64,000 nt of DNA from Saccharothrix syringae (lineage in GTDB: Bacteria; Actinomycetota; Actinomycetes; Mycobacteriales; Pseudonocardiaceae): positions 10,788,001 to 10,852,000 of the forward strand of contig NZ_CP034550.1 in the NCBI RefSeq assembly GCF_009498035.1, read 5' to 3'. Below the pieces are notes generated by a model. That model saw only the letters and a program-made list of their open reading frames with translations, made no database searches and was not told where the DNA came from. Both the position numbers and the translations under genes were made by a program. Below, piece by piece: positions 1 through 64,000 of this stretch. The stretch's first letter is position 1; each line of letters starts with the position of its first letter.

Positions 1-164
1 CGTTCGAGGGGCGGCTGCCCGACGCGGTCGACGTCGACGTGCGGTTCCGGGCGCCGGTCCCGCTGCCCTCCCGGGTCGAGTTCTCGACCTCGCCCACCGC
101 CGACGGCCGGCGGTTCGCGCTGTGGTCGCGCAAGCCGCACCTGGAGGGCGTGATCAGCGGTTGA
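1..164 (+). CDS. MaoC-like dehydratase, C-terminal fragment
   Basis: Only the last 53 codons lie in the window; the reading frame is open from the left edge to TGA at 162-164. The encoded tail is a short beta-rich segment (VRFRAPVPLPSRVEFSTSP, then LWSRKPHLEGVISG). It resembles the C-terminal end of single hot-dog MaoC/enoyl-CoA hydratase proteins, which commonly sit beside acyl-CoA dehydrogenases in actinobacterial lipid or steroid catabolism clusters. The SCP2/acyl-CoA dehydrogenase genes 0.8 kb away fit that setting. The active-site region is outside the window, so the family call rests on the tail alone. Confidence 0.45.
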   Translation, partial: FEGRLPDAVDVDVRFRAPVPLPSRVEFSTSPTADGRRFALWSRKPHLEGVISG

Positions 165-186
165 CGCCGGTCGGGGCGCCCCGGCC

Positions 187-882
187 CTAGCTCACCGGGG
201 CGCCGTCCGCCACGCTCTCCGGCCGCCGCGACGGCGGGTGCCACACGTCGCCGGCCACGAGGTCGCCGAAGCCCATCCACACCAGGTTCATGAGCCGGGC
301 GGCGACCACGCCCGCCGGTTCCTCGGGGTTGTCGAGCCACCAGTCGGCCAGCGACTCGCCCGCGCCGACCAGCGCCGCGGCCAGCGACTCGGCCTCCTTG
401 TCACCCGCCCGCGGCACGTTGCCGAAGTCGGCGGAGTGCACCAGCAGCGCGGCCACCAGGCTGATCGCCCGGCCGCGCATGTCGGCCAGCTCCTCGGCGA
501 ACGGCCCGCCCTGCGAGGACGCCTGCCGGTGCAGGACCTGCCAGCTGGCGCGGTTCTCGCCGACGAAGCCGAAGAAGGCGCGCAGCCCGCTCCACAGCTG
601 GACGTCCGGCGGCGCCTCGGCCTCGACACCGCCCGCGATGGCCTCCATCATGCGGGTGGCCTCGCGGCGGATGCACGTGGCGAACAGCTCTTCCTTGGAG
701 CCCAGGTACGCGTACAGCATGGGCTTGGAGATGCCCGCGACGTCGGAGATCTCGTCCATGGACGCGGCGTGGAACCCCAGGCGCGAGAAGACGTCCACGG
801 CGGCGTCCATGATCTGCCGTTCGCGCACCGCGCGCGGCAGCCTCTTCGCCCGGCCGGTGCGTACCGGTTGCTCAGCGTGCAT
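187..882 (-). CDS. TetR family transcriptional regulator
   Basis: A 231-residue TetR-type repressor. An N-terminal helix-turn-helix (residues about 20-65: RERQIMDAAVDVFSRLGF, then MDEISDVAGISKPMLYAYLGSK) is followed by a helical ligand-binding region. I chose ATG at 880-882 because AAGGGGG lies four bases upstream; an in-frame start 24 bases earlier lacks this. It is transcribed divergently from the SCP2-domain gene, and the 100-bp gap holds a palindrome (934-949), so it most likely represses itself and the SCP2/acyl-CoA dehydrogenase operon in response to an acyl-CoA or lipid ligand. The ligand is inference. Confidence 0.88.
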   Translation of the reverse strand: MHAEQPVRTGRAKRLPRAVRERQIMDAAVDVFSRLGFHAASMDEISDVAGISKPMLYAYLGSKEELFATCIRREATRMMEAIAGGVEAEAPPDVQLWSGLRAFFGFVGENRASWQVLHRQASSQGGPFAEELADMRGRAISLVAALLVHSADFGNVPRAGDKEAESLAAALVGAGESLADWWLDNPEEPAGVVAARLMNLVWMGFGDLVAGDVWHPPSRRPESVADGAPVS

Positions 883-933
883 CACACCCCCTTGAAGACC
901 GGACAAGGTTACTCCGAAGCCCTTGCCCCCTTA

Positions 934-949
934 CCTACTCGCCAGTAGG
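934..949. promoter_or_regulatory. Candidate TetR operator
   Basis: The 16-bp sequence CCTACTCGCCAGTAGG is an inverted repeat in which 7 of 8 base pairs match. It lies in the divergent promoter region between the TetR gene (start 882) and the SCP2-domain gene (start 983). A related half-site, AGTAGGTAG, follows at 959-967. The position and symmetry fit autoregulation plus control of the lipid operon. Confidence 0.6.
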
Positions 950-982
950 ATTACCGCTCAGTAGGTAGCGGAGGAGCCACTC

Positions 983-1624
983 ATGACCATCGACCTCTCC
1001 ACCGAGGCGATCGCGAAGCTCAGCCCTCAGGAGCTGATCTCAACGCTCAAGCGGGTCGACCCGGCCGACCCGGCGCTCAAGGACGTCGACATCGACGTCA
1101 TCGCGCGCGGCATCGACCCGAAGAAGCTCGCCGAGGACGAGTTCGCCGACCTGCTGGCCGCGCTCGGCGCGCTGGCCGACGGCGGGGCCGACCTCGACCT
1201 GGCGAAGATGGACCCCCAGAACTTCGCCCGCATCATCTCGCGCGCGTCCAAGGGCCAGGTGGAGGCGGTCACCTCGCGCCCCGGCCTGCGCGAGCGCGTG
1301 CTCGACGAGGTCTTCCGGCGCATGGAGGCGCACTTCCGCGGCGATCGCGCGGGCGCCACGCGCGCGGTGGTCCACTTCCACCTCACCGGCAAGTCCCCCG
1401 AGGACCTGTACGAGGTGGTCATCGAGGACGCCACGTGCCGCATCGGCAAGTCGCCCACCCGTGACCCCAGGGCCTCGGTGACGTTGGGACCGGTGGAGTT
1501 CCTGAAGCTGGCGACCGGCAACGCGTCGGCGCCGGTGCTGTTCATGACCGGCAAGCTGAAGGTCAAGGGCGACCTGGGCTTCGCGGCCGGGTTCATGAGC
1601 CTGTTCAACATCCCGAAGGCGTGA
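983..1624 (+). CDS. SCP2 sterol-carrier domain protein
   Basis: A 213-residue protein with GGAGGAG upstream of the ATG. The N-terminal half (residues 1-100) is charged and helical. The C-terminal half has the SCP2 lipid-binding pattern: [21 protein letters not shown], then [38 protein letters not shown], where the last segment is the typical G-K-L-K-V-K-G-D strand. SCP2 domains bind sterols or fatty acyl-CoA and present them to enzymes. It is followed after 7 bp by an acyl-CoA dehydrogenase, so the two are probably one operon acting on a bulky acyl-CoA substrate. No signal peptide is visible, so it should be cytosolic. Confidence 0.85.
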
Positions 1625-1631
1625 GGGGACC

Positions 1632-2846
1632 ATGGGTGGTTTTTCGCTGGAGCTGAACGAGGACCAGGTCGACCTGCGCGACTGGGTCCACGGCTTCGCC
1701 AAGGACGTGATCCGGCCGGCGGCCGCCGAGTGGGACGAGCGCGAGGAGACGCCGTGGCCGGTGATCCAGGAGGCGGCGAAGATCGGCCTGTACGGGTTCG
1801 AGGCGCTGGCCACGTGGTTCGCCGACCCCATCGGGCTGTCGCTGCCGATCGCCACGGAGGAGCTGTTCTGGGGTGACGCGGGGATCGCGCTGGCCCTGAT
1901 GGGCACCGGCCTGGCCGCGGCGGGCATCTTCGCCTCCGGCGAGCCCGAGCAGCTGGCCGAGTGGGTGCCCGAGTGCTTCGGCACGGAGGACGACCCGAAG
2001 CTGGCCGCGTTCTGCGCGTCGGAGCCGCAGGCCGGTTCCGACGTGGCCGGGTACCGGACGCGCGCGGTGTACGACGAGGCCACCGACGAGTGGGTGATCA
2101 ACGGCCAGAAGGCGTGGGCCACCAACGGCGGCATCGCCAACGTGCACGTGGTGACCGCGGTGGTGGACCCGGCGCTGGGCGCGCGGGGCCAGGCCGGTTT
2201 CGTGGTGCCGCCGGGAACCCCCGGCCTGTCGTCCCCGGGCAAGATCAAGAAGCACGGGATGCGCGCGTCGCACACGGCGGACGTGTTCCTCGACGACGTC
2301 CGCGTCCCGGGCCGCTGCCTGCTCGGCGGCAAGGAGCGGCTGGACGCGCGGCTGGCGCGGGCGCGCGAGGGCCAGAGGGCCGGCGGGCAGGCGGCGATGG
2401 CGACGTTCGAGACCACCCGGCCGACCGTCGGCGCGATGGCGGTCGGCGTCGCGCGGGCGGCCTACGAGTACGCGCTGGAGTACGCCAAGGACCGCGAGGC
2501 GTTCGGCCGGAAGATCATCGAGAACCAGTCGATCGCGTTCGACCTGGCGAACATGAAGATGGAGATCGACGCCGCCCGGCTGCTCGTGTGGCGGGCCGCG
2601 TGGATGGGCCGCAACAACGTCCCCTTCACGGCGGGCGAGGGGTCGATGTCCAAGCTGAAGGCCGGCGAGGTGTCGGTGTGGGCGACCGAGCGGGCGATCC
2701 ACATCCTGGGCGGGGCCGGGTACACGCGGGAGCACCCGGTGGAGCGCATGCACCGGGACGCGAAGATCTTCACCATCTTCGAGGGGACGTCGGAGATCCA
2801 GCGGTTGGTCGTGGCCAGGGCCATTTCCGGCATGTACATCAAGTGA
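1632..2846 (+). CDS. Acyl-CoA dehydrogenase
   Basis: A 404-residue FAD-dependent acyl-CoA dehydrogenase of usual family length. Visible landmarks are the FAD/substrate loop [19 protein letters not shown], the [12 protein letters not shown] strand, the C-terminal helix motif [19 protein letters not shown], and the end motif [16 protein letters not shown] whose Glu aligns with the usual catalytic base. The start ATG has AGGGG upstream and lies 7 bp after the SCP2 gene stop, implying a two-gene operon. A hairpin at 2886-2919 ends the unit. It should introduce a 2,3 double bond into an acyl-CoA and pass electrons to ETF; chain length or steroid preference cannot be read from the sequence. Confidence 0.93.
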
Positions 2847-2885
2847 GCTGATCTCCCCGGGCCGTCGTCGGGCGGGCCGGGAGGC

Positions 2886-2922
2886 AGGTGGGGTCTCCAG
2901 GACGCGGGAGGCCCCACCTTTG
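2886..2922 (+). terminator. Rho-independent terminator of the acyl-CoA dehydrogenase operon
   Basis: AGGTGGGG at 2886-2893 pairs with CCCCACCT at 2912-2919. The stem is extended inward by CTCC/GGAG around a short loop and is followed by TTTG. It lies 40 bp past the stop codon. Confidence 0.7.
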
Positions 2923-3282
2923 CCGAGTGAACCGGGGATGACTCCGCTGGGCCACGACCTACTACCGTGACCGCGCAGCAGTTCGACGTCGATCGAACGT
3001 ACCCAGGATTCGGGCTGGCCAAGCAGGTCGATCAAGTGCAAACATGTCGGCCATGTGCCGCACAGCTCCACCCGGTGCAGCGGTTGCTGCACACGACAGA
3101 GCCGTGGAGACTGGACTGGCGAACATTGCCCATCCTTTACCGGATAGGCCAGATGTCTCATCGATATGCATCTACAGGAGCGGTGAAGCAGTTTTTCAGG
3201 CGAACCAAGGAAAGACCAGCGGCTTCCCACCCGTCGAACGCCGACCGGAAAGTCGCAGTCCAAATCCACCTCGGACGTCGAC
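2923..3282. other. Gene-free left flank of the low-GC island
   Basis: I see no convincing gene here. GC content falls along this stretch and A/T-rich words appear (AGCAGTTTTTCAGGCGAACC near 3186). It is probably the left part of the acquired segment that carries the next two genes and should contain their promoter. I found no direct repeat, tRNA end or integrase remnant to mark a boundary. Confidence 0.4.
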
Positions 3283-3894
3283 ATGAACGCGACAGATCAA
3301 GGTTTATCCACCACCGAAGTGGAAGCAATAAGGCGGAATATCAGAAATCTGACTCCGGAGGAGTTTACCAACCACCACATCGTTGATCGGGTTCCGTACA
3401 TATTTTCGGACCGGAAGCAGTACGTCGAATGGAAGAGCCTCCTTGCTGCAGACCTGGATGTCGACCCATACACGATAGTGATCGTCGGCAGTTCGTGCCT
3501 CGGCTACAGCATCTCCCCAACCAAGCTCTTCAACCCTTTTCACCAGAGATCGGACATCGATGTCGCGGTCATCAGCTCCGCACACTTCGAACAAGCGTGG
3601 ACCTGGCTCCGACGCCCAGGGGTGCGCGACATGTTCGAGAGCAAACGGTGGCAACACTCGTTCGACGACCACCGTAGTCGCCTCGTATTCGACGGCGCAA
3701 TAGCTACGGACAAGATCCTGAACCGACTGCCGTACGGTCCCCAATGGGCTCGCGCACTACATCGAGCGGCGAACAGGGAGCCGACGACGAGAAGGACCAT
3801 CAAGGCACGTATATACAAAGACTTCGAAGCGCTGCGCACCTACCAGATCAGCAACGTTCGAACGATCAAACAGAAGTTGCTGTCAGAAGATTAA
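3283..3894 (+). CDS. Nucleotidyltransferase-fold protein (defence-like cassette)
   Basis: A 203-residue protein with signs of a nucleotidyltransferase fold: a GSS turn (residues 69-71 in IVIVGSSCLGYSISP) followed about 20 residues later by SDIDVAVISS, giving the paired metal-binding Asp91 and Asp93. A possible third acidic residue is Asp138 in VFDGAIATDK. It is shorter than CD-NTases. Base composition differs sharply from the neighbours (29 of 60 bases G/C at 3301-3360), and codon 8 is the rare Leu codon TTA. It ends 24 bp before a DUF262 gene, so the two probably form one transcript. Whether it transfers nucleotides to a protein, an RNA or a small molecule, or is inactive, cannot be told. 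The Shine-Dalgarno site is weak. Confidence 0.7.
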   Translation: MNATDQGLSTTEVEAIRRNIRNLTPEEFTNHHIVDRVPYIFSDRKQYVEWKSLLAADLDVDPYTIVIVGSSCLGYSISPTKLFNPFHQRSDIDVAVISSAHFEQAWTWLRRPGVRDMFESKRWQHSFDDHRSRLVFDGAIATDKILNRLPYGPQWARALHRAANREPTTRRTIKARIYKDFEALRTYQISNVRTIKQKLLSED

Positions 3895-3918
3895 CAGCAC
3901 CAGCACATGGAGCACCAG

Positions 3919-5088
3919 ATGGCCGCAAGCGGTGACGCTTCGAACAACCAGCGATTCCTCGACTCGGGACCGCAGACATTGGCATGGTTCAACAACCGCC
4001 TGCGCGCTGGCGAACTCGACATGAAACCCCCCTTCCAGCGCAACCCGGTCTGGCAGGAGAGACAGAAGACCTATCTGATCGACAGCATAATCCGCGGATA
4101 TCCGGTTCCGGAACTCTACCTGCAGACGATCGTGAACAACCTCGGCGAAGAGAAGCACGTGGTTGTGGACGGCCAACAGAGAATCCGTGCGTGCTTGGAG
4201 TTCGTCGCCGGAGAATTTGCCCTGGACGACCAGACCGACTACGAGGGACACCGGTTCGACGAGCTGCCCGAAGCCGTTCAGCAGAGGATATTCAAGTACA
4301 AGTTCGTCGTGCGCACATTGCCGGTACTCGAAGACAACGAGATTCGGGAGATCTTCGGTAGACTCAATCGAAACAATGTCGTACTAAATAAGCAGGAACT
4401 CAGATTCGCCACATACTGGGGCGAATTCATCGGCACAATGAAGGAACTCAGTCAACACCCGTTTTGGGTCTCCTCGGGACTTTTCACCGCTAATGATATC
4501 AGGCGCATGCTCGACACCGAGTACATCAGCGAGCTCGCCGTTGCCACGGTGTTCGGACCACAGAACAAGAAAACGAACTTGGACAGTTTCTACGCGGACT
4601 TCGAGGCCGAGTTCCCCGACAAAGAGCATGTGATCAGGATCTTCACCCTTGTGCTCGACGAACTCCTGCAACTGCTCGACTGGCCGACAAAGCTGCGCTG
4701 GTCCAGGAAGGTTGACTTCTACAGCCTGTTCCTGGTCCTCGTCGGCCGCGTGGGCGAACTCCCCTTTGACCGCAGCGAGCGCGAGGTCATACGGCAACGT
4801 CTCACTACCTTCTCCCAGAGCGTTACCCGAATCCTGAAGTTCACCGAGGGTCTCGATGCCGATGACGAACCCAAGGCAGCCCGCGCCTACTCACGAGGAG
4901 TCCGCAACTCAAGCGACTTGAACAGTCGCCGCATGCGGATTTCTTCACTCGACGCCTATCTTCGGGGTGATGATTTCGACCTACCGGTCTCGCCGAAGCT
5001 CGACAACGATCCGCTTCGGTCGTTGCCTTCACTGCAGGACTTGCTCGCACAGTACCCTGAAGACGAAGAGCCCGATAACGAAGAATAG
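3919..5088 (+). CDS. DUF262 domain protein (ParB/GmrS-like nuclease fold)
   Basis: A 389-residue protein with an N-terminal DUF262 domain: PPFQRNPVW (residues 37-45), IDSIIRGYPVPELYL (54-68) and the hallmark VVVDGQQRIRA (81-91). DUF262 occurs in the GmrSD type IV restriction enzyme and related anti-phage proteins, where the DGQQR region belongs to an NTP-dependent nuclease core. Here no C-terminal HNH/DUF1524 motif is visible; the second half is helical and acidic at its end. I chose ATG 3919 because GGAG lies six bases upstream; ATG 3907 is possible. GC is low (28 of 60 at 4381-4440). Pairing with the upstream NTase-like gene suggests a two-component defence or toxin system, which is inference. 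Confidence 0.82.
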   Translation: MAASGDASNNQRFLDSGPQTLAWFNNRLRAGELDMKPPFQRNPVWQERQKTYLIDSIIRGYPVPELYLQTIVNNLGEEKHVVVDGQQRIRACLEFVAGEFALDDQTDYEGHRFDELPEAVQQRIFKYKFVVRTLPVLEDNEIREIFGRLNRNNVVLNKQELRFATYWGEFIGTMKELSQHPFWVSSGLFTANDIRRMLDTEYISELAVATVFGPQNKKTNLDSFYADFEAEFPDKEHVIRIFTLVLDELLQLLDWPTKLRWSRKVDFYSLFLVLVGRVGELPFDRSEREVIRQRLTTFSQSVTRILKFTEGLDADDEPKAARAYSRGVRNSSDLNSRRMRISSLDAYLRGDDFDLPVSPKLDNDPLRSLPSLQDLLAQYPEDEEPDNEE

Positions 5089-5152
5089 TTTCCGGCCGTC
5101 GGGACTACAGGAACCGAACTCCGATGCGTGAATGGTTCACTCCGAGACCGGT

Positions 5153-5191
5153 GACGAGGACCTCGGCTCGGCCAAGGCCGAGGTCCTCGTC
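5153..5191. terminator. Perfect 15-bp hairpin between convergent genes
   Basis: GACGAGGACCTCGGC at 5153-5167 pairs without mismatch with GCCGAGGTCCTCGTC at 5177-5191 across a 9-nt loop. It lies between the DUF262 gene and the convergent MerR gene, so it can end transcription from either side. No U-run follows. Confidence 0.6.
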
Positions 5192-5280
5192 ATGGGCGTG
5201 ACACCACTGGATGCCAATAAGGCGCGACGGGTGTTCACGGATTCGGCGGAGACATCCGTGCCGCCTCGTGCGGGAACGGC

Positions 5281-6183
5281 CTACCTCATCGCCTCGACGA
5301 GCCAGGCCCGCTCCGCGGTCGTGTCCGGCACCGCGGGCCAGCCGTTGATCTTCGCGATCAGCGCCCAGTAGCGCTCGGCCCTCGGGTCGCCGAACTCCTC
5401 CAGCCGCCGGGCCAGTTGCGGGCCCACCGGGACGTCCAGGGCGGTCGACCACGTCTCCGCGATCCGCCGCACGATCGCCGCGGCCTCCTCCGACCCCGGG
5501 TCGACGCCCGAGTCCAGGGCCTCGCGCGCCAGGGCGATCGCCTGCCCGAACGCCTCCCGCTGCTCCGGCGCCGGACCCGACATGTCGGCGCCCTCGGCGC
5601 GCAGCTCCTGGTGCCGCTCGGACATCCGCCTGATCGAGGCCCGGAAGTCCGGGTCCTGGACCAGGTTCGCCAGCTCGATCCACGCCTCCAGCTGCTCGGA
5701 CGTCGGGTCGTCGGGCAGCTCGACGCGGACCGACCGCATCCCCTGCTCGAAGCCCGGCTCCAGCTCCAGCCCTCCGAAGACCTCGTCGAAGAAGTCGTCC
5801 AGGATCGCCTGCCGCTCCTGCTCGGACAGCCTGGCCAGTTCGTGCACCATCTCCACCTCCCCGTTCCGCGCCACCACGCGCAGCACGGCCCGGCGCAGCC
5901 GGAGCGTGCGCATCTGCGCGTCGATGGCCTCCGCGTGCGTCCGGGCCACCTCGGCCACGGACACCTCGCGCGCCAGCACCCGCTGCGCCGTGGGCAGGTC
6001 CACGCCCAGGTCGCGCAGGGTGCGCACGAGCTTGAGCCGCGCCAGCCCGTCGACGTCGTAGGTGCGGAAGCCGCCCGCGGTCCGCCCCGCCACCGGGACG
6101 AGGCCGGAGTCGGAGTAGAAGCGGACCGTCCTGGTGGACAGGCCGGTCATCCGCGCCAGGTCGCCGATCGAGTAGTGCGCCAC
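5281..6183 (-). CDS. MerR family transcriptional regulator
   Basis: A 300-residue regulator. The N-terminal MerR winged helix is clear (residues 4-70: YSIGDLARMTGLSTRTVRFY, then GLVPVAGRTAGGFRTYD). A helical region follows and then a long C-terminal domain with no Cys cluster, which argues against metal sensing. The GTG at 6181-6183 was chosen because AAGGTGG stands five bases upstream; longer forms would read through the operator. The dyad TCCAG-TCG-CTGGA directly upstream (6202-6214) is the usual autoregulatory MerR site. It lies divergently beside a membrane pentapeptide-repeat gene, which may be its target. Confidence 0.88.
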   Translation of the reverse strand: MAHYSIGDLARMTGLSTRTVRFYSDSGLVPVAGRTAGGFRTYDVDGLARLKLVRTLRDLGVDLPTAQRVLAREVSVAEVARTHAEAIDAQMRTLRLRRAVLRVVARNGEVEMVHELARLSEQERQAILDDFFDEVFGGLELEPGFEQGMRSVRVELPDDPTSEQLEAWIELANLVQDPDFRASIRRMSERHQELRAEGADMSGPAPEQREAFGQAIALAREALDSGVDPGSEEAAAIVRRIAETWSTALDVPVGPQLARRLEEFGDPRAERYWALIAKINGWPAVPDTTAERAWLVEAMR

Positions 6184-6194
6184 GGGGACCACCT

Positions 6195-6222
6195 TGGAAT
6201 CTCCAGTCGCTGGAACTTCAAC
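6195..6222. promoter_or_regulatory. MerR operator, dyad in divergent promoter
   Basis: The core TCCAG-TCG-CTGGA is a perfect 13-bp dyad at 6202-6214, flanked by imperfectly matching TTGGAA and TTCAA arms. It is placed 19 bp upstream of the MerR GTG start and 43 bp upstream of the divergent pentapeptide-repeat gene. MerR-type activators bind such dyads within the promoter spacer. Confidence 0.6.
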
Positions 6223-6257
6223 CCGATTAACCGCATGATCCGGCACGATCGCGGTTC

Positions 6258-7631
6258 GTGCGCGAAGCCCTCGACGTCCTCCGCCCCTACTGGCCCGCGC
6301 TCCTCGCGCTGCTGGCGCTGATCGCGGTGCGGCGGGCACTGCGCGCCGCGTACCTGCGGTGGACGGGCGGCAGGCCGCCGACGAGGCGCGCGACCCGCGA
6401 GGAGAGGCTGCTGACCGGCGCGCGCGGGCGGATGGCGTGGTCGGTGGCCCGGTGGCTGGCCGCGGCCGTGGTGCTGGCGGGCGCCACCGGGTTCGGGCTG
6501 TTCGTGCTGCTCGGCACGCCGCGGCTGCCGTCGAGCGACAGCTTCACCACCGCCGAGCTGCTGGAGCTGCTCAAGATCGGCCTGGCCGTGGTGGGCGGGC
6601 TGGGCGCGGTCGTGGCGCTGGCCGTCGCCTACCGCAGGCAGCAGGTGTCGGAGGCGGCGCACCACATCGCGACCCGGCAGGAGGAGCGCGAGCGGACGAA
6701 GTTCCACAACGAGCGCTACGGGGCCGCCGCCGAGCAGCTGGGGCACGAGCGGTTCGCGGTGCGCCTGGCCGGGGTGCACGCCATGATCAGCCTCGCGGAC
6801 GACTGGCCCGCGCAGCGGCAGATCTGCGTGGACGTGCTGTGCGCCTACCTGCGCACCCCCGTGCCCGAGGACGACCCCAACGAGGCCGAGGTGCGCCAGG
6901 TCGTCCTCACCGCCCTGCTGGAGCACGAGTGGCCGAACGGCGGCGCCCCGACGGTGGACCTGCGCAACGCGCGGCTGGTCGACCTGGACATGGCCAACCG
7001 CGTCTTCAAGGGCACCTTCATCTTCGACAACGCCCGGTTCGGCGGTGCGCGGACCAGTTTCGAGGGCGCCGAGTTCCTGGGCCGGACGAGCTTCCGGGGC
7101 GCCGAGTTCACCGCCCACCGGACCGTCTTCAGCGCCGCGTCGGCGGTGCGGGCCGACCTGGACTTCACCGGGGCGACCTTCGCCGGCGGCTCGGTCGACT
7201 TCACCCACGCCCGGCTCTCCGAAGCCTCGGTGCACTTCGAGCGGGTCCGGGTGGACGGCACCGCGTTCGACTTCCGGGGGACGGAGCTGTCGGGAAGCAC
7301 CCTGTCGTTCCGGCGGGCGCACCTGCGCGACACCGCGCTGTCCCTCGCCCACGTGATCCTGGGCAGGCGGCTCGGCCGGGTGGGCGTCTTGCGGCTGAGC
7401 GAGGTCGACGCGGAGCGCACGGCGATCGACTTCGAGTCGTGCCGGCTGGTCAACGCGGTCGTGGAGGTGCGGGAGGCGCGATTCGCCGACTGCCGCCTGG
7501 AGCACTTCCCGACCGGCGAGCAGGTGGTCGTCCTGCGCGACGAGGGGGCCGAGCCCGCGGAGTTCGCGGCGGAGCTGCGGGCGGTGCTCGGTGCCGGGGA
7601 CCGCGAGGCCCCCGGCACCGGGCGCGCCTAG
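6258..7631 (+). CDS. Membrane-anchored pentapeptide-repeat protein
   Basis: A 457-residue protein. The N-terminal region has hydrophobic segments (about residues 10-28, 62-84 and 104-124). A cytosolic helical part follows (RRQQVSEAAHHIATRQEERERTKFHNERYGAAAEQLG). The second half carries degenerate pentapeptide repeats of the A(D/N)Lxx or xFxGA kind (VDLRNARLVDLDMANRVF, ARFGGARTSFEGAEFLG, FRGAEFTAH), predicted to form a right-handed beta-helix. Membrane proteins of this layout are common in actinobacteria without a known role. The GTG start has no clear Shine-Dalgarno. The stop codon overlaps the convergent E2 gene stop by 4 bp (7628-7631). Confidence 0.8.
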   Translation: MREALDVLRPYWPALLALLALIAVRRALRAAYLRWTGGRPPTRRATREERLLTGARGRMAWSVARWLAAAVVLAGATGFGLFVLLGTPRLPSSDSFTTAELLELLKIGLAVVGGLGAVVALAVAYRRQQVSEAAHHIATRQEERERTKFHNERYGAAAEQLGHERFAVRLAGVHAMISLADDWPAQRQICVDVLCAYLRTPVPEDDPNEAEVRQVVLTALLEHEWPNGGAPTVDLRNARLVDLDMANRVFKGTFIFDNARFGGARTSFEGAEFLGRTSFRGAEFTAHRTVFSAASAVRADLDFTGATFAGGSVDFTHARLSEASVHFERVRVDGTAFDFRGTELSGSTLSFRRAHLRDTALSLAHVILGRRLGRVGVLRLSEVDAERTAIDFESCRLVNAVVEVREARFADCRLEHFPTGEQVVVLRDEGAEPAEFAAELRAVLGAGDREAPGTGRA

Positions 7632-8989
7632 TACGTCATCGCCACGCCGGGGTCGGCCAGCAGCGCGCCGACGTCGGCGAGGAACCGCGAGCCCTGCTGG
7701 CCGTCGACCACGCGGTGGTCGAAGCTCAGCGCCAACTGGCACACCTTGCGCGGCACGACCTGGCCGCCCACCACCCACGGCATGTCGCGGATCGCGCCCA
7801 GGGCGAGGATGGCCACCTCGCCCGGGTTGATGATCGGCGTGCCGGTGTCGACGCCGAAGACGCCGACGTTGGTGATGGTGATCGTGCCGCCCACCATGTC
7901 GGCGGGCGGGGTCTTGCCGTCGCGGGCGGTCGTGGCCAGCTCGTCCAGGGCCACGGCCAGCTCGCGCAGCGACATCCGGTCGGCGTCGCGGACCTTGGGC
8001 ACCACCAGGCCGCGCGGGGTGGCGGCGGCGATGCCCAGGTGGACGTAGTCCTTGTAGACGATCTCCTGCGCCGCCTCGTCCCACGTCGCGTTGACGTCGG
8101 GGGTGCGGCGGGCGGCCAGGAGGACGGCCTTCGCGGCGAACGCCAGCGGCGTGAGCTTGACGTCGCGGAACTCCGGCGCGTTCTTCAGGCGCGCGCGCAG
8201 CTCCATCATCGGCGTCACGTCGACGGTCAGGAACTCCGTGACGTGCGGCGCGGTGAACGCGCTGTCCACCATCGCCTGGGCCGTCGCCCTGCGGACGCCC
8301 TTGATCGGCACCCGGCGCTCCCGCGCGCCCGCCGGGACCGCGGCCGGGGCGGCCGGGGCGGGCGTGACGGCCTGCTCCACGTCCTCCCGGGTGATCACGC
8401 CGCCCGGGCCCGAGCCCGCCAGCGCGTACAGGTCCACGCCCAGGTCCTTGGCCAGCTTGCGCACCGGGGGCTTGGCCAGCGGCACGTAACCGCCGCGCGG
8501 TGCGGCCACCGGAGCGGGCGCCGGGGTGGGTGCGGGTGCCGGGGGCGGGACGACCGGGGCCTGCGCCACCGGGGCGACCGGGGCCTGGCCGGCGGCCTTG
8601 CGCGGGCGGCGCTTGGCAGCGCCCGACTTGGGTCCGTAGCCGACCAGCGTGGCGATCCGGCCGTCGGCGGTCTCCTCGCCGATCTTGCCGTTCGACTCGG
8701 CGGAGGCGGGCGCGGGCGCGGCCGCCGGGGCGGCCGCGCCGGACGGGTCCAGGTCGATGGTGATGATCGGCGAGCCGACCTCGACCGTCTGGCCGACCTC
8801 GGCCAGCAGCTCGGTCACCACGCCGTCCCACGGGCACGGCAGCTCGACGGCCGCCTTGGCGGTCTCGATCTCGCAGATGACCTGGTTGACCTTGACCGCG
8901 TCACCCGGCCTGACGTGCCAGGTGAGGATCTCGGCCTCGGTCAGCCCCTCGGCCGTGTCGGGCAGGGGGAACTGCTTGAACTGCGGCAC
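7628..8989 (-). CDS. bkdC: Branched-chain 2-oxoacid dehydrogenase E2 (dihydrolipoyl acyltransferase)
   Basis: A 453-residue E2 subunit. Domains in order are a lipoyl domain with the lipoylated Lys in CEIETAKAAVEL (about residue 43), an Ala/Pro-rich linker, a peripheral subunit-binding domain (PVRKLAKDLGVDLYALAGSG, GGVITREDVEQA), and the acyltransferase core ending with SFDHRVVDGQQGSRF (catalytic His and Asp). It transfers the acyl group from E1 to CoA in leucine, isoleucine and valine breakdown, which in actinomycetes also supplies branched fatty-acid starters. GTG 8987-8989 is preceded by GGGGG. It is the last gene of the E1alpha-E1beta-E2 operon; no E3 gene is nearby. Confidence 0.93.
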   Translation of the reverse strand: MPQFKQFPLPDTAEGLTEAEILTWHVRPGDAVKVNQVICEIETAKAAVELPCPWDGVVTELLAEVGQTVEVGSPIITIDLDPSGAAAPAAAPAPASAESNGKIGEETADGRIATLVGYGPKSGAAKRRPRKAAGQAPVAPVAQAPVVPPPAPAPTPAPAPVAAPRGGYVPLAKPPVRKLAKDLGVDLYALAGSGPGGVITREDVEQAVTPAPAAPAAVPAGARERRVPIKGVRRATAQAMVDSAFTAPHVTEFLTVDVTPMMELRARLKNAPEFRDVKLTPLAFAAKAVLLAARRTPDVNATWDEAAQEIVYKDYVHLGIAAATPRGLVVPKVRDADRMSLRELAVALDELATTARDGKTPPADMVGGTITITNVGVFGVDTGTPIINPGEVAILALGAIRDMPWVVGGQVVPRKVCQLALSFDHRVVDGQQGSRFLADVGALLADPGVAMTY

Positions 8990-9000
8990 AGCTGTTCCCC

Positions 9001-10023
9001 CTACCAGGCCAGTGAGCGGTCGACGGCGTGGAGCACCCGGTCGAGGTCCGGGAGGAACTCCTCCTCCAGCTTCGACGGCGGGTAGGGGGTGTCGAACCCG
9101 GTCACCCGCAGCACGGGCGCCTGCAGCGAGTAGAAGCACTCCTGCTGCACCTTGGCCGCGATCTCCGAGGAGATGGACGACTCGCCGGGCGCCTCGGTCA
9201 CCACGACCAGCCGGCCGGTGCGGCGCACCGACTCGTACACCGGCGCCAGGTCCAGCGGGGACAGCGAGCGCAGGTCGACGACCTCCAGCGACCTGCCCTC
9301 CTCCTCGGCCGCCGCGGCGGCGTCGAGGGAGGTGCGCACCATCGGGCCGTAGGTCACCAGGGTGACGTCGGTGCCGGTGCGCAGCACCCGGGAGCCGAAC
9401 AGCGGTCCGGGCGCGGCGGTCGTGTCGACCTGGCCCTTCTCGTAGTAGCGGCGCTTGGGCTCGAAGAACAGCACCGGGTCGTCGCAGTCGATGGCCTGCT
9501 GGATCATCCAGTAGGCGTCGGCCGGGTTCGAGCACGCCACGACCTTGAGGCCGGCGGTGTGCGCGAAGTACGACTCGGGCGACTCGGAGTGGTGCTCGAC
9601 CGCGCCGATGCCGCCGCCGAACGGGATGCGGATCACCATGGGCAGCTTGATGCGGCCCTGGGTGCGGTAGTGCAGCTTGGCGACCTGGCTGACGATCTGG
9701 TCGAAGCCGGGGAAGACGAAGCCGTCGAACTGGATCTCGCACACCGGCCGGTAGCCGCGGATGGCGAGGCCCACGGCGGTGCCGATGATGCCGGACTCGG
9801 CCAGCGGGGTGTCCAGCACGCGCTGCTCGCCGAAGTCCTTCTGCAGGCCGTCGGTGATGCGGAAGACGCCGCCGAGCTTGCCGACGTCCTCGCCCATGAC
9901 GACGACCTTCGGGTCGGCCTCCATCGCCGCGCGCAGGCCGTTGTTCAGGGCCTTGGCGATGGTCAGCGTCTGCACCGCGGCGGGTGCGCCGGCCGCGGTG
10001 CGGTCCATGGTCGGAGCGGCCAT
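9001..10023 (-). CDS. bkdB: 2-oxoacid dehydrogenase E1 beta subunit
   Basis: A 340-residue transketolase-type beta subunit: VVVMGEDVGKLGGVFRITDG near the N-terminus, RVLDTPLAESGIIGTAVGLA, EIQFDGFVFPGFDQI, and a C-terminal transketolase domain (VTEAPGESSISSEIAAKVQQ). With E1 alpha it binds thiamine diphosphate and decarboxylates branched 2-oxoacids. GGAGG lies nine bases before its ATG. The start overlaps the E1 alpha stop by one base (TGATG), so translation of the two subunits is probably coupled, as expected for an alpha2beta2 enzyme. Confidence 0.94.
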   Translation of the reverse strand: MAAPTMDRTAAGAPAAVQTLTIAKALNNGLRAAMEADPKVVVMGEDVGKLGGVFRITDGLQKDFGEQRVLDTPLAESGIIGTAVGLAIRGYRPVCEIQFDGFVFPGFDQIVSQVAKLHYRTQGRIKLPMVIRIPFGGGIGAVEHHSESPESYFAHTAGLKVVACSNPADAYWMIQQAIDCDDPVLFFEPKRRYYEKGQVDTTAAPGPLFGSRVLRTGTDVTLVTYGPMVRTSLDAAAAAEEEGRSLEVVDLRSLSPLDLAPVYESVRRTGRLVVVTEAPGESSISSEIAAKVQQECFYSLQAPVLRVTGFDTPYPPSKLEEEFLPDLDRVLHAVDRSLAW

Positions 10024-11216
10024 CAGTGGTCACCTCCCGCGAACCCGGCGTGGTAGGCCAGGAACTCGTCGCGCTGCGCCTCCAGGACGGGGTTGCCCTC
10101 GGCGTAGACCTCGCTGAAGATGCGCCCGGCCGGTGGGTCGGGCAGGTTGACGCAGTAGTCGCGCAGCTCGACGGCCACGCGCTCGGCCTCCTCCTCGATC
10201 GAGTCGAAGAAGCCCTGGTCCGCCCACTGCTGCTTGACCAGGTGCACCTTGACCCGCTCGATCGGGTCCTTGAGCTTCCACAGCTCCAGCTCGTCGGACA
10301 GCCGGTAGCGCGACGGGTCGTCGGAGGTGGTGTGGGCGTCCATGCGGTAGGTGAACGCCTCGATCAGCACGGGGCCGTTGCCCTGGCGGCACTCCTCCAG
10401 CGCCCAGCGGGTGACCGCGAGGGTGGCCAGCACGTCGTTGCCGTCGACCCGGATGCCGGGGAAGCCGTAGCCGCGGGCCCGCTGGTAGAGCGGGAGGCGG
10501 GACTGGCGCTCGGTCGGCTCGGAGATGGCCCACTGGTTGTTCTGGCAGAAGAACACCAGCGGCGCGTCGTAGACCGCGGCCCACACGAAGCCCTCGTGCA
10601 CGTCGCCCTGGCTGGTGGCGCCGTCGCCGAAGTAGCAGATGGTGGCCTCGCCGTCGGCGTCGCCGACCGCGCCGTCGAACTTCTGGCCCATGGCGTAGCC
10701 GGCGGCGTTGAGGACCTGGTTGCCGATCACGATCGTGTAGGGGTGGAACCGGTGCTCGACCGGGTCCCACGTGCCGTGGTCGGTGCCCCGGAAGATGCCG
10801 AGCAGGTCGGTCGGCTTGATGCCCCGGCACCAGGCCACGCCGTGCTCGCGGTAGCTGGGGAACGCCATGTCGGTGGGGCGCAGGGCGCGGCCGGAGCCGA
10901 TCTGCGCGGCCTCCTGGCCCAGCAGCGGGACCCAGATGCCCAGCTGGCCCTTGCGCTGCAGCGCGTTGGCCTCGCGGTCGACGCGGCGCACCAGCACCAT
11001 GTCGCGGTACAGGCCGCGCAGCTCCTCGGCGGTGACGTCGATGTCGAAGTCGGGGTGCTGAACGCGCTCGCCCTCGGGGGTGAGCAGCTGCACCAGGTCG
11101 GCGCCGCCCTCGTCTGTCGCTCGCAAGCCGGCGATCACCTGTTCCGCGGTCGGTGCCGCACCGGTGGCCGGCGGGGCCCCCGGCCCGGGGTGCGTCCATT
11201 CTTCGGGGGACGACAT
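10023..11216 (-). CDS. bkdA: 2-oxoacid dehydrogenase E1 alpha subunit
   Basis: A 397-residue alpha subunit with the thiamine-diphosphate motif: YFGDGATSQGDVHEGF, with CQNNQWAIS about 30 residues later. Also visible are LLGQEAAQIGSGRAL and the phosphorylation-loop-like RMDAHTTSDDPSRYR. I chose ATG 11214-11216 (MSSPEEWTHPG) because an AAGG/GGAG purine stretch precedes it; upstream extensions are low quality. It opens the three-gene operon. Conserved HPDFDIDVTAEELRGLYRDM before the core matches branched-chain rather than pyruvate E1 alpha enzymes, though substrate choice is inference. Confidence 0.93.
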   Translation of the reverse strand: MSSPEEWTHPGPGAPPATGAAPTAEQVIAGLRATDEGGADLVQLLTPEGERVQHPDFDIDVTAEELRGLYRDMVLVRRVDREANALQRKGQLGIWVPLLGQEAAQIGSGRALRPTDMAFPSYREHGVAWCRGIKPTDLLGIFRGTDHGTWDPVEHRFHPYTIVIGNQVLNAAGYAMGQKFDGAVGDADGEATICYFGDGATSQGDVHEGFVWAAVYDAPLVFFCQNNQWAISEPTERQSRLPLYQRARGYGFPGIRVDGNDVLATLAVTRWALEECRQGNGPVLIEAFTYRMDAHTTSDDPSRYRLSDELELWKLKDPIERVKVHLVKQQWADQGFFDSIEEEAERVAVELRDYCVNLPDPPAGRIFSEVYAEGNPVLEAQRDEFLAYHAGFAGGDH

Positions 11217-11649
11217 GCGCCTTGTCTCCTCGTCTACGAGGCCGCCCGGTCGCTTGTGGCGAGCCTGCGCGGCGGCACCGCCGGTTGTCGTCGGCCCCTG
11301 GGTGCAGGGGACTGGGCAGCCGTCGGCACTGACGGTTCTCTCATCCACATCCTGACATGGCGTCACCCGGGATGGTGAGCCCCGTCCCACTTCGTTACCC
11401 GCCGCGCAGGCTCCTGACGTGCGGTGATCGTTGGAAGACCAATCTTCGGCCCTCCTAGGAGAGCGTCCGGGGAGCGGACGGCACTGTCCTGGTTACCGTT
11501 CGTTAACTACACTGGGTTCTCCGGCCGACACGCGTCGTGGGGCCCAACCACCCACGTCGCGACCACCCGGACCGGTGGACTACCGACCATCGGGGCCACT
11601 GCCCGTTTCCACCAACCGAAACGGCGGGCGGACGTGACAGGATCGGGCG
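11217..11649. promoter_or_regulatory. Divergent control region of the bkd operon and M20 peptidase
   Basis: A 433-bp gene-free stretch between divergent genes. It holds GAAGA-CCAA-TCTTC (11434-11447), a small inverted repeat that could bind an Lrp/AsnC-type regulator as is usual for bkd genes; none is encoded nearby. CAGGAT at 11638-11643, six bases before the GTG of the peptidase, may be a leaderless -10 element. Confidence 0.35.
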
Positions 11650-13062
11650 GTGGACCGTTCAGTGCTGACCCGTACCGTTCGCGGACTCTGGGACGACGAC
11701 ATCCTCCCGAGCCTGTCCGACCTCGTCGCGGTGCCCGCGATCTCCCCCGTCTTCGACCCCGCGTGGGCCGAAAACGGCCACCTGGCCGCCGCGGTCGAGC
11801 ACGTGCGCGCCTGGTTGGCCGACCGCGACCTGCCCGGCGCGACCGTCGAGGTGGTGCGGCTGGCCGGGCGCACCCCCGTGCTGCTGGTCGACGTGCCCGG
11901 CACGGCCGACCTCGACGACACCGTGCTGCTCTACGGGCACCTGGACAAGCAGCCCCCGGTGGGCGGCTGGGGCGAGGGCCTGGGGCCGTGGACGCCGGTG
12001 GTGCGCGAGGGCCGCCTCTACGGGCGCGGCGCCGCCGACGACGGCTACGCCGGGTACGCCGCCGTCGCCGCGATCGAGGGCGTGCGGCGGGCCGGTGGCG
12101 CGCACGCGCGGTGCGTGGTGCTGCTGGAGACCGGCGAGGAGTCCGGCAGCCCGGACCTGCCCGCCTACCTGGAGCACCTGCGGCCCCGGCTGGGCGAGGT
12201 GTCGCTGGTGGTGTGCCTGGACTCGGGCGGCAACGACTACGACCGCATGTGGCTGACCACGTCGCTGCGCGGGTTGCTGCAGCTCACCGTGACCGTGCGG
12301 GTGCTGGAGAACGGCCTGCACTCGGGCATGGCCAGCGGCATCGTGCCGTCGTCGTTCCGGGTGGCCCGGCAGCTGCTGGACCGGCTGGAGGACCCCGCCA
12401 CCGGCGAGGTGCTGGTGCGCGAGATGCACGTGGAGGTCCCGGAGCACCGGGTGGCCGAGGTGCGCGACGCCGTGGCCGCGGCGCCCGGGTCGCTGGTCGG
12501 GCCGGTGCCGTGGGCCGGCGGGACGCGCCCGGTGACCGACGACGAGGTGGAGCTCGCGCTGAACGCCGGGTGGCGGCCGACGCTGTCGGTGACCGGCGCG
12601 GCCGGCCTGCCCCGGCCCGAGGAGGCGGGCAACGTGCTGCGCCCGTTCACCACGCTGGTGCTGAGCTTCCGCCTGCCGCCCACGGCCGACTCCGCCGCCG
12701 CGCTGGCCGCGGTCGAGCGGGCGCTGACCACCGACGTGCCGTACGGGGCGACGGTGGAGCTGTCGCGCGTGGAGCACGCGGGCGGCTGGGACGCGCCGGC
12801 CCTGGCGCCGTGGCTGCGGGAGACGCTGGACCTGGTGGGCAAGGAGGTGTTCGGCGCGCCCTGGCGGACCGTGTCGCTGGGCGGGTCGATCCCGTTCATG
12901 GGGCTGCTGCACGCGGCCTACCCGCGGGCGCAGTTCCTGGTCACCGGCGCGGTGGGGCCGGACTCGAACTGCCACGTGCCCGACGAGTGGCTGCACCTGG
13001 CGCACGCGGCGCGGGTCACCGAGGCCGTGTCGGTGGTGCTGGACGCGCACGCGCGGCGTTAG
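11650..13062 (+). CDS. M20 family metallopeptidase (dipeptidase-like)
   Basis: A 470-residue zinc peptidase of the ArgE/DapE/CPG2 superfamily. Metal and catalytic motifs in order: LLYGHLDKQPP (His and Asp), GRGAADDGYAGYAA (bridging Asp), LLETGEESGSPDL (catalytic and metal Glu), CLDSGGNDY (metal Asp) and C-terminal SNCHVPDEWLHL (metal His). The inserted dimerisation/lid domain spans roughly residues 215-360. It should cleave dipeptides or N-acyl amino acids in the cytosol. The GTG start lacks a good ribosome site and may be leaderless. A strong hairpin (13071-13100) follows. Confidence 0.9.
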   Translation: MDRSVLTRTVRGLWDDDILPSLSDLVAVPAISPVFDPAWAENGHLAAAVEHVRAWLADRDLPGATVEVVRLAGRTPVLLVDVPGTADLDDTVLLYGHLDKQPPVGGWGEGLGPWTPVVREGRLYGRGAADDGYAGYAAVAAIEGVRRAGGAHARCVVLLETGEESGSPDLPAYLEHLRPRLGEVSLVVCLDSGGNDYDRMWLTTSLRGLLQLTVTVRVLENGLHSGMASGIVPSSFRVARQLLDRLEDPATGEVLVREMHVEVPEHRVAEVRDAVAAAPGSLVGPVPWAGGTRPVTDDEVELALNAGWRPTLSVTGAAGLPRPEEAGNVLRPFTTLVLSFRLPPTADSAAALAAVERALTTDVPYGATVELSRVEHAGGWDAPALAPWLRETLDLVGKEVFGAPWRTVSLGGSIPFMGLLHAAYPRAQFLVTGAVGPDSNCHVPDEWLHLAHAARVTEAVSVVLDAHARR

Positions 13063-13070
13063 GGGGTTGG

Positions 13071-13100
13071 GGTCCCCGCGGCGGGTTCGCCGCGGGGACC
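13071..13100 (+). terminator. Terminator hairpin after the M20 peptidase
   Basis: GGTCCCCGCGGCG (13071-13083) pairs perfectly with CGCCGCGGGGACC (13088-13100) over a GGTT loop, 9 bp past the stop codon. There is no U-tract, as is common for terminators in GC-rich actinobacteria. Confidence 0.65.
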
Positions 13101-13733
13101 GTCCCACCTCCGGGTGAGGTCGGCGAGGAGGACGAGGCCGGCCGCGGGGTTGGTGCCGCAGTAGCGGCGGGCCCTGGTCGGCTCGGCGCACGCCGGGGTC
13201 GGCACTCCGCACGCCCCCCACGATTTCGACCAGTGGCAACGCCGGGCCCACCCCCGGCGACGGGGAGAGCAGTCGACCCGCGCGACCAGCGGTGATCGGG
13301 CCTCGGCGGGCAGCCCGAAGGCACCGGACACCTGCCGGGCCGGCGAACCGAACATGATCACCGGGAAGAGCGCCGGCACCGACACGATCGTGGGATGTGT
13401 CGTCGACCACGGGCGCGACCCGGCCAACTCGCCGCGGAACGCCTGCGCGGCGGGCGGCGGGCGGCGGGCGGCGGGCGGCGGGCGGCGGAGAAGATCGTCG
13501 CCTCGGCTTCGTACGCGACGTTGACCGGGTCCTGCCGGGAGACGTCGCCGGTGCCCGCCGGACCTCCGGGTGCCGGAGCGCGCCGTTCAGGGCACGCCGC
13601 AGCACGGCGGAACGGCTCGTCCCGCCCCGGCGCGCGGGTTGTCAGGTTGCCGACACGGAGAGTGACGACGACACCTCCCGCGACACCTTCCCCAACTGCG
13701 ACCTAACCCGCGGGTAACCGGTTTACTGAACCG
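13101..13733. other. Long gene-free stretch, possible decayed gene
   Basis: About 630 bp without a convincing gene. On the minus strand, short coding-like pieces appear in different frames: DPVNVAYEAEATIFS around 13495-13540, and RRYCGTNPAAGLVLLADLTRRW around 13105-13170. They look like the two ends of a degraded protein but cannot be joined in one frame. A (GGCGGGC)n tract sits in the middle at 13448-13488. Confidence 0.3.
13448..13488. repeat. 7-bp tandem repeat (CGGCGGG)n
   Basis: Almost six perfect copies of CGGCGGG in a row (41 bp). Runs of two and three G in this spacing could form a G-quadruplex, and slippage should make the copy number unstable. It lies inside the non-coding or decayed stretch upstream of the glucosidase-like gene. 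Confidence 0.85.
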
Positions 13734-16424
<2,691 letters not shown>

Positions 16425-16589
16425 ATTGTGTGACGTAACCCAAACGGCCGAATGATTTACGGCTCTGCGTCACGTGTGACAGAGGAATGCCGGAAACCGA
16501 AGGTCTGTAACACGGGCGTGCTGTCCTGGGTGTCACCCAAGTGGCAGTATGCCGAACACTCGACCGACACAGTTACGAGGAGTGACGCC

Positions 16590-17408
16590 GTGGCCCGTCG
16601 TACCAGGCACGCTGCGCTCGCCCTGTTCCCCGTGCTCGCCCTGGCGGCCACGATGACGGCGTGCGCGACCAAGGTCAACACCGGCTCGACCGACACCGGG
16701 TCGGGCATCACCCTGGTCCAGAGCGGGAAGCTGGTCACCTGCACCCACCTGTCCTACAAGCCCTTCCAGTACTCGGAGGGCGACAAGACCGTCGGCTTCG
16801 ACGTCGACCTGGTCGACCTGGTGGCCAAGGAGCTGGGCGTCACGCAGGAGATCTTCGACACGCCGTTCGAGACGATCACCTCCGGCGAGGCGTTCAACAC
16901 CAACAAGTGCGACCTCGCCGCCGCCGGCATGACCATCAACGACAAGCGCAAGGAGGCGATCGACTTCTCCGACCCGTACTTCGACGCCTCGCAGGCGCTG
17001 CTGGTCAAGGGCGACTCGGGCATCAAGGGCCTGGAGGACCTCAACGGCAAGAAGATCGGCGTGCAGCTGGAGACCACCGGCGAGCAGTACGCCAACGAGA
17101 ACGCCGCCAAGTTCGGCTACACGGTCGTGCAGTTCGAGGACCTGCCGCTGATGGAGACCGCCGTGCGCACCGGCGCGGTCGACGCGGCCATCAACGACAA
17201 CGGCGTGCTCTACGACTACGTCAAGGAGTTCCCCGACACCGCCGTGACGAAGGAGTTCGACACCGGCGAGCAGTACGGCATCGGTCTGAAGAAGGGCAAC
17301 TCCGCGCTCCAGACCAAGGTCAACGACGTGCTGAAGAAGGCCAAGGACAACGGCGAGTACGACAAGATCTACGAGAAGTGGTTCGGCAAGAAGCCGGAGT
17401 CGAAGTAA
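16590..17408 (+). CDS. Amino acid ABC transporter substrate-binding lipoprotein
   Basis: A 272-residue solute-binding protein of family 3 (polar amino acids). The lipobox LALAATMTAC puts the lipidated Cys near residue 25. Binding-fold motifs follow: GKLVTCTHLSYKPFQYSEGDKTVGFDVDLVDLVAKELG, AAAGMTINDKRKEAIDFSDPYFDASQALLVK, GKKIGVQLETTGEQYANEN. I chose GTG 16590 because GAGGAG lies nine bases upstream; a longer reading adds a non-signal-like leader. It is first in an operon with a permease and an ATPase. The ligand is probably a polar amino acid such as glutamate, glutamine or cystine, but this is not resolvable here. Confidence 0.9.
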   Translation: MARRTRHAALALFPVLALAATMTACATKVNTGSTDTGSGITLVQSGKLVTCTHLSYKPFQYSEGDKTVGFDVDLVDLVAKELGVTQEIFDTPFETITSGEAFNTNKCDLAAAGMTINDKRKEAIDFSDPYFDASQALLVKGDSGIKGLEDLNGKKIGVQLETTGEQYANENAAKFGYTVVQFEDLPLMETAVRTGAVDAAINDNGVLYDYVKEFPDTAVTKEFDTGEQYGIGLKKGNSALQTKVNDVLKKAKDNGEYDKIYEKWFGKKPESK

Positions 17409-17421
17409 CGGCTCGAACGGC

Positions 17422-17450
17422 GGGGTCGGTGCTCACGAAGCACCGGCCCC
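17422..17450 (+). other. Intercistronic hairpin after the binding-protein gene
   Basis: GGGGTCGGTGCT (17422-17433) pairs with AGCACCGGCCCC (17439-17450) with one G-U pair. Such hairpins after binding-protein genes often protect the mRNA 3' end and allow more binding protein than permease to be made. Confidence 0.6.
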
Positions 17451-17486
17451 GCGCCTTGTCCACCCCACCCACGAGGTAAAAACCCC

Positions 17487-18299
17487 ATGGCACTCTCCAA
17501 GCGGCAGCGCGCCAAGGCGTTCCGCGGCGCGCAATACGCGCTGCTGGTCGTCATCCTGCTCGCGCTGGCCTTCCTCGCCGACTGGGGCGAGATCCGGCGC
17601 GCCTTCTTCAACCTCGACATCGCCGCCTCGATGTTCCCCGGCGTCATCACCACCGCGCTGTGGAACACCATCTCCTACACCGCCCTGGGTTTCGTCTTCG
17701 GCCTGGCCCTCGGCCTGGTGCTGGCGCTGATGAAGCTGTCGTCCGTCGCGCCGTACCGGTGGATCGCCACCGTCTACATCGAGTTCTTCCGCGGCGTGCC
17801 CGCCCTGCTGGTGTTCATCGCGCTGAGCTTCGGCGTGCCGCTGGCGTTCGGGCTCCAGTTCGACATCTACTCCACGGTGATGCTGGCGCTGGGCATCGTC
17901 GGCGCCGCGTACATGGCCGAGACGATCCGCGCGGGCATCCAGGCCGTGCCGAAGGGCCAGCTGGAGGCCGCCCGGTCGCTGGGCATGTCGCAGGGCCGCA
18001 CCCTGCGCACGGTGGTCATCCCCCAGGCGTTCCGGATCATCCTGCCGCCGCTGACCAACGAGCTGATCCTGCTCACCAAGGACTCCTCGCTGATCTACAT
18101 CATCGGCCTGGCCCGCGACCAGTACGAGCTGACCAAGTTCGGCCGCGAGACGCTGAGCCGGTCGCCGTCGCTGACCCCGATCCTGGTGGTCGGCCTGTGC
18201 TACCTGCTGATCACGCTGCCGCTGGGCTACCTGTCCCGCTACCTGGAGCGCCGCACCGGCGGCAAGAAGGTCCGCACGCCGGACTCGACGGAGGTGTGA
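17487..18299 (+). CDS. Amino acid ABC transporter permease
   Basis: A 270-residue HisM/GlnP-type permease with about five membrane helices (first near residues 15-35). The conserved EAA loop is [33 protein letters not shown], which docks with the ATPase. [21 protein letters not shown] begins the transport core. GAGGTAAAAACCCC precedes the ATG. The next gene, the ATPase, starts 2 bp after its stop. Only one permease is present, so the transporter should use a homodimer of this protein. Confidence 0.92.
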
Positions 18300-18301
18300 G
18301 C

Positions 18302-19066
18302 GTGAGCGACGTGGTGGTGGAGATCACCGGCCTGAAGAAGTCGTTCGGCTCGCTGGAGGTGCTCAAGGGCATCGACGTGCGGGTCGAGCGCGGCGACGTG
18401 GTGTGCGTCATCGGGCCGTCCGGCTCGGGCAAGTCCACGCTGCTGCGCTGCGTGAACCTGCTGGAGGAGCCCACCGCGGGCAGGATCGTCGTCGACGGCA
18501 CCGAGCTGACCGACCCGGACGTCGACATCGACGCCGCCCGCACCCGCATCGGCATGGTGTTCCAGGGCTTCAACCTGTTCTCGCACCTCAACGTGCTGAA
18601 CAACCTCACTGTGGCGCAGCGCAAGGTGCTCAAGCGCGACGCCGCGCAGGCCGAGGAGATCGCCCGGCGCAACCTGGCGCGCGTCGGCCTGTCCGAGAAG
18701 ATCGACGCCATGCCCGCGCAGCTCTCCGGCGGGCAGCAGCAGCGGGTCGCGATCGCGCGGGCGCTGTCGATGGACCCGGACGTGATGCTGTTCGACGAGC
18801 CGACCTCGGCGCTGGACCCCGAGCTGGTCGGCGACGTGCTCGGCGTGATGCGGCAGCTCGCCGACGAGGGCATGACCATGCTCGTGGTGACCCACGAGAT
18901 GCAGTTCGCCCGCGAGGTGGCCGACCGGGTGCTGTTCATGGACGGCGGGCACGTCGTCGAGGAAGGGCCCGCCGAACAGGTCATCGGCGCACCGCGGCAC
19001 GAGCGGACCAGGTCGTTCCTGTCCCGCGTGCTCGACCCGACCCACCAGGGGCCGGCCGCGCCCTGA
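18302..19066 (+). CDS. Amino acid ABC transporter ATP-binding protein
   Basis: A 254-residue GlnQ/HisP-type ATPase: Walker [11 protein letters not shown]-loop [18 protein letters not shown], signature LSGGQQQR, Walker B VMLFDEP, H-loop VVTHEM. GTG 18302 lies two bases after the permease stop and is preceded by GGAGG inside the end of that gene, so the two are translationally linked. It energises import with the upstream permease and lipoprotein. Confidence 0.95.
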
Positions 19067-19110
19067 CCCCGGCCTTGCGCGGGTCGCCCGGTTCGCGCAT
19101 TGTCGATCAC

Positions 19111-21291
19111 ATGGGCGAGGAGGGACCGCGGCGGTTCGACGTGTTCGACCCCGACCCGCCGCGCTCCCACCGCCTGGCCGCGGCCGAGGTGCTGCGCGGC
19201 GTTGGCGAGCAGGAGGCCGCGTGGCGCCTGCCGCGCAGGCGGGCGGGCATGCCACCGGTGGTGCGCGTCGCGGACCGGTTCCTGACCGGGCAGCTGGACC
19301 TGCGGGCGGTGGAGTTCCCGTACCTGCTGGAGTTCGTGCGCTGCCGGTTCGAGGAACCACCGGACCTGCGGCAGGGCAAGCTCGCCGGGATCGAGTTCGC
19401 CGGGTGCCGGCTCCCCGGGCTGCTCGGCCGCAACCTCTCCAGCGCCAACGAGGTCTCCCTGGAGGGCAGCACCGTCGAGGGCCTGGTCGACCTCGTCGAT
19501 GCGGACGTCGCCGGGTCGCTGACGCTGCGCGACGCCGCCCTGCGCGCACCCGGCGCGATCGCGTTCTACGCGGACCGGCTGACGTTGGCCGGCGGGCTGA
19601 TCGCGCAGCGCGTGCGGGTCGAGGGCGAGCTGCGGATGGCCGGCGCGCGGATCGGCGGGTACTGCAACCTCGGCGGCGGGCTGCTGGACAACCCGTCCGC
19701 GTACGCGGTCAACGGCACCGGCCTGCACGTCGGCGGGAACGTGCTGATGAACGGGTGCGCGCTGCGCGGCACCGTGCTGTTCGCCGGCGCCCGGTTCTCC
19801 TCGGCGCTGACGCTGCGCGGCGCCACCGCCGCCGACGGGCGCGAAGACGACGACGCGCTCGACCCGCACTCCGACCCCAACGCCACCCTGGTGTTCGACC
19901 GCCTCACCGTGGACGGCGACGTGCAGCTCGACCGGGGGTTCAGCAGCGCGGGCGCGGTGCGGATGGTCAACGCCGCGCTCGGCGGCACGCTCTCGCTGTC
20001 CGGCGGGGTGTTCGACGCGGGCGGACCGGTCGTGGAGGAACCCACCGGCTACGGGCGGGCGCTCCAGACCGAGACGGCCGAGCCCACCGGGTTCGGCCGG
20101 GCCCTGCACCTGGACGGCGCGCAGGTCGGCGGGGACGTCATCGCCCGGCAGGCGCGGGTGCGCGGCCAGGTGCGGATGGTCGACCTGCAGGCCAGGGGCA
20201 GCCTCATCCTGGACGGGTCCGTGCTCGACAACCCCCGGGCCGACGCCGTGCTGGGCAACCGGTCCCGGATCGGCAGCAACCTCACCGCCCGCGAGGTCGA
20301 GGTGACCGGCGGCCTGGAGCTGCGCGGCGTGCACGTCGGCGCCAACCTCGACCTGCGCGGCAGCCGCGTCACCCGCCCCGGCCGGTACCGCCACCAGGCC
20401 GCGGGCAAGCCGTCGCTGGACGTCGGCGGCGCGGTCATCGGGCGCGACCTGATCTGCGCGGGCGGCGCGAAGGAGTTCGTCGCGCACGGCGGCGTGCGGG
20501 CGCGGCGGGCGCAGGTCGGGCGGATGGCGACGTTCGCCGGCGCGGTGCTCGGGGACAAGCTCAACGCCCACGCCCTCAACCTGCTGGGGATGCAGGTGCA
20601 GGAGCTGGTGCTCACCCCCGTCACCCCGCCGCGCGGCGACGTGACGCTGCGGCAGGTGCGCTGCACGTCGTTGGACGACAACGAGAACTTCTGGGGCGCG
20701 ACCGGGCGGATCGACCTGGAGGAGTTCCGCTACGACTCGCTGCGGCACCCCATCGACCTGCGCGACGACGAGGAGGTCGACCGGAGGCTGCGGTGGCTGC
20801 GCCAGGCCATGCGGCGGACGTACCGGCCGAGCCCGTACGACCAGTTCGCCGAGATGCTGCGGGCCAGCGGCAACGACGAGCACGCCGCCATGGTGCTGGT
20901 CGAGAAGCAGCGGCTGAGGTACCGGGCGATGGCCGAGGGCCGCGGCTGGCTCCGGCCGCTGGTGCTGGTGTGGAGCTGGTTGCAGCGGGCGATGGTGGGG
21001 TACGGCTACCGGCCGGCGCGGGCGGTGGCGTGGCTGGTGGTGACGTGGCTGCTGGGAAGCCTGTGGTTCGCGTCCGGGCCGGCGCTGCGGGAGATCAACG
21101 AGCAGGACCACCTGCCGTGGAACCCGTGGTTGTTCACGATCGACCTGGTGGTGCCGATCGTGGACTTCGGGAACAAGAACCGGTGGCAGACGCCGGGGGT
21201 GTCGCAGTGGATCGCGTCGGGGTTGATCGTGCTGGGGTGGGTGCTGGCCACTACGGTGGCGGCGGGGTTGACGCGGGCTTTGAAGCGCTGA
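19111..21291 (+). CDS. Large repeat (beta-helix-like) protein with C-terminal membrane anchor
   Basis: A 726-residue protein. From about residue 50 to 510 it repeats short strands of the form G(D/N)(L/V)xLRG or GGxLxLxGxxxxxxG (LDLRAVEFPYLLEFVRCRF, VAGSLTLRDAALRAPG, VHVGANLDLRGSRV), which should stack as a long beta-solenoid. A basic linker (RRLRWLRQAMRRTYRPSPYDQFAEML) and two hydrophobic helices (about 640-665 and 700-722) follow, so the solenoid is probably cytosolic and tethered by its C-terminus. Actinomycete homologues are often labelled membrane-associated oxidoreductase without evidence. The protein shares architecture, with reversed order, with the pentapeptide-repeat protein at 6.3 kb. 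Confidence 0.75.
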   Translation: MGEEGPRRFDVFDPDPPRSHRLAAAEVLRGVGEQEAAWRLPRRRAGMPPVVRVADRFLTGQLDLRAVEFPYLLEFVRCRFEEPPDLRQGKLAGIEFAGCRLPGLLGRNLSSANEVSLEGSTVEGLVDLVDADVAGSLTLRDAALRAPGAIAFYADRLTLAGGLIAQRVRVEGELRMAGARIGGYCNLGGGLLDNPSAYAVNGTGLHVGGNVLMNGCALRGTVLFAGARFSSALTLRGATAADGREDDDALDPHSDPNATLVFDRLTVDGDVQLDRGFSSAGAVRMVNAALGGTLSLSGGVFDAGGPVVEEPTGYGRALQTETAEPTGFGRALHLDGAQVGGDVIARQARVRGQVRMVDLQARGSLILDGSVLDNPRADAVLGNRSRIGSNLTAREVEVTGGLELRGVHVGANLDLRGSRVTRPGRYRHQAAGKPSLDVGGAVIGRDLICAGGAKEFVAHGGVRARRAQVGRMATFAGAVLGDKLNAHALNLLGMQVQELVLTPVTPPRGDVTLRQVRCTSLDDNENFWGATGRIDLEEFRYDSLRHPIDLRDDEEVDRRLRWLRQAMRRTYRPSPYDQFAEMLRASGNDEHAAMVLVEKQRLRYRAMAEGRGWLRPLVLVWSWLQRAMVGYGYRPARAVAWLVVTWLLGSLWFASGPALREINEQDHLPWNPWLFTIDLVVPIVDFGNKNRWQTPGVSQWIASGLIVLGWVLATTVAAGLTRALKR

Positions 21292-21683
21292 GCTGGGTGG
21301 ATGCGGATTTCGATCACCCGATGTGGTGATTGGTGTACGGGATCGGGGGGTTCGGGACTCGGTTGAATATGAAGGAAACCCGCCGCGACCACCACACCTC
21401 CCCAAGCCCCCTCGCCCGCTTCCAGCCCACCCTGGCCTGGCCGCTCCGCCCTGGCCGCTCCGCCGCCTTCGCCTCCTCCGCCGCCCCGGCACCTCGCCCC
21501 TGCTGCCGGACACCTCGCCCCGCCTGACCCGCCTCGGCACGCCGCCTGCCCCGCACCACGACGCCTGCTCCGCGCCCACGCCGCATGCCGCCCGCCCGTG
21601 CTCTTGCCGCCGTGAGCCTGCCGCCGCCGTGAGCGTGGCCCCGTCCGGGAACGATTCGCCGCGCGTCACTTAGGGTTGCCGGC
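21292..21683. other. Gene-free, C-rich intergenic stretch
   Basis: No supported gene. From about 21390 to 21620 the plus strand is strongly pyrimidine-rich and contains the tandem pair CTGGCCGCTCCGCC at about 21436-21463. Open frames here have no coding character. Confidence 0.4.
21671..21676 (+). promoter_or_regulatory. -10 element TAGGGT, leaderless start of ROK kinase
   Basis: TAGGGT ends seven bases before ATG 21684, and no Shine-Dalgarno precedes the ATG. This places the predicted transcription start at the start codon. Confidence 0.5.
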
Positions 21684-22589
21684 ATGACGGACCTGGTGCT
21701 GGCCCTGGACGTCGGCGGCACCAAGATCGCTGGTGCCCTGGTGGACCGGAGTGGTGCGGTGCAGCGCGCGGTGCGCGTGGGTACGCCGCGGGCGACCACC
21801 GAGCAGACGTGGGCCGCCGTGGTGGGGGTGGTCGAGCAGGTGCTGCGCGGTGAGGGCGTGGCCGGGGTGGGGATTGCTTGTGCGGGGCCCGTGGACGCGC
21901 CCGCGGGGACGGTGAGCCCGATCAACGTCCCGGCCTGGCGGGATTTCCCGCTGCGCGATCGCGTTGCCGACCTGGTGCCGGGGGTGCCGGTGGAGCTGGC
22001 GGGTGACGGGCCGTGCATGGCGCTTGGCGAGCACTGGTTGGGGGCCGGTCGGGGGAGCCGGTTCATGGTCGGGCTGGTGGTGAGCACCGGGGTCGGCGGT
22101 GGGCTGGTGCTGGGTGGTCGGCCGTTCGGTGGGCGCACGGGGAATGCCGGGCACATCGGGCACGTGGTGGTCGAGCCGGACGGTGAGCCGTGTGCTTGTG
22201 GTGGGCGCGGGTGTGCGGAGACGGTCGCGGGTGGGCCGCGGATGGTGGACTGGGCGCGGCGGCAGGGGTGGTTGGCGCCTGACGACGCTGATGCGGCGGT
22301 GCTCGCGGCGGCGGCTCTGGCCGGGGAAGAGGTGCCTCGGGCCGCGTTCGAGCGGGCTGGGCGGGCGGTGGGGATGGCTGTCGCGGCCACGGCCGCGGTG
22401 GTGGACCTTGATCTCGCGGTGATCGGGGGTGGGGTGGCCCAGGCCGGGGAGTTGTTGTTCGGGCCGGTTCGCCGCACCCTGGCCGACCACTGTGGACTGT
22501 CCTACTTGGACGGATTGAGGGTTGAGGCCGCTCGGTTGGGTGGGCAGGCCGGGCTGGTGGGAGCCGCCGCGCTGGTGCTGGGCGGGTAA
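21684..22589 (+). CDS. ROK family sugar kinase (glucokinase-like)
   Basis: A 301-residue ROK protein: ATP-binding ALDVGGTKIAGALVD at the N-terminus, the sugar loop GHIGHVVVEPDG, and the zinc motif CACGGRGCAET (Cys residues plus the upstream His). It has no N-terminal helix-turn-helix, so it is a kinase rather than a ROK repressor. It should phosphorylate glucose or a related hexose such as N-acetylmannosamine. It stands alone between gene-free stretches. Confidence 0.88.
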   Translation: MTDLVLALDVGGTKIAGALVDRSGAVQRAVRVGTPRATTEQTWAAVVGVVEQVLRGEGVAGVGIACAGPVDAPAGTVSPINVPAWRDFPLRDRVADLVPGVPVELAGDGPCMALGEHWLGAGRGSRFMVGLVVSTGVGGGLVLGGRPFGGRTGNAGHIGHVVVEPDGEPCACGGRGCAETVAGGPRMVDWARRQGWLAPDDADAAVLAAAALAGEEVPRAAFERAGRAVGMAVAATAAVVDLDLAVIGGGVAQAGELLFGPVRRTLADHCGLSYLDGLRVEAARLGGQAGLVGAAALVLGG

Positions 22590-22626
22590 GCCGGGACAGC
22601 CGCGGGTAAGCCGGGACAGCCGCGAG
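22582..22626. repeat. Short direct repeat after ROK kinase
   Basis: GGGTAAGCCGGGACAGCCGCG occurs twice in tandem, 20 bp apart, the first copy covering the stop codon of the ROK kinase. The following 240 bp to 22866 show diverged versions (GCGGGTAGTGCCGGAGG, CGCAGGTAGTGGCCGCG) and no gene. Confidence 0.6.
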
Positions 22627-22866
22627 CAGTGCCGGGGGCGATGGCCGCGGGTAGTGCCGGAGGGCGATAACCGCAGGTAGTGGCCGCGCAGGTGGTAGCC
22701 GCAAGGTGGGGCGTGGGAGTCGGCGGGTGCTGGGGCCGGGACCGGCCCGGCCCCAGCTGGGCCGTCAGACGTCGTCAGGCGCGATCAGGCGCCGAACGTG
22801 ATCGGGGCGATCAGGCGTCGACAGCACCGAACCGCGCCGCGAACGAACGCCGAACACCGCACGTGC

Positions 22867-24501
22867 TCAGTGCGCCGCCACGGGCTTCACGCGGTTGCTG
22901 TCCTCGTCCACGTGGTAGTCGTCGGCGTCGGTCTCGTCCGTGCCGTTGAAGACGCGGGCCTTCCGGGCGATCAGCGTGACCACCACCGCCACCAGCAGGT
23001 TGGCCAGGACGGCCACCGCGCCGACGTACACCTGCACCGTCGACCCGGCGAACGGGTGCCAGCCGAACAGCGAGAGGTTGCCCAGCGGCAGCGCGGAACC
23101 GGCGAAGTGGGCCTTGCCGATCGCCGGGTTGCCGATGTTGTAGAGCAGCCACATGCCGTAGCCCATGCCGGCGACCCAGCCGGCGATGAGGCCCCACACG
23201 TGGAACCACCGCGTGTACAGCGCGATCGCCACGGCGGGCAGCGTCTGCAGGATCATCACGCCGCCGATGAGCTGGAGGTCGATGGAGAACTGCGGGTCGA
23301 CGAACACGATGAACGCGACCGCGCCGAACTTGACCACCAGCGACGCGAGCTTGGCCTGCTTGGCCTCCTGGGCGGGGCTGGCGTCCTTCTTCAGGTACTC
23401 CTTGTAGACGTTGCGGGTCCACAGGTTCGCCGCGGCGATGGACATGATCGCGGCCGGGACCAGGGCGCCGATGCCGATGGCCGCGAACGCGATGCCGGCG
23501 AACCAGGAGGGGAACTCCTGGCCGAACAGCGACGGGATGATCGTGTTGGTGTCGGGGCGGCCGGTGGCCTGGTTGGTGATGGGCTTGACGCCGGCGCTGA
23601 TGGCGACGAAGCCGAGCATCGCCAGCAGGCCCAGGAGCAGCGAGTACGCCGGCAGGGCGACCATGTTCCGCTTGATCACGTTGCGGCCGCGCGAGGCGAG
23701 GATGCCGGTCAGCGAGTGCGGGTACAGGAACAGCGCCAGGGCGGAGCCCAGGGCGAGGGTGGCGTACTGGAGCTGGTTGTTGGCGGTGAGCAGGATGCCG
23801 TCGGCCTTGGACTCGGTCGCGGCGTACTTGGCCTGCGCGCCGTCGAAGATGGCGCCCCAGCCGCCGAACTTGGTGGGCAGGTAGACGACGGCGACGAGGA
23901 TGACCAGGTAGATCAGGGTGTCCTTGACGAACGCGATCAGCGCGGGGGCGCGCAGGCCCGACTGGTAGGTGTAGAGCGCGAGGATCACGAACGCGATGAA
24001 CAGCGGCAGGTGGCCGAGGATGCCGCCGCCGTTGAGGCCCATGGTGCGCAGGACGGCTTCGAGGCCGACGAGCTGGAGCGCGATGTAGGGCATGGTGGCG
24101 ACGATGCCGGTGATGGCGACGAGCAGCGCCAGCCAGTGGGAGCCGTAGCGGCCGCGGACGAAGTCGGCCGGGGTCACGTAGCCGTGGACCCGGGACACCG
24201 ACCACATGCGCACCAGCGGGAGGAACACGATCGGGTAGAGCACGACCGTGTAGGGCAGGGCGTAGAAGCCCAGCGCGCCGGAGCCGAAGACCAGGGCGGG
24301 CACCGCCACGAACGTGTAGGCGGTGTAGAGGTCGCCGCCGACGAGGAACCAGGTGATCCAGGAGCCGAACTTGCGGCCGCCCAGGCCCCATTCGTCGAGG
24401 TGGTCGAGGGTGTTGCCGGCCTTCCACCGCGCGGCCATGAAGCCGAGCGCGGTGACGAGCAGGAACAGCGCGCTGAAGACCACCAGTTCGGTCCACTGCA
24501 T
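22867..24501 (-). CDS. Sodium:solute symporter (monocarboxylate type)
   Basis: A 544-residue SSS-family symporter with about thirteen hydrophobic helices. Family marks are the first-helix region followed by HLDEWGLGGRKFGSWITWFLVGGDLYTAYTF, the GYVTPADFVRGRYGSHWLALLVA segment, and the conserved LVPAAIMSIAAANLWTRNVYKEYL. The pairing with a DUF3311 small protein is typical of ActP/MctC-like transporters for acetate, pyruvate or other short carboxylates. Its ATG directly follows the DUF3311 stop codon. A nearby GntR gene transcribed in the same direction may control it. Confidence 0.9.
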   Translation of the reverse strand: MQWTELVVFSALFLLVTALGFMAARWKAGNTLDHLDEWGLGGRKFGSWITWFLVGGDLYTAYTFVAVPALVFGSGALGFYALPYTVVLYPIVFLPLVRMWSVSRVHGYVTPADFVRGRYGSHWLALLVAITGIVATMPYIALQLVGLEAVLRTMGLNGGGILGHLPLFIAFVILALYTYQSGLRAPALIAFVKDTLIYLVILVAVVYLPTKFGGWGAIFDGAQAKYAATESKADGILLTANNQLQYATLALGSALALFLYPHSLTGILASRGRNVIKRNMVALPAYSLLLGLLAMLGFVAISAGVKPITNQATGRPDTNTIIPSLFGQEFPSWFAGIAFAAIGIGALVPAAIMSIAAANLWTRNVYKEYLKKDASPAQEAKQAKLASLVVKFGAVAFIVFVDPQFSIDLQLIGGVMILQTLPAVAIALYTRWFHVWGLIAGWVAGMGYGMWLLYNIGNPAIGKAHFAGSALPLGNLSLFGWHPFAGSTVQVYVGAVAVLANLLVAVVVTLIARKARVFNGTDETDADDYHVDEDSNRVKPVAAH

Positions 24502-24768
24502 CTACTTCGCCCCCTCGTCGAGGTCGTCCACACCGAGCAGGTCGGGCTTGCCGTGGACCGCGGGTTCGTCCTTGGTCTTGAGGTAGACCAGGCCGACGCA
24601 GGCGACGCCGACCGGGACCCAGGCGAACTGGTACCAGTAGAAGTACGGCAGCCCGAGCAGTCTCGGCTCATCGGAGTTGAACCACGGCGTGACCAGCATG
24701 AGCAGCGGGACCAGCAGCAGCAGGTTCCAGTTGCTCCAGCGCAGGCTGGATTTTCGAGCAGACGGCAT
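24502..24768 (-). CDS. DUF3311 small membrane protein
   Basis: An 88-residue protein with two membrane helices (about residues 15-30 and 46-64) and a charged tail, matching DUF3311 proteins that are encoded next to sodium:solute symporters. GGAGGGG precedes the ATG, and its stop abuts the symporter start. It is probably an accessory subunit; its role is not known. Confidence 0.85.
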   Translation of the reverse strand: MPSARKSSLRWSNWNLLLLVPLLMLVTPWFNSDEPRLLGLPYFYWYQFAWVPVGVACVGLVYLKTKDEPAVHGKPDLLGVDDLDEGAK

Positions 24769-24889
24769 GCGCGCCCCTCCGAACGACCCTTGTTACACGG
24801 TGTCGCGCGATGCTAGGCCCGGGAGCGGGTCCAGTCACCATGTCGGGCGGGTTGCCTGCGGATGACGTAGCTGGATCGTGACCGTTTTT

Positions 24890-25588
24890 TCACTCTCCGC
24901 GCAGGCCGGTCACGAGGTGCTGCTCCGCGCGGTCGAGGTAGGCGAGCAGGGCTTGTTCGGCCTGCCGAACCCGGCCGGCCTCCAGGTGTTCGAGGATCTC
25001 CTCGTTGAGGGCGAGGTAGTCCTCGTAGAACATCCGCGAGTCGCCCATGATCACGAACGCCAGGCGCAGCTCGGCGAGCAGGCGCCGCACCTCCTCGTCG
25101 AGGCGGGCGCTGCCCGCGAGGGCGGTGATGGCCTGGTGGAAGCGGACGTTCGCGGTGCCGACGCCGGACCAGTCGTCCCGCTCGCGCTGCCCGACGCCGA
25201 GGGCGACGGCGTCGCGGACGGCCTGCCGGGCGGCCTCGGGGGCGCGTTCCCAGCGGCGCAGCGCGCCGCACTCGATGACGCGGCGGGCGGCGTAGAGGTC
25301 GACGATGTCGGGGACCTCGGGCACGCGGACGAACACGCCCCTGCTGTACTCGTGCACGAGCAGGCGTTCGTGGGTGAGCAGGCGGAACGCCTCGCGCAGG
25401 GTGTTGCGGGAGACGCGGAGCGCTTCGCCGAGCGCCTTCTCGTTGAGCTGTTGGCCGGGTTTGATGTCGCCGTTGAGGACGCTGTCGCGCAGCTTCTCCG
25501 CGACCCGCTCGGCGGTGGTGGAGCGGTCGAGGTCCGCGCGGTCCCTGGCCAGGTTGTTCAGCCAGTCGTCCGCCTCGACGGTCGTCAT
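24890..25588 (-). CDS. GntR/FadR-type (FCD) transcriptional regulator
   Basis: A 232-residue regulator: winged helix-turn-helix at residues about 28-85 (AEKLRDSVLNGDIKPGQQLN, LGEALRVSRNTLREAFRLL) and a C-terminal FCD all-helical domain with metal-binding His in FHQAI and helix GDSRMFYEDYLALNEEIL. I chose ATG 25586-25588; a TTG three codons upstream is possible. The perfect palindrome at 25633-25649 lies just upstream of it and between it and divergent pxpA, so it probably regulates itself, pxpA and perhaps the symporter genes, in response to an organic acid. Confidence 0.88.
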   Translation of the reverse strand: MTTVEADDWLNNLARDRADLDRSTTAERVAEKLRDSVLNGDIKPGQQLNEKALGEALRVSRNTLREAFRLLTHERLLVHEYSRGVFVRVPEVPDIVDLYAARRVIECGALRRWERAPEAARQAVRDAVALGVGQRERDDWSGVGTANVRFHQAITALAGSARLDEEVRRLLAELRLAFVIMGDSRMFYEDYLALNEEILEHLEAGRVRQAEQALLAYLDRAEQHLVTGLRGE

Positions 25589-25632
25589 GGTGAACAAGCC
25601 TACTACCGGACGAGTTCAAATGGAGTATTGAA

Positions 25633-25649
25633 GGATTGTTGAACAATCC
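25633..25649. promoter_or_regulatory. Perfect palindromic operator of the GntR regulator
   Basis: GGATTGTTGAACAATCC is a perfect inverted repeat (8-bp arms around a central G). It lies 45 bp upstream of the GntR gene start, in the divergent region with pxpA. The ATTGT/ACAAT arms fit the type of site bound by FCD-class GntR proteins. Confidence 0.7.
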
Positions 25650-25707
25650 CCACACTGGTGGACAGGGGAGGAACCTGGGCGCGACGAGAACTCGGGCAAG
25701 GCAACTA

Positions 25708-25749
25708 GGGCGAGGCGGCCCGGGCGAGGCGGCCCGGGCGAGGCGGCCT
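25708..25749. repeat. Three tandem 14-bp repeats upstream of pxpA
   Basis: GGGCGAGGCGGCCC occurs three times back to back (the last copy ends in T). It lies between the GntR operator and the pxpA start and may affect leader structure or be slippage-prone. Confidence 0.8.
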
Positions 25750-25801
25750 GGGGCGAAGGCGGTGTCCCGACAGGGGCGCCGTGGGCGGGAGGGAGGGCAC
25801 C

Positions 25802-26575
25802 GTGGACCTCAACGCGGACGTGGGAGAGGGCTTCGGCCCCTGGTCGCTCGGCGACGACCGGGCCCTGCTCGACATCGTGACCAGCGCGAACGTCGCGTGC
25901 GGCTTCCACGCGGGCGACCCGGACACGATGCGGCGCACCTGCGAGCGGGCCGCGGCTCGGGGCGTGGCCGTCGGCGCGCACGTGGGCTACCGCGACCTCA
26001 ACGGCTTCGGCAGGCGGTTCGTCGACGTGGCACCGGGCACGCTGACCGCCGAGGTCCTGTACCAGCTGGGCGGCCTGGACGCGTGCGCCCGCGCGGCCGG
26101 GACCCGCGTCGCCTACGTCAAGCCGCACGGTGCGCTCTACCGCGCGCTGGTCGCGCACGAGGCGCAGGCGGACGCGGTGGTGGACGCGGTGCGGGCGTAC
26201 GACCCGGCCCTGCCGGTGCTGGGGGCGCCGGGCGCGGTGTGGTTGAAGCGGGCCGAGGTGGCGGGGTTGCCGGTGCGCTACGAGGCGTTCGCCGACCGGG
26301 TGTACTCCGCGCTGGGCACGCCGGCCGACCGGGAGCGGCCGGGCGCGGTGCCGCACGACCCGCGGGAGGTCGCGGCGCGGTGCGTCGCGCTGGCCGCGGA
26401 CGGCCGGGTCCGCACGGTCGACGGGCGGCTGCTGCGGATGCGGGTGGACTCGATCCGGGTGCACGGCGGGACGCCGGGCGCGGTGGCGGTCGCGCGGGAC
26501 GTGCGCGAGGCCCTGATCGGCGCCGGGGTGCCGCTGGGGCCGTTCGCGGGTGGGCTGGACCGGGTGAGGGCGTGA
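25802..26575 (+). CDS. pxpA: 5-oxoprolinase subunit A (LamB/YcsF family)
   Basis: A 257-residue protein with LamB/YcsF landmarks: DLNADVGEGFGPW at the start, TSANVACGFHAGDPDTM, GVAVGAHVGYRDLNGFGRR, and VAYVKPHGALYRAL. PxpA works with PxpB and PxpC to hydrolyse 5-oxoproline (pyroglutamate) to glutamate. No pxpB or pxpC is in the window. GTG 25802 is preceded by GGAGGGAGGG. The next gene on the same strand is a pyroglutamyl-peptidase homologue, giving a pyroglutamate theme. Regulation by the divergent GntR gene is likely. Confidence 0.9.
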   Translation: MDLNADVGEGFGPWSLGDDRALLDIVTSANVACGFHAGDPDTMRRTCERAAARGVAVGAHVGYRDLNGFGRRFVDVAPGTLTAEVLYQLGGLDACARAAGTRVAYVKPHGALYRALVAHEAQADAVVDAVRAYDPALPVLGAPGAVWLKRAEVAGLPVRYEAFADRVYSALGTPADRERPGAVPHDPREVAARCVALAADGRVRTVDGRLLRMRVDSIRVHGGTPGAVAVARDVREALIGAGVPLGPFAGGLDRVRA

Positions 26576-26681
26576 ACCCCCGCGCGTGCCCCCCGCGGTC
26601 GAGCCCCGGGGGCCGTTCGCGCGGCGAGGCGGGCCGAACGGCGGGTTCCACCTCCCGCACCCGGTTCGGCAGCATCGAGGC

Positions 26682-27938
26682 GTGATCAAACGACTCCGCG
26701 CGGTGATCCTGTCGACCGTCCCCCTGGCCCTCGCCCTCACCCTCGTCCCCGCCGTCGCCCACGCCCGACCGGCGCCCTGCCTCGACCCGAACGCGCCCAC
26801 CACCGTGGAGGAGCAGCGCCTGGACGACCGGCTCACCCCCGCGGGCCCCGAGGTCGGCCCGGAGCTGGCCCGGCTCGCCGGCTTCGACGACGACGTCGCC
26901 GGCTTCACCGCCCGGCTGTGCGCGACCACCACCCGGACCGCGGCCCGGCAGCTCGCCTCCGCCGGGGGCACCGACCTGTGGCGGGCGGCCGTGCGGCGGG
27001 CCCAGTCCGGGCCGCAGTCCTGGGACGCCTACGACGACCGGCCGCTCTACTGGGCACGCCTCCAGGTCACCAGGGCGCTGCGGCAGTGGCAGGCCCCGTT
27101 CTCCCTGCCCGCCGCCGAGCGCGCCGAGCTGGTCGAGCGGTTCGACCGGGCGTCGCGGGGCGTGACCGACGTCCGGTTCGGCGCCGGGGTGCGGCGCGTC
27201 GCGGTGACCGGGTTCGACCCGTTCCAGCTGTTCGGCACGTCCGTGCGGCGCAGCAACCCGTCCGGTGCGGCGGCGTTGCGGCTGGACGGGCGGGTGGTGG
27301 ACACGCCGCGGGGCCCGGTCGTGTTCGAGGCGGCGGTGCTGCCGGTGCTGTGGGGCTCGTTCGACCGGGGCGTGGTGGAGCGGTTCTACGGCTCGGCGTC
27401 CTCGGCCCACGCGTTCGTCACGATCAGCCAGGGGCGGCCCGGGCAGTTCGACGTCGAGCGCTGGGCCGGCCGGTGGCGCGGCGGGTTCGGGGACAACAAC
27501 GACGTCTCCGCGGTCGGGCCGGTGCCGGACGCGGCGGGCTGGCCGCAGCCGGCGCACGAGTTCATCGAGACCACGCTGCCGCACGACCGGCTGGTCAACG
27601 CGGGCACCGGGCCGTTCCCGGTGCTCTACAACCGGGTGTTCTGCGAGTGGCCGGTCGGCACCACCCCCGGCACGGGCACGCCGAGCTGCCGCACCGACGA
27701 ACCGACGCCGGGCGCGGCCGCGGCGCAGGGCAGCGGCGGCGACTACCTGTCCAACGAGTCGATGTACCGGGCCAACCGGCTGCGGCTGGGCCTGGGCGCC
27801 ACCGGGGTCGCGGGCGGCCACCTGCACACGCCCGTGCTGCGCCAGCCGGTCGACCCGGCCGCGCTGACCGACGCGGAGTTCGAGCTGGAGCGCCGCGACA
27901 TCGCCGACCAGGTGCTGGCGCTGGTGTCGCTAGTCTGA
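26682..27938 (+). CDS. Secreted pyroglutamyl-peptidase (C15) homologue, Cys to Ser
   Basis: A 418-residue exported protein: basic start, hydrophobic core (residues 7-27) and VAHARPAP cleavage region. The C-terminal half aligns with peptidase C15: VAVTGFDPFQLFGTSVRRSNPS (the TGFEPFGG...NPS motif), GRPGQFDVERWA (containing the catalytic Glu, here Glu259), GGDYLSNESMYR and GGHLHTP (catalytic His, about residue 382). In known enzymes the third motif reads YLCN; here the Cys is Ser357. The 170-residue N-terminal extension is unusual. It could be a serine-variant hydrolase or an inactive pyroglutamyl-binding protein. It follows pxpA on the same strand. Confidence 0.75.
   Translation: MIKRLRAVILSTVPLALALTLVPAVAHARPAPCLDPNAPTTVEEQRLDDRLTPAGPEVGPELARLAGFDDDVAGFTARLCATTTRTAARQLASAGGTDLWRAAVRRAQSGPQSWDAYDDRPLYWARLQVTRALRQWQAPFSLPAAERAELVERFDRASRGVTDVRFGAGVRRVAVTGFDPFQLFGTSVRRSNPSGAAALRLDGRVVDTPRGPVVFEAAVLPVLWGSFDRGVVERFYGSASSAHAFVTISQGRPGQFDVERWAGRWRGGFGDNNDVSAVGPVPDAAGWPQPAHEFIETTLPHDRLVNAGTGPFPVLYNRVFCEWPVGTTPGTGTPSCRTDEPTPGAAAAQGSGGDYLSNESMYRANRLRLGLGATGVAGGHLHTPVLRQPVDPAALTDAEFELERRDIADQVLALVSLV
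27931..27936 (+). promoter_or_regulatory. -10 element TAGTCT, leaderless start of lipoprotein gene
   Basis: TAGTCT overlaps the upstream stop codon (TGA 27936-27938) and ends seven bases before GTG 27944, which has no Shine-Dalgarno. Confidence 0.5.
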
Positions 27939-27943
27939 CCGGC

Positions 27944-28774
27944 GTGAGGGGCTGGCGGGCGGCGGTCGTGGCGGTGGCCGCGCTGTCGCTCGCCGCCTGC
28001 ACCGCCCACGTCCCGGGCACGCCGGACGCCGAGGTCGTCCGCCCCTCCCTCACCCCGTCACCCGACCAACTGCCCGAACCCGGCCAGTGCACGGACGGCG
28101 GTGTCGAGGTGCTGGACTGCGCGGGACCGCACCAGGCCGAGGTCACCGAGGTGGGGCGGCTGCCCGACCTCGGCCCGGACTACCCGGACGACCGCGACCT
28201 GCGCCGCGCCGCCGTGCCGCCGTGCCGGACCGCCCTGACCGCCTACCTGGGCAGCGCCGACCACGACGCCACCCGGTTGCAGGCGCGGGCGTTCTGGCCC
28301 AGCCGCGACGGGTGGGCCCGCGGCGACCGGTGGCTGCTGTGCGCGGCGGTCGAGGTCCGGCCCGACGGCGCGCCCGCGCCCCGCACCGGCACGGTCCGCG
28401 ACCTGCTCAAGGCCGCGGGCTTCAGCACCGTTCAGCTGTGCTCGGCCGGGTCGCCGGGCGTGGACGCCGACGCCGGGCTCGTCGGCTGCGACCAGCCGCA
28501 CCGCGCCGAGGCCGTGCCCGGCGTGCTGGCCCTCGGCGGACCGAAGGACCCCGCGCCATCACCGGAACAGGTGACGCAGCGGGCGGCCGAGCACTGCGCG
28601 CGAGCGGTCAACGGCTACGTGGGCGCGCCCCGCGACGACGTGTTCGCCTCGTGGCGCGCCTTCGGCAGCCTCGCCTGGTCCGAGGGCTACACCTCGGTGA
28701 TCTGCTTCGCCGAGGCGACCCGCCCGTTCACCGGGCGCCTGTGGGGCCTCGGCCGCAACCCGCTGCCCGCCTGA
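27944..28774 (+). CDS. Septum-formation family lipoprotein
   Basis: A 276-residue lipoprotein (lipobox LSLAAC, lipidated Cys near residue 19). The mature part has two related Cys-containing modules: GQCTDGGVEVLDCAGPHQAEVTEVG...PPC and LCSAGSPGVDADAGLVGCDQPHRAEAV...HC. The C-x-C-PH-x-EV pattern is that of the Septum formation/DUF4190-associated domain seen in actinobacterial envelope proteins. Disulfides between the paired Cys are likely outside the cell. It begins 5 bp after the previous gene with its own leaderless promoter. Confidence 0.75.
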   Translation: MRGWRAAVVAVAALSLAACTAHVPGTPDAEVVRPSLTPSPDQLPEPGQCTDGGVEVLDCAGPHQAEVTEVGRLPDLGPDYPDDRDLRRAAVPPCRTALTAYLGSADHDATRLQARAFWPSRDGWARGDRWLLCAAVEVRPDGAPAPRTGTVRDLLKAAGFSTVQLCSAGSPGVDADAGLVGCDQPHRAEAVPGVLALGGPKDPAPSPEQVTQRAAEHCARAVNGYVGAPRDDVFASWRAFGSLAWSEGYTSVICFAEATRPFTGRLWGLGRNPLPA

Positions 28775-28834
28775 ACCGGGTTGTGCACACGACCCACAGG
28801 CTGTGCACAGGTCTGTCCACAACCTGTGGACAAC

Positions 28835-29287
28835 TCACCGCCGGCGGAGCCCTGACACGATCAGCAAAACCCCGACCAAGATCGGTGACCCGCTGTCGAA
28901 CACCGGCCTGAGCACGGGCAGGAGGGTGATGAGACCCAGTTCGTGTACCACCGAAAAGGTGATGGCCAGGACGCCGGCCGTCAGCGGCGCGGCTGGGGAC
29001 AACCTCCCCAGGCACACCACTCCCACCAGCAGTCCCGCGAGTCCCAGCGCCACCAGGCCGCGCACCCGGACCTCGTCGAACTGGTCGACGCCGTAGCCCC
29101 ACGCGAACGCCGCGACCACCGCCGCCAGCGCCCCCGGCGGCACCGCCCCGAGGTGCCACCACACCGTTACCCGCTTCTCCGCCGGTTGAACCCGGTGGTA
29201 GCGGAAGACACCCGTCCGGGTGTCCACGCGCTCCTCGCGCGGGCTGTCGTAGTGCAGTCCACCGAGGAAGTCGTCCGGCCGGCTCAC
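28835..29287 (-). CDS. Small multi-pass membrane protein, unknown
   Basis: About 150 residues, start uncertain. The N-terminal soluble part (RPDDFLGGLHYDSPREERVDTRTGVFRYHRV) is followed by four hydrophobic helices (near WHLGAVPPGALAAVVAAFAW, GLVALGLAGLLVGVVCLG, TAGVLAITFSVVHELGLITL and PILVGVLLIVSG) and a basic C-terminus. AAGGAG lies just before two successive GTG codons (29290 and 29287), though the spacing is short. A longer reading frame would run through the pckG terminator and is unlikely. I do not recognise the family. Confidence 0.55.
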   Translation of the reverse strand: MSRPDDFLGGLHYDSPREERVDTRTGVFRYHRVQPAEKRVTVWWHLGAVPPGALAAVVAAFAWGYGVDQFDEVRVRGLVALGLAGLLVGVVCLGRLSPAAPLTAGVLAITFSVVHELGLITLLPVLRPVFDSGSPILVGVLLIVSGLRRR

Positions 29288-29357
29288 CACTCCTTGGTAC
29301 GCCCGGTCGGGCCGGAAATCACCCCCCGTGACGAACCCGCCGGCGAACCCGAGCACG

Positions 29358-29396
29358 AAAAAGGGACCCGGTGGGCGCCGTTGGCCACCGGGTCCC
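29358..29396 (-). terminator. Rho-independent terminator of pckG
   Basis: On the minus strand a perfect 12-bp stem (GGGACCCGGTGG paired with CCACCGGGTCCC) is followed by five U (AAAAA at 29358-29362 on the plus strand). It is the clearest classical terminator in the window. Confidence 0.9.
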
Positions 29397-29434
29397 GGTC
29401 CGCGGGAGCACCGCACCGCGGGAGTTCCGGGGGA

Positions 29435-31246
29435 TCAGCCGAGCCGGAGCTTCAGCGCCTCCAGCTCGTCGCGCAGCGAGGTCGGCACCTTCTCGCCGAT
29501 CCTGGCGAACCACTCCTCGATCATCGGGACCTCGGCGCGCCACTCGTCGGCGTCGAACCGCAGCGCCGCCTCGATGTCCTCGCGGGAGGCATCCAGGCCG
29601 TCCAGGTCGAGCGCGTCGGCGGTCGGCACGTGCCCGATCGGCGTCTCGACCGCGGCGGCCCGGCCCTCCAGCCGCTCGACGGCCCACTTCAGCACGCGCG
29701 AGTTCTCGCCGAAGCCCGGCCACAGGAAGCGCTTGTCCTCGCCGCGGCGGAACCAGTTGACGTAGAAGATCCTCGGCAGCTTGTCCGCGTCGGCCGACTT
29801 GCCGGTGTCGATCCAGTGCTGGAAGTAGTCACCAGCGTGGTAGCCGATGAACGGCAGCATCGCCATCGGGTCGCGGCGCACCACGCCCACCTTGCCGGTG
29901 GCCGCGGCGGTCGTCTCGCTGGACAGCGTGGCGCCCATGAACACGCCGTGCTGCCAGTCGCGCGACTCGGTGACCAGCGGGATCGTGGTGGCGCGCCGGC
30001 CGCCGAAGAAGATCGCCGAGATCGGCACGCCCTTCGGGTCGTCCCACTCGGGCGCCTTGATGTCGCACTGCTCGATCGGCGTGCAGTAGCGCGAGTTCGG
30101 GTGCGAGGACAGCTCCTCCGAGCCCGGCGTCCAGTCCTGCTTCTTCCACGACGTCAGGTGCGCGGGCGGCTCGCCCATGCCCTCCCACCACACGTCGCCG
30201 TCGTCGGTCAGCGCGACGTTGGTGAACAGCGAGTTCCCCTTCTCGATGGTGCGCATCGCGTTGGGGTTGGTGTGGTAGTCGGTGCCGGGTGCGACGCCGA
30301 AGAAGCCGTTCTCCGGGTTCACCGCGTACAGCCGGCCGTCCTCGCCGAACCGCATCCAGGCGATGTCGTCGCCCAGGGTCTCGACCTTCCAGCCCGGGAT
30401 GGTCGGCTCCAGCATCGCCAGGTTGGTCTTGCCGCACGCGCTGGGGAACGCGGCCGCGATGTAGTGGACCTTCCGCTCCGGCGAGGTGAGCTTGAGGATC
30501 AGCATGTGCTCGGCCAGCCAGCCCTCGTCACGGGCCATCACCGAGGCGATGCGCAGCGAGTAGCACTTCTTGCCCAGCAGCGCGTTGCCGCCGTACCCCG
30601 AGCCGTAGGACCAGATCATCCGCTCCTCGGGGAACTGGGTGATGTACTTGGTCTCGTTGCACGGCCACGGCACGTCCTCCTGGCCCGGCTCCAGCGGCGC
30701 GCCCAGCGAGTGCAGCGCCTGGACGAACTCGGCGTCGTCGCCAAATCGGTTCAGCGCCTTCGTGCCCATGCGGGTCATGATGTGCATGGAGACGACGACG
30801 TACTCGGAGTCGGTGATCTCCACGCCCAGCATGGGCTTCTCCGCGTCGAGCGGGCCCATGCAGAACGGGATGACGTACATCGTGCGACCGCGCATCGAGC
30901 CCCGGTACAGCTCGGTCATGGTCGCCTTCATCTCGGCGGGGTCCATCCAGTTGTTCGTGGGGCCCGCGTCCTCCGGGTCCACCGAACAGATGAAGGTGCG
31001 CTCCTCGACCCGCGCCACGTCGCTGGGATCCGAGGCGGCCCAGAAGGAGTTGGGTTTGCGCTTCAGCGGCACGAAGGTGCCCGCCTCCACCAGACGGGCG
31101 GTGAGCCGGTCCCACTCCTCCCGCGAACCGTCTGCCCAGACGACCTGGTCGGGGCAGGTGAGCTCGGCGACCTCGCGCACCCAGGAGAGCAGGCGCGCGT
31201 GGTCGGTGGGTGCCTGGTCGAGACCGGGAATTGCCACTGCCGTCAT
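29435..31246 (-). CDS. pckG: Phosphoenolpyruvate carboxykinase (GTP)
   Basis: A 603-residue GTP-dependent PEPCK of usual length. Catalytic motifs: the hyper-reactive Cys P-loop [14 protein letters not shown], metal-binding [25 protein letters not shown], the omega-loop region [20 protein letters not shown], and [20 protein letters not shown]. It converts oxaloacetate and GTP to phosphoenolpyruvate for gluconeogenesis. ATG 31244-31246 has AGGAG upstream. It is a single-gene unit with a strong terminator. Its upstream region carries a LacI-type palindrome (31548-31563), suggesting carbon-source control. Confidence 0.97.
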
Positions 31247-31633
31247 CTCGTCTCCTAGCTGAGCGCCAGCCCACGGTGGACGCCGGTGTCCGGGTGGGAC
31301 GTCCTCGGGAATGGCTCCGCCCGCCCCGGTGGGGGGCGTGCCGTTTAAGGGATAGACGGAGGTTAGCCGGGTTAATGGCGGGTAACGCTCATCCGGCCTG
31401 TCGGCTGCCTCACAAAACCGATCCTGGAATCGATTCAGCACCCGATCACCTTAAAACCGGGGTGTGACCTGGGCTTTAGTCGGCGGAATGCAAGGGCGGG
31501 CCGGTGCGTCGGCCGCCACACCGGGGAGGTTACTGTTTCGGTACAGGGTGAGAGCGCTCTCACATGAGACCAGAAAAATTGTCGCGAAAAATGCCCGGAT
31601 TTCTCGACCGTTCCAGAAATGCGCGCGCGGACC
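31247..31633. promoter_or_regulatory. pckG upstream region
   Basis: A 387-bp region without a gene, between pckG and the GNAT gene transcribed toward it. It contains GAATCGATTC (10-bp palindrome at 31427-31436) and the 16-bp palindrome at 31548-31563. The A/T content is higher near 31370-31480, as expected for a promoter. Confidence 0.5.
31548..31563. promoter_or_regulatory. LacI-family operator palindrome
   Basis: GTGAGAGCGCTCTCAC is a perfect 16-bp palindrome with the central GAGCGCTC typical of LacI-family sugar repressors in actinobacteria. It is 300 bp upstream of pckG, and CTGT-TTCGGT-ACAG stands next to it. No LacI gene is in the window. Confidence 0.65.
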
Positions 31634-32104
31634 TCAGCCGTCGAGCCGCCGGTAGTACCGGACCTGCGGGAACGGCGTGAAGCCCGCCTTCTCGTAGGTG
31701 CGGCGGGCGGGCGCGTGGCCGGGGTCGCCACCGGTGCCGACGACGGCCAGGGTGACGCCCGCGTCGCGCAGCCGCTCGACGGCGTACCCGGTGAGCGCGC
31801 CGCCGATGCCCTGCCGCTGGTGCTCCGGGTCGACGGCCAGCATGTGGATCTCGCCGTCACCCGGACGGACCGCGACGAACCCGACCGGGCGATGCCGCCG
31901 GTCGGCCACCCACACGGAGGTCGCCGCGTCCCGGCAGACCTCCTCCACGGCCTTCGCCTGGGTGGTCTCCCAGTCCGGGAACAGCGCCTCGTAGACCCCG
32001 GCGCCCAGGACGGCGCGGAACGAGTCGAAGACCGGGGCCCACGCGCGGAGCGAGAACTCCACGACGGTGGGGATGTCGTCGGCGGTCAGGGGGCGGATGA
32101 CCAT
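31634..32104 (-). CDS. GNAT family N-acetyltransferase
   Basis: A 156-residue GNAT enzyme (MVIRPLTADDIPTVVEF start). The acetyl-CoA motif is HMLAVDPEHQRQGIGGALTGYAVERLRDAG, with later GTGGDPGHAPARRTYEKAGF. The start is uncertain: ATG at 32104 and the ATG pair about 10 bases upstream are all plausible, and none has a strong Shine-Dalgarno. The substrate (small amine or protein N-terminus) is unknown. Confidence 0.85.
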   Translation of the reverse strand: MVIRPLTADDIPTVVEFSLRAWAPVFDSFRAVLGAGVYEALFPDWETTQAKAVEEVCRDAATSVWVADRRHRPVGFVAVRPGDGEIHMLAVDPEHQRQGIGGALTGYAVERLRDAGVTLAVVGTGGDPGHAPARRTYEKAGFTPFPQVRYYRRLDG

Positions 32105-32362
32105 GCCGGACATCATCGCGGGGGCGCGGTGCCACCGCACACCGGTTTTCCGCCCGCCCGGGTCTCACCGCCCGCCTGAACCCGACCGCACTCGAACCCG
32201 GCCGCCCGCCTGAACCCGGCCACCCGCCCGGTCCCGGCAGCCCACCCCCGGCCCCCGGTGACAGCCGGGCGGCGACGGCGGCCGGCCCTCGCGGCCCGGC
32301 CGAACCCGGCCACCCACCCGAACCCCGGCGGCAGCCGGGCAGCAGCAGAACCTAGGCCCGGG

Positions 32363-33040
32363 TCAGTTCGGGCTGATCCACTGCCCGGTCACGGAGTCGA
32401 TGCGCACCACGCCCGACACGGTGACCTTGTTCTCCCCGCCCCACGCCCCGTCGCTGTCGGGCGCGTACTTGCCGTCCTCGCCGATGCGGCCGTGCTCGAC
32501 CTCGGTCCACTCGTCCTCGCCGGTGTGCCGCGAGACCGTGACCTCGCCGTCCCGGGTGATCTCGGTGGCCAGGTCCGCCTGCCCGTCGCCGTCGGCGTCG
32601 GTGAACAGCCAGGTGTCGCCGTCCTCGTCGCTCACCACGGCGGTGTCGGCGCGGCCGTCGCCGTCGGTGTCCTCGGTGGCCGGGCCGATGTTCTGGTCGG
32701 CGCCGTCGGCCACGTCCACCACGATCGACCGGCCGTCGTTGGTGTTGGTGCGGTGGTCCCGCTCGTCGTCGGGGTCCACCGCGACCCAGTTGCCCGAGTC
32801 CTCGTCGAACTTCGCCTGCGCGACCAGCTCGCCCTCGGCGTCGAAGCTGCTCATCAGGTCGGCGTCGCCGTCGCCGTCGGTGTCGCTGAACGCCAGGTGG
32901 CCGCCGTCGTCGGTCTCGACGACCGCGCTCTCCTCGACGCCGTCCTGGTCGAGGTCGTAGTTCGCCTCGGCGGTGTACTCCTCGTCGCCGACCGTGACCT
33001 TCAGCTCGCCGTCGGTCGTGCCCGTCTCGTCGATGTACAC
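32363..33040 (-). CDS. Acidic protein with DxDGD calcium-type repeats
   Basis: A 225-residue, highly acidic protein with repeated Asp-rich loops: DLDQDGVEESAVVE, DTDGDGDADLM, DTDGDGRADTAVV, DADGDGQADLA. These match the DxDxDG loops of thrombospondin-type or dockerin-like calcium sites, each followed by a short strand, suggesting a small propeller or solenoid stabilised by calcium. No signal peptide is evident from the GTG start, although secretion by another route cannot be excluded. GGGAGG lies upstream. Similar hypothetical proteins occur in Pseudonocardiales; function unknown. Confidence 0.75.
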   Translation of the reverse strand: MYIDETGTTDGELKVTVGDEEYTAEANYDLDQDGVEESAVVETDDGGHLAFSDTDGDGDADLMSSFDAEGELVAQAKFDEDSGNWVAVDPDDERDHRTNTNDGRSIVVDVADGADQNIGPATEDTDGDGRADTAVVSDEDGDTWLFTDADGDGQADLATEITRDGEVTVSRHTGEDEWTEVEHGRIGEDGKYAPDSDGAWGGENKVTVSGVVRIDSVTGQWISPN

Positions 33041-33112
33041 CGTGCCCCACCCTCCCGCTTTCGTGTACCGGTGAGACTCACGTTATGCCCGTTCGGTTCC
33101 ACTCGGAAGCTC

Positions 33113-34930
33113 TCACGCGCGGTCGCGCAGCGCCCTGATCCGCCCCAGCAGCTCGTCGACCCGGGCGCGCCCGGCGGTCAGCTCGGCCAACCGCTTGGTC
33201 ACCGCCTGCAACGCCCGCGCCCGCTCGCCCGCGCCCATGCGCAGCGCCTTGTCCACCTCGCGCAGCTCGGCCTCGATCGCGTCGACCCGCCTGCCCAGCG
33301 CGTCGTCGAGCGCCAGCGACAACTGCTGCTCCGCCTCGATCAGCTGCTCGGCGACCAACTGGTCCACCGCGGACCGCGCGTCGGCGATGGCGTCGGACAG
33401 CCACTGCTTGAGGTGCTGCTTGTCGGCCGAGTGCTTGCGGGTGCGCGCCATCCACCAGCCCGCGCCCAGGCCGAGCACCACGGTCACCGGCAGCACGATC
33501 GGGTTCAGCGCGGCCACGCCCAGCCCGGCCAGCGGCAGCGCCGCCAGCCGCCCGGCGCCCAGCCCGCCGGACACGCCCATGAACACCAGCAGCTTGTCCT
33601 CGGCGGTCGGCACGCGCCGCTCCGGCGGGCGCAGCACCACCGGCGGCGTGGCGCCGCGCGCGAACTGGCCGCGGATCACGGCCAGCTCCTCGGGCGAGAA
33701 CAGGTCGGCCAGCGCCGCGTCGGCCACCCGCGCCAACCGCGTGCCCAGGCCCCCGCTGATCCGGCCCGACACCACTTGCAGCGCCGCGTCCACCTGCTGC
33801 GGCAGCAGGGCCAACTGCTCACGCGAGGCCGAGTCGATGGCCGTGCGGAACCAGGTCTGCACGTCCCGGATCTGCCTGCTCACCTCGTGCGCGCCCTCCA
33901 CCCGGGCCCGCTGCACCTCGCCGCGCAGCCGCACCTGCCAGCTGCGCGTGGACGACCGGCGCTGCGAGTTCAGCTCGTCGCGCCGCGCGCGCAGCGCCTC
34001 GGCCTCCTCCTCGCCCGCCGACAGCGCCCGCTTGTCCGCCTCGCCGCGCGCGACCAGCTCGTCCAGCACGGTGGCCAGCGCGCGCAGGGCGTTGGCCTCG
34101 CCGAGCATCGCCGCCCGCCCGACCACCAGCTCCTGGAGCACCCCCTGCAACGCGCCGACGCCCGACCGCTCCCGCAGCATCGCCGCCGCGTCCGGGTTCG
34201 GCGCGCCCGCGGCCAGCTCGAACATCCGCGAGGACACCGGGTGGAACCGCGCGTCGGCGAACCTCGGCGCGTGCTCGGCCAGCAGCGCCCGGTCGGCGTC
34301 GAGCACCTGCTGCCAGCCCCGGTACTGGTCGACCTTGGTCAGCGCGAACACCACGGTCTCCACCCGCTCGCCGAGCGAGCGCAGGAAGTCCAGCTCGCCG
34401 CGCGTGAACGGGGCCGAGGCGTCGACCACGAACAGCAGCGCGGTCGCGTCGGCGGCGGCCTCGGCGGCCAGCTCGCCGTGCACCGCGTCCAGGCCGCCGA
34501 CGCCGGGCGTGTCGACCAGCGACAGCCGCTCCAGCAGCGGGATCGGGGCCTCCACCTCCACGTACCGCGGCGGCAGCATCCCCTCGGGCAGGTCGTGCGC
34601 GGCCGACACCCAGCGCGGCAGCTCCGACCGGTCGAACGGCACCGGCGACATCGACCCGGCGTAGCAGGCGCGCGCCGCCCACTCCGGGCCGTGCCGGAAC
34701 ACCAGGTACGCCGCGGTGGCCACCTCGGCGTCCACCGGGGACAGGCCCGGGGTCGCCAGCAGGGCGTTGACCAGGGAGCTCTTGCCCCGGTTGGTCTCGC
34801 CGACGACCACCACCGACGCGGGCCCGCCGCGGCGGGTCTCCACGAACGACGCGGCCGACGGGTCCAGCGAGCGGACCAGGGCCGTCAGCTTCTCCCTGGT
34901 CTGCCGGACGGTCTGCGGCAGGCTCGTCAT
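33113..34930 (-). CDS. Dynamin-like GTPase, second of pair
   Basis: A 605-residue large GTPase. G1 VVGETNRGKSSLVNALL (about residue 40-56), G3 LVDTPGVGGLD, G4 TKVD. Helical stalk regions follow, with a hydrophobic double segment around ALPLAGLGVAALNPIVLPVTVVLGLGAGWWMA that can insert in membranes, and a C-terminal coiled-coil (ELREVDKALRMGAGERARALQAV). This is the layout of bacterial dynamin-like proteins (DynB/IniA type) that remodel or repair membranes. The start overlaps the GrpE-like gene stop (ATGA), so it is coupled to that gene and to the upstream GTPase. Confidence 0.88.
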   Translation of the reverse strand: MTSLPQTVRQTREKLTALVRSLDPSAASFVETRRGGPASVVVVGETNRGKSSLVNALLATPGLSPVDAEVATAAYLVFRHGPEWAARACYAGSMSPVPFDRSELPRWVSAAHDLPEGMLPPRYVEVEAPIPLLERLSLVDTPGVGGLDAVHGELAAEAAADATALLFVVDASAPFTRGELDFLRSLGERVETVVFALTKVDQYRGWQQVLDADRALLAEHAPRFADARFHPVSSRMFELAAGAPNPDAAAMLRERSGVGALQGVLQELVVGRAAMLGEANALRALATVLDELVARGEADKRALSAGEEEAEALRARRDELNSQRRSSTRSWQVRLRGEVQRARVEGAHEVSRQIRDVQTWFRTAIDSASREQLALLPQQVDAALQVVSGRISGGLGTRLARVADAALADLFSPEELAVIRGQFARGATPPVVLRPPERRVPTAEDKLLVFMGVSGGLGAGRLAALPLAGLGVAALNPIVLPVTVVLGLGAGWWMARTRKHSADKQHLKQWLSDAIADARSAVDQLVAEQLIEAEQQLSLALDDALGRRVDAIEAELREVDKALRMGAGERARALQAVTKRLAELTAGRARVDELLGRIRALRDRA

Positions 34931-35301
34931 CGCGCCGTGTAGACGGTGACCACCGGCGCGCGCAGCGTGCGGCCGCGGTCGTCGAAGCCGACCACCTCGG
35001 TCTCGGCGACCACGCCGTCCAGCGACGCGTCGTCGGTGGGCACGGTGCCGCCCGCCTCGTGCCGGGCCGGGTCGAAGCGCTCGCCGTCGGGGCGCAGCGC
35101 GGTCACGCCGATGCCCGCCAGGCCCTCCTCGATCCGCTCGACGACGCCCGAGCTGCGCGCCCGGTCCAGGGCGTACAGGCACAGCTGCACCAGCGCGCGC
35201 CGCTCCGCCAACGCCTGGTCCAGCAGCTCATCGGCGATGGTGCTCTCCACACCGGCTTCGGACGCGGACGCGCCCGGTTCCGTTCCGTTACCCGCCGTCA
35301 T
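34927..35301 (-). CDS. GrpE-like protein between two dynamin genes
   Basis: A 124-residue protein. The N-terminal half is helical (TIADELLDQALAERRALVQLCLYALDRARSSGVVERIEEGLAGIG). The C-terminal half resembles the GrpE beta-domain: GERFDPARHEAGGTVPTDDASLDGVVAETEVVGFDDRGRTLRAPVVTVY, with the usual F-DP-HEA start and the closing G-R-x-LR-x-VxV strand. True GrpE releases nucleotide from DnaK; the dimerising long helix is mostly absent here. It overlaps both flanking dynamin genes by one to four bases, so the three are made together. It may act as adaptor or exchange factor for the GTPases or for an Hsp70; this is inference. Confidence 0.75.
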   Translation of the reverse strand: MTAGNGTEPGASASEAGVESTIADELLDQALAERRALVQLCLYALDRARSSGVVERIEEGLAGIGVTALRPDGERFDPARHEAGGTVPTDDASLDGVVAETEVVGFDDRGRTLRAPVVTVYTAR

Positions 35302-36818
35302 CAGCGCCGCCCCCGGAGTTGTTGCCAGATCAGGAAGTACGCCCGGTGCACCACGTGCGCCACCCGGCTCTGCGCGGGCGTGGCGCCGAACGACGCGAAG
35401 GACCGCCACCAGCCGGCCCGCTCCAGCGCGTGCGCGACCAGCACGGGCACCGGTCTGCCGGGCAGGCCGAGCTGCTCGGCCGGGTCCGGTGAGCTGCCGA
35501 ACCGCAGCACCTCTTCGAGCAGGTCGTCGGGCATGGCCACGGCACCGGAGGAGACCAGCGTCAACGCCTCCAGCAGCCGCAGCTGGTGCGCCTCGGGCTT
35601 GGCCAGCAGCACCTCGATGGCGTTGTGCACGCGCTGCCGCTCGTTCGGGTCGCCGGAGGCGGCGGCCAGCGCGGTCACCGACGCCAGCGCCGCGGCGGCC
35701 TTGATGCCGTCGGCGCGCGACCGGAACACCGCGTTGAGCTTGGCGCGCACCCCCTCCAGGCCGGACGCGTCGAGCAGCTTGCGGCGCAGCGCGCCCGCGG
35801 TGATGCCCGGCTCCGCGTCCAGGGCCTCCAGGGCCTTGCGCACCCCGTACAGGTCCAGCTTCTCCAGCAGGCGGGCGCGGACGCCCGCCGGGACGTCGCA
35901 CTCCCAGGTGGTGAACAGGTCCGCCGAGATCAGCACGGTCTCCCGGGTGGCGGCGTCCAGCGCGGCCAGCCTGCGCAGCGCGTCCGCGTCGGCCGAGGTG
36001 AAGCCGCCGGTCTCGGTGGACTCCGCGACCAGGCCGATCACCGGCAGCACGTCGGCGACCCGGGGCTTGAGGGACAGCGCCTGGCGCTCGGCCAGCAGCA
36101 CGGCCGCCCGCCACGTGTCGCCGCCCGAGCCGGCCACGGTCTCCGCGGCGATCGTGTCGGCCTTGTTGAGCACCGCGATCGCGTTCACCGGACCGGCCTC
36201 GCGGCTCGCGGTGGCGGCGGTGAACGCGGCCAGCGCCTGCTGGTCGTCGGCGCGCACGCCCTGCGTCACCACGTACAGCACGGCCTCCGCGCCCGCGACC
36301 GCGTTGCGCGACACCGGGTCCAGCCCACCGCCGAGCAGCGCCTCGGTGCGGGCCACCGACGCGGCGTCGAGCGAGCCCAGCCCGGGGGTGTCGATCACGG
36401 TCAGGTCCCGCAGCACCGCGTTGGTCAGGTACGCCTCCACGTGCGACACGCGCTCGACGTCCACGCCCAGGTCGCGCGGGATCTCGCCGTCCGGGCCGAA
36501 CGGCAGCACCTGCTTGCGGCCGTCGGTGAACACGACCTCCACCCGGTCGACCGTGCCGTACTGGAAGCGGGTCACCAGGCGGGTGCACTCGCCCACGTCC
36601 GTCGGCGCGACCCGGCGGCCGATCAGCGCGTTGACCAGCGTCGACTTGCCCGACTTGATGCGGCCCGCCACCGCGACCTGCAGCGGCGCGGACAGCCGGC
36701 GCAGCACCTCGCCGAAGCCGGCGGCCGTCGCCGGGGACACCTGCGGGCGCAACCCGGCGCACAGGTCCGCCACGGCCGCCGAGAGCGGGCCGGCGAGCTG
36801 CTGGGCCTGGGTCGTCAC
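35301..36818 (-). CDS. Dynamin-like GTPase, first of pair
   Basis: A 505-residue GTPase. G1 VAGRIKSGKSTLVNALIGRRVAPTD (about residues 49-73), G2 Thr in GECTRLVT, G3 VIDTPGLGSLD, G4 LNKAD. A helical stalk follows, but no obvious hydrophobic membrane segment, unlike its partner. It leads the three-gene operon; its stop overlaps the ATG of the GrpE-like gene by one base (TGATG). Paired bacterial dynamins of unequal size often form a heteromeric membrane coat. The gene diverges from a small membrane-protein gene at 36905. Confidence 0.88.
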   Translation of the reverse strand: MTTQAQQLAGPLSAAVADLCAGLRPQVSPATAAGFGEVLRRLSAPLQVAVAGRIKSGKSTLVNALIGRRVAPTDVGECTRLVTRFQYGTVDRVEVVFTDGRKQVLPFGPDGEIPRDLGVDVERVSHVEAYLTNAVLRDLTVIDTPGLGSLDAASVARTEALLGGGLDPVSRNAVAGAEAVLYVVTQGVRADDQQALAAFTAATASREAGPVNAIAVLNKADTIAAETVAGSGGDTWRAAVLLAERQALSLKPRVADVLPVIGLVAESTETGGFTSADADALRRLAALDAATRETVLISADLFTTWECDVPAGVRARLLEKLDLYGVRKALEALDAEPGITAGALRRKLLDASGLEGVRAKLNAVFRSRADGIKAAAALASVTALAAASGDPNERQRVHNAIEVLLAKPEAHQLRLLEALTLVSSGAVAMPDDLLEEVLRFGSSPDPAEQLGLPGRPVPVLVAHALERAGWWRSFASFGATPAQSRVAHVVHRAYFLIWQQLRGRR

Positions 36819-36904
36819 GCCCGAATCGTGCCACGCGGGGGTGACGTCCCGTTTGTGAACGGCGGTTCGCGGGTATTTCCGCCCTCGACGAGGGAGGTCA
36901 CGTC

Positions 36905-37468
36905 ATGGAACAGGGCTATGCGGTGTTCCTGCTGCTCGGCGTGGTGCTGGTGCTGATCGACGGCCAGCTCATCTACCGCAGCGGCAAGGGCTACATGAAC
37001 CGCGCTTACGGCGACCCGGAGGCGGCCAGGTCCATGACCCGCCTCGCCACCGTGCTCTTCCACCTCGTCGTGCTGGGCCTGCTCGCCCTGGTGTCGATCA
37101 TCAACGTGGACACCGGCGACCCGGTCAAGGACGTCGTGGTGAAGCTCGGTGTCATGCTGCTGGTGCTCGCCTCGGTGCACGCGATCACGATGATGATCCT
37201 GGGCCGCATCCGGGACCGGCAGCTCCAGCAGCAGCTGGCCGACGAGATGGCCGAGGAGCACCGGCAGTTCGAGCAGCAGCAGCACCACCGCGTGCCGGTG
37301 CAGAACCGCGCCGAGCCGCTGGCGCACCCGACGACCACGTCGCCCGCCGCCACCGCGGCCACCGCGACGCCCACCGCGCCCACCGCGGCGCACCGGCCGC
37401 GGGTCGAGCCGGCCGCGCCGACGGCCGCCGAGCAGGTGGACCCGACGCAGGTCAAGACGATCAGGTAG
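36905..37468 (+). CDS. Three-helix membrane protein with Ala/Thr/Pro tail
   Basis: A 187-residue protein. Hydrophobic helices at about residues 4-22, 48-66 and 79-99 are followed by a charged, Gln-rich amphipathic stretch (RDRQLQQQLADEMAEEHRQFEQQQHH) and a low-complexity tail of TATPTAP-like repeats. GGGAGG lies upstream of the ATG. It is divergent from the dynamin operon, so a shared membrane role is possible. No family recognised. Confidence 0.7.
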   Translation: MEQGYAVFLLLGVVLVLIDGQLIYRSGKGYMNRAYGDPEAARSMTRLATVLFHLVVLGLLALVSIINVDTGDPVKDVVVKLGVMLLVLASVHAITMMILGRIRDRQLQQQLADEMAEEHRQFEQQQHHRVPVQNRAEPLAHPTTTSPAATAATATPTAPTAAHRPRVEPAAPTAAEQVDPTQVKTIR

Positions 37469-37506
37469 GGGTCGTCGGTCCATCACCCTGGAGGACTAGA
37501 CCGGGT

Positions 37507-37535
37507 CAGCCCGTGGCGCGACGCGCCGCGGGCTG
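37507..37535 (+). terminator. Hairpin terminator after the membrane-protein gene
   Basis: CAGCCCG-T-GGCG pairs with CGCC-G-CGGGCTG around a CGACG loop, 38 bp past the stop codon and just before the histidine kinase promoter. Confidence 0.6.
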
Positions 37536-37544
37536 TTCCGTACC

Positions 37545-37550
37545 TAACCT
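37545..37550 (+). promoter_or_regulatory. -10 element TAACCT, leaderless start of histidine kinase
   Basis: TAACCT ends six bases before GTG 37557, with no Shine-Dalgarno. It directly follows the terminator at 37507-37535. Confidence 0.5.
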
Positions 37551-37556
37551 GGTGCC

Positions 37557-38741
37557 GTGCGGCGGCTGAGCCTGTGGATGCGAGCGCACCCGGTGTTCGG
37601 GGACTCCCTGATCGCCGGGCTGCTGTTCGTGATGGACCTGGGCACGATGGTCGCCTCGACGCAGTACGTGCCGCTGGGCGCGATGCTCGTGGTCAGCGTG
37701 CTCATGGTCGTGCCGGTGGTGTTCCGGCGCAGGCACGCGCTGTGGTCGAGCTACATCATCCTGTTCGGCGGCGTGGTCCAGCTCTTCACCCACGGCGACG
37801 CGGTCGGCGGGGTGCCGGTCCGGGCCTCGGACTTCGCGCTGGCCGTCGCGCTCTACACGGTCGTGGCCTACGCGGGGCGGCGGCAGGGCCTGCTGTACGC
37901 GCTGTGGCTCGCCCTCGGCTCGCTCGTCTGGGCGTTCTGGCGGATCGGGCCGGGCCTGGACACCGTGTTCGTGCTGTTCGTCATCGCGGTGATCTTCGGG
38001 TTCAGCTGGGCGCTGGGCGAGTTCGTCGGCGCCCGCCGGGCCTACCACTGGGAGCTGGAGCAGCGGCTGCGGCTGCTGGAGACCGAGCGCGACCAGCAGG
38101 CGCGGATCGCCGTCGGCGAGGAGCGGTCGCGCATCGCGCGCGAGCTGCACGACGTGGTGGCGCACGCGGTGAGCGTGATGGTGGTGCAGGCCGACGGCGC
38201 CGGGTACGCGATCCGCAGCGACCCCGACCTGGCCGAGGCGGCGGTGCGGACCATCGCCGACACCGGCAGGCAGGCGCTGACCGAGCTGCGGCGGCTGCTC
38301 GGCGTGCTGCGCTCGGAGGACCGGTCGACGGCCCAGTGGGTGCCGCAGCCGGGCGCGGACGACCTGCGGGAGCTGGCCGAGAACTGCCGGGCCGCCGGGC
38401 TGCCGGTGCGCCTGGAGACCTCGGGCGACCTGGCGTCGCTGCCCGCGGGCCTCGGGCTGGGCGTCTACCGGATCGTGCAGGAGGCGCTGACCAACACGCT
38501 CAAGCACGCCGGGTCGGGCGCGTCGGCGACGGTGCGCGTGGCCCGGACCGGCGAGCAGGTCAGCGTCGAGGTGGCCGACGACGGGTTCGGCACGCCCCAC
38601 GACCTGGTGGCCGTGTCCGGCGGGAACGGGCTGATCGGGATGCGCGAGCGGGCCGGCGTGCTGGGCGGCACGCTGGAGGCGGGCCCCAACCCCGGCGGCG
38701 GGTGGCGGGTTCGCGCCGTGCTCCCCCTGGTGCCGTCATAG
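37557..38741 (+). CDS. NarL-type sensor histidine kinase
   Basis: A 394-residue kinase. About five or six N-terminal membrane helices (residues 10-165) lie mostly without a large extracellular loop, so sensing is probably within or at the membrane. The HisKA_3 phospho-acceptor motif is RIARELHDVVAHAVSVMVVQ, followed by ATP-binding N-box GVYRIVQEALTNTLKHAG and G-box GGNGLIGMRERAGVLGG. It is followed directly by a LuxR-type response regulator, its probable partner. Signal unknown. Confidence 0.92.
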   Translation: MRRLSLWMRAHPVFGDSLIAGLLFVMDLGTMVASTQYVPLGAMLVVSVLMVVPVVFRRRHALWSSYIILFGGVVQLFTHGDAVGGVPVRASDFALAVALYTVVAYAGRRQGLLYALWLALGSLVWAFWRIGPGLDTVFVLFVIAVIFGFSWALGEFVGARRAYHWELEQRLRLLETERDQQARIAVGEERSRIARELHDVVAHAVSVMVVQADGAGYAIRSDPDLAEAAVRTIADTGRQALTELRRLLGVLRSEDRSTAQWVPQPGADDLRELAENCRAAGLPVRLETSGDLASLPAGLGLGVYRIVQEALTNTLKHAGSGASATVRVARTGEQVSVEVADDGFGTPHDLVAVSGGNGLIGMRERAGVLGGTLEAGPNPGGGWRVRAVLPLVPS

Positions 38742-38744
38742 GGT
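38739..38744 (+). promoter_or_regulatory. -10 element TAGGGT built on the kinase stop codon
   Basis: The TAG stop codon of the kinase (38739-38741) forms the first half of TAGGGT, which ends seven bases before GTG 38752. The response regulator can thus have its own leaderless transcript. Confidence 0.45.
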
Positions 38745-38751
38745 GGGACGG

Positions 38752-39408
38752 GTGATCCGGGTACTGCTCGTCGACGACCAGGAGCTCATGCGGATGGGCT
38801 TCCGGATGGTGCTCGGCGCCCAAGAGGACATCGACGTGGTCGGCGAGGCCGGCGACGGGCTCGACGCCGTGCACCTGGCGGCGTCGCTGAAGCCGGACGT
38901 GGTGCTGATGGACGTCCGGATGCCCGTGCTCGACGGGGTCGAGGCGACCAAGCGGATCGCCGAGGCGGGCACCGCGAAGGTGCTCGTGATGACCACGTTC
39001 GACCTGGACGAGTACGCGCTGTCGGCGCTGCGCAACGGCGCGTCCGGGTTCCTGCTCAAGGACACCCCGCCGGGCGACCTGGTGTCCGCGCTGCGCGCGG
39101 TGGCCAGCGGCGACGCGGTGGTCTCCCCGTCGGTGACCAAGCGGCTGCTGAGCCGGTTCCTCGGCGACGGCGGCGGCGAGCTGCGCGACGCGTCGGTGCT
39201 GGAGGTGCTGACCGAGCGCGAGCGCGAGGTGCTGGTGCTGATCGCCAAGGGGCTGTCCAACACCGAGATCGCGCGCAAGCTGTTCCTGTCCGAGGCGACG
39301 GTGAAGACGCACGTGGGGCGCATCCTGGCGAAGCTGGACCTGCGCGACCGCGTGCAGGCCGTGGTGCTGGCCTACGAGACGGGGCTGGTCCGACCCGGCG
39401 ACGTGTGA
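38752..39408 (+). CDS. NarL/LuxR-type response regulator
   Basis: A 218-residue regulator. The receiver domain has the acidic pair in VLLVDDQELMRMG, phospho-acceptor Asp in VVLMDVRMPVLDG, and Lys in FLLKDTPPG. The C-terminal LuxR helix-turn-helix is LTEREREVLVLIAKGLSNTEIARKLFLSEATVKTHV. I chose GTG 38752 because its position fits the -10 element; GTG 38743 is an alternative. Works with the kinase immediately upstream. Confidence 0.94.
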   Translation: MIRVLLVDDQELMRMGFRMVLGAQEDIDVVGEAGDGLDAVHLAASLKPDVVLMDVRMPVLDGVEATKRIAEAGTAKVLVMTTFDLDEYALSALRNGASGFLLKDTPPGDLVSALRAVASGDAVVSPSVTKRLLSRFLGDGGGELRDASVLEVLTEREREVLVLIAKGLSNTEIARKLFLSEATVKTHVGRILAKLDLRDRVQAVVLAYETGLVRPGDV

Positions 39409-39427
39409 GCCGGACCGCCCCGCGCGC

Positions 39428-40342
39428 TCAGCGGTACTTCGCGGCGTCGGCCGCGGTCGGGTCGACGCCCGCCTTGAAGACCTCCTCGTACCAGCGGCCC
39501 CAGTCCGGCCGCGAGCCGTCCAGGTCGGTGAAGCCGTACTCGCGCATGAGGGTCCACGACGCGAGCGCCCGGCCGCTGAAGCGGTGCCGGTCCGGGTCGG
39601 CCGCCAGCGCCGCGATGCCGCGGCCGAGGTAGTGCGGCGTCTCGGACATGGCGTAGTGCGGCTCCTTGGCGATCGCGTCGCGCCAGGTCGCCTCGGTCAC
39701 GCCGAAGTGCTCCAGCATCTGCTCCGACCGCAGGAACCCGGGCGTGACCGCGACCGACGTCGCGCCGTGCGGCTCCAGCTCGCGCGCCATCACCGTGCCG
39801 AAGCGGCGGATCGCGACCTTGACCGAGTCGTAGGCCAGCGACTCGGCGTAGTGCTCGTCGCTGTCGCCGTCGGTGACCTCGACGAGCAGGCCGCCCGGCT
39901 CGCGGATCAGCAGCGGCAGCAGGCGGTGCAGGGTGACCAGGTGCGCCTGCACGCTGTTGCGCCACAGCCGCAGCTGCTTGTCCAGGTCCTGCTCCCAGAA
40001 CACGCCGAACTGGGTGTCCTGCTCACCGCCCCACACGTCGTCGACCAGGACGTGCAGGCCCCGCCCCTCGGCCTCCACGCGCGCCCGGAACGCGTCCACG
40101 TCGGCGGGCTCGGTGAAGTCGCACCGCACCGCGATGCCGCGGCCACCCGCGGCCGTGACCAGCTCCGCGGTCTCCTCGATCGTCTCGTCGCGCCCGATCG
40201 GCGACCTGTGCTCGCGCGTCGTGCGGCCGCCGACGAACACCGTCGCGCCCGCCGCGCCCAGCTCGACCGCGATCGCCCGGCCCGCGCCGCGCGTCGCCCC
40301 CGTGACCGCGGCGACCTTCCCCTTCAACGGCTGTTCGGCCAT
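39428..40342 (-). CDS. Short-chain dehydrogenase/reductase
   Basis: A 304-residue SDR: cofactor motif AAVTGATRGAGRAIAVELG, then VFVGGRTTREHRSP, a long insert VDDVWGGEQDTQFGVFWEQDLDKQLRLW, and catalytic AYDSVKVAIRRF (YxxxK). Two adjacent ATG codons (40345 and 40342) follow AAGGGG; the second has better spacing, and the TetR stop overlaps the first (ATGA). It is longer than typical SDRs and may act on a xenobiotic, controlled by the co-transcribed TetR gene. Confidence 0.9.
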   Translation of the reverse strand: MAEQPLKGKVAAVTGATRGAGRAIAVELGAAGATVFVGGRTTREHRSPIGRDETIEETAELVTAAGGRGIAVRCDFTEPADVDAFRARVEAEGRGLHVLVDDVWGGEQDTQFGVFWEQDLDKQLRLWRNSVQAHLVTLHRLLPLLIREPGGLLVEVTDGDSDEHYAESLAYDSVKVAIRRFGTVMARELEPHGATSVAVTPGFLRSEQMLEHFGVTEATWRDAIAKEPHYAMSETPHYLGRGIAALAADPDRHRFSGRALASWTLMREYGFTDLDGSRPDWGRWYEEVFKAGVDPTAADAAKYR

Positions 40343-40911
40343 CATCTCCCCTTCCACGCGGCCAGCACCGCGTCCACGTCCTCCAGCAGCCGGTCGGCCA
40401 GCGCGCCGTCCGGCCGGACCGACCAGTCCATCGCCACCCCGTAGAGCAGGCCGGTGAGCACCCTGGCCGCGCGCTCCGGCGACGGGGCGCGCGGCAGGTC
40501 GACCCGGCGGGTCAGCTCCAGCACGGTCCGCCCGGTCGTCTCGTACAGGTCGGCCAGCAGCGCCCGCAGCTCCGGGTCGAGCAGGTCGACGCCGAGCTGC
40601 GCCAGGTGGTTCTGCGCCTCGTCCGGGTCGGTCATGCCCTCGAACCACGACAGCAGCGCGGCGCGCAGGCCCGCCACCGGGTCCGCCACGTCGGCCGCCC
40701 GCCGCATCCGCTCGGCCTGCTCGGCCGCGGTCTGCCTGGTCAGCGCCCGGAGCAGGCCGCCCTTGGAGCCGAAGCGCTGCCCCACCGTGCCCACCGACAC
40801 CCCGGCCGCCGCGGCGACCTCGGCGAGCGTGAAGCCCGGCCCCCGACGGCCGATGACCTGCGCCGTCGCGGCGAGCAGGCGCTCGTCGGTGATCGTCCTG
40901 GGGCGGGGCAC
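40342..40911 (-). CDS. TetR family regulator of the SDR
   Basis: A 189-residue TetR protein with N-terminal helix-turn-helix (ERLLAATAQVIGRRGPGFTLAEVAAAAGVSVGTVGQRFGSKGGLLRAL split across residues 9-56). It lies upstream of and overlaps the SDR gene, forming a two-gene operon. A near-perfect 22-bp palindrome at 40916-40937 starts five bases before its ATG, so autorepression of the operon by steric block is likely. Confidence 0.9.
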   Translation of the reverse strand: MPRPRTITDERLLAATAQVIGRRGPGFTLAEVAAAAGVSVGTVGQRFGSKGGLLRALTRQTAAEQAERMRRAADVADPVAGLRAALLSWFEGMTDPDEAQNHLAQLGVDLLDPELRALLADLYETTGRTVLELTRRVDLPRAPSPERAARVLTGLLYGVAMDWSVRPDGALADRLLEDVDAVLAAWKGR

Positions 40912-40915
40912 GGGG

Positions 40916-40937
40916 TTATTGAACCACGGTTCATTAA
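40916..40937. promoter_or_regulatory. TetR operator, 22-bp palindrome
   Basis: Arms TTATTGAACC and GGTTCATTAA around AC match in 9 of 10 pairs. It sits between the TetR gene start (40911) and the stop of the FMN reductase gene (40960), in the expected promoter position. Confidence 0.75.
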
Positions 40938-40959
40938 CTGGTGGGGCGGATGGGCCGCG

Positions 40960-41547
40960 TCACGCCGGGTACGGGCTGCTCGCGCGGGCCGTGCGGAGGG
41001 CGCCCGCCCACCAGGCGAGCTGGTCGAGCAGGGTCTTGGCGTAGCCGGGGGCCGCCGGGTCGAGCGGGCGGCCGTCCCGCCAGGCGGTGAAGTAGTTCGG
41101 GAAGGCCAGGCCGTCGCGGACGGTCACCGCGTGCAGCTCGGTGAGCACGTTCTCCAGGTGCAGCACCGCGTGCCGGCCGCCCGCCGCGCCGCCGTAGCTG
41201 ACGAAGGCGACCGGCTTGGCCGCCCACTGGGTGAAGTGCCAGTCGACGGCCGCCTTCAGCGACGCGGGGTAGCTGTGGTTGTACTCGGGCGTGACCAGCA
41301 CGACCGCGTCCGCGCCCTCCAGCGCCGAGGTCAGCGGCGCCATCCCGGCCGGGCGGGGGTAGTCGTCGCCGGCGTACTTCGGCGACGCCGCGGGCAGGGC
41401 CAGCGGGAGGTCCACGTCGGCGAGGTCGACGACCTCGACGTCGAACCCGCCGTGGGCGGCGGCCTGGTCGGCGAACCACGAGGCGACGACCGGGCCGAAC
41501 CGCCCGTCGCGGACGCTGCCGATGACGATCACGAGCTTGTTGTCCAT
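40960..41547 (-). CDS. NADPH-dependent FMN reductase
   Basis: A 195-residue flavodoxin-fold reductase: IVIGSVRDGRFGPVVASWF (phosphate loop for FMN), VLVTPEYNHSYPASLKAAVDWHFTQW (FMN and dimer motif PEYNxSxPxxLKNAID), and VSYGGAAGGRHAVLHLENVL. It reduces FMN or small quinone/azo substrates with NAD(P)H. It is divergent from an MmyB-type regulator, a common arrangement in actinobacteria where the regulator controls the reductase. Start ATG 41547 lacks a strong Shine-Dalgarno. Confidence 0.92.
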   Translation of the reverse strand: MDNKLVIVIGSVRDGRFGPVVASWFADQAAAHGGFDVEVVDLADVDLPLALPAASPKYAGDDYPRPAGMAPLTSALEGADAVVLVTPEYNHSYPASLKAAVDWHFTQWAAKPVAFVSYGGAAGGRHAVLHLENVLTELHAVTVRDGLAFPNYFTAWRDGRPLDPAAPGYAKTLLDQLAWWAGALRTARASSPYPA

Positions 41548-41636
41548 GACCACCACGTTCGCGCCGTGCCGCGGTCGTGGGGAGGCCGTGCCCAGGATGG
41601 CCCCCGCAGGGCCACCCTCACCGGCGGCGGCGCTCC

Positions 41637-41642
41637 TATGCT
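41637..41642 (+). promoter_or_regulatory. -10 element TATGCT, leaderless start of XRE regulator
   Basis: TATGCT ends six bases before GTG 41649, with no Shine-Dalgarno. Confidence 0.5.
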
Positions 41643-41648
41643 CGGGTC

Positions 41649-42485
41649 GTGGGCACACCGCTGGGGGACTTCATCCGGGCCAGGCGCGACGGCACCCGGC
41701 CCGAGGCGCTGGGGCTGCCGGAGCACGGCCGCCGCCGCGCGCCGGGACTGCGGCGCTCGGACCTCGCCGCGCGGGCCGGCATCAGCGTCGAGTACCTGAC
41801 CCGCATCGAGCAGGGCCGCGACCGCAACCCCTCGCCGGCGGTGCTCAACGCCCTCGCCGACGCGCTGCTCCTCGACCCCGCCGAGCGCGGCCACCTGCGC
41901 TACCTCGCGAAGATCACCGGCGGCGAGTGCGCCAACCGCCCGCGGCCCGCGCCGCCCGCGCGGCGGGTGCGGCCGGCCGTCCTGGAGACCCTGCGCCTGC
42001 TCGAACCGGGCGTCGCCGCGGTGACCAACCGGCTGGGCGACGTCCTCGCCCGCACCGCGGCCTACGAGTCGGTGCTGGCCGGCACCGGGCTGCTCGACGG
42101 CGACGCGCCGAACCTCACCCGCTACGTCTTCACCGACCCGCGCGCCCGGGAGCTGTTCGCCGACTGGGAGGACGTGGCGGACGAGCAGGCGTTCGACCTG
42201 TGGCTCGGGCCCGCCGCGGAGAACCACGAGTGGTTCGTGGCGGAGCTGGCGCCCGCCGCGGGCCCCGACCTCACCCGGCGCCTGCACCGGCACGCCGTCC
42301 CGCGCCGCGGCGAGCTGCGGCTGCACCACCCCTCCGGGGCCGAGCTGCGGTTCGCGCGCGAAACCCTCGAACTGGCCTCGGACGCGCAGCAGCTCGTCGT
42401 GTTCCTGCCCGCGGACGGGGCGACCGCCGAGGCGGTCGACCGGCTCCGCGGCCCGTCCCGCGGCAGGCTCCGGGTCATCTCGTAG
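41649..42485 (+). CDS. XRE-family regulator with MmyB-like ligand domain
   Basis: A 278-residue regulator. N-terminal helix-turn-helix: RRSDLAARAGISVEYLTRIEQGRDRNPSPAVLNALADAL. The C-terminal PAS-like MmyB domain runs from LLEPGVAAVTNRLGDVLARTAAYES through RYVFTDPRARELFADWED to the LHHPSGAELRFARETLEL strand; such domains bind fatty acids or similar hydrophobic ligands. It is divergent from the FMN reductase gene, its probable target. Confidence 0.9.
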   Translation: MGTPLGDFIRARRDGTRPEALGLPEHGRRRAPGLRRSDLAARAGISVEYLTRIEQGRDRNPSPAVLNALADALLLDPAERGHLRYLAKITGGECANRPRPAPPARRVRPAVLETLRLLEPGVAAVTNRLGDVLARTAAYESVLAGTGLLDGDAPNLTRYVFTDPRARELFADWEDVADEQAFDLWLGPAAENHEWFVAELAPAAGPDLTRRLHRHAVPRRGELRLHHPSGAELRFARETLELASDAQQLVVFLPADGATAEAVDRLRGPSRGRLRVIS

Positions 42486-42492
42486 CGCGATT

Positions 42493-42498
42493 TAGCCT
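42493..42498 (+). promoter_or_regulatory. -10 element TAGCCT, leaderless start of HAD gene
   Basis: TAGCCT lies eight bases after the previous stop and ends six bases before GTG 42505, with no Shine-Dalgarno. Confidence 0.5.
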
Positions 42499-42504
42499 GT
42501 TCGT

Positions 42505-43296
42505 GTGACGTGGACACCCCGAATGGTCGCCCTGGACATCGACGGCACGATCACCCCGGTGGGGCGCGAGGACGTGGCGCCCGCGGTGCGCGCGGCGATC
42601 CGCCGGGCCGTCGACCGCGGCGCGCACGTGGTGCTCTCCACCGGGCGCAGCCTGATCGGCACCCTGCCCGTGGCCGGGCACCTGGGGCTGACCGGCACGG
42701 CGCTGTGCTCCAACGGCGCGGTGTGGTGGGACGCGGCGGCGGGCGAGGTGGTGCGCCGGGTGGTGTTCGACCCCGGGCCCGCGGTGGCGCGGCTGCTCGA
42801 CCTGCTGCCGGGCGCGGTGTTCGCGACCGAGGTGACCGGGGTGGGGAACCTGTCGCTCGGGCGGTTCCCCGACGGCGACCTGTGGGGCGAGGTGCGGCAC
42901 GTGACCCGCGGCGAGCTGGTGGCCGCGCCGACGTCGCGGCTGGTCGTGAGGTGGGTCGGGCGGACGCCGGAGGAGCTGCGGCTGCGGCTGCTGGACGTGG
43001 CGCTGCCGGGGGTGGCGTGGTCGGTGGACCACACCGAGCCGTGGCTGACGCTGTCGCCGCCCGGGGTGACCAAGGGCGCGGCCCTGGAGGAGCTGCGGCG
43101 GGAGCTGGGGGTCTCGCCCCGGGACACCCTGGCCGTCGGGGACGGCGACAACGACGTGGAGATGCTGCGGTGGGCCGCGCACGGCGTGGCCATGGGGCAG
43201 GCGCCGGTGACCGTGCGCGAGGCGGCCGACGCGGTGACGTCGACCGTGCTGGAGGACGGGGCGGCGGCGGTGCTGGACCGGTACTTCGCGGCTTAG
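42505..43296 (+). CDS. HAD-superfamily (Cof-type) phosphatase
   Basis: A 263-residue HAD hydrolase with C2 cap. Motif I ALDIDGTITPV (nucleophile Asp and acid/base Asp), motif II VLSTGRS, motif III Lys in GVTKGAALEELRRE, motif IV AVGDGDNDVEML. It should dephosphorylate sugar phosphates or flavin/PLP-type cofactors. The 22-bp repeat array starts just after its stop codon. Confidence 0.9.
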   Translation: MTWTPRMVALDIDGTITPVGREDVAPAVRAAIRRAVDRGAHVVLSTGRSLIGTLPVAGHLGLTGTALCSNGAVWWDAAAGEVVRRVVFDPGPAVARLLDLLPGAVFATEVTGVGNLSLGRFPDGDLWGEVRHVTRGELVAAPTSRLVVRWVGRTPEELRLRLLDVALPGVAWSVDHTEPWLTLSPPGVTKGAALEELRRELGVSPRDTLAVGDGDNDVEMLRWAAHGVAMGQAPVTVREAADAVTSTVLEDGAAAVLDRYFAA

Positions 43297-43304
43297 GCCC
43301 GGAT

Positions 43305-43414
43305 GTGGAACTCAGGGGGGCCGGGGGTTCGACTCGGGGGGTCCTGGGGTTCGACACGCGGGGGCTGAAGGGTCGACACGCGGGGGTCGGGGGTTCGACA
43401 CGCGGGGGTCGGGG
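43305..43414. repeat. Five tandem 22-bp repeats (family A, locus 1)
   Basis: Five units of exactly 22 bp: 43305-43326, 43327-43348, 43349-43370, 43371-43392, 43393-43414. Unit consensus begins GTTCGACACGCGGGGG and ends TCGGGG. The first unit is variant (GTGGAACTCAGGGGGG), as is the first unit at the second locus (55.5 kb). There are no spacers, so this is not a CRISPR. Confidence 0.9.
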
Positions 43415-43576
43415 CGGCCGGCCACTCAGGGTGGTCGTGGATTACTGCGACCGAGGTAGGGAAGCGGGTAAGACCGAAGTCGGACCCACGAGTCAACTAC
43501 AGACCGATGCGCGGGCGGCCCCCGGACCGCCAGGGTGTACTGGACAACGGGGGATGCGTCGTCCAGGGGAGAGACC

Positions 43577-44497
43577 ATGATCGAGGCTGTCGGCCTCACC
43601 AAGCGCTACGGGAAGACGGTGGCGGTGGACGACTTGTCGTTCACCGTGGCGCCGGGCCGGGTCACCGGGTTCCTCGGGCCCAACGGCGCGGGCAAGTCCA
43701 CCACCATGCGCATGATCCTCGGCCTCGACCGGCCGAGCGCGGGCCGGGTGCTCATCGACGGCAAGCCCTACGCCAAGCTCGACCGCCCGCTGCGGACCGT
43801 CGGCGCCCTGCTGGACGCCAAGTGGGTGCACCCGAACCGGTCCGCCCGCGCCCACCTCCAGTGGCTGGCCAAGTCCAACGGCCTGCCCGACCGCCGGGTG
43901 GACGAGGTGCTGGACCTGGTGGGCCTGACCAAGGTCGCCAAGCGCCGCGCGGGCGGGTTCTCGCTGGGCATGTCGCAGCGCCTGGGCATCGCCGCCGCCC
44001 TGCTGGGCGACCCGAAGGTGCTGCTGTTCGACGAGCCGGTCAACGGCCTCGACCCCGAGGGCATCCTCTGGATCCGCCAGTTCATGCAGGGCCTGGCCGC
44101 CGAGGGCCGCACCGTGCTGGTGTCGAGCCACCTGCTCTCGGAGATGGCGCTGACCGCCCAGGACCTGGTGGTCATCGGGCGCGGCAGGCTCATCTCGCAG
44201 AGCAGCACCACCGACTTCGTCGAGCGCGCCACCGAGAACACCGTGCGGGTGCGCAGCCCGCACGCCGACAAGCTGGGCGCGATGCTGCTCGACAAGGGCT
44301 TCACCGTGCGCGACGACGCCGACGGCGCGCTCGTCGTGTCCGGCGCCACCAGCGACCAGGTGGGCGACGTGGCGGCGGCGGGCGGCGTGGTGCTGCACGA
44401 GCTGAGCCCGCAGCGCGGTTCGCTCGAACAGGCATTCATGCAGCTCACGGGCGACTCCGTCGAGTACCACACCGACCTCGCCGCGACCGGGAAGTGA
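43577..44497 (+). CDS. ABC transporter ATP-binding protein 1 (DrrA-like)
   Basis: A 306-residue ATPase: Walker A GPNGAGKST, signature SLGMSQR, Walker B VLLFDEP, then NGLDPEGILWIRQFMQ and VLVSSHLLSEM. The C-terminal part ends LSPQRGSLEQAFMQLTGDSVEYH, as in bacitracin/drug or lantibiotic-immunity exporters. ATG has AGGGGAGAG upstream. A permease gene follows 7 bp later. It is a close paralogue of the ATPase at 45660. Confidence 0.94.
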   Translation: MIEAVGLTKRYGKTVAVDDLSFTVAPGRVTGFLGPNGAGKSTTMRMILGLDRPSAGRVLIDGKPYAKLDRPLRTVGALLDAKWVHPNRSARAHLQWLAKSNGLPDRRVDEVLDLVGLTKVAKRRAGGFSLGMSQRLGIAAALLGDPKVLLFDEPVNGLDPEGILWIRQFMQGLAAEGRTVLVSSHLLSEMALTAQDLVVIGRGRLISQSSTTDFVERATENTVRVRSPHADKLGAMLLDKGFTVRDDADGALVVSGATSDQVGDVAAAGGVVLHELSPQRGSLEQAFMQLTGDSVEYHTDLAATGK

Positions 44498-44504
44498 CAC
44501 CGCG

Positions 44505-45269
44505 ATGACCCTGCTCGCCGTTGAACGGATCAAGCTCTTCTCCACCCGCTCGCCCTGGTGGTGCATGCTCCTGGCCCTCGTGCTGACCACGGGCATCACC
44601 GCGATCATCGCGATCAACTGGGACGGCACGCCGATGCCGCTGGTCGCCACGGTGCTGTCCCACACGTTCGGGCTCTACGTGGTCATGGTGATGGCCGCGC
44701 TGGCGGTCACCACCGAGTACCGCTTCGGCACGATCAAGTCGACGTTCCAGGCCGTGCCGGACCGCGTCTCGCCGATGGTCGCCAAGGCCGTGGTCGTGGT
44801 GCTGCTGTCCACCCTGCTCGGCGAGGCCGTCGCGTTCGGGTCGTGGGGGCTGAGCCGGCTGCTCGCCGAGGACACCTCGCAGCTCGCGCTGAACTCCGCC
44901 GACGCGTGGCGGCACGTCGCGGGCGTCGGCCTGGTGTACGGGGCGGGCGCGCTGCTGGCGCTGGGCGTCGGCGCGCTGGTGCGGCAGACCGCGGGCGCGG
45001 TGTCGATCATCCTGGTGTTCGCGCTGGTGGTGGAGAGCGTGGTCGGGTTCATCCCGAACATCGGCGACGACATCCAGGAGTGGATGCCGTTCACGGTGGC
45101 CTCCAAGTTCATCCTCGGCGGGTCGGAGGGGTCCGGGCCCGACCCGTCGGAGCTGGGCGCGACCGTGGTCGGCGAGCTGAGCCCGTGGGGGTCGTTCGCG
45201 TACTTCGCCGGGATCGCGCTGGTCGTCTACGTCCTCTCGCTCGTGGTGGTGAAGCGCCGCGACGCGTGA
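44505..45269 (+). CDS. ABC-2 type transporter permease
   Basis: A 254-residue membrane protein with about six helices (first near residues 20-36, then SHTFGLYVVMVMAALAVTTEYRFGTIKSTFQA, a motif typical of ABC-2 permeases in which YRxGTIxxTF contacts the ATPase). It should export a hydrophobic compound or protect against one, powered by the preceding ATPase and perhaps also by the one downstream, which has no permease of its own. Confidence 0.9.
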   Translation: MTLLAVERIKLFSTRSPWWCMLLALVLTTGITAIIAINWDGTPMPLVATVLSHTFGLYVVMVMAALAVTTEYRFGTIKSTFQAVPDRVSPMVAKAVVVVLLSTLLGEAVAFGSWGLSRLLAEDTSQLALNSADAWRHVAGVGLVYGAGALLALGVGALVRQTAGAVSIILVFALVVESVVGFIPNIGDDIQEWMPFTVASKFILGGSEGSGPDPSELGATVVGELSPWGSFAYFAGIALVVYVLSLVVVKRRDA

Positions 45270-45409
45270 GGTGGGACGCCGCGCGGCCGCGCTTCGGGGG
45301 CCGGACCGCGCGGGGCAGGAGGGGAAGGGGGAGCCCGGGTCGCCTCGCGGGGGAGGCGGCCCGGGCCCGTTCCCGTTCCGGTCGGGGGGTGATCGGGGCA
45401 GGATCGGCA

Positions 45410-45626
45410 CGAGGTGGAACGGCCGGGGGATTGGGGGCGGGCCGGCCGCGGTCCCCGGCCGGCCGAGGTGGAGCGGCCTGGGGGACCGGAGGCGGGCCGG
45501 CCGCGGTAACCCGATCGGCCGAGGCGGAACGGCCGGGGGATTGAGGGCGGGTCGGCCGCGGTAACCCGGTCGGCCGAGGCGGAGCGGCCGGGGTGGTCGC
45601 GGACGGGCCGGCCGCGGTACCCCGGG
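45410..45626. repeat. Tandem 54-56-bp imperfect repeats, about four copies
   Basis: Copies begin at 45410, 45464, 45520 and 45575, each opening CGAGG(T/C)GGA(A/G)CGGCC and containing GCGG(G/)CCGGCCGCGGT. They fill most of the 390-bp gap between the permease and the second ATPase. I see no gene in this gap. Confidence 0.8.
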
Positions 45627-45659
45627 GTCGGAGGAGCTGGAGATCGGACGGGAGAAGCC

Positions 45660-46565
45660 GTGATCGAAGCGACCGGGCTCACCAAGCACTACGGCCGGAC
45701 CGTGGCCGTGGACGACCTGTCGTTCACCGTGGCACCGGGCCGGGTCACCGGCTTCCTCGGGCCCAACGGCGCGGGCAAGTCCACCACCATGCGCATGGTC
45801 CTCGGCCTCGACCGGCCCACCAGGGGCCGCGTGACCGTGAAGGGGCAGGACTACCGGTCGCTGCGCCACCCGCTGCGCGTGGTCGGCGCCCTGCTCGACG
45901 CCAAGTGGGTGCACCCGAACCGCTCGGCCCGCGCCCACCTGCGCTGGCTGGCCCGGTCGAACGGCATCCCGGCCGCCCGCGTCGACGAGGTGCTGGGCGC
46001 GGTCGGGCTCGGCGAGGTCGCCGACCGGCGCGCGGGCACGTTCTCGCTGGGCATGTCGCAGCGCCTGGGCATCGCGGGCGCGCTGCTCGGCGACCCCGAG
46101 GTGCTGATGTTCGACGAGCCGGTCAACGGCCTCGACCCCGAGGGCATCCTCTGGATCCGCCAGTTCATGCACCGGCTCGCCGCCGAGGGCCGGACCGTGT
46201 TCGTGTCGAGCCACCTGCTGTCGGAGATGTCCCAGACGGCCCAGGACCTCGTCGTGATCGGGCGCGGCAGGCTCATCGCGCAGACGAGCACCGAGCGGTT
46301 CATCCGGGAGGCGGCCGAGGACACCGTCCGGGTCCGCTCGCCGCAGGCGGACCGGCTGCGGGCCCTGCTCGACGGCCGGGCCCGGGCCGTGGACGACGCG
46401 GCCGACGGCGCGCTCGTCGTGCACGGCGTGGAGGCCGCGGCCATCGGCGAGCTGGCCGCGTCGAACGACATCACCCTCCACGAACTGAGCCCGCAGCTCG
46501 GTTCACTCGAACAGGCGTTCATGCAGTTGACGAAGGAATCGGTGGAATACCACGCGGCCGAATAG
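45660..46565 (+). CDS. ABC transporter ATP-binding protein 2 (paralogue)
   Basis: A 301-residue ATPase with the same motifs and end (LSPQLGSLEQAFMQLTKESVEYH) as the gene at 43577. Large parts are nearly identical at DNA level, for example the stretch encoding GALLDAKWVHPNRSARAHL. GGAGAAG precedes the GTG start. No permease follows: the next gene is convergent. It may share the single permease, form a heterodimer with ATPase 1, or be left over from a duplication that lost its permease. Confidence 0.92.
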   Translation: MIEATGLTKHYGRTVAVDDLSFTVAPGRVTGFLGPNGAGKSTTMRMVLGLDRPTRGRVTVKGQDYRSLRHPLRVVGALLDAKWVHPNRSARAHLRWLARSNGIPAARVDEVLGAVGLGEVADRRAGTFSLGMSQRLGIAGALLGDPEVLMFDEPVNGLDPEGILWIRQFMHRLAAEGRTVFVSSHLLSEMSQTAQDLVVIGRGRLIAQTSTERFIREAAEDTVRVRSPQADRLRALLDGRARAVDDAADGALVVHGVEAAAIGELAASNDITLHELSPQLGSLEQAFMQLTKESVEYHAAE

Positions 46566-46592
46566 CGAGCGCGTCTCACGCGGTCGGGTTAT

Positions 46593-47801
46593 TCACCGGC
46601 GGTCGACGTGCCAGAAGTCGTCGTCGGGCGGCGGGATTTCGGTCACCACCGGGACGGGCGACCGACGGATTCCGTTCCGCCGGGCCCGCGCGAAGGCGGT
46701 CGCGGCGACCAGCAGGACCACCGCGCCGAGCCCGCCCGCGATCGCGACCAGCGGCAGCCGGTCGGGCGGTTCGGAAACGGCGGGCGGTTCCTGCGCGGCC
46801 GGCACGGGCGCCGCGGGGGACGTGGGCGGCGGTGGCGGCGGGAGCAGCGGGTTGCGGTCCACCCGCGGCACGTCGGCGGTCAGCGCGGCCACCGGGTCGA
46901 CCAGGCCGTAGCCCGTCGCGCCGTCCCGGCCGGGTGCCTCCAGGTCGGTGGCCGTGGCGATCAGGCGGTTGACCACGTTGCCCGCGTCGAGGTCCGGGTA
47001 CCGGGCGCGGACCAGCGCGGCCGCGCCGGAGACCAGCGCCGTCGCCGCGCTGGTGCCGTCGACCTCGGCGTACCCGCTGGCCGAGGCGCTGAGCGGGATG
47101 GCGGTGACGATGTCCTCCGCGGGCGCGGCGAGCACGGTCTCCGGCCCGGTGTTGGAGTGCGGCCACGGCGCGTTGCCCCGGACGGTGCCGGAGACGGCGA
47201 TGACGCCCTTGATGTTGGCGGGCGCGCCCACGTGCTCCACGCCGTCGTTGCCCGTGCCGGCGACCACCACGACGTCGTGGTCGAGGGCGTGGTTGACCGC
47301 GCGCAGCAGGTCCGGGGTGAGGGTGGCGACCGAGGTCAGGGACAGGTTGACCACGTCGGCACCCTGGTCGACGGCCCAGGTCACGCCGTCGGCCACGGAC
47401 GTGGTGGTGAACCGCTCGCCGTCCGCGCCGACCGAGACCGGCAGGACGCGCGCGGCCGGGGCGACGCCCAGCGCGCCGCCGCCGACGCCCCGGCCGCCGA
47501 TCAGCGCGGCCATCGCGGTGCCGTGGCCGTCGTTGTCCCGCGTGCCGTCGCCGCCGCTCGCCGAGCCGAACCCGGCGCCCGGCAGCAGGGCGCCGGCGAG
47601 GTCGGGCCGCGTGGCGTCCACGCCCGAGTCGACGACCGCGACCACCACCCCCTCGCCGCGCGTGATGGCGTGCGCGGCGGGCACCCCGAGCGCGTCGAGG
47701 TGCCACTGCTGCTCCCGGATCGTCTGCGCGCGTCCGGTGCCCGTGGTGGCGGCCGAGAACGCCACCAACGCGATCACGACCGGAACGGCTCTTCGCAACA
47801 C
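46593..47801 (-). CDS. Mycosin-like subtilisin protease (type VII secretion type)
   Basis: A 402-residue exported S8 protease: signal peptide (residues 1-25), catalytic Asp in VVAVVDSGVDATRPDL, His in RDNDGHGTAMAAL, Ser in VDGTSAATALVSGAAAL. A Pro-rich linker, a C-terminal membrane helix (LPLVAIAGGLGAVVLLVAATAF) and a short basic/acidic tail follow. QQWHLDALGVPAAHAITRGEGV is typical of mycosins, which process substrates and stabilise ESX complexes. GTG 47799-47801 follows AGGGGGAA. No other ESX gene is in the window, so it is an orphan here. Confidence 0.9.
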   Translation of the reverse strand: MLRRAVPVVIALVAFSAATTGTGRAQTIREQQWHLDALGVPAAHAITRGEGVVVAVVDSGVDATRPDLAGALLPGAGFGSASGGDGTRDNDGHGTAMAALIGGRGVGGGALGVAPAARVLPVSVGADGERFTTTSVADGVTWAVDQGADVVNLSLTSVATLTPDLLRAVNHALDHDVVVVAGTGNDGVEHVGAPANIKGVIAVSGTVRGNAPWPHSNTGPETVLAAPAEDIVTAIPLSASASGYAEVDGTSAATALVSGAAALVRARYPDLDAGNVVNRLIATATDLEAPGRDGATGYGLVDPVAALTADVPRVDRNPLLPPPPPPTSPAAPVPAAQEPPAVSEPPDRLPLVAIAGGLGAVVLLVAATAFARARRNGIRRSPVPVVTEIPPPDDDFWHVDRR

Positions 47802-47878
47802 GCAATTCCCCCTGTGGCCGAGGTCACAAATATTCCATGTCACTCATGTTTCACACTTGCACATTCCGGCAACCGGAG

Positions 47879-47898
47879 TAAGACGTTCGTTAAGACGT
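47879..47898. repeat. Direct repeat TAAGACGT upstream of mycosin gene
   Basis: TAAGACGT occurs at 47879-47886 and 47891-47898, a 12-bp period, in the divergent region between the mycosin and the next gene. It may be a regulator site or chance. Confidence 0.3.
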
Positions 47899-48031
47899 CG
47901 TGAACTCCGGCACAGGGCCATGACAAATCGTTCTGCACCCGGTCAGATGGAAAGCAACGAATCGTGAGGTGGGTGTCCGGCCCGCACGCGAATTCGTGCC
48001 CCCCGTCAAGGAACCCCCCGGAGGTGAACCC

Positions 48032-48613
48032 GTGACGGTGCTTGATCCGGACCTGAACGCCGACTCCACGGCTGCTGGGTCGAAGGAACTGCCACGGCAA
48101 CGCGACCACGCCCTCCGCGTCGAACCGATGCTGGCGCTGGAATGGTCGCACGCGATCGAACCCGCGGGAGGCGTCGGCGTCGCCGACTCACCCGCCCAGA
48201 GCCGTCGAGCCTGGATCCACCGGGCCGACGAGCAGCAGGTGCTCGCGCTGTTCCGCGCGGTCGGACCCGATGCCCCGGCACCCTGGTGGTTGCGGGCCCT
48301 CGACCGCGGCAAGATCGCCTCGCGCGCGGCGGCGTTCGCCGTCGAGGACGAGGTGACCCGACTGCTGGCCAACCGGCCGGGCTGGGTGTTCGTGCCCTGG
48401 GCCACCGAGGGCGAGGTCGGGTACTGGGAGTTCGTGCCGTCCGAGAGCGGCGTGTACGGGCCCGCCGAGCCGACCACCGTGCAGTTCACCGACCGGCACC
48501 CCGGTTTCGTGGACCTGCTCCCGGCGCACCGCGGCCCCGGCCGGCGCCAACCGATCGAGTTCACCCCGGGCGAGCTGCGCGAGCAGATCGAGGACCTGGA
48601 GAACATCGCTTAA
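48032..48613 (+). CDS. Hypothetical cytosolic protein
   Basis: A 193-residue protein. GGAGG stands seven bases before GTG 48032. The body is mixed helix/strand with WIHRADEQQVLALFRAVGPDAPAPWWLRALDRGKIASRAAAFAVEDEV and aromatic-rich WVFVPWATEGEVGYWEFVPSESGVY, ending in an acidic helix. No signal peptide or membrane segment. Family not recognised. It lies divergent from the mycosin and just upstream of trmB. Confidence 0.7.
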   Translation: MTVLDPDLNADSTAAGSKELPRQRDHALRVEPMLALEWSHAIEPAGGVGVADSPAQSRRAWIHRADEQQVLALFRAVGPDAPAPWWLRALDRGKIASRAAAFAVEDEVTRLLANRPGWVFVPWATEGEVGYWEFVPSESGVYGPAEPTTVQFTDRHPGFVDLLPAHRGPGRRQPIEFTPGELREQIEDLENIA

Positions 48614-48623
48614 CGCCCCACCA

Positions 48624-48629
48624 TAGGCT
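48624..48629 (+). promoter_or_regulatory. -10 element TAGGCT, leaderless start of trmB
   Basis: TAGGCT ends eight bases before GTG 48638, and no Shine-Dalgarno precedes the start. Confidence 0.5.
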
Positions 48630-48637
48630 GTACGCCC

Positions 48638-49348
48638 GTGACGTCCAGCCACCAGCGACCGCCCCACCACCGAACCGTCGTGAGCTACGTGCAGCGCGGG
48701 GAGCGGATGACGGTGGGGCAGCAGCGCGCATGGGACCGCCACTGGGAGCGTTGGGGCCGCGAGGTCAAAGCGCTCCCGGCCGGTCCCGTGCACTTCGCCG
48801 ACTGGTTCGGCCGCGAGGCGCCGGTGGTGCTGGAGATCGGTTCCGGGATGGGCGAGACCACCTCCCAGCTGGTGGCCGCCGCGCCCGAGGTCAACTACGT
48901 GGCCGTCGAGGTCTACAAGCCCGGCCTGGCCCAGCTCATGATGCGCGCCGAAGCCCTCGGGGCGGAGAACCTGCGGGTGCTGCGCGGCGACGCCGTCGAC
49001 CTGCTCACCGACCACGTCGAGCCCGGCGCGCTGGACGCGGTGCGGATCTTCTTCCCCGACCCGTGGCCCAAGAAGAAGCACCACAAGCGGCGGCTGGTGC
49101 AGCCGGGGTTCGTGCGCCTGCTCGCCACCCGCCTGCGGCCCGGCGGCACGCTGCACCTGGCCACCGACTGGGAGCAGTACGCGGAGCAGATGCTGGAGGT
49201 CTGCTCGGCCGAGCCGCTGCTGCGCAACCGGTTCGACGGGTGGGCGCCGCGCCCGGACTGGCGGCCGGTCACCAAGTTCGAGCAGCGGGCCGTCGAGGAG
49301 GACCGGGTCAGTCACGACCTGATGTTCGAGCGCGTGGAACTCACCTGA
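48638..49348 (+). CDS. trmB: tRNA (guanine-N7-)-methyltransferase
   Basis: A 236-residue methyltransferase: SAM motif LEIGSGMGETTSQLV, acidic strand end AVEVYKPGL, the catalytic/binding block VRIFFPDPWPKKKHHKRRLVQPGF, and TLHLATDWEQYAEQML. It makes m7G46 in tRNA. The N-terminal RTVVSYVQRGERMT segment is typical of actinobacterial TrmB. The leaderless GTG start fits the -10 element upstream. Confidence 0.96.
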   Translation: MTSSHQRPPHHRTVVSYVQRGERMTVGQQRAWDRHWERWGREVKALPAGPVHFADWFGREAPVVLEIGSGMGETTSQLVAAAPEVNYVAVEVYKPGLAQLMMRAEALGAENLRVLRGDAVDLLTDHVEPGALDAVRIFFPDPWPKKKHHKRRLVQPGFVRLLATRLRPGGTLHLATDWEQYAEQMLEVCSAEPLLRNRFDGWAPRPDWRPVTKFEQRAVEEDRVSHDLMFERVELT

Positions 49349-49479
49349 CCGTGTACTAAAGGTGCCGGATCGGGGAGACGACGAGTCGACTCCGCGTGGT
49401 TTCGTCACTCGTTGGTGCGATCTTTGTTGATCACCCGACGTGCCCCGTCCGGCAGTGACGGGTGACGTCCCCCCGCAAC

Positions 49480-49485
49480 TACGGT
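49480..49485 (+). promoter_or_regulatory. -10 element TACGGT, leaderless start of NOS gene
   Basis: TACGGT ends eight bases before GTG 49494, with no Shine-Dalgarno. Confidence 0.45.
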
Positions 49486-49493
49486 TGCCGCCC

Positions 49494-50615
49494 GTGACCT
49501 CAACGGACGACGAAACCACGACGTTCGACCTGGACGGCGCGGAGTCCTTCCTCCGCATGTTCCACATCGCCCACCCCGAGGCGGGCCCGGTCGGGCCGCG
49601 CCTGGCGCAGGTCCGCGACGAGGTCGCCGCGACCGGCACCTACCGCCACACCGCCGACGAGCTGTCCTACGGCGCGCGGATCGCGCTGCGCGACAGCGGC
49701 TGGTGCACCAGCGGCGTGCCGTGGCGGCGGCTCAAGGTCCGCGACCTGCGCGGGCTGCGCAACGCCGCCGCCGTGGCCGGCGAGTGCGCCGAGCACCTGC
49801 GGCTGGCCTGCCACGACGGCGGCATCCGCCCCCTGGTCACGGTGTTCGCCCCGGACACCCCGACCGCGCCCGGCCCGTGCGTCTGGAACGAGCAGCTGGT
49901 CCGGTACGCGGGCTACGCCGACGGCCTCGGCGACCGCCGCTACACCGCGTTCACCGAGGCCGTGCGGGGCATGGGCTGGCGGCCACCGGCCGAACCCGGC
50001 CGCTTCGACGTGCTGCCGCTGGTCGTGGAGACCGCGCACGAGGGCGCGCAGCTGTTCACCGTGCCGCCGGAGGTGGTGCGCGAGGTGCGCCTGGAGCACC
50101 CCGACCTGCCCTGGTTCGGCGACCTCGGCCTGCGGTGGCACGCCGTGCCGGTGATCAGCAACATGCGGCTGTGCGTCGGCGGTGTCACCTACCCCGCCGC
50201 GCCGTTCAACTCCTGGTTCGTCGGCTCCGAGATCGGCACCCGCAGCCTGGCCGACGAGCACGCCTGCGGCGCGGCCCGCGAGGTCGCCGAGGCGCTGGGC
50301 CTGGACACGACCACCGAGCGCTCGCTGTGGCGCGACCGGGCCGCGGTGGAGCTGAACCGGGCCGTGCTGCACTCGTTCGACCTGGCGCGGGTGACCATCA
50401 CCGACCACCACTCCGAGTCGCGGCACCGGCTGTCGTGGCTGCGCTCGCGCCAGCGACCCGCCGGCAACCGACCGGCGTTCCGGCTCGACCCGGCGGCGGC
50501 CCGCCGGGCCCGCGCGGGCGGACCCGCGCGCTTCACCCCCCACCCCGCGGAGACGACCCGACCGCAGTCCCCCGGGCGCCTGGCCGAACTGCTCCGCCGG
50601 CGCGCGGAGGGCTGA
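49494..50615 (+). CDS. nos: Nitric oxide synthase oxygenase, divergent
   Basis: A 373-residue protein matching bacterial NOS oxygenase over most of its length: heme-ligand region RDSGWCTSGVPWRRLKVRD (Cys71), GGIRPLVTVFAP, WNEQLVRYAGY, FDVLPLVV, WHAVPVISNMRL, substrate-site PFNSWFVGSEIGTRSLAD (Glu246 should bind L-arginine), ELNRAVLHSFDLARVTITDHHSES. Family enzymes oxidise arginine to citrulline and NO using external reductases. Oddities: the usual RCIGR around the heme Cys is changed to GWCTSG, and the final WTWxxPPxSP pterin/dimer segment is not visible, being replaced by an Arg/Ala/Pro-rich tail from about residue 310. Arginine chemistry is likely but NO release is not assured. Confidence 0.85.
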   Translation: MTSTDDETTTFDLDGAESFLRMFHIAHPEAGPVGPRLAQVRDEVAATGTYRHTADELSYGARIALRDSGWCTSGVPWRRLKVRDLRGLRNAAAVAGECAEHLRLACHDGGIRPLVTVFAPDTPTAPGPCVWNEQLVRYAGYADGLGDRRYTAFTEAVRGMGWRPPAEPGRFDVLPLVVETAHEGAQLFTVPPEVVREVRLEHPDLPWFGDLGLRWHAVPVISNMRLCVGGVTYPAAPFNSWFVGSEIGTRSLADEHACGAAREVAEALGLDTTTERSLWRDRAAVELNRAVLHSFDLARVTITDHHSESRHRLSWLRSRQRPAGNRPAFRLDPAAARRARAGGPARFTPHPAETTRPQSPGRLAELLRRRAEG

Positions 50616-50626
50616 GCGACCCCCTG

Positions 50627-50725
50627 CTACCGCTGCGAGTCGATCAACACGCCCGACAGCGCCATCAGCACCAGCACCAGCAGGCCCACCACGGCACCCG
50701 CCCAGGTGGCGACCACTCCGAACAT
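50627..50725 (-). CDS. 32-residue single-helix membrane peptide
   Basis: ATG 50723-50725 has GGAGG six bases upstream and opens a 32-codon frame ending at TAG 50627-50629. The peptide starts MFGVVATWAGAVVGLLVLVL, continues hydrophobic to about residue 27, and ends IDSQR. That is one membrane helix with a short polar C-terminus. It is convergent with the NOS gene (11 bp between stops). The ribosome site and composition support a real small gene. Function unknown. Confidence 0.6.
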   Translation of the reverse strand: MFGVVATWAGAVVGLLVLVLMALSGVLIDSQR

Positions 50726-50877
50726 GACGTCCTCCGTTCCCCGACTGCTCCTCCAGGGTCACCCCGGGTTTCGTCATCCGACATCGGCCACTGGTGTGTT
50801 TCCGCAGGCGTTCGGATCAGCCCGACGGCCGATGGGGCGCCCGACCGGGGGTGGACGCGGGATACGACCGGAGGACC

Positions 50878-50883
50878 TACCGT
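50878..50883 (+). promoter_or_regulatory. -10 element TACCGT, leaderless start of orphan kinase
   Basis: TACCGT ends eight bases before GTG 50892, with no Shine-Dalgarno. Confidence 0.45.
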
Positions 50884-50891
50884 GACGGGTC

Positions 50892-52049
50892 GTGGAGAGC
50901 ACTCACCTCGGGTGGCGCGCACTGGCCCGCCGCCAGTGGCCCCTGACCTGCGCCCTGCTCTTCTTCCTCGGCGGCGAGCTGTTCAGCGAGCGGGGCGGCT
51001 GGTGGCAGCTGTTCGGCGCCGCGGTGGTGTGCGCGCTGGCCGTGCTCTCGCCCCGGCGGCCCTTCGACGCGGCGCTGGCGGCCGCGACCGCGCTGGTGGT
51101 GACCTCGGTGCTGCTGCGGCTCACCGACGCCGACCCGGCCGTCCCCGCGGTCGCCGGGCTGGTGATCTCCGAGGCCGCCGCCGTGATGGCGATCATCGCG
51201 GTCGTGGTGCGGCAGGCGGCCCCCTGGCGGGCCGCGGTCGGGGTGGTGGTGCTGCTGGCGGCGTCCGCGTCGACGCACGCGCTGCGGCCGGACTACTGGC
51301 TGCGCGAGTGGGCGCAGTACGCGCCCGAGGTGTGGCAGCAGCTGGTCGGCGGCGGGGTGCTGCTGGCGCTGTCGCTGGGCACCGGCCTGTACTTCCGGGC
51401 CCGCGACCGCGAGCGGGCGACCGCGGTGCGGGCCGAGGTCGCGGCGGCGCAGCACGCCGAGCGGATGGCGCTGGCGCGCGAGCTGCACGACGTGGTGGCG
51501 CACTACGTGACCGGGATCGTGGTGCACGCGCAGGCGGCGCAGGCCGTGCCCGCCGCCGCGCAGGAGGTGCTGCCGATCATCGTGCACAGCGGCAACGAGG
51601 CGCTGACCGCGATGCGCAGGCTGGTCGGGACGCTGCGCGGCACCGAGGCCGATGCCCCGGCCGCGACCAGCGACCTGGCCGACGACGTGCGCGGGGTGGT
51701 GGCGGGGTCCGACCAGCCGGTGCGGCTGCACCTGGACCTGCCGGTGTCCGTGCCGCCGTCGCTGGGCCGCTCGGTGCTGCGGCTGGTGCAGGAGTCGCTG
51801 ACCAACAGCCGCAAGCACGCCGAGGGCGTGTCCCGGGTGGACGTGTCGGTGACCGTGTCCGACGGGCAGGTGCGCGTGGTGGTGGCCGACGACGGGCGGG
51901 AGCGCCGGTCGGCGCCCGTCGGCGGGTCCGGCGGCTACGGCCTGGTGGGCATGCGGGAGCGGGTCGAGCTGCTGGGCGGCCGGTTCGCGGCGGGCCCGCG
52001 TGCCGGCGGTGGCTGGGAGGTGCGGGCCGAGCTGCCGGTCGGCGGGTGA
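50892..52049 (+). CDS. Orphan NarL-type sensor histidine kinase
   Basis: A 385-residue kinase. Four to five N-terminal membrane helices (within residues 15-165) are followed by HisKA_3 motif ALARELHDVVAHYVTGIVVHAQAAQAV, N-box SVLRLVQESLTNSRKHAEG and G-box SGGYGLVGMRERVELLGG. No response regulator is adjacent: the next gene is convergent 7 bp later. It may signal through a regulator elsewhere, such as the pair-forming one at 38.7 kb, though that is speculation. Confidence 0.9.
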   Translation: MESTHLGWRALARRQWPLTCALLFFLGGELFSERGGWWQLFGAAVVCALAVLSPRRPFDAALAAATALVVTSVLLRLTDADPAVPAVAGLVISEAAAVMAIIAVVVRQAAPWRAAVGVVVLLAASASTHALRPDYWLREWAQYAPEVWQQLVGGGVLLALSLGTGLYFRARDRERATAVRAEVAAAQHAERMALARELHDVVAHYVTGIVVHAQAAQAVPAAAQEVLPIIVHSGNEALTAMRRLVGTLRGTEADAPAATSDLADDVRGVVAGSDQPVRLHLDLPVSVPPSLGRSVLRLVQESLTNSRKHAEGVSRVDVSVTVSDGQVRVVVADDGRERRSAPVGGSGGYGLVGMRERVELLGGRFAAGPRAGGGWEVRAELPVGG

Positions 52050-52056
52050 GCCGGGT

Positions 52057-53256
52057 TCAGCCCCGCGTCTCCGGCAGCTCCGCGGGCAGCGGGTAGGTGA
52101 ACGCCTTCGACGCGTCCTCCAGGGCCAGGTGGCGGCTGGTGACGGCGGGGCGGCGCTGGGCCGGGATGCCCGGGCGGTAGTCGCCGAGCCAGGAGGTGAC
52201 GTCGCCGGTGAGGCGGGCGTTCTCCGCGCGCAGGGCCGCGACCTCGGCTTCCAGCTCTGCCGTGCGCGCCAGGTGGCGCTCCTCGGCCTCCCGGTGCACC
52301 CGGACGACGGACCAGAGCAGTTCGTAGGCGCTCTGCTCGTGCTTGGGCCGGCTCGGCTGCTTCGGCGCGTCCGGGGTGGTCACCCGCAGCTCGACCACCC
52401 GGGGCTGGGGGGCGGCCGGGTCGGGGTGGGGCTCGGACCGGGCCTCGGCCGGTTCGGGCCGGGGTCGGGCCGGTCGGGCCGGAGCCGGTTGGGGCGCGGG
52501 TGTGCCGGCCGCGGGTGTCGCGGCGGCGGGTGTCGCGGCGGCGGGTGTGCCGGCCGCGCGTGCCCCGGCCGCAGTCGTCCCGGCCGCAAGTGCCCCAGCC
52601 GTGGGTGTCCCGGCTGCGGCGGTCCCGGCCGCAGGTTTCCCGGCCGCGAGTGCCCCGGCCGCAGACACCCCAGCCACAGACACCCCAGCCACAGGCACCC
52701 CGGCTGCGGCGGTCCCGGCCGGGACCGCTTCGAGCTGGATCGGGTCCGGCTTGGCCAGCCGGTGCCGCCGCGCCCACTCCGGGCCGCCGATCAGCGCGGT
52801 CGTCACCTCGGCCGCCCCGGACCCGATCCAGTCCGGGCACCGCAGCCGCACGCCGTCGGGCACGGGCTCCCCGGTGGCGCGGCAGTGCAGGTAGCGGGCG
52901 GTCGCCAGCACCTCGGGCACGTCCCGCGGGTCCACCGCGGCCTCGACCAGGTCGGCGATCCGGTCCCACGGCGGCCGGCAGTCCGACCGCGCCGCGACCC
53001 CGATCCAGCGGGCCACCTCGGCGCGCACCGAGCCGAGCGACCGGCCGTGGGCCCAGTGCCGCGGGTCGGCCGCCGCGCGCTTGAGCACCCGCCGGTACGC
53101 CGTGCTCAGCCTGCCGTGCCCGTCCACGAGGTGGACCAGCAGGTACAGGGCGAGCCTGCGGCGCTCGCGGGACAGGTGGGGGTCGGTGAAGTCGGCCTCC
53201 GACCGCAGCACCGCCACCGCCCGCTGACCTCGTCGGTTCGTGTTGCCACCAGCCAC
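52057..53256 (-). CDS. Hypothetical protein with pentapeptide minisatellite and coiled coil
   Basis: A 399-residue protein. Residues 1-175 form a folded helical domain (LALYLLVHLVDGHGRLSTAYRRVLKR, RSLGSVRAEVARWIGVAARS). Residues 179-253 are fifteen pentapeptides of the form xAGxx (AAGTP, VAGVS, AAGAL). A Pro/Arg linker follows, then a coiled coil (residues about 325-350: HREAEERHLARTAELEAEVA) and a short C-terminal region. The repeat probably acts as a flexible linker whose length can change. No known family; the coiled coil suggests self-assembly or partner binding. Confidence 0.72.
   Translation of the reverse strand: MAGGNTNRRGQRAVAVLRSEADFTDPHLSRERRRLALYLLVHLVDGHGRLSTAYRRVLKRAAADPRHWAHGRSLGSVRAEVARWIGVAARSDCRPPWDRIADLVEAAVDPRDVPEVLATARYLHCRATGEPVPDGVRLRCPDWIGSGAAEVTTALIGGPEWARRHRLAKPDPIQLEAVPAGTAAAGVPVAGVSVAGVSAAGALAAGKPAAGTAAAGTPTAGALAAGTTAAGARAAGTPAAATPAAATPAAGTPAPQPAPARPARPRPEPAEARSEPHPDPAAPQPRVVELRVTTPDAPKQPSRPKHEQSAYELLWSVVRVHREAEERHLARTAELEAEVAALRAENARLTGDVTSWLGDYRPGIPAQRRPAVTSRHLALEDASKAFTYPLPAELPETRG
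52498..52722. repeat. 15-bp minisatellite within the hypothetical gene
   Basis: Fifteen imperfect 15-bp units (225 bp) coding for xAGxx pentapeptides. Units vary mainly at third codon positions and at residues 4-5, showing selection for Ala-Gly rather than simple slippage. Confidence 0.85.
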
Positions 53257-53399
53257 AGTCGCTCCTCCCGGACCAGTACGGCCACCCGCTCCGGCAGGCT
53301 ACGACCGGTTCGGCCGGGAACAAGGCCCGAGCGCGTCAAACCAACTTTTCGGGTTACGGGTCGGCGTGTCACCCGGTCGTGTGCGGCAGGATCGGGACC

Positions 53400-54701
53400 A
53401 TGTCGTTGCGCCTGCACGCCCCCGTGGTCCTGCCCTGCGATCCCGCCTGCTCCGTCCTGCGCGACGCCGTGGTCGACGTCGTCGACGGCCGGGTCGCGCA
53501 CGTCGGCCCGCGCGCCGACGCGCCCGCGTTCGACGGCGAGGTCCGCGAGCTGACCGGCATCCTGCTGCCCGGCCTGGTCAACACCCACGCGCACAGCCCG
53601 ATGGTGCTGCTGCGCGGCATGGGCGGCGACCTGCCGCTGCTGCGCTGGCTGCGCGAGGCGATGTGGCCGGCCGAGGCGAGGATGAAGCCGGAGGACATCC
53701 GGGTCGGCATGCTGCTCGGCGCGGTGGAGATGCTGCGCAACGGCGTCACCACCAGCGCCGAGATGTACTTCCACGGCGAGCAGCTGGCCGACGCCGTGCT
53801 CGCGGCCGGGTCGCGGGTGCTGTTCGGCGCGGCGATCATGGACCTGCCGGGCCTGCCCTGGCGGCCGATGGCCGAGGAGATCACCCGGTGGATCGACGCG
53901 GACGGGCTGCGGATCGGGCCGCACGAGCGGGTCGAGCTGAGCTACGGGCCGCACTCGGCGTACACCCTGGCGCCGGAGGCGCTGGCCGAGGTGGCGGGGC
54001 TGGCGCGGGACCGCGGCGCGCTGCTCCAGGTGCACGTGGCCGAGTCGGCGGAGGAGGACGTGGCGCAGCGCGAGGCGCACGGCTCCGTGCCGCGGATGCT
54101 GGAGCGGTTCGGGGTGCTCGGTGGGCGCGTGCTGTCGGCGCACTCGGTGCACCTGTCACCGGAGGACGTCGCGATCTACGCCCGGCACGGCGTGGGCGTG
54201 GCGCACTGCCCCGGGTCGAACACGAAGCTGGCGTCGGGGATCGCGCCGGTCAAGTCCTACCTGGACGCGGGCGTGAAGGTCGGGCTGGGCACGGACGGGC
54301 CGGCGTCCAACGACGACCTGGACCTGTTCGAGGAGGCCCGGCTGGCGGCGCTGCTGGCGCGGGTGACGTCGCTGGACGCGACCGCGATGCGGGCGGCCGA
54401 CGCGCTGCTGCTGGCCACGCGCGGTGGGGCGGCGGCGCTGGGCCGGGACGACCTGGGCGCGCTGGAGCCGGGGCGGTGGGGCGACGTGGTGCACGTGGAC
54501 GTGGACGACCCGGCGTTCGCCACAGGGCTGGACGCGCCCGACGAGCAGGTGCTGGCGAACCTCGTGTGGGCGTCCGGGACGCGGCGGGTCAAGGACGTGT
54601 GGGTCGCGGGCGAGCAGGTCGTGGCCGACGGTGAGACGACGCGGGTGGACCGGCGCGAGGCGCAGGCCGGGGTGCGCGAGGTGGCCGCCCGGCTGCGGTA
54701 G
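53400..54701 (+). CDS. Amidohydrolase/deaminase (MtaD/TrzA type)
   Basis: A 433-residue metal-dependent deaminase of the SAH/MTA deaminase-chlorohydrolase group. Metal and catalytic motifs: LPGLVNTHAHSPMVLLRGM (HxH), QVHVAESAEED (His and Glu), SAHSVHLSPEDV (His), GLGTDGPASNDDLDLFEE (Asp). The start fold and end fold form the usual composite beta domain (VVDVVDGRVAHVGP; VWVAGEQVVADGETTRVD). Likely substrates are adenosine-type nucleosides (SAH, MTA) or guanine-like bases. ATG 53400 was chosen over GTG 53379 because AGGA lies eight bases upstream. Confidence 0.9.
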   Translation: MSLRLHAPVVLPCDPACSVLRDAVVDVVDGRVAHVGPRADAPAFDGEVRELTGILLPGLVNTHAHSPMVLLRGMGGDLPLLRWLREAMWPAEARMKPEDIRVGMLLGAVEMLRNGVTTSAEMYFHGEQLADAVLAAGSRVLFGAAIMDLPGLPWRPMAEEITRWIDADGLRIGPHERVELSYGPHSAYTLAPEALAEVAGLARDRGALLQVHVAESAEEDVAQREAHGSVPRMLERFGVLGGRVLSAHSVHLSPEDVAIYARHGVGVAHCPGSNTKLASGIAPVKSYLDAGVKVGLGTDGPASNDDLDLFEEARLAALLARVTSLDATAMRAADALLLATRGGAAALGRDDLGALEPGRWGDVVHVDVDDPAFATGLDAPDEQVLANLVWASGTRRVKDVWVAGEQVVADGETTRVDRREAQAGVREVAARLR

Positions 54702-54751
54702 GCGGGAGGGGCGCGCGGCGCTCCCGGTGCCCCGCACCGGTGACCGGTCGT

Positions 54752-54774
54752 CCGCCCCCGTTCAGCGGGGGCGG
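54752..54774. terminator. Convergent terminator hairpin
   Basis: CCGCCCCCG (54752-54760) pairs with CGGGGGCGG (54766-54774) over TTCAG. It covers the SDR stop codon and lies 50 bp past the amidohydrolase stop, so it can serve both genes. Confidence 0.5.
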
Positions 54775-55442
54775 GGCCGGACCACGACCTCGGTGTAGTG
54801 GGCGTCGTCGCTCGCGGTGACGGCGGTGGCGACGGCCCGCGCGACGGAGTCCGCGTGCAGGTAGAGGTTCGGCTCGTACTCGCCGGACTCCTGCGCGCGG
54901 ACCTCGCGCTGCATGTCGGTGTCGACGCGTCCGGGGTGGACCGAGGTGACGCGGAGGTCGTCCTCCTCGGCGCGCAGGGCGTCGGCGAAGGCGCGGAGGG
55001 CGAACTTGCTGGCGGCGTAGACGCCCCAACCGGGGTTGGCGCGCAGGCCGGCACCGGAGTTGACCAGCACGACGTGACCGCGGCTCGCCCGCAGCAGCGG
55101 GAGGGTGAGGCGGGTCAGCTCGGCGACGGCGACGACGTTGACGTCGAGGGTGCGGCGCCAGGTGTCGGCGGTGGTTTCGGCGAGGGGGCCCAGCTCGGCG
55201 ATGCCGGCGCTGTGCACGAGGACGTCGAGCCGGTCCAGTTCGGACACGGCGGCGGCGAGCGCGTCCGGGTCGGTCAGCTCGACCGGCCAGGGCGTGGCGG
55301 CGGGCAGGGCCCCGGCCACCTCGGCGAGCGCGGTCCCGTCCCGGCCGCCCAGCAGGAGGTCGTGCGTGGGGGCGAGGGCACGGGCGGTGGCCGCGCCGAT
55401 GCCGCGCGACGCACCGGTGATCAGGGCGACGGGTCGGGTCAT
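54762..55442 (-). CDS. Short-chain dehydrogenase/reductase
   Basis: A 226-residue classical SDR: cofactor motif ALITGASRGIGAATARAL, DVLVHSAGIAELGP (NAG variant SAG), catalytic Ser in VLVNSGAG and YAASKFALRAF (YxxxK), then VHPGRVDTDM. It uses NAD(P)H. Substrate unknown. It lies alone between the amidohydrolase and the inverted 22-bp repeats. Confidence 0.93.
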   Translation of the reverse strand: MTRPVALITGASRGIGAATARALAPTHDLLLGGRDGTALAEVAGALPAATPWPVELTDPDALAAAVSELDRLDVLVHSAGIAELGPLAETTADTWRRTLDVNVVAVAELTRLTLPLLRASRGHVVLVNSGAGLRANPGWGVYAASKFALRAFADALRAEEDDLRVTSVHPGRVDTDMQREVRAQESGEYEPNLYLHADSVARAVATAVTASDDAHYTEVVVRPRPR

Positions 55443-55478
55443 GCGAGGACCTTAACCGGCGGTTTCACCGCGCCCCAC

Positions 55479-55544
55479 CGGAGGACGGCGCGAGTCGAAC
55501 CTTCCGGACCCTCGTGTCGAACCTCCGCGACCCCCGAGTTCTGC
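55479..55544 (-). repeat. Three inverted 22-bp repeats (family A, locus 2, left arm)
   Basis: Read on the minus strand, units are 55544-55523 (GCAGAACTCGGGGGTCGCGG...), 55522-55501 (GTTCGACACGAGGGTCCGG...) and 55500-55479 (GTTCGACTCGCG...). The family, unit length and order (AACTC unit first, then CGACACG, then CGACTCG) match the right arm. Confidence 0.85.
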
Positions 55545-55594
55545 GTTCGGGTCCACCTTGGAGGGCCGCGGGCGTCCGGCTCGCGGGCCCGAGT

Positions 55595-55660
55595 GTGGAA
55601 CTCGGGGGGTCTGGGCGTTCGACACGAGGGTGCTGGAGGTTCGACTCGCGGGTCGGGGTG
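55595..55660 (+). repeat. Three direct 22-bp repeats (family A, locus 2, right arm)
   Basis: Units 55595-55616 (GTGGAACTCGGGGGG...), 55617-55638 (GTTCGACACGAGGG...) and 55639-55660 (GTTCGACTCGCGGG...). Together with 55479-55544 they form a 66-bp-arm inverted repeat around a 50-bp centre, between the SDR start and the phoX stop. Confidence 0.85.
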
Positions 55661-55699
55661 GGTGGAGGGCCCGGCTGTCGCGCGGGCCCTCCTCCTGGG

Positions 55700-57784
55700 T
55701 CAGCCGCAGATGCGGCCCTTGTCCTTCTTCCAGGCGGCGACGACGGCCGGGCGCGGCTGGGTGGCGCCGCCGTCGGGCCAGTGGGAGAGGGGGTTGTCGG
55801 CCGAGGCGCCGTCGATCTCGCCCGGGTGCTGGACCGAGACCAGGACGAAGTCGTCCTCGACCACCGGGCCGCAGGTCTCCGCGCCCCTGGGCACGGTGAG
55901 GAACTGCTTGACCCGGCCCCGGTAGCGGCCCTCGACCGGGACGGCGAACAGGCCGTCGTTGGAGCCCAGGGCGTTGCCGTCGGTGGAGATCCACAGGTTG
56001 CCGCGGCTGTCGAACGCCACGTTGTCCGGGCACGAGATCGACGAGACCTGCGACTTGTCGTAGCCGCCGAAGTACGTGTCGGCCGTGTTGGGGTCGCCGC
56101 AGACCAGCAGCAGCCGCCACGAGAACGTGGTGGCGGTGTTGTCGCGGTGGTCCTCCAGCTCCAGCACGTGGCCGTGCCGGTTGTTCGGGCGCGGGTTGGG
56201 CTCGGTGGGGCCCTCCTTGCCCGCCTTGCCGCGGTCGGTGTTGTTGGTGAGCGCGGCGTACACGCGGCGGTTGCGCGGGTTCGGCTCGACGTCCTCGGGG
56301 CGGTCCATCTTCGTCGGGCTCACCGCGTCGGCGGCGAGGCGGGTGAAGACGTAGACCTCCTCGGCGGTGAAGCCGGGCACGAACGAGCGGTCGCCCGACG
56401 CCAGCGGGATCCACTCGCCGCGGCCGTCGAACTCGCCGTCGGCGGGGAGCCTGCCGGTGCCGTCGACCTCGGCGGCCGGACTGTCGCCGGTGAACTTCGC
56501 GACGTACAGGGTGCCCTTGTCGAGCAGCTTCTTGTTGTGCTCGCGGGCGTAGCGGCTGTTGCCCGGCTTGTACTTCTCGTCGGAGACGAACTTGTACATG
56601 TAGTCGAAGCGCTCGTCGTCGCCCATGTACGCGACCACGCGGCCGTCGCGGGCGATGATCACGTTCGCGCCCTCGTGCTTGAAGCGGCCGAGCGCGGTGT
56701 GCTTGACCGGCGTGGAGGTCGGGTCGAGCGGGTCGACCTCGACGACCCAGCCGAACCGGTTGACCTCGTTGGGCTCCCGGGCCACGTCGAAGCGCTCGTC
56801 GAACTTCTCCCAGCGCCGCTGGGAGGCGCCGCCGGACAGGCCGTAGCGGGACAGGCGCTGCTTGGCCGTCGCGTCGGTGACGGTGCCCGCGTTGGCGAAG
56901 TACTGGTTGAAGTTCTCCTCGCCGGACAGGATCGTGCCCCACGGGGTCACGCCGCCGGCGCAGTTGTTCATCGTGCCGAGCACGAGCGTGCCGGTCGGGT
57001 CGGCGGAGGTCTTGAGCAGGGCGGAGCCGGCGGCCGGGCCGGTGAGCCGGAACTCGGACTTCAGCGTGATGCGCCGGTTGTACTGGCGGTCGACCTTGGC
57101 CACGAGCCTGCCGCTGCGGCGGTCGCGCTCGACCAGCACGACCGACATGCCGTGCGCGGCCCACGCGATCTCGACCTGCTCGCGGGTGGTGGTGTCCGCG
57201 GTCCAGCCCTTGAACATGGCGGACTCGGTCGTGTACTCGTGGTTGCTCACCATGAGCCAGCGGTCGCCGTGGCCGAGCGGGACCAGGCCGCAGAAGTCGT
57301 TGTTGAAGCCGAACTGCTTCGCCTGCGCGGCCGCGGTCTGCCGGTCGAAGTCGAACGCGGGCGCGCCGGGCACCACCGGGTCGCCCCAGCGGATGACCAC
57401 GCCCTGCTCGTAGCCGTCGGGGACGACGACGCGGTCCTCGGTGTTGGGGGTGACGGCGGTGAAGTTCAGGCCGTCCTTGCGCCGGCCGCCACCGAGGTCG
57501 ACGTCGACGTCCACGTCGCGGTGGGGCGCCGCCGCGGCCGTGCCCGCGCCGACCAGGCCCGCGCCCGCACCCGCCACGGCCAGCACCGCGCCCGCCTTGA
57601 GCAGGCCGCGGCGGCGCACGACCTCGCCGACGACGTCACCGAAGTAGGTGTTGCCGGACGTGTTGGGCGCCTCGTGGGCGCACGCGTCGCCGCAGCGGAA
57701 CTTGCAGGTGACCGCCGACCGCCCGAGGGGGTGGTTGGGCAGCAGGGGCAGCAGGCGCCGGCCCCGATCGGTGGATGAGGACAC
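55700..57784 (-). CDS. phoX: PhoX-type alkaline phosphatase (DUF839), copy 1
   Basis: A 694-residue PhoX protein. An N-terminal extension with VTCKFRCGDACAHEAPNTSGNTYFG precedes a twin-arginine signal (VVRRRGLLKAGAVLAVAGAG, about residues 55-75). The beta-propeller body includes LMVSNHEYT, FRLTGPAAGSALLKTSADPTGT, NNCAGGVTPWGTILSGEENFN, GRFKHEGANV and SPTKMDRPEDVEPNP, motifs carrying the iron/calcium ligands of PhoX. It should release phosphate from organic esters outside the cell. A PHO box lies 69 bp upstream. A second copy is adjacent upstream on the same strand. Confidence 0.93.
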   Translation of the reverse strand: MSSSTDRGRRLLPLLPNHPLGRSAVTCKFRCGDACAHEAPNTSGNTYFGDVVGEVVRRRGLLKAGAVLAVAGAGAGLVGAGTAAAAPHRDVDVDVDLGGGRRKDGLNFTAVTPNTEDRVVVPDGYEQGVVIRWGDPVVPGAPAFDFDRQTAAAQAKQFGFNNDFCGLVPLGHGDRWLMVSNHEYTTESAMFKGWTADTTTREQVEIAWAAHGMSVVLVERDRRSGRLVAKVDRQYNRRITLKSEFRLTGPAAGSALLKTSADPTGTLVLGTMNNCAGGVTPWGTILSGEENFNQYFANAGTVTDATAKQRLSRYGLSGGASQRRWEKFDERFDVAREPNEVNRFGWVVEVDPLDPTSTPVKHTALGRFKHEGANVIIARDGRVVAYMGDDERFDYMYKFVSDEKYKPGNSRYAREHNKKLLDKGTLYVAKFTGDSPAAEVDGTGRLPADGEFDGRGEWIPLASGDRSFVPGFTAEEVYVFTRLAADAVSPTKMDRPEDVEPNPRNRRVYAALTNNTDRGKAGKEGPTEPNPRPNNRHGHVLELEDHRDNTATTFSWRLLLVCGDPNTADTYFGGYDKSQVSSISCPDNVAFDSRGNLWISTDGNALGSNDGLFAVPVEGRYRGRVKQFLTVPRGAETCGPVVEDDFVLVSVQHPGEIDGASADNPLSHWPDGGATQPRPAVVAAWKKDKGRICG

Positions 57785-57852
57785 GCGGACCTCCGAGATC
57801 GCTCAGTGGGAACTGGGCGAACCTAGGAGCGCAAGTCCTCATCCAGCGGACT

Positions 57853-57874
57853 TCGAGGTGAACGGCGGGCGAAC
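57853..57874 (-). promoter_or_regulatory. PHO box upstream of phoX copy 1
   Basis: On the minus strand GTTCGCC and GTTCACC start exactly 11 bp apart, matching the PhoP direct-repeat units (GTTCACC plus four bases) known from Streptomyces. It is placed 69-90 bp before the phoX start codon, so induction by phosphate starvation is expected. Confidence 0.75.
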
Positions 57875-57918
57875 ACCTCGTGGTACCACCGACCGGGACC
57901 GGCTGGTCACCGCACGTG

Positions 57919-59928
57919 TCACTCCCCGATGCGCCGCCCGGGCCGCCACACCGCGACCACCGACGGCCGGGGCTGGGAGTCCCCGCCGTCCGGCCAGTGC
58001 GACACGGGGTTGTCGGCCGACGCGCCGTCGACCTCGCCGGGGTGCTGCACGCACACCGTGACCACCCGCTCGCCGATCACCGGCCCGCACGTCTCCGCGC
58101 CGACCGGGACGGTGAGGAACGCCTTGAGGTGGCCGCGCTCGCGCCCGGACACCGGCACCGCGTACAGGCCGTCGTTGGCGCCCAGCGCGGCACCGGAGTC
58201 GCTGGCGATCCAGAGGTTGCCGTGCCGGTCGAACGCCACGTTGTCCGGGCTGGAGATCGGGGACACCCGCGACTTGTCGTAGCCCGCGAAGTACGTGTCG
58301 GGCGACGCCGGGTCGCCGCACACCAGCAGGAGGTCCCAGGAGAACGTCGACGACAGCGCGTCGCCGCCGCGCTCGGTCAGCTCCAGGACCTGGCCGTGCT
58401 TGTTCCCCACCCGCGGGTTCGGCTCGGTGGCGCCCTCCCTGCCCTCCTTGCCGCGGTCGACGTTGTTGCTCAGCGCGCAGTAGACGACGCCGGTGTGCGG
58501 GTGGGTCTGGATGTCCTCGGGGCGGTCCATCTTGGTCGCGCCGACCCGGTCGGCGGCGAGGCGGGTGAAGACGTAGACCTCCTCGGCGGTCATGCCGGGC
58601 ACGAACGACCGCCCGCCGGACGCCAGCGGCACCCACTCGCCGCGGCCGTCGAAGCGGCCGTCGGACGGGAGCCTGCCGGAGCCGTCGATCTCCTCCGCCG
58701 GGCTGTCGCCGGTGAAGCGGGCCACGGAGAGGGTGCCCTCGTCGAGCAGGGTCATGTTGTGGCGGCGGGCGGACCGGCTGCTCCCCTGGCGCACCTTCTT
58801 GTCGGAGACGAACTTGTAGATGTACTCGAAGCGCTCGTCGTCACCCGAGTAGGCGACCACGCGGCCGTCGCGGGCGATGCGGACGTTGGCGCACTCGTGC
58901 TTGAAGCGGCCGAGCGCGGTGTGCTTGACCGGCGTGGAGGTCGGGTCGTGCGGGTCGACCTCGACGACCCAGCCGAACCGGTTGACCTCGTGGGGCTCGC
59001 GGGCGAGGTCGAAGCGCGGGTCGAACCGCTCCCACTTGCGCTCGGTGGCCGTCTTGGTGACGCCGTAGCGGGCCAGGCGGGGTTCGGCCGGGTCGGGGTT
59101 GGCGAAGTACTGGTTGAAGTTCTCCTCGCCGGACAGGATCGTGCCCCACGGGGTCACGCCGCCCGCGCAGTTGTTCAGCGTGCCGAGCACGAGCGTGCCG
59201 GTCGGGTCGGCGGTCGTCCTGAGCAGGGCGGACCCCGCGGCCGGGCCGGTGAGCCGGAACGGCGTGGTCGCGGTGATCCGGCGGTTGAGCGGGGAGAAGC
59301 GCGGGGTGAGCCGCCCGTCGCGCCCCTGCTCGACCCGCAGCACGGACAGGCCGTGCGCGGCCCAGGCGATCTCGACCTGCTCGCGGGTCGGGTGCTCCGG
59401 GTCGTAGCCGCGGAACATGAACGGCTCGCCGGTGTACTCGTGGTTGGTCACCAGCAGCTGCGCCCGGCCGGCGGGGTCGAGGGGCAGCAGGGCCGCGAAG
59501 TCGCAGTTGTAGCCGAACTGGCGGGCCTGCGCGGCGGCGGTCTGGTGGTCGAAGTCGAACGCCGGGGCGTCCGGGAACAGCGGGTCGCCCCACCGGATCA
59601 CGACGGCCTGGTGGTAGCCCTCCGGGACGACGACCCGGTCCAGGGTGTTGGGCGCGACGGGGGTGAAGTCCAGGCCGGCGGTGACGGCGCCGTCGGCGGT
59701 GGGGGTTCCGGCGGGTTCGGCCGCGGCGGTGCCGGTGGCCGTCGCGGTGGCGGCGGCCGCGACGACGACACCCGCCCTGATGGCCGCGCGCCGGTTGACC
59801 AGTTCACCGAAGTAGGGGTTGGCCGAGGTGTTGGGCACCTCGTGGAAGCACGCGTCACCGCAGCGGTAGCGGCAGGTGACGCGTGCTCGACCGGCGGGGT
59901 GGTTGGGCAGCAGGGGTAAGGGCCTCAC
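57919..59928 (-). CDS. phoX: PhoX-type alkaline phosphatase (DUF839), copy 2
   Basis: A 669-residue paralogue of the neighbouring phosphatase, with the same Cys-containing leader (VTCRYRCGDACFHEVPNTSANPYFG), a shorter Tat-like signal (NRRAAIRAGVVVAAAATATATG) and all body motifs (LLVTNHEYTGEP, NNCAGGVTPWGTILSGEENFNQYF, GATKMDRPEDIQTHP). GGAGG lies seven bases before GTG 59928. The Cys-rich stretch before the Tat motif is common to both copies and unusual for an export signal. The two genes are 134 bp apart, and the PHO box in between belongs to copy 1. Confidence 0.92.
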   Translation of the reverse strand: MRPLPLLPNHPAGRARVTCRYRCGDACFHEVPNTSANPYFGELVNRRAAIRAGVVVAAAATATATGTAAAEPAGTPTADGAVTAGLDFTPVAPNTLDRVVVPEGYHQAVVIRWGDPLFPDAPAFDFDHQTAAAQARQFGYNCDFAALLPLDPAGRAQLLVTNHEYTGEPFMFRGYDPEHPTREQVEIAWAAHGLSVLRVEQGRDGRLTPRFSPLNRRITATTPFRLTGPAAGSALLRTTADPTGTLVLGTLNNCAGGVTPWGTILSGEENFNQYFANPDPAEPRLARYGVTKTATERKWERFDPRFDLAREPHEVNRFGWVVEVDPHDPTSTPVKHTALGRFKHECANVRIARDGRVVAYSGDDERFEYIYKFVSDKKVRQGSSRSARRHNMTLLDEGTLSVARFTGDSPAEEIDGSGRLPSDGRFDGRGEWVPLASGGRSFVPGMTAEEVYVFTRLAADRVGATKMDRPEDIQTHPHTGVVYCALSNNVDRGKEGREGATEPNPRVGNKHGQVLELTERGGDALSSTFSWDLLLVCGDPASPDTYFAGYDKSRVSPISSPDNVAFDRHGNLWIASDSGAALGANDGLYAVPVSGRERGHLKAFLTVPVGAETCGPVIGERVVTVCVQHPGEVDGASADNPVSHWPDGGDSQPRPSVVAVWRPGRRIGE

Positions 59929-59978
59929 TCGAACGCCTCCTGCGGTCTCGATTGGCGATCAACCGACCGTAGTTCAAC

Positions 59979-60000
59979 GCTCACCCTTTGTTAACCGGCG
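59979..60000 (+). promoter_or_regulatory. Possible second PHO box near phoX copy 2
   Basis: GCTCACC (59979-59985) and GTTAACC (59990-59996) are 11 bp apart, each one mismatch from GTTCACC, but oriented away from phoX copy 2 and overlapping the stop codon of the MFS gene. Weak candidate. Confidence 0.3.
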
Positions 60001-61151
60001 ATTTCCTCGCCGACCAGCACCGCGGTCGCGGGCACCGCGTGCGAGCGGGAGCGCCCGACGGCCAGCAGGACCGCGGCCAGCACGCAGGCGATCGCGGCGA
60101 CCACGAACGGCTGCGGCAGGTGGCCGACGAACGTCGCGGCGAGGGCGCCGCCGAGCCAGCGCAGGAAGTTGTAGCCCGCGCTCGCCACCGGGCGCGGCGC
60201 CGGGCTGACGCTCATCGCGGTGCTGGTGAACAGGGTGTTGAGCAGGCCGGAGACGACGCCGGAGACGATCACCGCGACGACCAGCAGCGGCTTGCTCGGC
60301 ACGGCCATGACCAGCATCAGGACCGCGTAGCCGAGCACCGCGACCACGGTGGTCCGGCGGTCGCCGAAGCGGTCGGCCAGGCGCGGCGCGAGCCAGACGC
60401 TGGAGACCGCGACGCACACGCCCCAGCCGAAGAAGACCAGGCCGATCCGCACCGCGCCCCAGCCGAGCACGAACGGCGACCAGGCCAGGACGGCGAAGAA
60501 CGCGGCCGTGTAGAGGGCGGAGCCCAGGGCGGTGCGCAGCAGGCCGGGGTGGCGCAGCGCGCGCAGCGGGTCGAGCAGGCGGACGCTGTGCGCCGGCTTG
60601 TCGTTGGCCAGGAAGACCGAGCAGAGCACGAAGGCGACGGCCATCAGCGCGGCGGTGCCCAGGAACGGGCCGCGCCAGGAGAAGCTGCCGAGCAGGGCGC
60701 CCAGCAGCGGGCCGACGCTCAGGCCGAGCCCGAGGGCGGCCTCGTAGAGCAGGATCGCGCCCTTCTGGCCGCCGGTGGCCGCGCCGACGATGACGCTCAG
60801 GGCGGTGGCGATGAAGAAGGCGTTGCCCAGGCCCCAGACGGCGCGCAGGCCGACGAGCTGGCCGATGCTTCCGGCCAGCGCGCACAGCAGCGTGGCCACG
60901 ACGATCAGGGCGAGGCCGCCGACCAGGGTGCGCTTGGCGCCGAAGCGGGCCGAGGCGACGCCGGTGAACAGCATGGCCACGACCTGGACGCCCAGGTAGG
61001 AGGAGAACAGCAGGGTGACCTGCGACGGTGTGGCGTGCAGGCCCTCCGCGATGGACAGCAGGATGGGGTCGACCAGGCCGATGCCCATGAACGCGATGAC
61101 CGCGGCGAAGGCCGTGACCCACACCTGACGGGGTTGGTCGGAGAATTTCAC
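59991..61151 (-). CDS. MFS exporter
   Basis: A 386-residue major facilitator protein with 12 predicted helices. Motif A-like loop ARFGAKRTLVGG between helices 2 and 3, and GLGNAFFIATALSVIVGAATGGQKGAILLYEAALGLGLSVGPLLGALLG (helix 4-5 motif C region of drug:H+ antiporters). Starts MKFSDQPRQVWVTAFAAVIAFMGIG. The A/T-rich upstream region (61152-61195) has TTAGCTACCCTAAC and TTGCTTAGCGTAGCGAAG, which look like regulator sites of the MarR or iron-box type. Substrate unknown. Confidence 0.9.
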   Translation of the reverse strand: MKFSDQPRQVWVTAFAAVIAFMGIGLVDPILLSIAEGLHATPSQVTLLFSSYLGVQVVAMLFTGVASARFGAKRTLVGGLALIVVATLLCALAGSIGQLVGLRAVWGLGNAFFIATALSVIVGAATGGQKGAILLYEAALGLGLSVGPLLGALLGSFSWRGPFLGTAALMAVAFVLCSVFLANDKPAHSVRLLDPLRALRHPGLLRTALGSALYTAAFFAVLAWSPFVLGWGAVRIGLVFFGWGVCVAVSSVWLAPRLADRFGDRRTTVVAVLGYAVLMLVMAVPSKPLLVVAVIVSGVVSGLLNTLFTSTAMSVSPAPRPVASAGYNFLRWLGGALAATFVGHLPQPFVVAAIACVLAAVLLAVGRSRSHAVPATAVLVGEEIAG

Positions 61152-61200
61152 TTAGCTACCCTAACATTATTTGCTTAGCGTAGCGAAGTAAGTGCGCTCA
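61152..61200. promoter_or_regulatory. A/T-rich control region of MFS and HAD genes
   Basis: Between divergent genes. TTAGCTACCCTAAC at about 61154-61167 is an interrupted inverted repeat; TTGCTTAGCGTAGCGAAG follows. The first resembles an actinobacterial iron box only in part (12 of 19 positions by my alignment), so MarR-type control is equally plausible. Confidence 0.35.
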
Positions 61201-61203
61201 CAC

Positions 61204-61209
61204 TACGGT
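61204..61209 (+). promoter_or_regulatory. -10 element TACGGT, leaderless start of HAD gene
   Basis: TACGGT ends seven bases before GTG 61217, without a Shine-Dalgarno. Confidence 0.45.
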
Positions 61210-61216
61210 CCGTGGG

Positions 61217-61873
61217 GTGGATGCAGTGGTGTTCGACCTCGACGGCGTGCTGGTGGACTCCGAGACGATGTGGGACGAGGTGCGCCAAGCCTTCGCCGCC
61301 GCGCACGGCGGCACCTGGACGCCCGCCGCGACCAGGGCGATGCAGGGCATGAGCACCCCCGAGTGGGCGGCCTACCTGGTGCGGGAGGTGGGCGTCCGGC
61401 TGTCGCCGGAGGACGCGGCGGCGGGCGTGATCGCCGAGATGGACCGCCGCTACGCCGAGGGGCCGCCGGTGCTGCCCGACGCGGTGCGGGTGGTCCGCGC
61501 GGTGGCCGACCGGTGGCCGGTGGCCATCGCCAGCTCGTCGCCGCCGGTGCTGATCCGGTCGTTCCTGCGCGCGACGGACCTGGCCGGGGTGGTGCCGGTG
61601 GCGATCTCCAGCGAGGAGGCGGGCGCGGGCAAGCCCGCGCCGGACGTGTACCTGCTGGCCGCGTCCCGGCTGGGGGTGGCGGCGGACCGGTGCGCCGCGG
61701 TGGAGGACTCGACCAACGGGCTGCGCTCGGCCCTCGCGGCGGGGATGGCGGTGTACGCGGTGCCGAACCCGCACTTCCCGCCGGACCCGGCGGTGCTGGC
61801 GGAGGTCACCGTGCTGCCCGGGCTGGCCGACCTGCCGACCGCGCTGTCGGCGGCCCACCGGGGCACCGCCTAG
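61217..61873 (+). CDS. HAD-IA hydrolase (beta-phosphoglucomutase-like)
   Basis: A 218-residue HAD protein with alpha-helical cap: motif I VVFDLDGVLVDSETMW, motif II IASSSPP, motif III Lys in GKPAPDVYLLAASRLG, motif IV AVEDSTNGLRSALAAG. It may be a sugar-phosphate phosphatase or mutase. It is followed directly by an SDR whose promoter is formed on its stop codon. Confidence 0.9.
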   Translation: MDAVVFDLDGVLVDSETMWDEVRQAFAAAHGGTWTPAATRAMQGMSTPEWAAYLVREVGVRLSPEDAAAGVIAEMDRRYAEGPPVLPDAVRVVRAVADRWPVAIASSSPPVLIRSFLRATDLAGVVPVAISSEEAGAGKPAPDVYLLAASRLGVAADRCAAVEDSTNGLRSALAAGMAVYAVPNPHFPPDPAVLAEVTVLPGLADLPTALSAAHRGTA

Positions 61874-61876
61874 CGT
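61871..61876 (+). promoter_or_regulatory. -10 element TAGCGT built on the HAD stop codon
   Basis: The TAG stop of the HAD gene (61871-61873) is the first half of TAGCGT, which ends eight bases before ATG 61885. Confidence 0.4.
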
Positions 61877-61884
61877 CTGCGGTC

Positions 61885-62613
61885 ATGGGACGACGGGTTG
61901 CGGTGGTCACCGGGGCGGCGCGGGGGATCGGGCGCCAGGTGGCCGAGGTGCTGCGCGGTGACGGGTTCGAGGTGGTCGGGTTCGACCTGCGGGAGACGCC
62001 CGGCGGGGTGGTGGGCGACGTGTCGTCGCCCGCGGACGTGGCGCGGGTCGCCGAGGCGGTCGCGGACGGGGTCGACGTGCTGGTCAACAACGCCGGCATC
62101 TCGGCCATCGGGGCGTTCGAGGACACCTCCCTGGAGCAGTGGCAGCGGGTGCTGGCGGTCAACCTGACCGGGCCCTTCCTGCTCACGCGGGCACTCGGGC
62201 GGCTGATGCTGGCGCGCGGCGGCGGGTCGGTGGTCAACATCGCCTCCGTCGCGGGGCTCCGGGGCGTGGCGGACCGGGCCGCGTACAACACCACCAAGCA
62301 CGGGCTGATCGGGATGACGCGGACGCTCGCCGTCGAGTGGGGCGGGCGCGGGGTGCGGGTCAACGCGGTGTGCCCGGGGTGGGTCAAGACCGAGATGGAC
62401 GTGGCCGACCAGGCGGGCGGGCACTACTCCGACGACGACATCACCGAGCACGTCCCCATGGGGCGGTTCGCCTCGCCGGACGACATCGCGCAGGCGGTGG
62501 CGTTCCTCGCCGACCCGGCGCGCAGCGGGTTCGTCAACGGGGTCGCCCTGCCGGTGGACGGCGGGTGGACCGCGGACGGGTCGTGGCGCTCGCTCCGGCT
62601 GGGCAAGCGGTGA
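61885..62613 (+). CDS. Short-chain dehydrogenase/reductase
   Basis: A 242-residue classical SDR: AVVTGAARGIGRQVAEVL, VDVLVNNAGISAIG, catalytic VVNIASVAG and AYNTTKHGLIGMTR, then NAVCPGWVKTEM and a typical C-terminal VALPVDGGWTADG. Starts at ATG 61885 without a Shine-Dalgarno. Probably NAD(P)-dependent oxidation or reduction of a hydroxyl or keto group; substrate unknown. Confidence 0.93.
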   Translation: MGRRVAVVTGAARGIGRQVAEVLRGDGFEVVGFDLRETPGGVVGDVSSPADVARVAEAVADGVDVLVNNAGISAIGAFEDTSLEQWQRVLAVNLTGPFLLTRALGRLMLARGGGSVVNIASVAGLRGVADRAAYNTTKHGLIGMTRTLAVEWGGRGVRVNAVCPGWVKTEMDVADQAGGHYSDDDITEHVPMGRFASPDDIAQAVAFLADPARSGFVNGVALPVDGGWTADGSWRSLRLGKR

Positions 62614-62702
62614 GCCGGGTGAGAAGCGTCACAGGGATGTCCTGACGGGCCGCCGACCGCGTCTTCACCTGGCGAACGGGCGATCGAGGTCCAGGGGGAC
62701 GG

Positions 62703-63221
62703 GTGGGCACGGGGGATCGGCGGGGGATCGCGGTCCTGGTGGCGCTGACGACGGCGGTCGCGCCGGTCGGGTGCTCGTCGAGCGGGTCGCGGAAGCCGAA
62801 GGGCGGGTCGACGACGGCCAAGTCGACCACGAAGAAGGGCACGACCACCGAGAAGGCCCCCGACGGGGAGTGCGACGACCTCGTGGTCACCACCGAGGGC
62901 GCCGCGCCGGGCGGCCTGCGGCTCGTGCTCACCAACGCGGGCACCGGGCCCTGCACGATCGGCGGCTTCCCCGGCGTGCGCCTCGACGGCGCCGACGGCG
63001 CCACCCGGGAGGCCCGGCGGGAGGGCGGGCCTCCCGAGGTGGTCGAGCTCCGGGCCGGCGGCCGGGCCGTGGCGGCGCTGACCTTCGCGCCCGGGGGCTG
63101 GGAGGTGCGGTCACTGGTGGTCGCGCCGCCCGGCGACGACGCGAGCCCGGCGCTGCCGTGGCCGGGCGGCCCGGTCGCGGAGGCGGGCGGGGTCACCGTC
63201 GGCCCGCTGACCGCGGGCTGA
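62703..63221 (+). CDS. DUF4232 lipoprotein
   Basis: A 172-residue lipoprotein: signal segment IAVLVALTTAVAPVGC with lipidated Cys near residue 24, a Ser/Thr/Lys-rich linker (STTAKSTTKKGTTTEK), and a DUF4232 beta-sandwich domain (LRLVLTNAGTGPCTIGGFPGVRL, with the Cys pairing to the CDD Cys before it). GGGGGACGG precedes the GTG start. Such proteins sit on the outer face of the membrane; role unknown. Confidence 0.85.
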   Translation: MGTGDRRGIAVLVALTTAVAPVGCSSSGSRKPKGGSTTAKSTTKKGTTTEKAPDGECDDLVVTTEGAAPGGLRLVLTNAGTGPCTIGGFPGVRLDGADGATREARREGGPPEVVELRAGGRAVAALTFAPGGWEVRSLVVAPPGDDASPALPWPGGPVAEAGGVTVGPLTAG

Positions 63222-63228
63222 CGCGGGT

Positions 63229-63254
63229 GGTGGCCCCACCGGGGTGGGGCCACC
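63229..63254. terminator. Bidirectional terminator between DUF4232 gene and ino1
   Basis: GGTGGCCCCACC (63229-63240) pairs perfectly with GGTGGGGCCACC (63243-63254). It lies between two convergent stop codons (63221 and 63258). Confidence 0.75.
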
Positions 63255-63257
63255 GGT

Positions 63258-64000
63258 TCAGCGCTCGACGTCGCCGCGGATGAACGCCTCCACCGCGTCG
63301 CGGGCCTCCGAGTCGGAGTACTGCTCCGGCGGGGACTTCATGAAGTAGGAGGACGCCGACAGGATCGGGCCGCCGATCCCCCGGTCCAGGGCGATCTTCG
63401 CCGCGCGCACCGCGTCGATGATGATGCCCGCGGAGTTGGGCGAGTCCCAGACCTCCAGCTTGTACTCCAGGTTCAGCGGCACGTCGCCGAACGCCCGGCC
63501 CTCCAGCCGCACGTAGGCCCACTTGCGGTCGTCGAGCCACGCCACGTAGTCCGACGGGCCGATGTGGACGTTGCGCTTGCCCAGGTCGCGGTCGACCTGG
63601 GAGGTCACGGCCTGCGTCTTGGAGACCTTCTTGGACTCCAGCCGCTCCAGTTCCTTCATGTTCAGGAAGTCCATGTTGCCGCCCACGTTGAGCTGCATGG
63701 TGCGGTCGAGCTGGACGCCCCGGTCCTCGAACAGCTTGGCCAGCACGCGGTGGGTGATGGTGGCGCCCACCTGCGACTTGATGTCGTCGCCGACGATCGG
63801 CACGCCGGCCGCGCGGAACTTCTCCGCCCACTCCGGGTCGGAGGCGATGAACACCGGCAGCGCGTTGACGAACGCCACGCCCGCGTCGATGGCGGCCTGC
63901 GCGTAGAAGCGGTCGGCCGCCTCCGAGCCCACCGGCAGGTACGAGACGAGCACGTCGGCCCCTGCGTCGCGCAGCGCCTGCGCCACGTCCACCGGCTGCT
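63258..64000 (-). CDS. ino1: Inositol-3-phosphate synthase, 3' part
   Basis: The last 247 codons; the gene runs off the right edge. The sequence has the hallmarks of actinobacterial Ino1: [69 protein letters not shown] (catalytic Lys region), [26 protein letters not shown], and [19 protein letters not shown]. It turns glucose 6-phosphate into inositol 3-phosphate with NAD, feeding phosphatidylinositol and mycothiol. The terminator hairpin starts four bases past its stop. Confidence 0.95.

Follow-up and report, generated by a model that had tools for sequence, protein, structure and literature searches.

A nucleotidyltransferase gene and an HNH-less DUF262 gene form a tightly linked mobile pair, a candidate two-component anti-phage module

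DUF262 proteins with a DGQQR motif are found in the type IV restriction enzyme GmrSD and in BrxU and SspE, in which they are accompanied by a DUF1524 HNH nuclease. In BrxU and SspE, DUF262 is described as the NTPase or sensor part and the damage is done by another domain (PMC10952713). DUF262 proteins without HNH have been described as well: in Menshen the partner of DUF262 is a predicted OLD nuclease, PD-T4-2 is composed of DUF262 plus HEPN (PMC10952713), deletion of PD-T4-2 raised T4 plaquing (PMC9519451), and the predicted system ptuXYZ combines the HNH-less DUF262 protein PtuX with an ATPase and a PIN/BECR toxin (PMC11980606). Small nucleotidyltransferases (NTases) are known from MNT-HEPN toxin-antitoxin pairs, in which the MNT antitoxins are the 5' genes (PMC3710099); the MNT has been proposed to control HEPN toxins by nucleotidylation. 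The original prediction for the locus described here, a two-gene unit of an NTase and a DUF262 protein, counted both the pairing and the absence of HNH as novel points. The second is not supported, since HNH-less DUF262 proteins were already published in Menshen, PD-T4-2 and PtuX (PMC10952713, PMC11980606), and the new element is the NTase partner. No description of an NTase-DUF262 system was found in the accessible text of the open-licence literature, supplements aside, and the accessible parts of PMC12839542, PMC3874153, PMC4619093 and PMC12409362 do not mention the pair.

The window, which is the whole 64-kb stretch of DNA that was analysed, covers positions 10788001-10852000 of the 10.93-Mb, one-contig genome of Saccharothrix syringae. 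The two adjacent ORFs predicted at 3283-5088 are both present there on the plus strand. The first (3283-3894, +) encodes the NTase of 203 aa, and the second (3907-5088, +) encodes a DUF262 (GmrSD_N) protein of 393 aa without an HNH domain, or of 389 aa if translation starts at an in-frame ATG at 3919; the intergenic gap is 12 bases. The G+C content of the pair is 55.9% (NTase ORF 54.6%, DUF262 ORF 56.5%) against 72.7% for the window that served as background, and none of 622 sliding 1806-base blocks of the window fell below the pair. The predicted low-G+C island was thus upheld, but the 47-48% sampled at first marks the low end of the pair, because a G+C content of 48% or less was found in just 3 of its 31 sixty-base blocks. 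The window also contains tRNA-Thr (17396-17469) and tRNA-Leu (22829-22917) genes, both distant from the pair.

As a single sequence, the window NTase had no significant match in Pfam, NCBIfam or PADLOC and only weak unrelated matches in the PDB, and the NTase is labelled hypothetical protein in both annotated records viewed (Escherichia coli strain 1500 and plasmid pA84-3). An alignment of 100 NTases showed that the GS motif (G69-S70; codons 3487-3492, +) and residues S90, D91 and D93 of the SDxD motif (S90-D91-I92-D93; codons 3550-3561, +) are invariant in 100 of 100 sequences, so the motifs first read from the window alone are conserved across the family. In the Pol-beta superfamily SDxD is a metal-binding motif, and it is the putative metal-binding site here. 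D143 (codon 3709-3711, +) is aspartate in 85 of the 100 aligned NTases, and 12 of the 15 others carry an acidic residue one position earlier; judged by this conservation, D143 is likely the third catalytic acid. Weak matches at E values up to 1 linked the relatives to the Pfam families NTP_transf_2 (40 of 100, best 0.00035) and Polbeta (20 of 100, best 0.00028), and the family profile matched a single PDB entry, 1ylq, at E 0.13. The predicted structure (pLDDT 93.4, pTM 0.88) has helices flanking the core on both sides and gave low-Z PDB matches only, with Pol-beta-type NTases making up 8 of the 10 rows listed. Based on the predicted fold and these weak matches, the gene at 3283-3894 appears to encode a Pol-beta-type NTase. 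PADLOC 2.0.0 yielded no model for the family beyond scattered weak matches to six families, each in at most 2 of the 100 members.

The only Pfam match of the window DUF262 protein is GmrSD_N/DUF262 (PF03235, 3e-22), and no DUF1524 or HNH model was matched by this protein or the NTase at E values up to 1, in agreement with the prediction of a DUF262 protein that has DGQQR and lacks HNH. The DGQQR motif (residues 88-92; codons 4168-4182, +) is invariant in 86 of 86 family members and is a nucleotide-pocket motif in other DUF262 proteins (PMC10952713). Searched as a single sequence against the PDB, the window protein found one unrelated chain, at 0.83. The DUF262 profile reached 7p9k, which we take to be BrxU, at 8.6e-7. 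The best PADLOC match of the window protein is NsnA (3.1e-39), PD-T4-2_A is also matched (9.7e-21), and within the family PD-T4-2_A was matched by 86 of 86 members and REase_II by 85 of 86.

The pair was compared with several known systems. GmrSD shares the DUF262 domain with DGQQR, but membership was rejected because neither protein of the pair has the DUF1524 HNH part; the flanking genes read, by eye, as acyl-CoA dehydrogenase and MerR. Menshen, of which NsnA is presumably the DUF262 component, likewise has a DUF262 protein without HNH and is the top PADLOC match, but no same-strand gene follows the window pair, there is no OLD nuclease (NsnC) or NsnB partner, and no third gene recurs beside the pair. 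NsnB and NsnC models are, as we assume, present in PADLOC, and no Nsn model is among the six families matched by the 100 NTases. PD-T4-2 resembles the pair in having a compact DUF262 protein without DUF1524 and a two-gene layout (PADLOC A and B models), but its partner is HEPN, whereas here the partner is an upstream NTase, no HEPN is present, and the next gene, MerR by eye, lies on the opposite strand. Membership of Menshen and of PD-T4-2 was therefore rejected on account of the wrong partners. The system ptuXYZ is also described as having an HNH-less DUF262 protein with a toxin-type effector, but its DUF262 gene is the first of three, the effector is an RNase and it has no NTase. MNT-HEPN has a small Pol-beta-type NTase as the first gene of a two-gene unit, but the gene adjacent to the NTase here encodes DUF262 instead of HEPN in 73 of 74 loci (among those listed), and this NTase has 203 aa with 20 residues from S70 to D91, a spacing that exceeds that of typical MNTs.

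That the two proteins recur together, as expected for a two-component system, was borne out when named bacterial genomes were scanned using the NTase alignment. The scan returned at least 74 NTase loci, which span eight named phyla, with one locus having no phylum. A DUF262 ORF is the next gene downstream on the same strand in 72 of 74 loci (among the loci listed); of the remaining two, L044 has a DUF262 start at the contig edge and L059 ends at the contig edge, so that the partner is found in 73 of 74 and the last one is cut off. Spacing was measured in 66 loci, after exclusion of 8 of the 74 with an incomplete or non-intact partner, and in 64 of these the DUF262 gene has a potential start that overlaps the NTase stop or lies no more than 20 bases away from it. 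Distances among the NTases closely track those among the DUF262 proteins (r = 0.93 for 100 pairs, of which 92 have distinct NTases), and none of 2000 shuffles was as high (r at most 0.08); given the relatedness of the sequences, this correlation shows co-inheritance and does not prove contact. A natural NTase-DUF262 fusion occurs in a cyanobacterium (L062, 4042-5667, +), and a targeted search for further fusions returned only this protein. In this protein, which is not part of the 100-sequence alignment, RS replaces the GS motif, and the NTase domain is perhaps inactive. Among 103 loci, the NTase is broken or gapped beside an intact DUF262 gene in five (L017, L051, L055, L137 and L047), to which the RS change in L062 may be added, while the reverse, a broken DUF262 gene with an intact NTase, occurs in two (L035 and L050). 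The pattern leans towards NTase loss, in few loci, some of which may hold sequencing errors. No third gene recurs beside the pair, as no family is shared by more than 2 of the 79 neighbours that follow on the same strand; AAA_21 was matched by 2 of the 79. In one locus (L100), an N6/N4 DNA methylase gene (PF01555; 9327-10244, +) lies about 440 bp downstream of the pair on the same strand. The NTase and DUF262 genes are closely linked and mobile as a unit, with loci in eight or more bacterial phyla.

In the window, the pair occupies an interval (2847-5280; 2440 bp here) that has an acyl-CoA dehydrogenase gene on one side (1632-2846, +) and a MerR/TipA-like gene on the other (5281-6339, -), both named by eye. 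The NTase is absent from all 59 relatives searched, 24 of which belong to the same genus, and is present in 4 of 394 class-level genomes, the window's own included. Both flanking genes were found, at most 12.5 kb apart, in 21 of 23 same-genus relatives searched, and the interval between them is near-empty (74-684 bp) in 9 of the 21 and 1.5-12.4 kb long in 12. Three of these 12 (G004, G012 and G014) have co-oriented flanking genes, unlike the window, and in the nine other long intervals the gene content varies by genome and is partly low in G+C. The acyl-CoA dehydrogenase/MerR interval is thus a variable insertion site in the genus. Individual intervals hold a 1085-aa low-G+C protein with an LRR region (L198), a protein weakly matching HtpG (0.0024) and read as a GHKL ATPase (L196), an IS30-like transposase by eye (L194) and, in one long interval, an HTH/ImmA-like gene adjoining a PIN-like gene, by eye.

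Evidence of transfer was also obtained outside the genus. The G+C content of the pair is below that of its flanks in 62 of 62 measured loci (those of L002-L075 with more than 4 kb of flank), with a median difference of -14 points. The NTase tree mixes phyla, requiring 21 changes for 8 phyla against a minimum of 7 and 41.5 for shuffled labels. A copy of the pair resides on the 6.2-kb plasmid pA84-3; plasmid searches with the NTase gave one full match and one weak match spanning a third of the query. A phage collection gave no match for three NTase queries, and the NTase is upstream in 16 of 80 DUF262 loci taken from viral contigs. In E. coli strain 1500, which was the sole match among 5426 E. 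coli genomes for a Lelliottia query at the sensitivity of the search and the only one found with a Vibrio query, the pair lies between P2-type replication endonuclease and portal genes. This gpA-gpQ interval of P2 is described as a hotspot of anti-phage genes (PMC9122126). The conflict or defence role proposed by the original prediction is supported by this context, namely the horizontal acquisition, the variable insertion site, one copy in the P2 hotspot, one on a small plasmid, restriction-modification (R-M) neighbours in one clade and the homology to NsnA and PD-T4-2_A.

DUF262 proteins related to that of the pair have other partners. A script classed 157 DUF262 loci as having an NTase (102, of which 100 directly upstream and 2 broken or fused), an ORF with a HEPN-like motif (41), RelA/SpoT (2) or none of these (12), and no locus combined an NTase with a HEPN-motif partner. 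On recount, 37 of the 41 HEPN-like ORFs, which lie downstream, were credible. In four viral contigs (L153-L156) the DUF262 protein has 441 aa and the ORF after it, of 619-622 aa, overlaps it by 29 bases; the HEPN-like motif in these near-identical ORFs is probably there by chance. Pfam matches of 39 downstream partners, with multiple matches per protein possible, were RiboL-PSP HEPN in 18, MAE_28990 HEPN in 16, Swt1-like HEPN in 3 and RelA_SpoT in 2. PD-T4-2_B was matched by 1 of the 39, weakly, so the DUF262-HEPN loci, in which HEPN is the downstream gene, are related to PD-T4-2 but distinct from it. HEPN genes had earlier been noted to share operons with ParB-type genes (PMC3710099). The third partner type, a RelA/SpoT-domain gene directly downstream of a compact DUF262 gene, was seen in L096 (6059-7057, -) and L131 (7023-8045, +). 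In L097, an SRA-HNH gene (PF02182, PF13391; 6963-7895, +) is directly upstream of the DUF262 gene, and the downstream neighbour has a HEPN-like motif.

The non-NTase partners go with compact DUF262 proteins that score lower on the DUF262 profile of the NTase-paired family. Of the 102 loci that score at least 285, 101 are NTase loci, the remaining one being unpartnered in the table, and L104, with a score of 294, has its NTase at a contig edge. When 147 DUF262 domains were placed in a tree, the window protein fell in NTase-only sets of 4 and 21 rows (SH-aLRT 100 and 99). NTase and HEPN partners occur side by side in the next set with support, which has 58 rows, and 4 changes are required for the three kinds of partner label. 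Both HEPN and RelA/SpoT serve as effector or toxin folds in systems already described (HEPN, PMC3710099; RelA/SpoT, toxSAS).

We reasoned from these comparisons that the NTase and DUF262 probably act together as an anti-phage switch. Our leading interpretation, held tentatively and a little short of an even chance, is a horizontally mobile two-component anti-phage module of a toxin-like kind, with DUF262 as sensor and switch and the NTase as an effector that can be exchanged for others. The division of labour, target, trigger and anti-phage activity that we infer would be as follows. DUF262 would serve as a sensor and NTP-dependent switch that binds and restrains, or activates, its NTase partner, and would respond to a sign of invasion, probably the state of the DNA, for instance its modification. 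The released NTase would then transfer nucleotides to a cellular target, most plausibly an RNA 3' end or a protein, and this action would stop growth or phage production. The roles are assigned in this way because the nuclease of BrxU and SspE is separate from DUF262, and because HNH-less DUF262 proteins are paired elsewhere with an OLD nuclease, HEPN or a PIN/BECR toxin; by this analogy the NTase is likely the weapon of the pair. The more frequent breakage of the NTase leans the same way. Gene order speaks against it, since MNT antitoxins are also first genes and the HEPN and RelA/SpoT partners are second, and this is why we hold the NTase as effector only tentatively and keep its role as controller of a DUF262 nuclease in view. 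A broader form of the effector reading, possible though we lean against it, is that compact DUF262 is a shared sensing chassis that would take HEPN ribonucleases, RelA/SpoT-type synthetases or, in this pair, toxic NTases of a family not yet described, which would act on an RNA 3' end or a protein once DUF262 encounters foreign or wrongly modified DNA.

The alternative that survives best, though we consider it unlikely, reverses the roles: DUF262 would itself do the damage, as a ParB/Srx-like nuclease or a restriction subunit, and the NTase encoded upstream would control it or act as its antitoxin, for instance through nucleotidylation of DUF262. The 5' position of the NTase, shared with MNT antitoxins, and the use of the term ParB-type nuclease for DUF262 proteins (PMC3710099, PMC11980606) argue for it. 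It is also favoured by the REase_II matches in nearly all DUF262 members and by the comparison of three NTase profiles, in which GS and DxD were aligned with the MNT-like PF01909 set alone, in a weak and partly underpowered comparison where the SMODS set was one sequence. Against this, the HEPN or RelA/SpoT partners of related DUF262 proteins look like effectors themselves, the nuclease in BrxU and SspE is the other domain while DUF262 is the NTPase or sensor (PMC10952713), and it is the NTase that is more often broken, in few loci.

An R-M-like system, in which DUF262 together with the NTase would be the restriction half and attack DNA that lacks, or carries, cytosine marks placed by a methyltransferase encoded alongside or acting in trans, is improbable in our estimate. 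Of the 74 loci listed, 14 have a C5 methyltransferase gene immediately upstream in the same orientation (L021, L026, L028-L033, L035, L036, L044, L045, L058 and L072), some with Vsr-like genes nearby. Pfam matches of 108 upstream neighbours on the same strand (110-1100 aa and no more than three genes away) included 18 C5 methyltransferases, 4 Vsr, 4 EcoO109I and 2 TdeIII (25 of 138 families listed), and PADLOC matched methyltransferase models only, among 25 of 113 families listed. The link is mainly that of one clostridial group, however, with 10 of the 14 loci in Clostridia, and L002-L020, which are nearest the window, have no member of this methyltransferase cluster at a distance of five genes or fewer from the pair. 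In addition, we know of no restriction subunit that is an NTase.

A non-defence role, as a selfish toxin-antitoxin or regulatory pair that would maintain a plasmid or other element, is more doubtful still: the rare and patchy occurrence of the NTase and the copy on a small plasmid are consistent with it, but the homology of DUF262 to PADLOC defence proteins, the copy in the P2 hotspot and the R-M neighbours in one clade point elsewhere. Least probable is CBASS-like signalling, with the NTase making a nucleotide second messenger that activates DUF262, for although a Pol-beta-type NTase with conserved GS and SDxD adjoins an effector-like gene and PADLOC Cyclase was matched weakly (0.0085) by 1 of 100 relatives, SMODS does not appear in the Pfam families listed for these relatives (25 of 28), the NTase has only about 203 aa, and the strict single-partner pairing and strong co-divergence would suggest direct contact over a diffusible signal.

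The pair joins two families of disputed role: the stand-alone DUF262 proteins, which may be sensors or nucleases, and the orphan small NTases, which may be toxins, antitoxins or producers of a signal. Because it is compact, is found across eight or more phyla and has readily recognised active-site residues that can be mutated, the division of labour between its two proteins is directly testable. The results also suggest that when an NsnA-like or PD-T4-2_A-like DUF262 gene occurs without the expected partner, it may be part of a broader family of modules whose partners are interchangeable. If the shared-chassis reading is true, the NTase would represent a new class of phage-triggered toxin, kept in check by an NTP-driven switch in place of a classical antitoxin.
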